NCBI GenBank assembly: GCA_012519055.1
Contig: JAAYQU010000036.1
Location: 1-37,356 of the forward strand
Source: Bacteroidales bacterium
GTDB taxonomy: Bacteria > Bacteroidota > Bacteroidia > Bacteroidales > Salinivirgaceae
Reading direction: 5' to 3'
Length of the DNA stretch: 37,356 bases
The notes beneath the pieces were generated by a model, which was given only the letters and a program-made list of their open reading frames with translations, was not told the DNA's origin and searched no databases. Both the position numbers and the translations under genes were made by a program. Numbering within the stretch: the first letter of the stretch is position 1; every line of letters starts with the position of its first letter. Below, piece after piece: positions 1 to 37,356 of the stretch.

Positions 1-1455
1 TCCTTTGTTTAGCTCGCTATCAACTTCAATTTTAATTGACATTTTGTCAAGAACTAATTTAACATAACTAAGTCCTAAGCCAAAACCCTTTACGTTATGA
101 GTGTTTCCAGTATGAGCACGATAAAACTTATCGAATATTTTTCGCACTGTATCTTTACTCATACCAATACCGTTATCGGTTATAGAAATGTAAACTAAGG
201 AGTGGTTAACAGAAACATTAACTTCAATTAAAGGCGTTTTATTATTGTATTTCAATGAGTTGTCTAATAGATTGTAAATAGAATTTACAAAGTGATCGAC
301 ATCAATTTTACATAACACAGGCTCATCAGTAATATTTAGTTCAAAACTGCCGTCAAGCTCTTTTACTCTGAGAGAAAAGCTATTACCGATGTTTTTTATA
401 AGTGGAACAATATCAATAATTTCTGACTTTAAAATAACCTCTTCACGCTCTAACAGAGCTATTTGCAATATCTGTTCAATATGGCGATGCATTCTTGAAG
501 TCTCCTGCCTAATTATGCCGGAAAACGCGTTCTCCGGCACGTTGTTAGACGTCATAATATTGCTTAACGCATCGGTAGCCAAATTAATTGTGGCTATTGG
601 AGTTTTAAACTCATGCGTCATATTGTTTATAAAATCGTTTTTGATATCAGAAATCTTCTTTTGTCTATATATCAGCGTAACAGTGCGATAAAATGCAAAA
701 ATAATAAACACCAAAAACGCAATACTCAATATCAGCAGCCATTTGAGCGATTGTAATATGAATTTATTCCTATCAGGAAATTTAACAATTAATAGGGGAG
801 ATTGACCAATAACAGAGCTAGGATACAACTCTGTTTGATACTGTTCCAGTTTTGTGTTGTCAAAAAAACCAGGGGTGGAAAATACAGTCTGCTGGTTAAC
901 AGGGTCATATACTGCGTATTCTAAAGCAAAGTTTAAATTACTTATTGTCTGCTCATAAGCTATTATGCCCGATAAATCGCCAAGTATCAATCTTTCTGAC
1001 AATGGTATTTTTTGCATTCTATACTCGAATTGAAGCCACTCCGAGATATTTCGCATTTTATTCTTCTGCTCGGACAGTAAAAACTCAAATTCACTAATTG
1101 TCGCCTCTAATCCCAAAGCATCTTTACGACTTTCATAATCTGTTAGTTCATTTTCCTTTAGCTCATACTGTTTTTTTATTCTTTTCAGGCTGTCAATCAA
1201 CCTGTTAAGAGAGTCAATACCCGGTTGCATAACAGAGTATGATTGCCTTATACTCATAGTTGCAGAGAAAGTCATTAAAGACTCTTGTCTCTCAAAACGA
1301 GCTGATACCCTCGACAGCATGGAATAAACAACCGTATCGAATTGCTTGCGATTTTCATTTATGGCATTACGAATCCACAATATTTGGATTATAACAAAGC
1401 CAATCATTGCAATAGCAAGAAAAATAATTGTAGATCGAATAAGTTTTGTTTGCAT
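1..1455 (-). CDS. Sensor histidine kinase, partial (C-terminus off the left edge)
   Basis: Membrane-bound two-component sensor kinase. The frame opens with ATG at 1455 and is uninterrupted to base 1 (485 codons), so the extreme C-terminus is missing. Visible: an N-terminal membrane segment (residues about 8-27, ending IQILWIRN), a long extracytoplasmic sensor region of about 200 residues with no domain I recognise, a second membrane segment (about residues 230-255), the H-box NNMTHEFKTP at about residues 274-283 with the phosphoacceptor His, the N-box NLLDNSLKYN, DNGIGM and the G-box GFGLGLSYV. This is the HisKA plus HATPase_c arrangement. A response regulator is expected beyond the left edge, downstream of this gene (inference). 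The ligand cannot be told from the sequence. Confidence 0.93.
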   Translation of the reverse strand, partial: MQTKLIRSTIIFLAIAMIGFVIIQILWIRNAINENRKQFDTVVYSMLSRVSARFERQESLMTFSATMSIRQSYSVMQPGIDSLNRLIDSLKRIKKQYELKENELTDYESRKDALGLEATISEFEFLLSEQKNKMRNISEWLQFEYRMQKIPLSERLILGDLSGIIAYEQTISNLNFALEYAVYDPVNQQTVFSTPGFFDNTKLEQYQTELYPSSVIGQSPLLIVKFPDRNKFILQSLKWLLILSIAFLVFIIFAFYRTVTLIYRQKKISDIKNDFINNMTHEFKTPIATINLATDALSNIMTSNNVPENAFSGIIRQETSRMHRHIEQILQIALLEREEVILKSEIIDIVPLIKNIGNSFSLRVKELDGSFELNITDEPVLCKIDVDHFVNSIYNLLDNSLKYNNKTPLIEVNVSVNHSLVYISITDNGIGMSKDTVRKIFDKFYRAHTGNTHNVKGFGLGLSYVKLVLDKMSIKIEVDSELNKG

Positions 1456-1854
1456 TATATAAATCAATCTAATCAGTACAAAAATAGTGTTATTTGCACG
1501 TATTGCAGAAAATTTAAGTAAATTTTAACATACTCAATTGAATTTCAATTATATCAATTTAAAATGTTATGTTACGTAAATTACAGTTTTATATTTACGA
1601 ATGTTGTATGTTTTTTTTGCATTATAGACTTACAAACAGTCATATATATTGACGGACAAACAAGTGGGCTTTGTGTTTGGTTTTTACCGGCAGTAATATG
1701 TTTAATTTAATTCAAATAAATTTTGTGATAAAATTATTTAAGGTGGCAAATCAATCATGATAAGGGAGAAGTATTAAAAATAAAACAGTATTTAAATTGT
1801 TTTTAACTTTCTATTTGTTAATTTTAGCCCTGCAAATCATAAAAAAACAAATAT
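1456..1854. other. Divergent intergenic region between the histidine kinase and adenylate kinase genes
   Basis: About 400 bases with no convincing reading frame. It must hold the promoters of both divergent genes. Apart from the kinase -7 element no clear signal was found; a CTATTTG at about 1814 is a poor match for an adk promoter. No Shine-Dalgarno sequence precedes the ATG at 1855. Confidence 0.5.
1479..1486 (-). promoter_or_regulatory. Candidate -7 promoter element of the histidine kinase gene
   Basis: On the minus strand this reads TATTTTTG, which fits the Bacteroidota -7 consensus TAnnTTTG, 23 bases before the ATG at 1455. The -33 element is weak (a TTTTC about 21 bases upstream). Read by eye, not scored. 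Confidence 0.35.
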
Positions 1855-3024
1855 ATGTTAAATATAGCATTGTACGGTCCACCTGGAGCGGGTAAAGGGA
1901 CCCAAAGTCAGTGGCTTGTAAAAAAATATAACCTTACTTATATTTCAACAGGTGAAATACTTAGGGAAGAGATTGCAGCCAGCACTAAGTTGGGTTTATT
2001 AGCTAAAGATATAATTGAAAAAGGAGGATTAGTTTCTGATGAGATTATAGTTCAAATTATCGAAAGCAAAATCCAAAAAAATCCAAATGCAAATGGATTT
2101 CTGTTTGATGGTTTCCCCAGAACCACAGTACAGTGCTACATATTAGAGGGTTTGCTGATTAAATTAAACACTTCTCTAACATGTATGTTAAGCTTAGAAG
2201 TACCTGAGGAAGAAGTTTTTAGACGACTTAAAGAGCGAGCAAAAACTGCAAATAGAAAAGATGACACCGAAGAGGTTATTAAAGTGCGTTTAAAAGAATA
2301 TTACGAAAAAACAGTACCTGTAGCAAAATATTATCAGGATAAGAATATATATTATGCAGTTGATGGAATGGGAGAGATCGAAGAAATTCAAGAACGTTTA
2401 GTTAAAGCCATAGAAAAGTCTCTCGAAAATCGCTGGATGAATATTGTTTTGCTTGGATATCCTGGTAGTGGTAAAGGAACTCAGGCTAAAAAGATGGCTG
2501 AAAAGTATAATCTTGTCTATATTTCAACAGGCAAAATGCTACGCGAAGAGATAAAAAAAGGAACCGAAATGGGAAAACTAGCTAAGCCATACGTGGACAA
2601 AGGTACAATTGCACCAGATGAATTTGCAATAAAGCTGATACAGGAAAAAATGAAATCTAATCAAAATACTAAAGGATTTATTTTCAAGGGATTTCCTCGC
2701 ACAATTGTTCAAGCATATATCATTGATGGAATGTTAAGTCGCCTAGAAAGTGGTATTACAGCAGCAATTGAGATAAAAGTACCGCCATTAGTGGCAATTA
2801 AGCGTTTAGCTCTACGTAGTAAAACTGATAAAAGTCGTTTATACGATATGAGTACCGAGCTAATTGTTGAGAGACTCGAAGAGTACAAAAACAAAACAAA
2901 ATTAGCTCGAGATTACTATGAAAAAAAGGGGTTATTGCGAGTTGTTGATGGCGAAGGTTCAGTCGATGAAGTTTTTGAACGTATATGTATCGAATTAGAT
3001 AAAGCTCAACGTTTAGTTTTTTAG
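1855..3024 (+). CDS. adk: Tandem (two-unit) adenylate kinase-like protein
   Basis: Adenylate kinase interconverts ATP + AMP and 2 ADP in the cytoplasm. This 389-residue protein is about twice the usual Bacteroidota length of about 190 because it carries two complete adenylate-kinase units in one frame. Unit 1 (residues 1-194): P-loop GPPGAGKGT at 8-16, ISTGEILREE, DGFPRT at 85-90, short-LID motif RAKTANRKDD at 128-137 and R145; all key residues are present. Unit 2 (195-389): P-loop GYPGSGKGT at 201-209, ISTGKMLREE, but KGFPRT at 278-283 (the conserved Asp is Lys) and an altered LID motif ending SRLYDMS in place of RxDD. Unit 2 starts at an internal Met (residue 195) and looks like a duplication of unit 1. 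Unit 1 probably carries the activity; unit 2 may be regulatory, inactive or changed in specificity. Whether the genome has another, ordinary adk cannot be seen here, so the symbol is provisional. Confidence 0.88.
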   Translation: MLNIALYGPPGAGKGTQSQWLVKKYNLTYISTGEILREEIAASTKLGLLAKDIIEKGGLVSDEIIVQIIESKIQKNPNANGFLFDGFPRTTVQCYILEGLLIKLNTSLTCMLSLEVPEEEVFRRLKERAKTANRKDDTEEVIKVRLKEYYEKTVPVAKYYQDKNIYYAVDGMGEIEEIQERLVKAIEKSLENRWMNIVLLGYPGSGKGTQAKKMAEKYNLVYISTGKMLREEIKKGTEMGKLAKPYVDKGTIAPDEFAIKLIQEKMKSNQNTKGFIFKGFPRTIVQAYIIDGMLSRLESGITAAIEIKVPPLVAIKRLALRSKTDKSRLYDMSTELIVERLEEYKNKTKLARDYYEKKGLLRVVDGEGSVDEVFERICIELDKAQRLVF

Positions 3025-3108
3025 CTAAATTATAAGCTTATAATATTTGTTTTATTTTAGCTGTTCAAAATTCCTATAATTTATATTATGTTAAATTGAC
3101 GTTTTGTA

Positions 3109-3148
3109 AATAAACGAAATAACTGTATTGATGATTATTTCGTTTATT
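3109..3148. terminator. Bidirectional hairpin terminator between convergent genes
   Basis: A perfect 14-base inverted repeat, aataaacgaaataa (3109-3122) and ttatttcgtttatt (3135-3148), with a 12-base loop. It lies between the ends of the adenylate kinase gene (+) and the TPR gene (-). The stem is AT-rich and there is no long U-tract, so termination strength is uncertain. Confidence 0.6.
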
Positions 3149-3186
3149 AGAATTAATTATGTATTAAAAAAATTGATACTTCTATC

Positions 3187-4380
3187 CTATTGTTGTTCAG
3201 CAGCTTCAATTTTTGCATTAATAGCATCAAGTTTTTCAGCAAAACCTTCTTTTGCCCTATATCTAAAATAAATTAACTTTAATTGTTTCATTGTAACGAT
3301 ATCTGTAGGATCTAATTCTAGGGCTTTTTCAAAATATTCTGCTGCTTTTTTAAATTCTACAAAAGCTAATTCAGTTAATTCATCGATTTTTGCAAAATTA
3401 TCTGGCGGTAAATCATTAGCTTCGTTAAACAAATCAGCACCTTTATTAAACTGCAAAACACCTAAATTAAACACAGCATCAAAGTAAACTGGGTCAATTT
3501 CCAATGCTTTTTGATAAGCTTCAAAACTTTCATCATATCGGCCAGTTTGGTCAAAGAAAGTTCCTTTTGCAAAATAATACACTTTATTATCTGGCTCAGC
3601 TTCAATAGCTTTATCCAAATACTCTAATGCTTCATCATATTGTTGAGCTTTACTATAATGGTCGATCAAAATAAGCATAAGGATTTGATTATCAGCCAAT
3701 TTAGAGATTCCATCTTTCAATGTTGTTACATAATTTGCAGTATCTTTCGCATTTAAATATAAATCAGCAACTTTACGAATACAGTTGACAGGTTCATAGT
3801 TGTTTTCAGCTGATAGCTTATAATACTCTTGTGCCTTTTTTAAATTTCCAGCCCTTTCGTGAGATAAAGCTATATTATAATAGACAGCCTCTTCATTTTT
3901 GTTAATATCAGGATGATTGCCAATTTTTGCAGAAAGTTCGAAATATTCAGCTGCTTTTGAGAAATCTTCAGCTTCAAAATATTTAATCCCTTCATTAAAA
4001 GACTGAGATAAAGCAATTTTAAGATTCTGTAGTGCATTTCCAGCATAACGAGCCCTTTTGTCTTTAAATTTGATAGAATTTTCATAACTCAATGCTGCTT
4101 CTTTCAATGGAAATGGGTGTATTTCCTTGTGTTCGGGATTTGTGGACTGAAAAATATTTTGAAGAATTAATCCACGGTAATACCACGCTTTTTCATTCTC
4201 CTTAGTTTCGACATGTTCCACAGCTTCATCAATAGCCTTTAAGGCTCTTTCATATTGTGTTTGTCCAGGCTTAATACCTAAGTTATAGGCAGTTATAACA
4301 TTGCGATTTTGTGCGTTCACAAATGTAACAACCCCTGCAAACAGACCAATTAAAACAAGTTTCTTCATTGTAATATTCAT
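3187..4380 (-). CDS. Secreted or periplasmic TPR-repeat protein
   Basis: Predicted exported protein of about 397 residues built of tetratricopeptide repeats, which mediate protein-protein contacts. The N-terminus (MNITMKKLVLIGLF then a hydrophobic run ending NAQ) is a signal peptide with likely cleavage after VNA. Several TPR units are legible, the clearest being YDEALEYLDKAIEAEPDN followed by YDESFEAYQKALEIDP and AAEYFEKALELDPTD. The start was placed at the ATG at 4380; a frame-consistent TTG lies 12 bases upstream and another ATG at 4368, and the signal peptide fits any of them. It follows gyrA on the same strand with a 77-base gap, so co-transcription is likely. From memory this gyrA-TPR adjacency recurs in Bacteroidales. 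Specific function unknown. Confidence 0.85.
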   Translation of the reverse strand: MNITMKKLVLIGLFAGVVTFVNAQNRNVITAYNLGIKPGQTQYERALKAIDEAVEHVETKENEKAWYYRGLILQNIFQSTNPEHKEIHPFPLKEAALSYENSIKFKDKRARYAGNALQNLKIALSQSFNEGIKYFEAEDFSKAAEYFELSAKIGNHPDINKNEEAVYYNIALSHERAGNLKKAQEYYKLSAENNYEPVNCIRKVADLYLNAKDTANYVTTLKDGISKLADNQILMLILIDHYSKAQQYDEALEYLDKAIEAEPDNKVYYFAKGTFFDQTGRYDESFEAYQKALEIDPVYFDAVFNLGVLQFNKGADLFNEANDLPPDNFAKIDELTELAFVEFKKAAEYFEKALELDPTDIVTMKQLKLIYFRYRAKEGFAEKLDAINAKIEAAEQQ

Positions 4381-4457
4381 TTTTAGATTCAACGGTTATT
4401 ATTTTGATTTATTATTCAATGTATTAGTTTTCATTATCAATATTGTAGCTGTCAACA

Positions 4458-6968
4458 TCATTCATTATCAACATCATCGTCGCCACTATTTATCTCATAA
4501 TATTCATTCTCGTTAATTTCGTCATCTTCGTCTGTTGTATCAACGTATGTTACAGCAGCAATTTGGTCATCATCTTTCAAATTAATTAATATAACTCCCT
4601 GTGCTGCTCTACCTATTTGTCTGATTGAATCTACAGCAATCCTGATTGTTAGACCTTTACGAGTAATTATCATCAAATCATCGGTATCAACAACACCTTT
4701 AAGTGCTATCATTTTACCGGTTTTTTCGGTTACATTAAGAGTTTTAACTCCTTTTCCACCCCGTTTAGTTATTCTGTAATCAGCAATGGATGAACGTTTA
4801 CCATAACCGTTTTCAGAAACCACCAAAATATCTTCTGACTCGTTTTCAACAGCAATCATACCAACAACAAAATCTCCTTTTGATAGTGTGATTCCCTTAA
4901 CGCCTATAGAGTTTCTTCCTACAGCACGTACATCATTTTCGTTAAATCTTATAGCTTTGCCTGAGTGAACACCCATAATAATTTCGCTATTTCCGTTAGT
5001 TAGCTTAACGTCAATAAGTTTGTCTGTGTCTCGTATAGATATGGCAATTATACCGTTTTGTCGAGGTCTGCTATACTCTTCTAAAAGAGTTTTCTTAATA
5101 ATCCCCTCACGGGTAGCCATTATCAAATAATGAGAATTGATAAACTCTTCATCTTTCAAATCTTTAATGTTGATATAGGAACGAACAGAATCGTCTTGTT
5201 CTATATTTAAAACGTTTTGTATGGCTCGTCCTTTACTGGTTCTGGTCCCTTCTGGTATATCATAAACTTTTAGCCAGAAGCATTTTCCTTTTTCGGTAAA
5301 AAGTAGCAGAGTATTGTGCATTGAGGCCACGTAAATATGCTCAATAAAGTCTTCATCACGTGTTGTACTTCCTTTTGCACCAACTCCTCCCCGACCTTGA
5401 CTTCTGTAGTCTGCTAATGGTGTTCGTTTTATGTAACCAAGATTAGATATGGTAATAACCATATCCTCATCAGCATAAAAGTCTTCAGGATTGAACTCTT
5501 CTGCATTTAGAACTATCTCGGTGCGTCTTTCATCACCATATTTATCTTTTATCTCTATCAATTCATTGGCTATTATCTCCATTCGCATTCCTTCATCAGC
5601 AAGTACGCGTTTGTAATAATCAATACGTTCTAATAGCTCATTATACTCACTTCTTAATTTATCTTGCTCTAGTCCAGTTAGTTGTCCTAAGCGCATTTCA
5701 ACAATTGCGTGAGATTGCTCTTGCGATAGAGAAAACCTCTCCATTAAACGCGTTCTAGCCTGATCACGATTATCAGATGATTTAATAATTTCAATTACCT
5801 CGTCAATGTTGTCCGAAGCAATTATCAGACCCTCTAAAATATGGGCTCTTTTTTCGGCTTGTTCAAGCTCATACTCTATTCTACGTATAGTAACATCGTG
5901 ACGATGTTCAATAAAGCACTTTATTAAATCTCTTAAGTTTAACTGTTGAGGTTTTCCATTAACTAAGGCAATGTTATTTGTACTAAATGTGCTTTGTAAA
6001 GATGTGTACTTATACAAATTGTTCAAAACAACATTCGCAATAGCATCACGCTTAATATCATACACAATCCGCATTCCATCCCTATCCGATTCATCATTTA
6101 CATTGCTAATACCTTCTATTTTCTTTTCAGCAATCAAATCGGCGGTTCTCATTATCATATCGGCTTTGTTTACCATGTATGGTATTTCGGTGACTACAAT
6201 TTTCTCATGTCCTTTTTCATCAGTCTCTATTATGGCTTTTCCTCGCATTACGATTCTGCCACGTCCTGTCTCTAAAGATTCTTTAACTCCACTATAACCG
6301 TAAATAATACCACCACCCGGGAAATCGGGTCCTTTAACATATTTACAAAGCTCTTCTACTGTTATATCTCTATTTTTAATGTATTCTAGGCAAGCATCTA
6401 TTACTTCGGAAAGGTTGTGCGGAGCCATGTTTGTAGCCATTCCAACGGCGATACCCGAAACACCATTAACTAAAAGATTAGGAATTTTGGAGGGCAGTAC
6501 AGTTGGTTCTTTCAGCGAGTCGTCAAAATTTAGCGTAAAATCGACAGTATTCTTGTCGATATCAGCTAACATCTCCTCAGTAATTTTGGTCATACGGGCT
6601 TCTGTATATCGCATTGCTGCTGGCGAATCGCCGTCAACAGAGCCGAAGTTCCCATGACCATCAACCATGGTATATCTCAATGACCAATCTTGTGCCATTC
6701 TAACCATAGCATTATATACAGATGAATCGCCATGTGGGTGATATTTACCAAGCACCTCTCCCACTATACGTGCCGATTTTTTATGGGGTTTTGTTGGACT
6801 TAACCCTAACTCATTCATTCCATAAAGTATCCGTCTGTGAACAGGTTTAAGTCCGTCTCTAACATCTGGCAATGCACGTGAAACAATTACCGACATCGAA
6901 TAATCGATATAGGAACTCTTCATCTCATCTTCGATGTTAATTCTAATAATATTTTCTCCTTCTGTCAT
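4458..6968 (-). CDS. gyrA: DNA gyrase subunit A
   Basis: Breakage-reunion subunit of DNA gyrase, the ATP-driven type IIA topoisomerase that introduces negative supercoils with GyrB. The 836-residue length is normal. The winged-helix region contains [15 protein letters not shown] (residues 74-88) and the active-site tyrosine is Y121 in MRYTEAR. The C-terminal beta-pinwheel carries a GyrA-box-like [11 protein letters not shown] and repeated blade motifs such as [14 protein letters not shown], supporting gyrase rather than topoisomerase IV (ParC). The tail is very acidic ([20 protein letters not shown]), as in many supercoiling gyrases. Residue N86 corresponds to E. coli D87 in the quinolone-resistance region; S82 corresponds to S83. 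The start ATG at 6968 gives the standard N-terminus. No gyrB lies nearby. The TPR gene follows on the same strand. Confidence 0.98.
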
Positions 6969-7420
6969 TTTAATTATTTAACAACTGTTTTTAAGAAGAC
7001 AAATTTACAAAAAATGCCGACATAATGTTGATAAACTCATGCAAACTTTATCAACATTTTATTGTTAATAAATTTACATTAAATGTTACATTTATCCAAG
7101 AATATCATGATAAATAAAGCAATAACAACTTTAAAGTTTGCGTTTTAGCATACTGAATATTAAGCACATAGCATCAATATCGATGTTTGAAAAAATAATA
7201 CAAAAACATAGTTCCAAATGGTATGATTTGAGTATTACCATAAAAAAGGCGATACTTAATAAAATAAAATCACATTTTTTTTGTTGAAAAGTTAATAATA
7301 TTTAATGCAATCTTAATTTGCCAGGATCTTAATATATATATTATCTTTACGCAGTTAATGAGCTGTACTTAATTGTGGAGATATTATTACATAGCGTCTC
7401 TGAAGAATAATAATAAACAT
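6969..7420. other. Divergent promoter region between gyrA and clpC
   Basis: About 450 AT-rich bases with no credible gene. On the minus strand a TAAATTTG (7000-7007) is a plausible gyrA -7 element without a good -33 partner. The clpC promoter candidate is listed separately. No recognisable heat-shock CIRCE or CtsR-type operator was found by eye. Confidence 0.5.
7317..7349 (+). promoter_or_regulatory. Candidate clpC promoter
   Basis: TTTG at 7317-7320 and TATCTTTA at 7342-7349, separated by 21 bases, approximate the Bacteroidota TTTG/TAnnTTTG promoter. The clpC ATG follows 72 bases after the -7 element. Confidence 0.4.
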
Positions 7421-9925
7421 ATGAATGCAAAATTTTCACAACAGATTAAAGACATTATTGCATATAGTCGCGAAGAAGCAATTCGCTTAGGTAACGAAAT
7501 TTTAGAAACCGACCATCTTTTTTTAGGGATGTTGCGTGAAGGTCGCGGAATGGCAATAGACACTCTTGTAAGTTTGGGTGTTGACCTTCTGTTTGTTCGC
7601 AAAAAAATTGAGTTTGAGCTTAAAGAGGAACAAATCCTTGACAAATCTAAACAAGACGATTTACCCTTTAAAAATAGTGCAGCAAGAGTACTTAGATTAG
7701 TTGCACTTGAAGCTCGTGCTTTAAATAGTAATACCATTGAATCAGAGCATCTTATGTTAGCGATAATGCGAGATGAAACCAGTCGTATTGTATCATTATT
7801 AGGTGATGAAAATGTTGATTATGATCTGTTAAAAGATAGAATTATCAACCAACCCTATAACAAAATGGACGATCCATACGATAGTACTGGTGATGACGAT
7901 GATTCAGATGAGCGAAGCGATCTCCCCTCCGGCTCTTCTAAATCAAATTCAGATACACCTGTACTAGATAACTTTGGAATTGATTTAACGAAAGCAGCCG
8001 AGGAAAACAGATTAGACCCTGTTGTTGGACGTGAGGTCGAGATTGAAAGGTTAGCTCAAATACTTAGCCGTAGAAAAAAAAACAATCCTGTTCTTATTGG
8101 CGAGCCCGGCGTGGGTAAATCAGCAATTGTTGAGGGAATGGCAATACGCATTGTAAAAAGGCAAGTGTCTCGGGTTCTTTTCAATAAACGAGTTATAACA
8201 CTCGATTTAGCGTCAATTGTAGCAGGAACCAAATATCGTGGACAATTTGAAGAGCGTATTAAGGCAATTCTAAATGAGTTGTCAAAAACTACAAACGTTA
8301 TTTTGTTTATTGATGAAATACACACTATCGTTGGCGCAGGTGGTGCTGCTGGCTCCCTTGATGCTGCAAATATGTTAAAACCAGCTCTCGCAAGAGGAGA
8401 AATTCAATGTATTGGAGCTACAACACTTGATGAATACCGTCAGCATATAGAGAAAGATGGTGCATTGGAAAGACGATTTCAAAAAGTAATGGTAGAACCC
8501 ACCAGTCCCGAAGAGACACTACACATACTTAACCAAATAAAGCCCAAATACGAAGACCACCATAACGTAATCTATACTGATAAAGCTTTAGAGGCATGTG
8601 TTAAACTCTCTTTAAGATATATTTCTGACCGACATCTGCCTGATAAAGCTATTGACGCATTAGATGAGGCAGGTTCAAGAATACATATTTCTAATATCAA
8701 TGTTCCTGAAAATATAATTAAACTTGAGAGTGAGATAGAACGTACTAAAGAGCTTAAAATAAAAGCTGTACATGACCAAGACTTTGAAAAAGCAGCTAAT
8801 TTTCGAGACGAGGAACGAAAGTTTATTGATGCACTTGAAAAGGCAAAACTTCAGTGGGAAAAGGATTTAACGCAACAGCGTGAAGTAGTTGATGAAGACG
8901 ATATAGCCGAAGTTATCGCAATGATGACCGGTGTCCCGGTACGTAGGATTGCTCAAGCAGAGAGTCAAAGGCTTTTAAATATGGCAGAAGAGCTAGAAGG
9001 TAGCGTCATTGGACAATCAGAAGCCATTGAGAAAATTGTAAAATCGATCCAACGAAACAGAGCCGGATTGAAAGATCCAAATAAACCGATAGGTACATTT
9101 GTGTTTTTAGGACCAACAGGCGTTGGTAAAACACAGTTGGCTAAAGTATTAGCAGAGTACCTTTTCGATTCGTCAGATGCCCTTATACGCGTTGATATGA
9201 GCGAATATATGGAGAAATTCGCCGTCTCTAGACTTGTAGGAGCACCTCCGGGGTATGTTGGCTATGAAGAAGGCGGTCAGCTAACGGAAAAAGTAAGACG
9301 TAAACCATATAGCGTTGTTCTACTCGATGAAATAGAGAAAGCACACCCCGATGTCTTTCACATTCTGCTTCAAGTACTTGACGAAGGACGCTTGACAGAC
9401 AGTTTTGGTCGTAGAGTTGATTTTAGAAACACATTAATTATTATGACATCGAATATTGGGAGCCGTCAGTTGAAAGATTTTGGCGATGGGATTGGCTTTG
9501 CCACATCAGCCAGAGAGCAAGGTGCTGCCGATCATGCAAAAGGTGTTATAGAAAAAGCCCTAAAAAGAGCATTCGCTCCTGAGTTTCTAAACCGTATTGA
9601 TGATATTATTATATTCAATCCGTTGAGTAAAGATGATATATTTAAAATCATTGATATTGAGTTAAGAGGCTTATATAAAAGAGTTTCTGAAATGGGATAT
9701 AAAATAGAGATGACAGATGAAGCAAAAGATTTTATTGCTGAAAAAGGATTTGATCCCAATTTTGGTGCTCGACCACTAAAAAGAGCTCTTCAGAAATATC
9801 TTGAAGACGAAATGGCAGAAGCAATTTTAAAAACTCAAGTTTCTGAAGGAGACACAATATTCGTGGAATACAACAAAGACAAAGAGCCTGATAAAGTGAT
9901 AGTTACAGTAAAAAAGGCTATTTAA
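7421..9925 (+). CDS. clpC: ATP-dependent Clp protease ATP-binding subunit ClpC
   Basis: Hsp100 AAA+ unfoldase that feeds substrates to the ClpP peptidase in the cytoplasm. The protein has 834 residues from the ATG at 7421; the frame is open to a TTG 48 bases upstream, but the family N-terminus begins at MNAKFSQQIKDIIAYS. Order of parts: double Clp-N repeat (about 1-145), an acidic Ser/Asp-rich linker (about 150-180), AAA1 with Walker A GEPGVGKS (about 227) and Walker B VILFIDEIHT, a UVR motif in the middle domain (DQDFEKAANFRDEER, about residue 455), AAA2 with GPTGVGKT (about 563) and LLDEIEKAHPDV, and the IGF tripeptide (about 690) that docks ClpP. The UVR motif and IGF loop separate it from ClpB. 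No clpP, mcsA/B or ctsR is adjacent. The following nucleotidyltransferase gene is on the same strand after 99 bases. Confidence 0.97.
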   Translation: MNAKFSQQIKDIIAYSREEAIRLGNEILETDHLFLGMLREGRGMAIDTLVSLGVDLLFVRKKIEFELKEEQILDKSKQDDLPFKNSAARVLRLVALEARALNSNTIESEHLMLAIMRDETSRIVSLLGDENVDYDLLKDRIINQPYNKMDDPYDSTGDDDDSDERSDLPSGSSKSNSDTPVLDNFGIDLTKAAEENRLDPVVGREVEIERLAQILSRRKKNNPVLIGEPGVGKSAIVEGMAIRIVKRQVSRVLFNKRVITLDLASIVAGTKYRGQFEERIKAILNELSKTTNVILFIDEIHTIVGAGGAAGSLDAANMLKPALARGEIQCIGATTLDEYRQHIEKDGALERRFQKVMVEPTSPEETLHILNQIKPKYEDHHNVIYTDKALEACVKLSLRYISDRHLPDKAIDALDEAGSRIHISNINVPENIIKLESEIERTKELKIKAVHDQDFEKAANFRDEERKFIDALEKAKLQWEKDLTQQREVVDEDDIAEVIAMMTGVPVRRIAQAESQRLLNMAEELEGSVIGQSEAIEKIVKSIQRNRAGLKDPNKPIGTFVFLGPTGVGKTQLAKVLAEYLFDSSDALIRVDMSEYMEKFAVSRLVGAPPGYVGYEEGGQLTEKVRRKPYSVVLLDEIEKAHPDVFHILLQVLDEGRLTDSFGRRVDFRNTLIIMTSNIGSRQLKDFGDGIGFATSAREQGAADHAKGVIEKALKRAFAPEFLNRIDDIIIFNPLSKDDIFKIIDIELRGLYKRVSEMGYKIEMTDEAKDFIAEKGFDPNFGARPLKRALQKYLEDEMAEAILKTQVSEGDTIFVEYNKDKEPDKVIVTVKKAI

Positions 9926-10024
9926 GTAAATCTTTTAATCTAATATTTGCATATCTACGGTTAATCCGCTATGAATTAGCGTAGTATATACAGTTATATA
10001 AAGTGTAACTTTAACAATTAAAAA

Positions 10025-10921
10025 ATGAAAAATAAACCTACTCTATTGATATTAGCTGGGGGATTAGCAAGTCGTTATGGTGCTATTAAACAAATGGAAT
10101 CAGTTGGACCATCAGGCGAATCAATTTTAGATTATTCTGTTTATGATGCCATAAGAGAAGGTTTTGGAAAAGTGGTATTTGTTGTAAACAAAACCATTGA
10201 AAATGATTTTAAAGAGAAATATGACAAGATTTTTGTAGGTAGAATTGATACAGAATATGTAATTCAAAGTCTTGACGATTTGCCTAAAGGTTTTCACAGC
10301 CCTTCTGATAGAGTAAAACCCTGGGGAACCGGACATGCTGTTAGGGCTGCTCGCAACGCAATCAACACCCCTTTTGTAGTTATTAATGCCGATGACTTTT
10401 ACGGAAGAGAATCATATGCTGCAATCAGCAAATTCATTGCAAACAACCATTCAAATTATGCAATGTACGCATATAAACTTGGTAACACTCTTTCAAAACA
10501 TGGTACAGTTAGTCGAGGTGTTTGTGAAGTGGAAAATGGTTTTCTCACAGAAATTAACGAAAATACATCCATTAGCAGGGTAAATGAGAGTACTATAAGA
10601 TCTGATCAAAATAGCTCATTATCAAATGAAACACTTGTATCAATGAACTTTTGGGTTTTTAGACCCGATGTTTTTCCAATTATTGAACAGTTATTCAGCG
10701 AGTTTATTAGCAAAAACCATAATAGCCTGACAGCTGAATTTTATATCCCATCGGTTGTCCAATACGTAATTGACAAAAATATACGTCCTATTTCAGTACT
10801 TTCTGGGAGTTCGCCATGGTTTGGAATGACCTATAAATCAGACAGAGACGAAACACGTAATTCAATTAGTAGTTTAATTCTGAAAGGGATTTATCCTCAA
10901 AGTCTTTGGAAAATCAATTAA
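10025..10921 (+). CDS. Sugar-phosphate nucleotidyltransferase-like protein
   Basis: A 298-residue GT-A-fold nucleotidyltransferase, the family that joins NTP to sugar phosphates. The N-terminus carries the signature LILAGGLASRYG followed by K at residue 22 (IKQMESVGPSGE), matching the G-G-x-x-x-R-x-K pattern that binds the nucleotide. A further conserved element is FVVINADDFYG (about residues 117-127), where the aspartates should bind metal. The rest is the usual variable C-terminal part, with SPWFGMTYKSDRDE near the end. The substrate cannot be assigned; in related Bacteroidota it is usually annotated only as nucleotidyltransferase. It may be read through from clpC or from its own promoter in the 99-base gap, which contains a small hairpin (cgcta/tagcg). 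A strong terminator follows. Confidence 0.85.
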   Translation: MKNKPTLLILAGGLASRYGAIKQMESVGPSGESILDYSVYDAIREGFGKVVFVVNKTIENDFKEKYDKIFVGRIDTEYVIQSLDDLPKGFHSPSDRVKPWGTGHAVRAARNAINTPFVVINADDFYGRESYAAISKFIANNHSNYAMYAYKLGNTLSKHGTVSRGVCEVENGFLTEINENTSISRVNESTIRSDQNSSLSNETLVSMNFWVFRPDVFPIIEQLFSEFISKNHNSLTAEFYIPSVVQYVIDKNIRPISVLSGSSPWFGMTYKSDRDETRNSISSLILKGIYPQSLWKIN

Positions 10922-10930
10922 AAATTATTA

Positions 10931-10957
10931 TAGAAACGTCATATTATGGCGTCTCTA
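10931..10957. repeat. Dispersed 25-base palindromic repeat, copy 1
   Basis: Bases 10932-10956 are an imperfect palindrome (stems agaaacg/cgtctct with a CATA/TATG inner arm). Its reverse complement matches 33537-33561 at 24 of 25 positions by eye. It sits between the nucleotidyltransferase stop codon and the terminator. Such a dispersed palindrome is REP-like. Confidence 0.7.
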
Positions 10958-10972
10958 TCCTACAAAAAAAAC

Positions 10973-11007
10973 AAAGCCACTTCACAATATTGTTTAGTGG
11001 CTTTTTT
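10973..11007. terminator. Rho-independent terminator, usable from both sides
   Basis: Inverted repeat aaagccact (10973-10981) and agtggcttt (10996-11004) followed on the plus strand by a T-run (11002-11007), and on the minus strand by a longer T-run corresponding to the A-tract at 10964-10971. It ends the nucleotidyltransferase transcript and, on the other strand, the tRNA-Arg transcript. Confidence 0.85.
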
Positions 11008-11008
11008 G

Positions 11009-11082
11009 TGACCTCGAAGGGACTCGAACCCCAAACCTTCTGATCCGTAGTCAGATGCTCTATCCAATTGAGCTACGAGGCC
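11009..11082 (-). tRNA. tRNA-Arg (anticodon ACG)
   Basis: Cloverleaf on the minus strand: acceptor GGCCTCG pairing with CGAGGTC (one G-T pair), discriminator A, D-arm GCTC/GAGC, anticodon stem TCTGA/TCAGA around loop CTACGGA (anticodon ACG, A34 expected to become inosine), and T-loop TTCGAGT. No encoded CCA. The outermost pair of the T-stem is a mismatch. It lies 64 bases past the GWxTD gene on the same strand. Confidence 0.95.
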
Positions 11083-11146
11083 ATTTGCGGATGCAAAAGT
11101 AGTAATAAATACTAATTTTGCAATAGAAAACTGTGTTTTTTCGCTT

Positions 11147-12598
11147 TTAATCTTGATAATCTCGTCTTAACTGATCGTACTCATCGTCAAATATATTTTT
11201 GTTCTCTTTGGTTATTAAATGGTTACCTTTTACAATATCAAACCAAGCTTGATTTAATATTTCGCCTGGCATATCGCTGTGTACTAATTCGTACTCACTT
11301 GTACCAAAGTCAACAAGACTAAACACGAATCTTCGATTGTTTTTATCATTAATTTTGTAAAAATGCCATATTTCATAGGGTTGGAAGAAAGCCATATTAC
11401 TTCTTTTAATTATCTGGTTTGGACTACCGTACTGTAGATAAACTCTTCCTCTGTCGCTCATATAACCTCTTTTAATTTGAGTTCCGTACAGTTTATCAAC
11501 CAACTCTACTTGTTTACGGTATATTTCCCACTCACTCTCGGGAGCAATAGAATTTCTTGTCTCCCAAAAATTTATGAAAAATTGCTGCATTATCTTTAAA
11601 TCTTTGGCTGAAAAATCGGTATCGATAAAGCTACGCTCTACGTTTCCGGCTATTGGATATAAACTTTTAATATGGGCTCCTAGTTCGTGTACAGTCGAAT
11701 ATTTTTCAACCCAAGAATCTTTAGTCTCAACATTTGCATAACTTGTTGGAGTATCCATTGGTTTATTGCTGCTACGTTGAAAAAAGTGTTTCTTTGTTAA
11801 TAAAACCTCGTTGTTTTTATCGCATACCTCAATTTCTAAATTATAATTCCCAGAAGGTAAATCAGAGATATTTACAGATTTTGTAAGAACAACAATAGGC
11901 GCCGCTTTTCTTCGATCAAGAGTAATTGTTTTTTCGAACATCCTGCGGCTCGGAACAGACGTAACGAAGTATCTGATTAAGAAATCGTTGCCTGCTCCTA
12001 CTTCTTTGTCAATATTGTATAGTTCGGAGTAAAACGTAATAGAATTCACACTGTTTGGATAAAAATTACTTACATAAGGTATTACATCATATCCGCTTTT
12101 GGTATATTTTGTAATTGTTTCAGTTGGTATAAATCTCTCAGCGGGCTCAATGCCACTAATGGCAGGCTCATTTCCCGAGATAGATATAGTTAATATATCT
12201 TTATAATCAAATGATAAGCTGTCAGGAGAGAAATTATCCTTAACTAATAGTTGAAAATTATAAGATCCTGCAGGTAGAGGTATTCTTTGCAGATCAATAA
12301 ACGCTCCGGGAAGACCAGCAAATGATGTATCAACCTCGGGGCTTGAAATATTATATTTTCTATACTCTTTAACGACATCGTCCGCTGTGAATATCATTGT
12401 TACTTCAACTGACGCTTGTAACTTATTGTTTGAGTTGATTTTATACGCAACCGAATTTGGTACAATTGCCATATATGTTTCGAGATATGTGCCTACAGTT
12501 GGCGCGTAAAATTGTGCATGATGGAAATATGCTTTTATTCCATAGCTTGATAATTGGAATAAAATTATTAAAATGGATAAAAGAAGTAATCTCTTCAT
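11147..12598 (-). CDS. GWxTD domain-containing secreted protein
   Basis: Exported protein of 483 residues belonging to the GWxTD family, which is frequent in Bacteroidota and of unknown biochemical role. The N-terminus (MKRLLLLSILIILFQLSS) is a signal peptide. The middle part is beta-rich and resembles the family's N-terminal immunoglobulin-like region (segments such as LPAGSYNFQLLVKDNFS and LPSGNYNLEIEVCDK). The C-terminal GWxTD region reads FFINFWETRNSIAPESEWE, then RGYMSDRGRVYLQYGSP: here the defining GWxTD is GYMSD, with Tyr for Trp and Ser for Thr, while the flanking DRGRVYLQYG is intact. The start ATG at 12598 is the first in frame and fits the signal peptide. It is the last protein gene of a minus-strand run with mtaB and the phosphatase (gap 99 bases). 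Confidence 0.85.
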   Translation of the reverse strand: MKRLLLLSILIILFQLSSYGIKAYFHHAQFYAPTVGTYLETYMAIVPNSVAYKINSNNKLQASVEVTMIFTADDVVKEYRKYNISSPEVDTSFAGLPGAFIDLQRIPLPAGSYNFQLLVKDNFSPDSLSFDYKDILTISISGNEPAISGIEPAERFIPTETITKYTKSGYDVIPYVSNFYPNSVNSITFYSELYNIDKEVGAGNDFLIRYFVTSVPSRRMFEKTITLDRRKAAPIVVLTKSVNISDLPSGNYNLEIEVCDKNNEVLLTKKHFFQRSSNKPMDTPTSYANVETKDSWVEKYSTVHELGAHIKSLYPIAGNVERSFIDTDFSAKDLKIMQQFFINFWETRNSIAPESEWEIYRKQVELVDKLYGTQIKRGYMSDRGRVYLQYGSPNQIIKRSNMAFFQPYEIWHFYKINDKNNRRFVFSLVDFGTSEYELVHSDMPGEILNQAWFDIVKGNHLITKENKNIFDDEYDQLRRDYQD

Positions 12599-12697
12599 AA
12601 TGCTTTGTTTTTTCTGTTTTAAGTATTAAATAACCTTATGCTGAGCAAAAATAGATATTTATAATTTAGTTTTACTAATTATCCGTTGTTATATGAT

Positions 12698-13501
12698 TTA
12701 TTTTACGTCAGGCGACATATATTTCATGGTATATGATAATAATTCTTCAAATATATTGGCATTTGTTGCTAATATTTCCTGACCGTAAATATAGTTATTT
12801 CCACCCGAAAAATCAGAAATCTTCCCTCCTGCTCGTTCTATGATAAACGCTCCTGCTGCAACATCCCAAGGGCTTAGGCTATACTCAAAAAAACCTTCAA
12901 ATCTACCACATGCAACATAAGCTAAATCGGTTGCAGCACTCCCCAGTCGTCGCAAACCATGACTTACATGCATAAACTCTTTCATAAGATTCATGTATTG
13001 CTCCATTCTGTCGTAATCGTAGTATGGGAAACCTGTGGCTAACAGCGAATCTTTTACATGTTTGATTTTCGATACGCTAATTTGCTTATTATTCATGTAC
13101 GCCTTGTCGTTTTTTGAGGCATAAAAAACCTCGTTAAGACCAACTTCGTGAATAACACCTAATACAGGCTTATTATTATGCATTAGAGCGATGCTAATTG
13201 CTACTGGGTATAATGAGTGTATATAATTCGTTGTGCCGTCTAATGGGTCTATTATCCATAAAAATTCGCTGTTTTTATTGCTTTCACCGCTCTCTTCAGC
13301 AAGAAAGCCAGAATTTGGAACAATTTTACTTAATGATTCAAGCAAAAGATGCTCCGCATTTTTATCAACATGTGTTACAAAACTGTTATGCGATTTGACT
13401 TCAAATACCTCATTGCTAAACTTATTTCGCTCATTTTTAATGTAGTTAGCAGTTTTATCTGTTATTGCAAGAGTTTGTTTTAAAATATCGTTATAATTCA
13501 T
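12698..13501 (-). CDS. Inositol monophosphatase family protein (SuhB-like)
   Basis: Cytoplasmic Mg2+-dependent, Li+-sensitive-type sugar/inositol phosphatase of 267 residues, the usual length. Motif 1 is WIIDPLDGTTNYIH at residues 82-95, with metal ligands D85 and D88; upstream GFLAEES supplies E69/E70. Motif 2 is SPWDVAAGAFIIERAGG (about residues 212-228), with the third metal-ligand Asp. The true substrate is not fixed by the sequence: the family includes inositol-1-phosphatases, fructose-1,6-bisphosphatases of archaeal type, histidinol phosphatases and the CysQ branch. The two motifs favour the IMPase/SuhB branch. It lies 69 bases after mtaB on the same strand. Confidence 0.93.
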   Translation of the reverse strand: MNYNDILKQTLAITDKTANYIKNERNKFSNEVFEVKSHNSFVTHVDKNAEHLLLESLSKIVPNSGFLAEESGESNKNSEFLWIIDPLDGTTNYIHSLYPVAISIALMHNNKPVLGVIHEVGLNEVFYASKNDKAYMNNKQISVSKIKHVKDSLLATGFPYYDYDRMEQYMNLMKEFMHVSHGLRRLGSAATDLAYVACGRFEGFFEYSLSPWDVAAGAFIIERAGGKISDFSGGNNYIYGQEILATNANIFEELLSYTMKYMSPDVK

Positions 13502-13570
13502 TTTTTGATGATTTTAGACACAAAACTAATAGTAAACTGAAGATTACAGGCAAAATAACTCTTTTTATTA

Positions 13571-14863
13571 TCAACAATTAACAACTTGCCCGATAAAATG
13601 TTGTTTATCAGTATCGTATTTTATAAGCTTTACAGGCAATATTTCATTGATATAGTTTTCGTTATATGGAACAACAACCTTTAAGTAATTATCCGTAAAA
13701 CCCTCAATCATAGTTCTTTTCTTACCTTTTTCAAACAAAACATTTCGCACTTTCGATTCAAACTGCTTGCAAAAAACATAGTTGTATCTCTTTGCTTTTT
13801 CATGCAGTATTGAGCTTCTATCTCTTCTAATATATTTTGGAACCTGTTGCATCTTTATTGCCGCAGTATCTTGACGTTCAGAGTATGTGAATATATGTAA
13901 TTCAGATGGTGCAAATGAGTCAATAAATTCAATTGTTTGTTGAAAGTCTTGTTCTGTCTCTTCAGGAACTCCAACAATAATATCTATAGCTATATATGCA
14001 TCTGGTATTAAATTTCTTATAGTATCTATTTTTTCTTTAAAAAGTTGCGTATCATACCTACGTCTCATTGATTTTAACAGCTTGTCCACACCACACTGTA
14101 ACGGTATATGAAAATGAGGCATTATAATATTACTCTCTGCAGCTAATTCAATTATTCTATCCTCAAGTAAATTTGGCTCTATTGAAGATAGTCTAAGCCT
14201 TTGCAGTCCTTTTACATCATGGAATGCTTTCAACAAATCGTAGAATGTTTCGCCATTTTTTCTACCAAAATCGCCTATATTAACTCCGGTAAGAACAATT
14301 TCTTTAACACCTTTATTTACAATGATATTAGCCTCTTTAATTACACTTTTAATTGAATTACTACGGCTTAATCCTCGAGCTTTAGGTATTGTGCAGTAAC
14401 TACAAAAATAGTCACATCCATCTTGAATTTTCAGAAATGTTCTTGTTCTATCATCAAACGACCATGCTGTTTGAAAACAGTTTAGTTCATTGTAGTCACA
14501 TCTACTTAAAGCTGTTGTGTTGTTTTCCACATACTCAAGAACCTTATGTTTATCATTATTACTCAACACAATATCAACCCCATTAATTGCCATTATTTGC
14601 TCTGGTTTTAGTTGTGCAAAACATCCGACTACTACAATCTTAGCTTCGGGATTTTGCTTAATAGCTTTGTTTATTACGTATTTACATTTTTTTTCAGCTA
14701 TTTCTGTAACGCTACATGTGTTGATAACGTAAATATCAGCTTTTTCGTTAAAATTCACTTTTATATAACCCGCATCAACAAAAGATCTTGCTATTGTCGA
14801 TGTCTCTGAAAAATTCAGTTTACAACCAAGCGTATTAAAAGCTACTCTTTTATAGGTTTGCAT
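13571..14863 (-). CDS. mtaB: tRNA t6A37 methylthiotransferase MtaB
   Basis: Radical-SAM methylthiotransferase converting t6A37 to ms2t6A37 in tRNAs that read ANN codons. The protein has 430 residues. N-terminal UPF0004 domain: cysteines C14 (NTLGCKLN), C50 (NTCSV) and C81 (VVGCFAQ) to hold the auxiliary iron-sulphur cluster. Radical-SAM core: CDYFCSYC with C150, C154 and C157, followed by TIPKARG. A C-terminal TRAM-like region ends with IGQVVNC. The TLGCKLN start and the NTCSVTEIAEKKC segment fit MtaB (YqeV) rather than MiaB or RimO; RimO acts on ribosomal protein S12 and typically starts with SLGCxKN. The upstream neighbour is divergent, so this is the first gene of its transcription unit. 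Confidence 0.92.
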   Translation of the reverse strand: MQTYKRVAFNTLGCKLNFSETSTIARSFVDAGYIKVNFNEKADIYVINTCSVTEIAEKKCKYVINKAIKQNPEAKIVVVGCFAQLKPEQIMAINGVDIVLSNNDKHKVLEYVENNTTALSRCDYNELNCFQTAWSFDDRTRTFLKIQDGCDYFCSYCTIPKARGLSRSNSIKSVIKEANIIVNKGVKEIVLTGVNIGDFGRKNGETFYDLLKAFHDVKGLQRLRLSSIEPNLLEDRIIELAAESNIIMPHFHIPLQCGVDKLLKSMRRRYDTQLFKEKIDTIRNLIPDAYIAIDIIVGVPEETEQDFQQTIEFIDSFAPSELHIFTYSERQDTAAIKMQQVPKYIRRDRSSILHEKAKRYNYVFCKQFESKVRNVLFEKGKKRTMIEGFTDNYLKVVVPYNENYINEILPVKLIKYDTDKQHFIGQVVNC

Positions 14864-14977
14864 TTTATTATTTTTATAAAACTATATAAACTGGTTAATT
14901 AGTATGTGTTGTAGCTTTGAATTATAAGCGAGTGAAAATTAAAACTACAAAATTACCATAATTCACATAAAAATGCA

Positions 14978-14985
14978 TATTTTTG
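14978..14985 (+). promoter_or_regulatory. Candidate -7 element for the RRM protein gene
   Basis: TATTTTTG fits TAnnTTTG and lies 70 bases before the ATG at 15056, implying a 5' leader of about 63 bases. No good TTTG was seen at -33. Confidence 0.3.
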
Positions 14986-15055
14986 TATAGTTGTTAATCA
15001 GTTAAATTACTGAATAGAATAACAAGGGAATATTAATATTTTCAAAATTACTTTT

Positions 15056-15355
15056 ATGAATATTTTTGTAGCTAACCTTAATCCAAAGACTACTGGAGAA
15101 GATCTCAACAAATTGTTTAGCAATTATGGCACAGTGGCTTCTGCAAAAGTTATTTTTGACAGAGAGACAGGCAATTCAAAGCGATATGGTTTTGTGGAAA
15201 TGCCTGATGAAAACGAGGCTAAAAAAGCTATTGAGGCTTTAAACGAATCTGAATTAGAAAACAACAAAATTGTTGTTAGAGAGTCAGTTCCTGGTCCTCC
15301 AAAACCCAAAACAAAGCGCCCATTTGATCCAAATAGACGAACTGAAAAACAGTAG
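15056..15355 (+). CDS. Small RNA-binding protein with one RRM domain
   Basis: Single RNA recognition motif of 99 residues, a type common in Bacteroidota and Cyanobacteria and likely to bind single-stranded RNA in the cytoplasm. RNP2 is IFVANL (residues 3-8). RNP1 is KRYGFVEM (42-49), where the usual first Gly is Arg43 but the aromatic pair Y44 and F46 is present. The alpha1 region EDLNKLFSNYG and alpha2 region NEAKKAIEALN fit the fold. The last 25 residues are a basic, proline-rich tail (PGPPKPKTKRPFDPNRR), typical of the bacterial versions and probably disordered. No Shine-Dalgarno sequence is seen. Individual targets are unknown. Confidence 0.93.
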   Translation: MNIFVANLNPKTTGEDLNKLFSNYGTVASAKVIFDRETGNSKRYGFVEMPDENEAKKAIEALNESELENNKIVVRESVPGPPKPKTKRPFDPNRRTEKQ

Positions 15356-15563
15356 TTTTTGAATAACTGCTATGTGCTTTGTTTGTTCAAATGCGAGTGA
15401 GCCGTTGAGAAATACAGCTCCCGTCTCTGCGTTCACATTTTTCAAATTCAGCCATTTTACGATTAATATATTTAAAGATCAAATAAATTAGCAGCTCAAA
15501 TTTTGTTGATAATTCCTCAAACATCTCTTTGCAATAATCGACAACAAAGAACGAAACAGCAAA

Positions 15564-16979
15564 ATGAGAATTATAAAGGAAATAATAAAGGATATTAGGT
15601 TTTGGATACTACTCCTTTTTATAGTAAGATTGATTGGAATTTCAAATCCACCACTGGAAGTAGGACACAATTGGAGACAAACCACAGTGACAATGGTTTC
15701 AAGAAACTTTCTTGAAATCGATAATAATATACTTTACCCTCGAATTGATATTGCTGGGGAAAAAACAGGTATAACTGGGATGGAGTTTCCATTACTTAAT
15801 TACACGATTTACATTGTGTCTAAAGTTTTTGGCTATCAACATTGGTTTGGCAGATTAATTAATTTACTAATCTCTAGTTTCGGACTATGGTTTTTCTACA
15901 GATTAATCCGTAAATATTTTACGGAACAAGTTGCCTTTTTTTCAACAATAATCCTGGCAGTTTCGATATGGTTTCAGTTTTCGAGAAAAATTATGCCCGA
16001 TACTTTTTCTATGTCAATGATCATAGCAAGTATCTATTTTGGAAGCAATTATTTGGACAGTACTATACGAAAGTATAGTTTAATGCAATTAACAATTTAC
16101 ACAATCTTAATGTCGTTAGGGATATTATCAAAACTACCTTCAGGGTTCTTGCTTGTGGTTTTTTTAATATTTTTTTTCGATAAAACTATTCCAATAAAAA
16201 GAAAAATAATTTTCTCTATTTTTTCATTAATTGGAATATTACCACCTGTTATTTGGTATTATCATTGGGTTCCGTACCTTGTTGATCAGTACGAGTTTTG
16301 GCACTTTTTTATGGGAAAAAGTTTTGCACAAGGATTTAGAGAAATAGTACAGAATTTGAATGAAACCCTTAGTAAATTTTACGATACTGCATTAAAGTTT
16401 ATCGGATTTGGTGTTTTTACATATGGATTGGTGTACTCATTTGTAAAGAAAGATTTAAAAATTTGTATTTTGTTTGTTTTAACATTTATCAGTTTTTCCG
16501 TTATAATATTTAAAGCAGGGTTCACATTCTCACACCATAATTACTACATTATTCCTTTTGTACCGATAATGGCTCTTATAGCAGGATATGGTTTATCTAA
16601 AATTAAACACTCTAAAGTTGCTGTAATAATACTTATTGCGATATCTATTGAAGGTATTGCCAATCAACTATATGATTTTAGAATTAAAGAGCATGACAAG
16701 AAGATTGTCAATCTTGAAAAAGATCTTGATAGCGTTTCCCATAGAGATGATTTGATTTTAATTAACAGTGGTAACTTCCCCACTCCAATGTATTTTGCCC
16801 ACAGAAAAGGATGGGTTGTTACAAACGAACAAATTGAAGATGGAAACTATATCAAATCACTAAAAATTAAGGGGTTAAAGTATATTGTTATTTTGAAAAG
16901 AAGCTTTGGTTCCGAAATTTTATTAACTCAATATAAAAAGGTTTTAGAAAATGATGATTATTGCATATATGAGTTATAA
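15564..16979 (+). CDS. ArnT/PMT-like (GT39-type) membrane glycosyltransferase
   Basis: Polytopic inner-membrane protein of 471 residues with about 10-12 hydrophobic segments, of the GT-C superfamily that moves sugars from polyprenyl phosphates to acceptors on the outer face of the membrane. Supporting features: an early membrane segment followed by a periplasmic loop with GHNWRQTTVTMVSRNF (about residues 33-48), then MEFPLLNYTIYIV and a segment HWFGRLINLL, the order seen in PMT_2 (dolichyl-phosphate-mannose-mannosyltransferase-like) proteins. A second conserved patch is SRKIMPDTFSMSM (about 144-156). The C-terminal 90 residues are soluble and poorly conserved, with a Rossmann-like run (DDLILINSG). 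The acceptor could be lipid A, a surface polysaccharide or protein; no neighbouring pathway genes narrow it. It is separated from the RRM gene by 208 bases. Confidence 0.82.
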   Translation: MRIIKEIIKDIRFWILLLFIVRLIGISNPPLEVGHNWRQTTVTMVSRNFLEIDNNILYPRIDIAGEKTGITGMEFPLLNYTIYIVSKVFGYQHWFGRLINLLISSFGLWFFYRLIRKYFTEQVAFFSTIILAVSIWFQFSRKIMPDTFSMSMIIASIYFGSNYLDSTIRKYSLMQLTIYTILMSLGILSKLPSGFLLVVFLIFFFDKTIPIKRKIIFSIFSLIGILPPVIWYYHWVPYLVDQYEFWHFFMGKSFAQGFREIVQNLNETLSKFYDTALKFIGFGVFTYGLVYSFVKKDLKICILFVLTFISFSVIIFKAGFTFSHHNYYIIPFVPIMALIAGYGLSKIKHSKVAVIILIAISIEGIANQLYDFRIKEHDKKIVNLEKDLDSVSHRDDLILINSGNFPTPMYFAHRKGWVVTNEQIEDGNYIKSLKIKGLKYIVILKRSFGSEILLTQYKKVLENDDYCIYEL

Positions 16980-17003
16980 ACCATTGATAAAAGTGTTCTA
17001 AAG

Positions 17004-17035
17004 TACTAATTGTTGTTAACAACTTACAATTAGTA
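17004..17035. terminator. Inverted repeat between convergent genes, possible terminator
   Basis: Perfect 10-base arms tactaattgt (17004-17013) and acaattagta (17026-17035) with a 12-base loop, between the ends of the glycosyltransferase (+) and dapA (-). The arms are AT-rich and no U-run follows, so this is a weak call. Confidence 0.4.
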
Positions 17036-17120
17036 ACATATTTAGAATCCACTTTTTAAAGACCTATAGTTGAAGTAATAGTTAAAGTTTTAATTAAAAA
17101 TTATTTCTGTCGTTTTCTTT

Positions 17121-18014
17121 CTAAAAACCAGTATTCTTCAAGGAATCTATAAGGGCATTAATCTTTTGTGCAGTTGGTTTTGAAACAGGTGCAAGTGGAC
17201 TTCTTAATATATTGTTAATCAGCCCCATGTTAGACATTGCTTGTTTAATTCCGGAAGGATTGCCGTCTTCAAAAATCGCCATTATCAACGGTAACAGTTT
17301 ATAATGAATGGTTTTTGCATCTTCAAATTTTCCATCTAAAAGATTGTGAACCATATCGGCAAACTGTTTTGGATATGCATTCCCAATTACAGATATAACA
17401 CCGTTTGCTCCTGCAGCAATAAGCGGATATGCAATTGCATCATCACCTGATATTACCTGAAAGCCTTTAGGACGCTGTCTTATTATCTCCATTATTTGTG
17501 TCATTATGCCAGAAGCCTCTTTTATAGCCACAATATTTTTAAAGTTGTTAGCCAATTCGAGCGTAGTTGCAGGCAATAGATTTACTGAAGTTCTACCAGG
17601 CACATTGTACAGTATAACAGGCTTATCTGTTGATTGAGCTATTTGTTTATAGTGTTCATAAAGGCCTTTTTGTGAAGGCTTATTGTAATAAGGTGTAACA
17701 GACAGAATACCCCATATTTCTTTGGGCATGCTTTTTATATCGTCAATAACTGTTTTGGTGTTATAGCCTCCTGCTCCTACTATAACGGGTTTTCGGTTAT
17801 CATTTATTTCCAAAATTAGATTTATTACAGCCTGTTTCTCCTCTTTAGATAAGGTGGGTGTTTCGCTCGTGGTTCCAAACGCTACCAAATAATCGATACC
17901 GGAATTTATTTGATTGTCAATATGTGCTGAAAGTGATTTAAAATCAATACTTCCATCCTTTCTAAAGGGTGTTATTAGTGCAGTGCCTATACCAAAGTTA
18001 TTTAAGAATGCCAT
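17121..18014 (-). CDS. dapA: 4-hydroxy-tetrahydrodipicolinate synthase
   Basis: Condenses pyruvate with aspartate semialdehyde, the first committed step of the lysine/meso-diaminopimelate pathway that also feeds peptidoglycan. The protein has 297 residues, standard for this TIM-barrel aldolase. Key residues: T48-T49 in GTTSETPTL, Y110 in TPYYNKPSQ, Y136 in YNVPGRTSVNL with R141, and the Schiff-base lysine K165 in AIKEASG; GDDAIAYP is also present. Arg141 supports DapA over the N-acetylneuraminate-lyase and other branches. An unusually good Shine-Dalgarno sequence precedes the ATG. The gene is third in a minus-strand run secA - small protein - dapA, with a 27-base gap to the previous gene. Confidence 0.95.
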   Translation of the reverse strand: MAFLNNFGIGTALITPFRKDGSIDFKSLSAHIDNQINSGIDYLVAFGTTSETPTLSKEEKQAVINLILEINDNRKPVIVGAGGYNTKTVIDDIKSMPKEIWGILSVTPYYNKPSQKGLYEHYKQIAQSTDKPVILYNVPGRTSVNLLPATTLELANNFKNIVAIKEASGIMTQIMEIIRQRPKGFQVISGDDAIAYPLIAAGANGVISVIGNAYPKQFADMVHNLLDGKFEDAKTIHYKLLPLIMAIFEDGNPSGIKQAMSNMGLINNILRSPLAPVSKPTAQKINALIDSLKNTGF

Positions 18015-18021
18015 CTCTATG

Positions 18022-18027
18022 CCTCCT
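18022..18027 (-). promoter_or_regulatory. Strong Shine-Dalgarno sequence of dapA
   Basis: On the minus strand AGGAGG lies 7 bases before the dapA ATG at 18014. It stands out because the other genes here lack such a site, and it fixes the start codon. Confidence 0.75.
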
Positions 18028-18041
18028 ATTAAAGTAATAGT

Positions 18042-18581
18042 TTATTTAGTTTTGATAATATCAAGATAGTGAATCAGTTGTTGTAAATATTCATTGTAAT
18101 TATTTTTTGTTGATTCGATAAGTAAAGTTGCCCATTTATTATTCTCACTGAACGGCGCTACTATTGTTTTAGCTTTACTTAGCGTAGCAATCCATTGAGA
18201 GTGAAAACTGTTGTCAAAATCGACAACAACCATTAAATCCGCCTGTTTTGAAATAAAGTTGGTATAAACCTCTTCTTTTGGCTTTCCATACCAATTAAGT
18301 TGTTTACGACAAAAATATTTTATCCCTTTTCTGTTTTGAAAACCTGGAGCCATTTTTTTTGCATCAACATAAATCAATACTTCAACAGATTTGCCTTCAT
18401 CCAACAGGAAGTGGACAAATTTCGATACGATATCGGCTTGCGTATCATCTATTCTGTTGAAGAGTATTTGTACTTGATTAACGTCTTTATAGTTAATAAA
18501 ACCACGCTCAATGGGCTTTTTCAGAGCCTTTTTGAGCGACATCTCTCTAAATTTCTTTTTTATTGTTTTTAAGGCACTCAC
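18042..18581 (-). CDS. Conserved small protein of unknown function (DUF6913-like)
   Basis: A 179-residue cytoplasmic protein with no signal peptide or membrane segment. The first 30 residues are strongly basic (KTIKKKFREMSLKKALKKP). The core has beta strands alternating with helices: VQILFNRIDD, VEVLIYVDA, ADLMVVVDF and KTIVAPF, suggesting an alpha/beta fold. I recall a family of this size and style in Bacteroidota (labelled DUF6913), but the match is from memory and no catalytic motif is visible. The start is a GTG at 18581, separated by one base from the secA TAG stop; an internal ATG at 18541 (MSLKKALKKP) is the alternative. The tight spacing suggests translational coupling to secA. Confidence 0.75.
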   Translation of the reverse strand: MSALKTIKKKFREMSLKKALKKPIERGFINYKDVNQVQILFNRIDDTQADIVSKFVHFLLDEGKSVEVLIYVDAKKMAPGFQNRKGIKYFCRKQLNWYGKPKEEVYTNFISKQADLMVVVDFDNSFHSQWIATLSKAKTIVAPFSENNKWATLLIESTKNNYNEYLQQLIHYLDIIKTK

Positions 18582-18582
18582 A

Positions 18583-21500
18583 CTATGCTAATTTTCCGTG
18601 ACACTGTTTAAATTTTTTACCGCTTCCACATGGACAAGGATCGTTTCTTCCAACACGTGGTTCAGCTTTTGCAGGTCCTTGTGGTTTTTGTTGAGCTAAA
18701 TCACTACGACCAGTTTTCATCTGACTGTGATCAGTTCTACGTTGCTCTCCCTGCTTGAAATTCTGGGCATTTTGACTCGGTATATATGCTTTCAGTAATA
18801 TGGAAGTTACGTCATGATTAACTTTATCGAGCAATTTTTTGAAAAGATCAAACGATTCAAATTTATATACCAACAATGGGTCTTTCTGTTCGTATGACGC
18901 ACTTTGTACAGACGTTTTCAAATCATCCATTTCACGTAAGTGCTCTTTCCATGTCTCGTCGATGATTAGAAGCGAAATAAATTTCTCAATAGAGCGCATT
19001 ATCTCAGCTCCTTTTGTTTTATACGATTTTTCTAAATTGGTAATAACCTGATACACTCTATATCCATCGGTTATTGGGATGACAATATTTTTGTACTGTT
19101 CGCCCTGTTTTTCATAGACGTCTGAAATAACAGGCAACACTTGCGCTATTAATTGTTCCTGCTTTCTATTGTATTTTTCGGTTACCGATTTGAATATTTT
19201 TGATATTATCTCCTCATCGTCTGCCTTTTTAAAGAAGCTTTCATCGAATGGGGGCTCTATTGTAAGGTGTCGCATTAATTCAAAGCGGAATGTATCGAAG
19301 TCGGAGTCATCAATGTATGTATCGACAAACTCTTCACATACAGCACTCATCATTCCTATTGTATCGGATTGTATTCTTTCTCCGAACAGTGAATGTCGAC
19401 GTTTTTTATAAACAACTTCACGTTGAGAGTTCATCACATCATCGTATTCAAGCAAACGTTTTCTTATTCCGAAATTGTTCTCCTCAACTTTTTTCTGTGC
19501 TCGCTCAATTGATTTAGTAATCATGCTGTGTTGGATTACTTCGCCCTCTTTTAATCCAAGTCTGTCCATCATTCGGGCAATACGGTCTGACCCAAAAAGA
19601 CGCATCAGATCATCTTCGAGTGATACAAAAAACTGTGATGAACCCGGGTCACCTTGACGCCCTGAACGACCACGTAGCTGACGGTCAACACGCCGCGATT
19701 CGTGTCGTTCTGTACCAATTATCGCCAACCCTCCTGCCTCTTTTACCGCATCAGAGAGTTTAATGTCAGTACCACGACCTGCCATGTTGGTAGCAATGGT
19801 AACTGTTTTTGAGTGTCCAGCTTCAGCAACAATATCAGCTTCTCGTTGGTGCAACTTAGCATTCAAAACGTTGTGTTTAATACCTCTAAGTTTAAGCATA
19901 CGGCTTAATAACTCAGAAACCTCAACCGATGTGGTACCAACTAATATAGGACGACCTGCGTCGCGAAGTCTTACAATCTCTTCTATGACCGCGTTGTATT
20001 TCTCGCGTTTTGTTTTATAAACCAAATCTTCGTGGTCTTCCCTTACAATCGGTCTATTAGTTGGTATAACAACAACATCTAATTTATAAATATCCCACAA
20101 CTCTCCTGCTTCTGTTTCTGCTGTACCTGTCATACCAGCGAGTTTGAGGTACATTCTAAAGTAGTTTTGCAGCGTAATTGTGGCAAATGTTTGTGTGGCA
20201 GCCTCAACTTTAACATTCTCTTTTGCCTCGATAGCTTGGTGTAATCCGTCGCTATATCGGCGCCCCTCCATAATACGTCCAGTTTGTTCGTCAACAATTT
20301 TAATTTTGTTGTCCATTAAAACGTATTCGACATCTTTTTCAAACAACGAGTATGCTTTAAGTAACTGATTAACAGTATGTACACGTTCAGATTTTATACT
20401 GTAATCTTGAATTATCTGATCTTTCTTAACACTCTTCTCTTCCGGGCTAAGCTCCAAATTATCAAGCTCCGCCAATTCCGACCCAACATCAGGAAGCACA
20501 AAGAACTTGGTGTCTGAGACCAAATTACTCATATAGTCTATTCCCTTGTCAGTCAAATCAATAGAATTAATTTTTTCGTCAATAACAAAGTAGAGTTCAT
20601 CAGTTGCTATATGCATGTTTTTATTGTTTTCTTGCATATAGAAGTTCTCAGTTTTAAGTAATAGGGCTTTTGTGCCTTGTTCTGACAAATATTTTATCAA
20701 AGGATTATACTTTGGCAATCCTTTAAAAGCTCTAAGTAGCAATAGACCACCCTTATCTTCGTCACCTTCTGATATAAGCTTTCTCGCATCTGCAAGTATT
20801 TGGGTAACTAAATTGCGTTGAACGTTGTAAAGCTTTTCAACATAGGGTTTAAACTCGTTGAACAGCTGATCTTCGCCCTTAGGAACAGGACCTGAGATAA
20901 TAAGTGGTGTTCTGGCATCATCGATTAACACAGAGTCAACCTCGTCAACTATTGCGTAATTGTGCTTACGCTGCACCAATTCTTCGGGACTAAGTGCCAT
21001 ATTGTCACGAAGGTAGTCAAAGCCGAACTCATTGTTTGTACCAAATGTTATATCGCATTCGTATGCTTTGCGTCTATCTAAGGTATTTGGTTGATGATTA
21101 TCAATACAATCAACCGATAGTCCGTGGAACATATATAATGGCCCCATCCACTCCGAGTCACGTTTGGCAAGGTAGTCGTTAACTGTAACTACGTGAACTC
21201 CCTGCCCCGACAGCGCATTTAAGAATACCGGCAGCGTTGCAACAAGGGTTTTTCCCTCACCTGTAGCCATCTCGGCAATCTTACCTTTATGCAACGCAAC
21301 TCCACCAATTAATTGTACGTCGTAATGTACCATTTCCCATTTCTGAAGATTGCCTCCTGCACTCCACTCATTAAAGTATATAGCTTTATCACCCTCAATT
21401 TCAACAAAATCTTTGGTAGTTGCCAAATCCCTATCGAATTGAGTTGCTGTAACAACAATTTTATCATTTTCTTTAAATCTACGTGCAGTATCTTTTATAA

Positions 21501-21846
21501 TTGCAAAAGCCTCAGGCAGAGCCTCATCTAATGCAACTTTATATTTATTGTCGATAGTTTTGGATAACTCGTCAATACGATTAAAAAGTTTTTCACGATC
21601 ATCTATCGAAAGAGTGTGATCTTCCAATTCCAATCTCAGCTGAGATATTTCATCTTTTTCTGTTTTAACATGTTCGTTAATTTTATTTCTGAGTGATTGT
21701 GATCTTTCGCGCAATTCATCGTTAGAAAGCCCTGTAAGCGTTTCATACACCTCTTTTATTTTTTCAACGTAAGGTGCAATCTCCTCTAAGTCGCGTTTTG
21801 CTTTTGAACCGATAAAAAATCCAATAATTTTATTAATTACGCTCAT
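18583..21846 (-). CDS. secA: Preprotein translocase motor subunit SecA
   Basis: Cytoplasmic, membrane-associated ATPase that drives unfolded preproteins through SecYEG. The ATG at 21846 gives 1087 residues beginning [20 protein letters not shown]; the frame stays open to an upstream TTG but the family N-terminus starts here. Visible: Walker A MATGEGKT (about residue 195), [18 protein letters not shown]-type segment, [16 protein letters not shown] (about 300), the second helicase domain with [10 protein letters not shown] and [17 protein letters not shown], and the C-terminal SEC-C zinc motif [14 protein letters not shown]. It is about 190 residues longer than E. coli SecA; an insertion of about 100 residues after GPVPKGEDQ accounts for much of it, as in other Bacteroidota SecA proteins. 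It heads the run with the small unknown protein and dapA. Confidence 0.97.
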
Positions 21847-22357
21847 ATTTGTGCTTAAATTTATGTTTATCTTTACTATATTTATGGTTGCATTGGTATA
21901 ATCGGGCAAAACAAAAGTCCCTTCTAAAGGTTACCTAAAATGCAATACATTTTCGTGATTTTTTCAACCGACTAAATTAGTAATAATAGCTGTATTTGAG
22001 AATAAATAATTAAAAAATCAATTAACAATTAATAATCATTAATCAATAATTGGTGATTAACAGAATGAAAATCACAACAATGTATAAACGCCATAATATT
22101 ACATATCTACTTAAAAATAATAAAATTTGCACCTAACCGTCATTCCTACGTCTTCTCTATTTTGAAAATTTTAGACAAAATATTTAATTTGGCACAATAT
22201 TTGTAAGATATATTTTTCTACGCATAATCCCTGTTTTTCACCTTTTATTAAATGTAATTGGGATATTATAAACAAATCCTGTAAGCTTTTACACGTGTTT
22301 TTATTGATTTTAACAGATCGATATCAACATTGAAGAAATCAAAGGCAAAGGACAACA
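21847..22357. other. Divergent intergenic region between secA and the small orphan gene
   Basis: About 510 bases, very AT-rich at 22000-22080 with overlapping short inverted repeats of the type attaacaatt/aattgg. No credible gene. No clear secA promoter was recognised on the minus strand. The candidate plus-strand promoter is listed separately. Confidence 0.45.
22188..22218 (+). promoter_or_regulatory. Candidate promoter of the small orphan gene
   Basis: TTTG at 22188-22191, 19 bases, then TATTTTTC at 22211-22218, close to the Bacteroidota TTTG-N19-TAnnTTTG arrangement. It would give a leader of about 130 bases before the ATG at 22358. Confidence 0.4.
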
Positions 22358-22738
22358 ATGAAAAACTCATGTCATTGTTGTATCCATATGCCGAGGTTCT
22401 TCGAGATATCTAAAACACTTAAAATCAATTGTATGAAAGCAAACAAAAACAGGAAAAGTGCTGAAAACCAGAAAAATGAATCTGTTCGCTGGAACATGAC
22501 GGAACATCTTATTTTCCCTCTACATCCCGGAGCTCTATTCACGGATGATAGAATAACCCGTGTTGTCATAATTGAAATTATCAAAGACCTTGATAACGGA
22601 AAGTTTGCAGAACTTGACTTTTTAGATGGTCACACCGTGGCAAATAATTTCATTATGGCAAATGAGCTAAATAATTATTATGAGTGTCGTGCAAAAGGAG
22701 ATTGCTCCTTTGTCCCTAGTTTATTTTTTGAAAACTAA
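22358..22738 (+). CDS. Small protein of unknown function
   Basis: A 126-residue frame that I do not recognise. The N-terminus is Cys/His-rich (MKNSCHCCIHMPRFF); an alternative ATG at 22433 (MKANKNRKSAE) would give 101 residues starting with a basic, polar stretch. The core is more protein-like: FPLHPGALFTDDRITRVVIIEIIKDLD, then LDFLDGHTVANNF, ending with an ECRAKGDCSF pair of cysteines. No signal peptide or membrane segment. Support for a real gene: a promoter-like sequence upstream, a strong terminator 8 bases after the stop, and no competing frame. It could be a lineage-specific regulator or an orphan. Which start is used is undecided. Confidence 0.6.
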   Translation: MKNSCHCCIHMPRFFEISKTLKINCMKANKNRKSAENQKNESVRWNMTEHLIFPLHPGALFTDDRITRVVIIEIIKDLDNGKFAELDFLDGHTVANNFIMANELNNYYECRAKGDCSFVPSLFFEN

Positions 22739-22746
22739 TATGAAAC

Positions 22747-22772
22747 GAGCCTTTAAACAAGGCTCTTTTTTT
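22747..22772 (+). terminator. Rho-independent terminator of the small orphan gene
   Basis: gagcctt (22747-22753), loop taaac, aaggctc (22759-22765), then seven T (22766-22772). A textbook intrinsic terminator just after the stop codon. Confidence 0.9.
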
Positions 22773-22838
22773 GCTTATTATTTGAGCATACCATGTTATA
22801 AACTCTAAAACACATCCTATTTATTAAAGATAAACGCC

Positions 22839-22846
22839 TATATTTG
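22839..22846 (+). promoter_or_regulatory. Candidate -7 element of the ZIP transporter gene
   Basis: TATATTTG matches TAnnTTTG, 34 bases before the ATG at 22881. A TTTA at 22820-22823 is the nearest -33-like element but is closer than usual. Confidence 0.45.
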
Positions 22847-22880
22847 CGCGATTTTTGCAGGCTAAACGTAAAATATTAAT

Positions 22881-23699
22881 ATGGAACAAGGAAATTTTTG
22901 GTTTGCATTTTCGCTCACTCTTTTTGCAGGATTATCAACTGGTATAGGTGCAGCAATCGCCTTTTTTGCCAAACAAACAAATAAAAAACTTTTATCATTA
23001 TCTCTTGGTTTTTCAGCCGGAGTTATGCTCTATGTTGCATTGGTTGAGATATTACAAAAGTCCAGAGAGTATTTACAACAAGAGTTGGGCGACACAACTG
23101 GTAATTGGGCTATGATTGGCTCATTCTTTACTGGTATTGCCATAATTGCTATTATTGATAGACTAATACCAAGTAGCAAAAATCCTCACGAGCCTCATAA
23201 AATTGAGGATATGAACAGTGCTAAGCTTAATTCTAATAAAAGGCTTATGAGAATGGGTGTTATGTCTGCATTGGCAATAGGAATACATAATTTTCCTGAA
23301 GGAATAGCAACATTTATGGCTGGTCTGACTAATCCATCAATAGCCATTCCTATAGCAATTGCAATAGCTATCCATAATATTCCTGAAGGAATAGCTGTTT
23401 CAATACCTGTGTTTTACGCTACCGGGAACAGATTAAAGGCTTTCTGGCTAGGATTTTCAAGTGGTTTAGCTGAACCAGTTGGAGCACTTATAGGATACGG
23501 GTTAATAACCTTTTTCTTCGATTCAATATCATTAGCCTTTACTGGTGTAATGTTCGGTGCGGTTGCCGGGATTATGGTTTTTATTTCATTAGATGAACTG
23601 CTTCCAACAGCCGAAGAGTATGGGGAGCATCATATAGCTATATATGGTTTGGTTGGTGGTATGGCGGTGATGGCTGTTAGCCTGGTACTATTCAATTAG
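22881..23699 (+). CDS. zupT: ZIP-family metal transporter (ZupT-like)
   Basis: Inner-membrane divalent-metal importer of 272 residues, normal for ZupT, which takes up Zn2+ and to a lesser degree Fe2+, Mn2+ and others. About eight hydrophobic helices. Metal-binding helices IV and V carry the signatures HNFPEG (about residues 136-141) and HNIPEG (about 164-169), and GLAEPVGALIGYG follows in the next helix. A hydrophilic cytoplasmic loop (SSKNPHEPHKIEDMNSAKLNS) between helices III and IV has two histidines, as is usual. The gene has its own promoter candidate and lies alone; no Zur-type operator was recognised. Substrate preference cannot be read from sequence. Confidence 0.93.
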   Translation: MEQGNFWFAFSLTLFAGLSTGIGAAIAFFAKQTNKKLLSLSLGFSAGVMLYVALVEILQKSREYLQQELGDTTGNWAMIGSFFTGIAIIAIIDRLIPSSKNPHEPHKIEDMNSAKLNSNKRLMRMGVMSALAIGIHNFPEGIATFMAGLTNPSIAIPIAIAIAIHNIPEGIAVSIPVFYATGNRLKAFWLGFSSGLAEPVGALIGYGLITFFFDSISLAFTGVMFGAVAGIMVFISLDELLPTAEEYGEHHIAIYGLVGGMAVMAVSLVLFN

Positions 23700-24048
23700 T
23701 AATGTACAATGAACAATTAACAATATAAGTTAAAAGGTGTACTAATTGAAAGTTGGTAAAGCAACTAATAATTTGAACACTAAACATAATAAATGTACAC
23801 AATACTTACATAGATATAATTATGATTTTAACTCCCTTAGAATCGGATATTTTAAATATTTGCGTTGGTTGCTCGAAATAATGGATTTATTTGATAACCG
23901 TTATGCAATATTGCAATCTGAACCAATATTTAACAAATTACAAAAGTAAACAAATTATAAGCTTTGAAAATCACAGCAAATATGAGACATTCGGAATGGT
24001 GTTACATTTGTAAATCAATATTGGTTATAGTTGTAACAAGCGAGTGGT
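23700..24048. other. Intergenic region between convergent zupT and pyrD
   Basis: About 350 AT-rich bases. It contains a tgaacaattaacaat-type repeat (about 23709-23725) of the kind scattered through such genomes, and at 24001-24037 an inverted repeat GTTACA...TGTAAC enclosing TTACATTTGTAA. A 67-codon frame here has only a TTG start and low-complexity composition, and was not accepted. Confidence 0.5.
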
Positions 24049-25068
24049 TTACATTTGTATTCTTGACAGTTTTTTAATTAGCATAGGTCCTTGATAAATA
24101 AAGCCTGTATATACTTGAAGTAGGTCTGCACCGGCACTATACAAGTCAGTAGCATCTTGAACGGAGAATATTCCCCCACTTCCAATTATTGCAACCGAGC
24201 TGTCTAATTCTTTGCGTATGTTTTCTACCATTTTTAAGGTGTTTTTAAACAATGGTTTACCTGACAGACCTCCTTGACCTATAGAGGTTATCTCCTCTTT
24301 ACTTATAGTTAAACTTGAACGTGATGTTGTTGTATTTGCTATAATAATTCCGTTGAATTGAAACTCTTTAATTAGCTCAATTGTTTCGTTAATTTGCTGC
24401 TGCTCTAAATCAGGGGAAATTTTAACAACTAAGGGTTTGTATGTATCTTTAGTTTTACGAAGGTTATCCATCATACTCATAAGGCTTCCAAGGTAAGCCT
24501 TGTTCTGAAGCTCACAGAGGTTTGCAATATTAGGACAACTAATGTTAAGTACAATATAGTCAACTAAGTCATATATACCATTCATAACAGCTTGATAATC
24601 ATTTATTGCAAGCGAGTTATCTGTAGTAGTATTTTTACCTATATTGCCACCTAAAATGAAGTCGCGTTTAGCATAGCGAAGTAACCTTTTTTGTATCACA
24701 TCTAGTCCGTCATTATTAAATCCCATTCGATTAATAAGAGCGTTATCTTGAGGAATACGAAACAGACGTGGCTTAACATTTCCGGGTTGCGATTTAGGTG
24801 TAACTGTTCCTATTTCAACAAATCCAAAACCCATAGATGCGAAGGTATCAGCCACTTGTGCGTTTTTATCTAATCCTGCAGCTAAGCCAATTCTATTGGG
24901 AAACTTCAATCCCATTATCTCTATAGGATTTTCGTATAGAAACAAGCATTTTAATAAGCATTTAGCACCAGGGGTATGTCGTGCCACGCGACATGAGTTA
25001 ATGGCTAAATGGTGTGCTTTTTCTGGGTCAATTTGAAAAAGCAGAGGTCTAATTAACTTTTGATACAT
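24049..25068 (-). CDS. pyrD: Dihydroorotate dehydrogenase (quinone), class 2
   Basis: Membrane-associated flavoenzyme oxidising dihydroorotate to orotate with quinone, the fourth step of pyrimidine synthesis. The protein has 339 residues, typical of class 2. The N-terminal extension with amphipathic helix (MYQKLIRPLLFQIDPEKAHH) is the class 2 membrane/quinone-binding element. FMN-site and catalytic motifs: FPNRIGLAAGLDKN (residues 57-70), INRMGFNNDG, NISCPN with the catalytic Ser (about 175-180), VKISPDL, IIANTTTSR and IGSGGIFS. The upstream HTH regulator gene is 15 bases away on the same strand, so the two are likely one transcript. A TTACATTTGTA sequence overlaps the stop codon. Confidence 0.96.
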   Translation of the reverse strand: MYQKLIRPLLFQIDPEKAHHLAINSCRVARHTPGAKCLLKCLFLYENPIEIMGLKFPNRIGLAAGLDKNAQVADTFASMGFGFVEIGTVTPKSQPGNVKPRLFRIPQDNALINRMGFNNDGLDVIQKRLLRYAKRDFILGGNIGKNTTTDNSLAINDYQAVMNGIYDLVDYIVLNISCPNIANLCELQNKAYLGSLMSMMDNLRKTKDTYKPLVVKISPDLEQQQINETIELIKEFQFNGIIIANTTTSRSSLTISKEEITSIGQGGLSGKPLFKNTLKMVENIRKELDSSVAIIGSGGIFSVQDATDLYSAGADLLQVYTGFIYQGPMLIKKLSRIQM

Positions 25069-25083
25069 GATTTTTTTGCAAAA

Positions 25084-25608
25084 CTAATCATATTTTTTGT
25101 TTTCTGTATATGAATCAAAAGTTCCATCACTATAAAAAATCACAACCCGTTCAATATACTTGTATTTAGTTGCTGAGTTTACATTTGTAACAACGTCTTT
25201 CTCTTCTTGTTTTATGTCTTTCTCTTCTATTACTATTTCCTTATTTTCAGTTTTTGTATCAATATTTCTTTCTTTGATTATATTGTCTATAGTTTCAATC
25301 TTGTCGTGATCTTCAAATAAGGTATGTTGAATAATTTTAGTTGCACCACTACTATAACTACCTGTTGACTTGTCTGACTTCTCATAGGAACTTGTATTTA
25401 ATATCTCTCCACCGCCCGTTATTAACCATACAACGTTATATTTTGGAAAGTTCTCTATAAACTTATATAAAAAGTCAATAGAAGGTTTATTCCTTCCTGA
25501 AACAAGATGTGAAATGCTTGAACGCTGTACATCAAGTATTTCTGCAAACTCTTTAGCCGTTAGATTTTCTTGATTCATAACGAACGATATTCTCTCATGT
25601 ATATCCAT
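25084..25608 (-). CDS. XRE-type helix-turn-helix regulator
   Basis: DNA-binding protein of 174 residues. The Cro/C1-type HTH covers about residues 1-65: ISFVMNQENLTAKEFAEILD, then VQRSSISHLVSGRNKPSIDFL with the recognition helix SSISHLVSGR. The sequence then reads FPKYNVVWLITGGGEIL, a feature of a recurrent Bacteroidota XRE group. The C-terminal half is polar and highly charged (many E, K, D; ERNIDTKTENKEIVIEEKD), ending with a short strand-rich piece VERVVIFYSDGTFDSY. No ligand-binding domain is recognised. It precedes pyrD by 15 bases. Operator-like palindromes overlap its -7 element, so autoregulation is likely (inference). Target genes unknown. Confidence 0.88.
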   Translation of the reverse strand: MDIHERISFVMNQENLTAKEFAEILDVQRSSISHLVSGRNKPSIDFLYKFIENFPKYNVVWLITGGGEILNTSSYEKSDKSTGSYSSGATKIIQHTLFEDHDKIETIDNIIKERNIDTKTENKEIVIEEKDIKQEEKDVVTNVNSATKYKYIERVVIFYSDGTFDSYTENKKYD

Positions 25609-25610
25609 AG

Positions 25611-25634
25611 TTGTAAGTTTATGTTACAAATATA
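25611..25634 (-). promoter_or_regulatory. Candidate autoregulatory operator over the -7 element of the HTH gene
   Basis: TTGTAA (25611-25616) and TTACAA (25624-25629) form an inverted repeat with a 7-base spacer directly upstream of the ATG at 25608. It overlaps a perfect minus-strand -7 element TATATTTG (25627-25634). A repressor bound here would block the promoter of its own gene and of pyrD. Confidence 0.5.
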
Positions 25635-25678
25635 ACAATTATTTAAAAACAGAAAAACAAATGTGAAAATCGATTTAA

Positions 25679-25690
25679 TTACAATTGTAA
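25679..25690. promoter_or_regulatory. Perfect palindrome TTACAATTGTAA, candidate operator
   Basis: A perfect 12-base palindrome 71 bases upstream of the HTH gene. Related TTACATTTGTAA sequences occur at 25179-25190 (inside the HTH gene), 24002-24013 (past pyrD) and, one base short, 24049-24059 (pyrD stop). It is also inside a degenerate direct repeat, atcgatttaattacaa and accgattcaattattacaa (about 25668-25709). Confidence 0.45.
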
Positions 25691-25936
25691 ACCGATTCAA
25701 TTATTACAACTTTAATTTCTCTCGTTTTAATATAAACTTTTTATTTATATAAATATATCATTTTACTGAATATCAGTTAATTATAATTATGTTAATAATA
25801 ATTAACTTAGCTATAATTGACACTTGTAATCAGTGAAATATACGTGATTAAAACTTATTTTGTCGAATTACTAATTACTCTTAGCTCATCACCTACTCTT
25901 TTGTGAAAGATTAAAAAAAATGTAATTCTACCCTAT

Positions 25937-26227
25937 TTATCTACGTTGAATTTCCAAAATAGAATAAATGTATATCAAAGTTAAAAGTTGCTCAGAATTT
26001 AATATTTGGAGATATATACAGAAACTTTTTAAATATCGCATTGTAAAGACGTTAACAAATACAAATAAATGTATCAAAGCCTTACGTATTTGAGTGTTGA
26101 ACTATTCTTTAACTTTAAGAAAATATGTTGTGTTTTTCTCTTGACGCTTGTCTGCAGATTTTATGTTTTGGCATTTCTGTTTTTTTGAGCAAATTTTAGG
26201 CATATTACAGCTTTGTACATGACAAAA
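25937..26227 (-). pseudogene. Possible decayed small coding sequence
   Basis: One minus-strand frame runs 97 codons from 26227 to a TAA at 25937-25939 with a single internal TAG (26102-26104). The first part, starting at ATG 26203, has a protein-like composition (MPKICSKKQKCQNIKSADKR, then QEKNTTYFLKVKE) of 33 residues. The part after the TAG is hydrophobic. In such AT-rich DNA several stops would be expected over this length. It may be an intact 33-residue small protein, an eroded gene, or chance. I do not recognise the product. Confidence 0.25.
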
Positions 26228-26414
26228 TTATTGATGGTGCGGAGGTTCGAGGTACCGGGTGCGTGGACGTTAACTAAATAACCATTAAGGAGTTAAGAAA
26301 AATTTAGGAAAGACTGTGTATTTATGATATGGTTGATTTTTGAAGATTCATGTTTTTGGATTAGCTCATTTTTTGTCATATACTAAGATATTAAAGCAAA
26401 AACTCAAATATCAA

Positions 26415-26451
26415 AAAAGCCAACTATATCAAAATGATTTAGCTGGCTTTT
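26415..26451 (-). terminator. Hairpin terminator of sulP
   Basis: aaaagcca (26415-26422) pairs with tggctttt (26444-26451), and an A-run at 26413-26418 gives a U-run on the minus strand. It lies 40 bases past the sulP stop codon. Confidence 0.75.
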
Positions 26452-26491
26452 AGTTATTATTTTCTAAATACTCTCGCTATAAATATGCTAA

Positions 26492-28147
26492 CTATTTCTT
26501 CTCCTCTTCATCCTCCACCAATATCTGATTAGCTCTGTCAAGTGCTAAGGAAAATTCAGGGAAAATATTTGCTTTCCCAACCATAAAAACAATTCTATAT
26601 TTCTCTAATTCACTATGAACTTGAGGATTAACACCAGAAAGAACAACTTTAGTTCCCTCGTGCTGTACAAACCTAACAGCTTCTTTCAAGTTCTTAATAC
26701 CTGTTGAGTCAATAAAAGGTACGTGCCTCATTCTAATAATAAGCACCTTATACTTCGTTCCACTGGTTTTAATTACTTCTCCGTAGCGTTTAGCAGACGC
26801 AAAGAAGAAAGGTCCACTAATCTCGTATATCCCTATTGATTTGTCAACATCAGAATAGTTATCAAGAATATCACTATCTATTGATGTGGATAATTCAGGT
26901 TTTATATCAGACATACGTTTCATAAATAGAAGTGCAGATAAAACGACGCCAACCTGTATAGCTATGGTTAAATCAACGGCTACGGTTAAAATAAAGGTTG
27001 ATAAAAGTATAATAATATCAAAGGCACTTCCTCTCAAAATACTTACAAACGTGCGCCATTCACTCATATTATAAGCAACAACAATAAGAATACCTGCCAG
27101 ACATGACATTGGAATAAATCCGGCATATTTACCAAACACTAACATTATAATAAGTAACGTAATTGCATGCATAATACCAGCGATCGGAGTACGTCCGCCG
27201 TTTTTAACATTGGTTGCTGTTCGGGCAATTGCTCCTGTTGCTGGAATACCACCAAAAAGTGGAGTAACAACGTTGGCAATACCTTGAGCAATAAGTTCGG
27301 TGTTAGATCTGTGATGTCCCCCTATCATACCATCGGCTACAACAGCAGAAAGCAACGACTCAATACCACCTAATAGTGCAATTGTTACAGCCGGCGCAAA
27401 ATAATTTCCAATATTACGCCACTCTATTTCCGGTATTGAAACGCTGATTTTTGATGGGATTTCTCCGTATATACTACCTATTGTGGTAACATCTAATTTA
27501 AAAATTGCAACTATAGACGTTACTACAAGAATAGCTATAAACGAGCCGGGAACAACAGTAGTTATCTTTTTTGAATAAACTGATATTAATATGGTAAGCA
27601 CTGTTAACGCGATTGCTGTAATATTGAATGTTGATAATGCTGATATATATACACTCCATTTTTCAAAGAAATCAGATGGAACACTTTCAATGCTAAGTCC
27701 CAATGCATCTTTAATCTGTGTTGAAAATATTACCAATGCAATACCACTTGTAAAGCCTACTATCAAAGGATATGGGAAGAACTTTAAAAGTGCTCCTAGC
27801 TTTAGAAGTCCAAAAGCAATTAACAGCACTCCTGCAAGAATAGTAGATAGCATTAAACCATCTAATCCATATTGCGTAACTATACCAAAAAGAATAACTA
27901 TAAATGCTCCTGTTGGACCTCCTATCTGAACTCTACTACCTCCTAAAAAGGATATTATAAAACCTGCTATAATAGCGGTAACAAGTCCTTTCTCGGGGGA
28001 TACGCCAGATGCGACAGCAAAAGCAATTGATAATGGTAAAGCAACTATTCCAACAATAACACCTGCAAGAATATCTTTAGTTAATTGCTCCTTGGTTATT
28101 CCTTTTTTTAAAACAGTAAATAACTTTGGTCTGAATATTTCGTTCAT
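26492..28147 (-). CDS. SulP-family anion transporter with STAS domain
   Basis: Inner-membrane transporter of 551 residues in the SLC26/SulP family, whose bacterial members carry sulphate, bicarbonate or C4-dicarboxylates. The N-terminal 420 residues form the multi-helix transport unit; conserved segments are DILAGVIVGIVALPLSIAFA near the start, GGSRVQIGGPTGAF (about residues 69-82) and a later GGIPATGAIARTATNVKNGG (about 297-316). The C-terminal cytoplasmic STAS domain (about 435-540) includes VLIIRMRHVPFIDSTGIKNL. The last residues are acidic (VEDEEEKK). The substrate cannot be decided; no carbonic anhydrase or sulphate-assimilation gene is adjacent. A strong promoter candidate precedes the ATG at 28147, and the gene is alone in its unit. 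Confidence 0.94.
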   Translation of the reverse strand: MNEIFRPKLFTVLKKGITKEQLTKDILAGVIVGIVALPLSIAFAVASGVSPEKGLVTAIIAGFIISFLGGSRVQIGGPTGAFIVILFGIVTQYGLDGLMLSTILAGVLLIAFGLLKLGALLKFFPYPLIVGFTSGIALVIFSTQIKDALGLSIESVPSDFFEKWSVYISALSTFNITAIALTVLTILISVYSKKITTVVPGSFIAILVVTSIVAIFKLDVTTIGSIYGEIPSKISVSIPEIEWRNIGNYFAPAVTIALLGGIESLLSAVVADGMIGGHHRSNTELIAQGIANVVTPLFGGIPATGAIARTATNVKNGGRTPIAGIMHAITLLIIMLVFGKYAGFIPMSCLAGILIVVAYNMSEWRTFVSILRGSAFDIIILLSTFILTVAVDLTIAIQVGVVLSALLFMKRMSDIKPELSTSIDSDILDNYSDVDKSIGIYEISGPFFFASAKRYGEVIKTSGTKYKVLIIRMRHVPFIDSTGIKNLKEAVRFVQHEGTKVVLSGVNPQVHSELEKYRIVFMVGKANIFPEFSLALDRANQILVEDEEEKK

Positions 28148-28213
28148 AAACTAAATATTAAAATTGATATATTACTGATTTTCAGTACATATACATAATA
28201 TACACAATTGCCG

Positions 28214-28245
28214 CAAATATACGGTTCTTTGTCATATGCCACAAA
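28214..28245 (-). promoter_or_regulatory. Promoter of sulP
   Basis: On the minus strand TTTG (28242-28245), 20 bases, then TATATTTG (28214-28221): a near-perfect Bacteroidota promoter. The expected transcript start is near 28207, about 60 bases before the ATG. Confidence 0.7.
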
Positions 28246-28377
28246 AAATAATTAAATATATTTTAAAATAAGGATTCCAAAAGTCTTTTATTAATTTGAA
28301 ATAGAATATTTTAAAACTAATGAGTTGTTAAAGCTTATTTAAAAACAGATAAAAGCTAAATATTTTATCATTTTTCT

Positions 28378-28407
28378 TTTGCAATAAAGAAATTCACACT
28401 ATATTTG
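28378..28407 (+). promoter_or_regulatory. Promoter of tRNA-Val
   Basis: TTTG (28378-28381), 18 bases, then TATATTTG (28400-28407), placed 24 bases before the mature tRNA 5' end. It matches the Bacteroidota consensus at every position of both elements. Confidence 0.75.
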
Positions 28408-28431
28408 CACTCGCAAAACAGCAATTCTATT

Positions 28432-28506
28432 GGGCGGTTAGCTCAGCTGGTTCAGAGCACCTGGTTTACACCCAGGGGGTCGGGGGTTCGAATCCCTCAC
28501 CGCCCA
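28432..28506 (+). tRNA. tRNA-Val (anticodon TAC)
   Basis: Acceptor GGGCGGT pairing with ACCGCCC, discriminator A, D-arm GCTC/GAGC, anticodon stem CCTGG/CCAGG around TTTACAC (anticodon TAC), T-loop TTCGAAT. No encoded CCA. It is transcribed alone, between its own promoter and terminator. Confidence 0.97.
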
Positions 28507-28514
28507 CAAACAAT

Positions 28515-28549
28515 AAAAGGTTGCACGAGTTATTTCGGCAACCTTTTTT
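28515..28549 (+). terminator. Rho-independent terminator after tRNA-Val
   Basis: aaaaggttgc (28515-28524) pairs with gcaacctttt (28538-28547), with T-run 28544-28549. It begins 9 bases after the tRNA and ends 26 bases before the next ATG. Confidence 0.9.
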
Positions 28550-28574
28550 AATTTTGTTTATACCCAGATGACTT

Positions 28575-29633
28575 ATGACTAACTACAACATATTTATCAC
28601 CGCCGCTACCAACCTGGCAAAACGCTTACATACTAATCAAAAAGATAAAGCAGGTGTTAGTTATTTCGATGGACACCTAAAAGCAGTAGCTAATCAAGGG
28701 CGAACCTGGTTAGAGAAAATTGCAGGGTATCTGCATGATGTATGTGAAGATACTCCTCATACCGTTGAGAATGTGTTGAATATGCTTGAACAAGAAGCAG
28801 GTACAGAACTCCCCTCGCTTCCAAAGCAGGAACTTGCTGACGCTCTTTATCTTCTAAATAACCACAATTTTACCTCACGTGATGAATATATTGTTGCTAT
28901 TGGAAAACAGCTGTTGGCAACGGCTGTAAAACTCAAGGACTTGCAAAATAATATGGATTTATCGCGCATACCAACCCCAACAAAAAAAGATTTAGAGAGA
29001 ATAAAACGCTATAAGTCAGAATATGACTATTTGACACAAAAGTATATGGAATTGCGTAAACCATGTATCCTCTTTGTTCATGGATATAACAGTAGTTCAT
29101 TAGGTTTTACGGCAAATGAGCTAAGACGACAATTGGGCGAAGAAGCCGTTGTCTTTGCTCCCTCTTTCTCTAATAAGTTAGAGCGGTTTGATAATATTTT
29201 GGCTAATATCGAGCAAGCGCAAGCAGTAGTTGATTATGAGGGAATTGATTTGGTTATCGGCTCAAGCATGGGAGCATTTACTGCTTTGAGAGTTAAGGGT
29301 GTACCGAGAATTATTATCAACCCCTGTATGAAGCCGTCTGAACAGTTTGAGAGACTTCTTTTTAATGAAACCACAACAGAAGAGATTGCTAAATACGTTG
29401 ATTTAGAACAAAGTCTCGCTCCTACAAAGTTAGAACAGGAACAGACATGGGCTCTATTTGCTGACGAAGATGAGCTCTTCTCCTACAAAGCTGAATTTCA
29501 AAGCCTTTTTGGAGCAACAAATTGTTTACAAGTTCCCGGCGAACATCGGAATAATTCCCAACGAGTTAGGGAGCACATTATACCGTTGATATACACCTTA
29601 ATTGAAAACGGGGTGATAAAATGTAGATGGTAA
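28575..29633 (+). CDS. Fusion of a SpoT/MESH1-like HD domain and a YqiA-like serine hydrolase
   Basis: A 352-residue two-domain protein. Domain 1 (residues 1-160) has the metal-dependent HD pattern of small SpoT/MESH1-like phosphohydrolases: KAGVSYFDGHLKAVA with H34, YLHDVCEDT with H54-D55, and VKLKDLQNNMDLSRIP with D122, the usual H...HD...D set. Relatives include (p)ppGpp hydrolases and HD proteins often labelled GTP pyrophosphokinase; no synthetase, TGS or ACT domain is present. Domain 2 (about 163-345) is an alpha/beta hydrolase close to the YqiA/UPF0227 esterases: CILFVHGYNSSSLG, nucleophile elbow GSSMG with S231, probable acid in FADEDELF (D297 or D299), and H324 in PGEHR. Both active sites look complete. 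The start ATG at 28575 is the first good one, and no stop or restart separates the domains. Substrates unknown. Confidence 0.85.
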   Translation: MTNYNIFITAATNLAKRLHTNQKDKAGVSYFDGHLKAVANQGRTWLEKIAGYLHDVCEDTPHTVENVLNMLEQEAGTELPSLPKQELADALYLLNNHNFTSRDEYIVAIGKQLLATAVKLKDLQNNMDLSRIPTPTKKDLERIKRYKSEYDYLTQKYMELRKPCILFVHGYNSSSLGFTANELRRQLGEEAVVFAPSFSNKLERFDNILANIEQAQAVVDYEGIDLVIGSSMGAFTALRVKGVPRIIINPCMKPSEQFERLLFNETTTEEIAKYVDLEQSLAPTKLEQEQTWALFADEDELFSYKAEFQSLFGATNCLQVPGEHRNNSQRVREHIIPLIYTLIENGVIKCRW

Positions 29634-29700
29634 AATAATTTGCTGTATTTCATCCCGATTGAAAGTATAAGTAAACAGGCAAGTTTGCGCGAAACATAAA

Positions 29701-29732
29701 AATTGCTCATTGTTAATTGCTCATTGTTAATT
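29701..29732 (+). repeat. 14-base tandem repeat (two copies plus a partial one)
   Basis: aattgctcattgtt occurs at 29701-29714 and 29715-29728, followed by a partial third aatt. It lies in the 134-base gap before malQ. Similar ttgttaattg/caattaacaa strings occur at about 23709-23725. Confidence 0.75.
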
Positions 29733-29767
29733 GATTTAGTTAATTTGCATAATAAAACGCAATACCT

Positions 29768-32494
29768 ATGAATATCTCATTTAACATTTATTACAAAACA
29801 CATTTTGGACAATCGCTAATATTAGAGATACGACAACCAGATACGGGTTCTAAGTCAATATTAAAAATGAATTTAATTGACGCTGAATCAGGACATTGGC
29901 AGGCTGATATTGTTATTCCCGATAGTGTTAAAACAGTTAAATATAGATATTCAATCGAAGACAGTAACAATTCCTTTAAAATTGAAGAATGGGGAGATGA
30001 CCGCCAAGTTAATGTAGAAGGTGCAAGCAATCACGTTGTTTTTGACTCTTGGCGTTCGGCTTCTGACCCACGTTATGCGTTGTTTAGCAAGGCTATAGGA
30101 GAAACAATATTGTCGTATAATAACAGGATAGCACCAAAGCCTAATGTTACTAAAAAGGGAATAAAAGTGATATTCAAAATTGCTATTTCGCGGATTGATA
30201 GCAAACATAGGGTTGTGATAACTGGCTCAAATAGAGAGTTGGGGAACTGGGATATTAAACAAGCAGTTGAAATGCACAACCAGAACCACCCTGTTTGGGA
30301 AGCTGAAACTTTTGTTAACAATAAAACCCAAAGTATTGAGTATAAATATTGTATAATTGACAGAAAGTCGAAAAAAACAGTGTTTTCTGAAGATGGTGCA
30401 AATAGAGTTGTAAATATTAAGGTAAGTGAGTGTAAAGCCTTAGTTATCAATATAAATGATGAACATTTTAACTATCCGACCGAACCATGGAAATGTGCAG
30501 GGGTTGCAATTCCTGTATTCTCTTTACGAAGAAAAAATGGTTGTGGCGTTGGTGAGTTTTCGGATATTAAACTGTTGGTTGACTGGGCTTTAAAAACAGG
30601 AATGAAAATAATACAAATTCTTCCTGTTAACGATACCATTGCAACACACACTTGGATGGACTCTTATCCATATTCGGGTATTTCGGTATATGCGCTACAT
30701 CCTATCTATATAAATATCAGCTTGATAGGAAAACTAAAAGCTAAGGTTACGCAGCAAATAATTGACAAACAGAGTCAATACTTAAACGGTCTTGAAAGAG
30801 TGGATTATGAGGCTGTAATGCGCTTAAAATCAAGATTTTTTAAACAAATATATGACGAGCAAAAGAGGGCTTTTCTGAAAGAACCCGAATATATTGAGTT
30901 TTTTGAAGCAAACAAAGATTGGTTAAAGCCTTACGCGGCGTTTTCATATCTTAGGGATCTGTTTAACACGGTCGATTTTTTACGTTGGGGAAAATATTCG
31001 AGCTTCTCTCCCGCTATTATTAATGAAATTTGCGATGCTCAATCGGCTCATTTTGACGATGTTGCAATACATTACTTTATCCAATATCACGCACATAAAC
31101 AGTTGCTTGATGCTGCCAATTATGCACGAAAAAAGGGCGTTGCACTTAAAGGCGATATTCCCATAGGTATATACAGAAATAGTGTCGATGCATGGGTATC
31201 TCCTGAACTGTACAATATTGATGCTCAGGCAGGTGCACCACCTGACGACTTCTCTGTTTCGGGGCAAAACTGGCGGTTCCCGACATACAACTGGGACAGA
31301 ATGCAAAAAGATAACTACAAATGGTGGCAACAACGCCTACAAAAAATGGCTGACTATTTCGACGCGTTTAGAATTGACCATATATTAGGTTTCTTTAGGA
31401 TTTGGGAAATACCTGAAAATCAGATTGAAGGATTGCTTGGGAGATTTAATCCCTCTCTTCCATTTAGCAAGCAGGAGCTGTTAGACCGTGGTATGTGGTT
31501 CGATTACGATAGATTATGTCGCCCATATATCAGAAGGCACTTTTTATATGATATTTTTGGAGCAGACAGTGATGAGGTAATCGCCAGATATTTAGATGAG
31601 TACGCTCCAAATTGCTACAATTTAAAACCGCAATACAATAACCAAAAGAGTATTGAAAAGGCTCTTGCAACCTCTCCCGACAGTGACAGAAATACAATAT
31701 TGAAAAATGATAGAATAAAATGTGGATTATTTGAGTTGGTATCTGAGGTTATCTTGTTAGAGGCTCCTAACTCAAAGGGAGAATATTTTGTACCTCGACA
31801 TTCAATGCATAATACTCGTTCATATAGAGAGTTAGACGATTCATCTAAAGAGAAACTTAATAAGCTGTATTATGACTATTTTTACAAAAGAAACGAAGAA
31901 TTTTGGGCTTCTAATGCAATGAAAAAGCTACCCACAATAAAAAAAGCAACCAGTATGCTGCTTTGTGGCGAAGATTTAGGAATGGTACCACGGTGTGTGC
32001 CTGAGATAATGAATCAATTGGGAATATTAAGCCTTGAAATTCAACGTATGCCAAAACAGCCTGATTTAGAGTTTGCACACCCGAACAATTATCCTTATCT
32101 GTCGGTGGCAAGCACCTCGTCACATGATACATCTACGTTACGCGGTTGGTGGGAAGAGGATTCTTCTCGATCGCAAAGGTTTTTTAACAATATTCTTTGG
32201 AATAGGGGAAACTCCCCTTTCTACTGTGAAACATGGTTAGTAAAGCAAATTATTGAACAGCATTTGCATTCGCCAAGTATGCTTGCAATTTTTCCGCTGC
32301 AAGATATATTGGGATTGTCTGAAAAGCTACGCTACGAAAACGCGCAGGGAGAGCGTATAAACCAGCCTGCCAACCCAAATAATTATTGGAGATACAGAAT
32401 GCACTTGTGTTTGGAGGATTTAATTGAAGAACAGGAGTTTAACGCCGAAGTTAAAAGTTTGATTGATAATTCGGAAAGGAATAAAATTTATTAA
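29768..32494 (+). CDS. malQ: 4-alpha-glucanotransferase with two N-terminal CBM20 modules (DPE2-like)
   Basis: Cytoplasmic GH77 amylomaltase of 908 residues that transfers alpha-1,4-glucan segments between maltodextrins or onto glycogen. Two starch-binding CBM20 modules come first: about residues 1-100 (WQADIVIP then VKYRYSI) and about 130-240 (VVITGSNRELGNWDIKQAV, VWEAETFV, IEYKYCII). The GH77 barrel follows from about 250, beginning GVAIPVFSLRRKNGCGVGEFS. Catalytic residues: nucleophile D537 in FRIDHILGFFR, acid/base E735 in LLCGEDLGMVP and D787 in SSHDTSTLRGWW. There is an insertion in the barrel compared with E. coli MalQ, as in plant DPE2, which has the same double CBM20. No signal peptide. 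No other glycogen or maltose gene is visible nearby. Confidence 0.95.
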   Translation: MNISFNIYYKTHFGQSLILEIRQPDTGSKSILKMNLIDAESGHWQADIVIPDSVKTVKYRYSIEDSNNSFKIEEWGDDRQVNVEGASNHVVFDSWRSASDPRYALFSKAIGETILSYNNRIAPKPNVTKKGIKVIFKIAISRIDSKHRVVITGSNRELGNWDIKQAVEMHNQNHPVWEAETFVNNKTQSIEYKYCIIDRKSKKTVFSEDGANRVVNIKVSECKALVININDEHFNYPTEPWKCAGVAIPVFSLRRKNGCGVGEFSDIKLLVDWALKTGMKIIQILPVNDTIATHTWMDSYPYSGISVYALHPIYINISLIGKLKAKVTQQIIDKQSQYLNGLERVDYEAVMRLKSRFFKQIYDEQKRAFLKEPEYIEFFEANKDWLKPYAAFSYLRDLFNTVDFLRWGKYSSFSPAIINEICDAQSAHFDDVAIHYFIQYHAHKQLLDAANYARKKGVALKGDIPIGIYRNSVDAWVSPELYNIDAQAGAPPDDFSVSGQNWRFPTYNWDRMQKDNYKWWQQRLQKMADYFDAFRIDHILGFFRIWEIPENQIEGLLGRFNPSLPFSKQELLDRGMWFDYDRLCRPYIRRHFLYDIFGADSDEVIARYLDEYAPNCYNLKPQYNNQKSIEKALATSPDSDRNTILKNDRIKCGLFELVSEVILLEAPNSKGEYFVPRHSMHNTRSYRELDDSSKEKLNKLYYDYFYKRNEEFWASNAMKKLPTIKKATSMLLCGEDLGMVPRCVPEIMNQLGILSLEIQRMPKQPDLEFAHPNNYPYLSVASTSSHDTSTLRGWWEEDSSRSQRFFNNILWNRGNSPFYCETWLVKQIIEQHLHSPSMLAIFPLQDILGLSEKLRYENAQGERINQPANPNNYWRYRMHLCLEDLIEEQEFNAEVKSLIDNSERNKIY

Positions 32495-32536
32495 TAGAGT
32501 CGGAAGTCGGAAGAAAAAAACGTACACTTAATGAAC

Positions 32537-32567
32537 TTTTAACTTATAAAAATAATAGGTACTTTTG
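32537..32567 (+). promoter_or_regulatory. Candidate promoter directly before the YigZ-family gene
   Basis: TTTT (32537-32540), 19 bases, then TACTTTTG (32560-32567, fits TAnnTTTG). The expected transcript start falls at or within a base or two of the ATG at 32573, so a leaderless mRNA is possible. Confidence 0.35.
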
Positions 32568-32572
32568 TTCTT

Positions 32573-33181
32573 ATGGACGAAACTGGTATATATAAAACTA
32601 TAAAAGCTCCTTCTGAAGGGGAGTACAAAGAAAAAGGCAGCAAGTTTTTAGCTTTTGCCTACCCTGTATCTACTGAAGATGAGTTTAAAGATATATTAGC
32701 TGACCTGAAAAAACGCTTTTATGATGCTCGCCACCATGTGTATGCGTTTAGAATAGGTGCCGACAAGAAGTTTTACCGTTGCTCCGATGATGGCGAACCG
32801 CCAAACAGCAGTGGACCGCCTGTCTTGGGGCAGATACTAAGTTTTGATTTAACAAATATTGCAATTATAGTTGTCCGTTACTTTGGCGGAACGAAACTTG
32901 GTGTTCCCGGATTGATAAATGCCTATAGGAGTGCTACAAGTGACGCTATACAAAACGCTGAAATAATTGAAGTTACAGAAACAAAAACAGTTGAAATAAA
33001 GTTTCAATACCCCGCTATTGGCAATGTTATGAGGATAATAAACGAAGAGGGTTTAGAGGTGTTAGATAGAGAGATGTTAACTGACTGTAAATTTGTTTTA
33101 TCAATAAAAGTACCTGATTTTGATAGAGTTATTGAGAGGATAGAGGATTTGAGGATGTGTGAAATAAACTATGAAAGGTAA
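32573..33181 (+). CDS. YigZ / IMPACT-family protein
   Basis: A 202-residue cytoplasmic protein of the YigZ family (UPF0029 N-terminal plus DUF1949 C-terminal). The signature region is DARHHVYAFRIG followed by YRCSDDGEPPNSSGPPVL (about residues 50-83) and VVRYFGGTKLGVPGL (about 101-115). The C-terminal half (about 135-200) has the ferredoxin-like DUF1949 pattern. The eukaryotic homologue IMPACT modulates Gcn2; the bacterial proteins have an RNA- or nucleotide-related role that is not settled. The gene lies 79 bases after malQ, with a gtcggaa repeat in the gap, and ends at a palindrome-rich intergenic island. Confidence 0.92.
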   Translation: MDETGIYKTIKAPSEGEYKEKGSKFLAFAYPVSTEDEFKDILADLKKRFYDARHHVYAFRIGADKKFYRCSDDGEPPNSSGPPVLGQILSFDLTNIAIIVVRYFGGTKLGVPGLINAYRSATSDAIQNAEIIEVTETKTVEIKFQYPAIGNVMRIINEEGLEVLDREMLTDCKFVLSIKVPDFDRVIERIEDLRMCEINYER

Positions 33182-33299
33182 AAGGTACAAGGAGAAAGGT
33201 AAAAGTCGGAAGACCGAAGTCGGAAGTCGGAATCTCTTAGCTATTGGCTGTTAGCTATTAGCCTTTGGCTATTAGAGGGGGCAATTGTTGTATCAATAG

Positions 33300-33319
33300 C
33301 CCCGACTTTCAAGTCGGGG
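33300..33319. repeat. Palindrome 1: 9-base perfect arms
   Basis: ccccgactt and aagtcgggg separated by tc. GC-rich against an AT-rich background; it would form a stable hairpin in DNA or RNA and could act as a terminator stem for the YigZ-family gene. Confidence 0.85.
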
Positions 33320-33340
33320 ATTAGGTTGACACACGTGTTT

Positions 33341-33356
33341 TTGGGCTTTAGCCCAA
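33341..33356. repeat. Palindrome 2: 7-base perfect arms
   Basis: ttgggct and agcccaa separated by tt, following the short palindrome acacgtgt at 33331-33338. Confidence 0.8.
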
Positions 33357-33388
33357 GTAATGCGGTTCGCGCAGGCAACGATTTAAAC

Positions 33389-33416
33389 GTATAGACGGAG
33401 CACGCTCCGTCTATAC
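33389..33416. repeat. Palindrome 3: 13-base perfect arms
   Basis: gtatagacggagc (33389-33401) and gctccgtctatac (33404-33416) separated by ac. This is the longest perfect palindrome I saw in the window. Confidence 0.9.
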
Positions 33417-33502
33417 ACTTCGTTGATATTCTGACAATTACAGTTTTCAAGAGTGTCCACTGTACACCATTCACCAATCAGCAATCACTTCCTGTTACTT
33501 TG

Positions 33503-33561
33503 GATTTTGTGAGAGACACCATAATATGATTTTGTGAGAGACGCCATAATATGACGTCTCT
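33503..33561. repeat. 25-base tandem repeat ending in copy 2 of the dispersed palindrome
   Basis: A 25-base unit (gattttgtgagagac, A or G, then ccataatat) occurs at 33503-33527 and 33528-33552. The second unit continues into the complete palindrome at 33537-33561, which matches the reverse complement of 10932-10956 at 24 of 25 positions. Confidence 0.8.
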
Positions 33562-33600
33562 ACAACACCTTGACATTCAAACAACTTATTGATTATTGTT

Positions 33601-33620
33601 CACTTCGGCTTCGCTCAGTG
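33601..33620. repeat. Imperfect palindrome cact...agtg
   Basis: cacttcggcttcgctcagtg has complementary ends cact/agtg and an imperfect middle. I recall very similar CACTGAGC...GAAGTG intergenic repeats from other Bacteroidota genomes; that recollection is not checked here. It lies 11 bases beyond the htpG stop codon. Confidence 0.6.
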
Positions 33621-33630
33621 CGTCGCATTG

Positions 33631-35685
33631 CTAATTGCCAATAAGTTCAATGCTTCGTTTTACAAATAGATTTAAGCTTTCGCCTTTTAGCATGTTGTTG
33701 GACAGCAAGGCTAAATCAATAATTTGCTTAACGAGTTTTTGGTTTTTACCGTATTCCTTAAGTTTGTTCTCTTTGCTCTCTTCAAGTTCGGATACCTCTT
33801 TTTCCAAAGCCTCGATTTTGTCTTTGTCGGCGGTGCTTATATCCTCCTCTTTTTTATCTTTGTTTTGGTCGTTTAACTTAGTTATTTCGTCTTTGAGAGG
33901 TTTAATCTGATTATCAATAGATTGAATATCGTTACCTAAAGTTTCTTCGAGCTTGGTGTTAATATCTAAAATCAATGGGTGATTGCTGTTAACCACTAAG
34001 TTATACGAATCTGGCATCTCGCCGTAGAAGTTCATTCCGCTCATTGACGACATATCTTTCATACGTCTCATAAACTCCTGTTGAGTGATTTTCATAGGCA
34101 TTTGATCTTCTGCCATTGGCTCGTAGCTTACAAGGTAATAGTCATCACCTTCGGGCAAGTGGCTACGGAAAACAGGTGTAAGCAACTCTTGTTGTGCAGG
34201 CGTTAGTTTCGACTCACGTTTCTCATCCTTTTCAATAAGTTTGTCAATCACATCGGAGTCAACGCGCACAAAACGAGTCTCTTTCAATGAGCTTTCTAAC
34301 TTGTTGATAAAGTGCATATCTAAGTGACCGTCCAACAACAATACATCGTAACCTTTATCTTTAGCCTCGGCTATATAGGTGTATTGGTCGGTTTTGTCAG
34401 TTGCATACAGATAGATTAGTTTTTTGTGTTTATCGGTTTGATTTGGCTTTGTAAGCTTCTCGTATTCATCTAATGTAAAGTATTTATCTTCAGTGTTTTT
34501 CAATAGTACAAATGAAGTTGCTCTTTCACTAAACTTCTCGTCTGTAAGCATACCGTACTCAATGAAAAGTTTAAGGTTATCCCACTTCTCCTCGAACTGT
34601 TTGCGGTCGTTTTTGAAAATCTCTTGCAAACGGTCGGCTACTTTTTTGGTTATATGCGCCGAAATCTTCTTAACATTATTATCGCTTTGCAGATAGCTAC
34701 GCGAAACGTTTAACGGAATATCAGGTGAATCTATAACACCGTGTAAAAGCGTAAGATATTCTGGCACAATGCCTTCAACCGAATCGGTTACAAACACTTG
34801 GTTGCAGTATAGCTGAATTTTATTTCGCTGAATATCTAAGTTGCTTTTGATTTTCGGGAAATACAAAATTCCTGTCAAATTGAACGGATAATCAACATTC
34901 AGATGGATATTGAACAGAGGTTCATCAGCAACGGGATAAAGCGTTTGATAGAACTCTTGGTAGTCCTCATCTTTTAATTCCGAAGGGGTTTTTACCCAAG
35001 CTGGCTCAGTGATATTTATAATTTTGTCTTTGTCGGTATCGACATATTTACCATCTTTCCACTCTTGCTCCTTGCCGAAAGCTATTGGTACTGGCAGAAA
35101 TTTGCAATATTTATTTAGGAGCTTTTCTATCTCACTGTTTTCTAAATAGTTGAGATTTTCTTCGTCAATATGCAGAACTATATCTGTACCTCTATCGGTT
35201 TTTGTATCGATTTCTTCGAGTGTAAATTCGGGTGTTCCTTCACATGTCCAGCGCACTGCTTTAGCTTCATCTTGCCATGATTTGGTGATTATCTCCACCT
35301 TCTCGGCTACCATAAAGGATGAGTAGAAACCAAGCCCAAAATGCCCTATAATTGCGTCAATATCGTTCTTGTACTTTTCTAAAAACTCGCCTGCACTCGA
35401 GAAAGCTATTTCGTTAATGTATTTGTTTACCTCATCGGCGGTCATACCAATGCCTCGGTCACTTATTGTAATGGTTTTGTTCTTTTTGTCGGCTTTTACC
35501 TGTATTGTTAAATCGCCCATTTCGCCTTTAAAATCGCCTTTACGAGCTAAAGCTTTTAATTTCTGTGTAGCATCTACCGCATTAGAAACCAACTCTCTAA
35601 GGAAGATTTCGTGGTCGGAATAGAGAAATTTTTTAATTATTGGGAATATGTTTTCCGATGTTACATTAATTTTTCCTTTTTGCAT
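33631..35685 (-). CDS. htpG: Molecular chaperone HtpG (Hsp90)
   Basis: Cytoplasmic ATP-dependent Hsp90 chaperone that helps client proteins fold, particularly under stress. The ATG at 35685 gives 684 residues (MQKGKINVTSENIFP); a GTG two codons upstream is possible but less likely. N-terminal GHKL ATPase: RELVSNAVDATQKL, DRGIGMTADE and GHFGLGFYSSFMVAEKVE. Middle domain: LNVSRSYLQ with the catalytic Arg. The C-terminal dimerisation domain holds a long, highly charged, coiled-coil-like insertion (about residues 595-655, many K and E, including KEEDISTADKDKIEALEKE) that E. coli HtpG lacks. Arrangement suggests its own promoter; carbamate kinase lies 300 bases upstream on the same strand. Confidence 0.97.
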   Translation of the reverse strand: MQKGKINVTSENIFPIIKKFLYSDHEIFLRELVSNAVDATQKLKALARKGDFKGEMGDLTIQVKADKKNKTITISDRGIGMTADEVNKYINEIAFSSAGEFLEKYKNDIDAIIGHFGLGFYSSFMVAEKVEIITKSWQDEAKAVRWTCEGTPEFTLEEIDTKTDRGTDIVLHIDEENLNYLENSEIEKLLNKYCKFLPVPIAFGKEQEWKDGKYVDTDKDKIINITEPAWVKTPSELKDEDYQEFYQTLYPVADEPLFNIHLNVDYPFNLTGILYFPKIKSNLDIQRNKIQLYCNQVFVTDSVEGIVPEYLTLLHGVIDSPDIPLNVSRSYLQSDNNVKKISAHITKKVADRLQEIFKNDRKQFEEKWDNLKLFIEYGMLTDEKFSERATSFVLLKNTEDKYFTLDEYEKLTKPNQTDKHKKLIYLYATDKTDQYTYIAEAKDKGYDVLLLDGHLDMHFINKLESSLKETRFVRVDSDVIDKLIEKDEKRESKLTPAQQELLTPVFRSHLPEGDDYYLVSYEPMAEDQMPMKITQQEFMRRMKDMSSMSGMNFYGEMPDSYNLVVNSNHPLILDINTKLEETLGNDIQSIDNQIKPLKDEITKLNDQNKDKKEEDISTADKDKIEALEKEVSELEESKENKLKEYGKNQKLVKQIIDLALLSNNMLKGESLNLFVKRSIELIGN

Positions 35686-35993
35686 AATCACTTAAATTTA
35701 TAATATTCTGTGGTTGAAGATGTCAATTGGCGTGCCATGAGAGAAAATGTGACACTTTGACAGAATTTCTAAGTTAAAAGGTGAAAGGTAAAAGGTAAAA
35801 GTTTACAAATTTTCTTTGAAAATTTGGATTTTTTGTCAGCAGAACAAGCCTGTAGGATTAAAAAACAAAAGGTAAAAGCTAAAGGTATCTGTCCCAAACT
35901 TTTACCTTGCTCCTTGCTCCTTTTACCTTGAACCTTTATCTATTTTGCAGTTTTATATATAATCTATTAAATCAATGTTATATGTGTTACAGA
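35686..35993. other. Intergenic region between htpG and carbamate kinase with ggtaaaag repeats
   Basis: About 308 bases. It carries runs of aaaggtgaaaggtaaaagg (about 35776-35800), and an inverted repeat aaggtaaaag (35869-35878) with cttttacctt (35899-35908), followed by a second ccttttaccttg (35919-35930). The inverted repeat may act as the carbamate kinase terminator. The same words occur at 33175-33205. Confidence 0.6.
35697..35726 (-). promoter_or_regulatory. Sigma-70-like TTGACA/TATAAA pair upstream of htpG
   Basis: On the minus strand TTGACA (35721-35726), 18 bases, then TATAAA (35697-35702). This is the enterobacterial consensus rather than the Bacteroidota one and would start transcription only a few bases before the ATG. 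It may be coincidental. Confidence 0.3.
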
Positions 35994-36950
35994 TTAGTAC
36001 TCCATTGTGATTTTAGTGCCATAACTCATATCTTCAAGCTTTGTGGCTTCAGTGATTACTGACATTTTACCACCACCCTCGATAAAGTATAGTGCAGCTT
36101 GAATTTTCGGTGCCATACTGCCCTCTGCAAACTGCCCCTCTTTAAGGAGTTTCGTGGCATCGGCATGGTTTAAAAATTCGAGCTTTTTCTCGTCAGGTTT
36201 TTTGTAGTTGATATATACGTAAGGCACATCGGTTAAAATATAGAACTCATCGGCTCCTACTTTTCGTCCGACCATTGCACTGGCGAGGTCTTTATCTATG
36301 ACGGCTTCTAAGGGGCGTAATTGATTGTTTTCGTCGTAATATACGGGTATTCCTCCTCCACCAACGGTTATAACAATTTTTCCTTCGCGTGCCAATTGGT
36401 TAACTGTTTTGCTATTCATAAAGTCAATTGGCTTTGGCGATGGCACTACACGCCTAAATCCGCCATTGGCTTTTACCTCCTCTTTAAAAACCCACCCTTT
36501 TTCGGCAACAAGTTTGTCAGCATCCTCTTTTGTGTAGATTTTTCCCACTCTTTTGGTGGGATTATTGAAAGCTGGGTCGTTTTTATCGACAATAACCTGT
36601 GTTACCATGGTTATAATCTCTTTTTCGATTCCCTTTTTGAGTAGCACATTGCGCAGTGCACGCTCTAACATATATCCGATACTGCCTTGCGAGTCGGCAA
36701 CTGCTACATCCATAGGCATTTGGGGTATTCCGTAAGTTTGTTCGCCGGCATCGTTGCGCATTAGAATATTACCAACTTGTGGACCGTTTCCGTGCGCAAG
36801 AATAAGGTCGTAGCCCTCCTCTATCAGATACAGGATATTTTTCATTGTGTCGGCTGTGTTTGCTTCTTGTTCTTCAATTGTTCCTATCTGGTTGCCACGA
36901 AGCAGTGCATTACCACCGAAAGCTACTACTGCTAATTTATTTTTTTTCAT
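35994..36950 (-). CDS. arcC: Carbamate kinase
   Basis: Catalyses carbamoyl phosphate + ADP = carbamate + ATP in the cytoplasm, usually to make ATP from arginine, citrulline, agmatine or purine breakdown. The protein has 318 residues, the normal length, of the amino-acid-kinase fold. Visible: AVVAFGGNALL (residues 7-17), LILAHGNGPQVGN (about 48-60), SQGSIGYMLERAL, VVPSPKP, ITVGGGGIPVYYD (about 194-206), AVIDKDLASA and LTDVPYVYIN, and EGSMAPKIQAAL near the end. No ornithine carbamoyltransferase or arginine deiminase lies in view, so the pathway is not settled. The upstream -7 candidate is at 37082-37089. Confidence 0.95.
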   Translation of the reverse strand: MKKNKLAVVAFGGNALLRGNQIGTIEEQEANTADTMKNILYLIEEGYDLILAHGNGPQVGNILMRNDAGEQTYGIPQMPMDVAVADSQGSIGYMLERALRNVLLKKGIEKEIITMVTQVIVDKNDPAFNNPTKRVGKIYTKEDADKLVAEKGWVFKEEVKANGGFRRVVPSPKPIDFMNSKTVNQLAREGKIVITVGGGGIPVYYDENNQLRPLEAVIDKDLASAMVGRKVGADEFYILTDVPYVYINYKKPDEKKLEFLNHADATKLLKEGQFAEGSMAPKIQAALYFIEGGGKMSVITEATKLEDMSYGTKITMEY

Positions 36951-37081
36951 TTTATTTTTTACTTTATGTGATGTTTGTTAATTTGCTAATTATCTACTGT
37001 TTACGTTAAGTATTTTTAACTAAGGAAAGTTGTAGAGATAGTGATATGCTTTTTGCATTGTTGCGAGGTATTAAAATCGTG

Positions 37082-37089
37082 CAAAGTTA
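37082..37089 (-). promoter_or_regulatory. Candidate -7 element of arcC
   Basis: On the minus strand this reads TAACTTTG, fitting TAnnTTTG, 132 bases upstream of the ATG at 36950. The -33 region (ATTTTAAC) is only a partial match. Confidence 0.4.
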
Positions 37090-37274
37090 TAAAAACGTAG
37101 GTTAAAATTTTTTATTGAGGGGTAATTTTTTTTGCACATTCCTTAAAAAATAACAGAAACTAGCAACGCACTGGGACTTTAAGAATAGATAGAAAATAAA
37201 CTATAAATTTGTAGCAATGCAAAAAATAAAAAAAGTACTTTTTGTAAAGCAAAAAACATCCGCAAATGCAAATG

Positions 37275-37303
37275 TTTTTAATCAGATTTATTTGCTATAT
37301 TTG
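37275..37303 (+). promoter_or_regulatory. Candidate promoter of a gene beyond the right edge
   Basis: TATATTTG (37296-37303) fits the -7 consensus, with TTTT at 37275-37278 as a weak -33 element. A second TAAATTTG lies at 37204-37211. Confidence 0.3.
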
Positions 37304-37356
37304 ACTGGCTTTTATATGAGCTTACAAAAGTAAAACACTCAAGTTTAGTAAAACAA

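Follow-up and report, generated by a model that had tools for sequence, protein, structure and literature searches.

A small alarmone hydrolase fused to a UPF0227-type serine hydrolase and conserved in three genomes

The fusion gene and its surroundings

The window, by which we mean the whole stretch of 37,356 nucleotides from a Bacteroidales bacterium that was analysed, contains at positions 28575-29633 of the forward strand a single open reading frame of 352 amino acids without internal stop. Its product is a small alarmone hydrolase (SAH, residues 1-160) of the RelA/SpoT-homologue (RSH) superfamily, an enzyme kind that degrades toxic signalling nucleotides, followed by a UPF0227-type serine hydrolase (residues 161-352). 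The features of the gene are as follows.

28432..28507, + strand: tRNA-Val(tac), 67 bp before the fusion gene (context only)
28575..29633, + strand: fusion gene, 352 amino acids, ATG start; whole homologues are L014 (73% identity) and G280/L015 (58% over residues 1-343)
28575..29054, + strand: small alarmone hydrolase (HD) half, residues 1-160, assigned by the match to 7smg, TIGR00691 and the structure model
28674..28676, + strand: H34, predicted metal ligand, identical in 30/30 chosen SAH rows
28734..28751, + strand: H54-D55 and E58-D59, identical in 30/30 chosen SAH rows and 3/3 fusions
28938..28940, + strand: D122, predicted metal ligand, identical in 30/30 chosen SAH rows
29055..29630, + strand: UPF0227-type alpha/beta hydrolase half, residues 161-352, assigned by PF05728, Abhydrolase_6 and esterase 4fle
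29265..29267, + strand: S231, predicted nucleophile in GSSMG, identical in 8/8 aligned hydrolases and 3/3 fusions
29469..29471, + strand: D299, predicted triad acid, identical in 8/8 aligned hydrolases and 3/3 fusions
29544..29546, + strand: H324, predicted triad histidine, identical in 3/3 fusions

That both catalytic sets stand in one frame had already been noticed in the first-pass annotation of this DNA, and H34, H54-D55, D122, S231 in GSSMG and H324 are all found where it placed them. E58-D59 and D299 can be added, which presumably complete the HD set and the hydrolase set, respectively; from family knowledge we take H54-D55 to be metal ligands and E58-D59 to be the catalytic pair. The gene lies behind the tRNA-Val gene, with a sulfate-permease gene on one side and a 4-alpha-glucanotransferase gene on the other, and its nine neighbours in the window belong to the families Zip, DHO_dh, HTH_3, Sulfate_transp, GH77, UPF0029, HSP90 and AA_kinase, with one neighbour assigned to no family. 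PADLOC returned no match for the fusion protein, and no publication on a SAH-UPF0227 fusion was found in the open-licence literature of PubMed Central.

The HD half

The HD half matches the (p)ppApp hydrolase of Bacteroides caccae (PDB 7smg) with an E-value of 1.3e-14 over residues 1-156 of the fusion protein, at 32-33% identity. Pfam HD_4, whose gathering score is a detection aid and not a defining trait of SAHs, gives E 0.11 and 12.7 bits as compared to a gathering score of 27.2 and so stays below threshold; among relatives it reaches 27.6 bits in the NT5C-fused and 38.4 bits in the metallophosphoesterase-fused SAH, which both pass, and 21.9 bits in L020, which fails. TIGR00691 (spoT_relA) is also under its cut-off (E 3.7e-5). 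Since HD_4 alone is weak, the assignment rests on 7smg, on the alignments with SAHs and on the structure model. In the alignment with 7smg H54-D55, E58-D59 and D122 are in register and H34 adjoins a one-residue gap. The 30 chosen SAH rows, in which all of these residues are invariant, include 7smg and are likewise identical at D24, K119 and N126. No match to the RelA_SpoT synthetase domain was found in the fusion protein.

The structure was modelled from an alignment of 31 sequences, comprising SAH rows and the two fusions; three mixed alignments, in which viral hydrolases fell onto the HD half (fully in two, partly in the third), were left out. Block-mean pLDDT values of the HD half are 94-98, with 86 for the first ten residues. 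In a Foldseek comparison using VIA-align the model superimposes on 7smg with a Z-score of 21.1 and 1.5 A over 141 residues, the next matches being the Pseudomonas SAH 6yvc (Z 16.9) and human MESH1 with NADPH (5vxa, Z 15.8). The HD half, on whose behaviour in a structure model the earlier reading had been made to depend, is with confidence predicted to adopt the RSH-type HD fold of the bacterial SAH kind, and by these Z-scores its model is nearer to the B. caccae enzyme than to MESH1.

Stand-alone kin of the fused SAH show 50-58% identity in family f88 and 56% in a Prevotella record. In the SAH tree the fusions and these stand-alone kin form a starred clade (96/95) apart from the 7smg clade (100/96), which comprises L022, L034, L021, L069 and two viral SAHs. 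A Streptococcus-phage-type SAH (L156) also falls outside the 7smg clade, so that this clade may not bound the Aph1 family, Aph1 being the name under which the B. caccae enzyme appears in the relevant part of PMC11699363. Aph1 and its prophage relatives have the fold and the full set of HD catalytic residues in common with the fused SAH. However, Aph1 is a single-domain protein that stands beside a toxin in the cases described in parts of PMC11699363 and PMC12226406, whereas the fusion protein has two domains and no synthetase neighbour was found for it. In the fused SAH and its kin H34 is also preceded by one additional residue, and the ED pair is followed by about ten additional ones; as the fused SAH stands apart from the B. 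caccae enzyme and has these insertions, its substrate may differ. Phage SAHs match the fusion at about 36% identity, and we infer that these are the same genes as the Aph1 genes of Streptococcus prophages.

The esterase half

The C-terminal half scores well above the cut-off of PF05728 (UPF0227; E 6.2e-10, 39.7 bits vs. 21) and is also matched by Abhydrolase_6 (E 3.9e-6) and by esterase 4fle (E 0.0037), but falls far below the curated cut-off of the YqiA equivalog (PRK11071; 31 vs. 252 bits). It shares with UPF0227/YqiA esterases (PF05728; 4fle, 9bi7) the nucleophile in a GxSxG motif, S231 lying inside G229-S-S-M-G233, as well as the triad acid and histidine. H324 is not scored invariant in the eight-row hydrolase alignment, one row being shifted at that point. 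Esterases of this kind are usually single-domain proteins. The hydrolase half has pLDDT values below 55 in the 31-sequence model, and a first model of the fusion, based on two sequences only, had a mean pLDDT of 39.6. No alpha/beta hydrolase appeared among the Foldseek and VIA-align matches, which carries no weight for a half modelled at such low confidence. By its sequence the C-terminal half is a UPF0227 hydrolase in which the predicted Ser-Asp-His set is present. The family labels of the first-pass annotation, SpoT/MESH1 type for the HD half and YqiA-like for the second, were right and can now be narrowed, to a bacterial SAH nearer to 7smg and to a UPF0227 hydrolase below the YqiA cut-off.

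Whole copies, selection and history

The second whole fusion, L014, comes from the record of an Ignavibacteria bacterium (JAAYTD010000029.1), and the third, L015, from G280, a genome of the window's own order. The three fusions show no indel across the joint and are identical at H34, H54, D55, E58, D59, D122, S231, D299 and H324. For the window copy and L014 the NG86 method yields 0.192/0.944 for residues 1-155 (dN/dS 0.20) and 0.150/1.284 for residues 164-352 (dN/dS 0.12), showing purifying selection on both halves in this one pair, the remaining pairs being saturated at silent sites. The first-pass annotation had named occurrence in this sequence only, an assembly error or a missed stop as what would speak against a true fusion; these are ruled out, because the whole fusion is present in two further genomes, in other gene surroundings and with neither indel nor stop at the joint.

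The fusion is rare. Whole copies were found in 1/60 relatives (the genome of the window itself), 2/393 genomes of the window's order (this genome and G280), 1/395 genomes of the phylum (again its own), 1/38 genomes of the family of G280 (G280), 0/59 genomes of the family of G301 and 1/123 genomes in the order of L014's genome (the latter's own). In G822, which belongs to the genus of G301, the SAH half occurs alone (L075): it has 67% identity, stops at the joint, and no hydrolase match was found in the 3.5 kb read around it. L075 falls inside the fusion clade in the SAH tree (98/90). The fusion clade with L015 has 96/96 in one SAH tree and, as a four-row clade, 83/92 in a second. The hydrolase halves of the three fusions group in a single clade (100/100). 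The simplest history is one fusion, then loss of the esterase half in the genus of L075. As L075 lies in the fusion clade with the SAH alone, the esterase half is not indispensable. Decayed remnants of a fusion or SAH gene were also seen, 67 amino acids long in G301:C19 (L017/L073) and shorter in G388:C17 (L035).

As to an origin in phages, no locus with both halves was found among 14 viral hydrolase loci and 80 viral SAH loci, the latter selected from 181 relatives, and a single-protein scan of viral contigs gave no relative of the fusion. Among 149 partial matches in phage records and 46 in plasmid records none covers 80% of the fusion query.

Mobility and orphan status

The fusion sits in three different neighbourhoods. 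The L014 copy is flanked by a gene for a small membrane protein and a gene that presumably encodes a type I methylase, and the copy in G280 by genes that we take to be L31-like and efflux-pump-like. In G001, a genome of the same genus as that of the window, no match to the fusion was found, the permease and glucanotransferase genes are 235 bp apart and the tRNA-Val gene lies beyond the glucanotransferase gene; this difference would reflect either a gain in the window or a loss in G001. A search for insertion scars or flanking repeats at the locus gave nothing convincing, and no neighbour gene recurs, the top Pfam family, ResIII, being present in 4/127 proteins (long proteins cut at 700 amino acids). 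The gene is patchily distributed, and probably moves horizontally or is lost readily.

A toxSAS toxin-antitoxin partner was considered and rejected, since there is no alarmone synthetase family among the nine window neighbours and the sole PF04607 match in the genome of the window (G000) is a 742-amino acid long RSH on another contig. More widely, in 23/23 SAH-bearing genomes checked (G000, G280, G783, G035 and 19 others) the contig with the SAH has no PF04607 match closer to it than 14 kb; PF04607 may miss divergent synthetases, including a divergent Apk domain, and the SAH of G862 lies at a contig end. In four of them (G822, G797, G798 and G808) SAH and PF04607 share a contig, and the match closest to the SAH, at least 14 kb off, belongs to a long RSH. 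The PF04607 search was used instead of phmmer with RSH queries, which misses a 355-amino acid synthetase-type frame (L060) as control; one RSH-query match (L126_17) we take to reflect a TGS-like similarity at the beginning of what is presumably a threonyl-tRNA synthetase. By these searches the fusion gene is an orphan, with no PF04607-type alarmone synthetase nearby. One stand-alone SAH (L125, G083:C4) follows genes that presumably encode a nicotinamidase and a nicotinate phosphoribosyltransferase.

Fusions among SAH, UPF0227 and NT5C

The 393 genomes of the order yielded 43 match rows, namely 2 whole fusions, 17 SAH-only rows (2 of them remnants), 23 hydrolase-only rows and 1 long RSH, which was set aside. 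In this sample 9/25 hydrolase-side loci have a second domain in frame (NT5C in 6, SAH in 2, BspA-type repeats in 1), five of the 25 being counted as unfused by frame length (200-217 amino acids; G296:C24, G215:C30, G086:C5, G189 and G359:C15). Among intact SAH loci 4/17 are fused, two to UPF0227, one to NT5C (L022) and one to a metallophosphoesterase (L003). The 28 NT5C matches of the sample include 7 fused to UPF0227, 1 to SAH, 1 to Phage_30_3 and 1 with an unassigned extension (Pfam was run on five of these NT5C proteins and the others were assigned by similarity). These counts come from a single-protein search and are lower bounds; they leave out L038 (401 amino acids, with an N-terminal stretch) and L020 (a SAH with a short C-terminal extension). 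From the search of the family of G301, three long hydrolase-holding frames (G849, G869 and G829) were left out of the fusion reading.

Ten UPF0227-NT5C proteins (L081-L083, which are in f2, L098-L100 and L102-L105) were collected from families f2, f56, f60 and f42. The hydrolase tree (without eight rows, L028, L013, L038 and five viral ones) and the NT5C tree (without L022, which is the same gene as L084, and L106, L028, L077, L107, L108 and L111) each require two changes for these fusions, and one origin is found in 0/200 bootstrap trees each, the starred branches alone not forcing two origins. Judged by these trees, the UPF0227-NT5C fusion probably has two origins.

In related genomes SAH, UPF0227 and NT5C are thus seen fused in every pairwise combination, forming a triangle; a truncated NT5C-SAH (L077) was also found in G862. 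Unfused SAH and UPF0227 occur together in 1 genome as compared to 0.69 expected (P 0.51) and SAH and NT5C, with fused genomes left out, give P 0.30, neither being above chance. For UPF0227 and NT5C 3 genomes compare to 0.76 expected (P 0.034), which is borderline, with a statistic that ignores kinship. The joined relatives of the parts hint that these clean-up enzymes work together.

Several single proteins from the same searches are recorded here in their own right. L003 (G026:C2, ORF 913-1920) joins a Metallophos_2 metallophosphoesterase and a SAH in one frame of 335 amino acids. In L022/L084 (G351:C37) an NT5C nucleotidase is fused to a SAH of the 7smg clade, and the upstream neighbour begins like what we take to be a zeta-toxin P-loop kinase. 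L089 (G146:C31) is an NT5C nucleotidase fused to Phage_30_3 (T4 gp30.3-like, E 2.5e-32). The SAH L068 (G797:C32) has a 160-amino acid N-terminal part, the whole protein having no Pfam match, and two UPF0227 hydrolases are followed by BspA-type leucine-rich repeats (L030, G086:C1) and by a repeat-like tail (L076, G830:C203), respectively. The gene of one UPF0227-NT5C fusion (L137, G328:C70) adjoins a presumably Cas9-like gene, with a presumably Cas1-like gene next.

Possible functions of the fusion protein

What could such a protein do? Known SAHs serve as antitoxins, as immunity enzymes and as NADPH phosphatases. To our knowledge, it is unclear which substrates UPF0227 hydrolases act on in nature. 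The orphan XccSAH of Xanthomonas campestris, which like the fusion is a SAH without a toxic synthetase, hydrolyses in the presence of Mn pppApp best, then (p)ppGpp and, slowly, NADPH, from which it removes the 2'-phosphate as reported for Mesh1 and for which its catalytic efficiency is some 3000 times lower than for pppApp (PMC9765508, in part). In contrast to the fusion, no esterase domain is named for XccSAH in these passages of PMC9765508. Human MESH1 (structure 9chy) is stated to act on PAPS too in the part of PMC12934728 that deals with it. The prophage Aph1 immunity enzymes of Streptococcus hydrolyse pppApp (PMC12226406, in part) and give partial protection from (p)ppApp toxins (passages of PMC12226406 and PMC11699363). 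For the hydrolase half, an enzyme of the YqiA/YcfP family is described in a portion of PMC13230378 as an esterase on short p-nitrophenyl or acyl esters.

Related parts also recur in predicted counter-virus operons centred on ADP-ribosylglycohydrolases. Section 3.8 of PMC9503650 (2022) describes calcineurin-like, alarmone-related (SAH-like) HD and HAD 5'-nucleotidase phosphatases coupled to ADP-ribosylglycohydrolases, as components that predicted anti-ADP-ribosylation operons contain alternatively or in addition, and proposes that they act after these enzymes. The operons of that section are from other phyla and contain an ADP-ribosylglycohydrolase, in some cases with a Nudix or WYL regulator, none of which is found among the nine neighbours of the fusion, and no UPF0227 esterase is named there.

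We consider the chances about even that the fusion protein is an orphan 3'-pyrophosphohydrolase plus esterase for the clean-up of adenine-nucleotide-type toxins or damage. It would be a cytosolic two-domain clean-up enzyme, whose N-terminal half would act as a Mn-dependent SAH and strip the 3'-pyrophosphate (or a 2'- or 3'-phosphate) from an adenine or guanine nucleotide. The most likely substrate would be (p)ppApp, so that ADP or ATP would be given back. The C-terminal half would be a Ser-Asp-His esterase that takes an acyl group off a small molecule, which plausibly has an adenine nucleotide as its handle (e.g. acyl-CoA, O-acyl-ADP-ribose or an acyl-nucleotide). The orphan status of the gene, its patchy distribution and its probable horizontal movement suggest a protective role against nucleotide-based attack or damage rather than one in core metabolism, and the triangle of SAH, UPF0227 and NT5C fusions suggests that the two halves are linked in function.

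A bolder version of such a link, to which we give rather little credence, is that SAH, UPF0227 and NT5C belong, as interchangeable components fused pairwise, to a single nucleotide clean-up pathway that has yet to be described, and that the window protein would catalyse two successive reactions on an adenine nucleotide that is both acylated and 3'-(pyro)phosphorylated (e.g. acyl-CoA or acyl-ADP-ribose phosphate). We know of no enzyme that combines two such steps. The first-pass annotation had likewise thought of one substrate processed in two steps; the fusion triangle speaks for this idea indirectly, whereas the lack of co-occurrence of the unfused genes and the solitary SAH of L075 speak against it. 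The last two observations would fit halves that counter two unrelated insults and have been fused as co-selected accessory immunity or detoxification genes, and this possibility, the main rival of our reading though clearly less likely, is also in line with the variety of SAH partners (UPF0227, NT5C, a metallophosphoesterase and an unknown domain). However, the partners do not look random, as SAH, UPF0227 and NT5C are each seen fused to both of the others and the UPF0227-NT5C pair appears to have arisen twice in both trees.

Alternatively, the protein may trim ADP-ribose or NAD(P), with the HD half as phosphatase and the esterase acting on O-acyl or ester-linked ADP-ribose. The phosphatase kinds listed in section 3.8 of PMC9503650 occur here in fusions with SAH or UPF0227, there is an NT5C protein with a fused Phage_30_3 domain, and the removal of the 2'-phosphate of NADPH by XccSAH (PMC9765508, in part) would fit as well. 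Yet the nine window neighbours include none of the families ADP-ribosylglycohydrolase, Macro, NADAR, Nudix and WYL, and at 23 SAH loci these five are also missing from the 25 most frequent neighbour families (out of 184); together with the strong preference of XccSAH for pppApp over NADPH this makes such trimming improbable. That the SAH alone works, with the esterase half carried along as a structural or catalytically inactive passenger, seems very improbable: L075 does retain the SAH alone, but S231, D299 and H324 are unchanged in all three fusions and dN/dS between the window copy and L014 is lower in the hydrolase half than in the HD half.

The conserved fusion connects SAHs with UPF0227 hydrolases and, taken together with the NT5C fusions, leads to a short list of possible shared substrates. 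The fusion could thereby reveal both the purpose of an orphan SAH and the target of a UPF0227 esterase.
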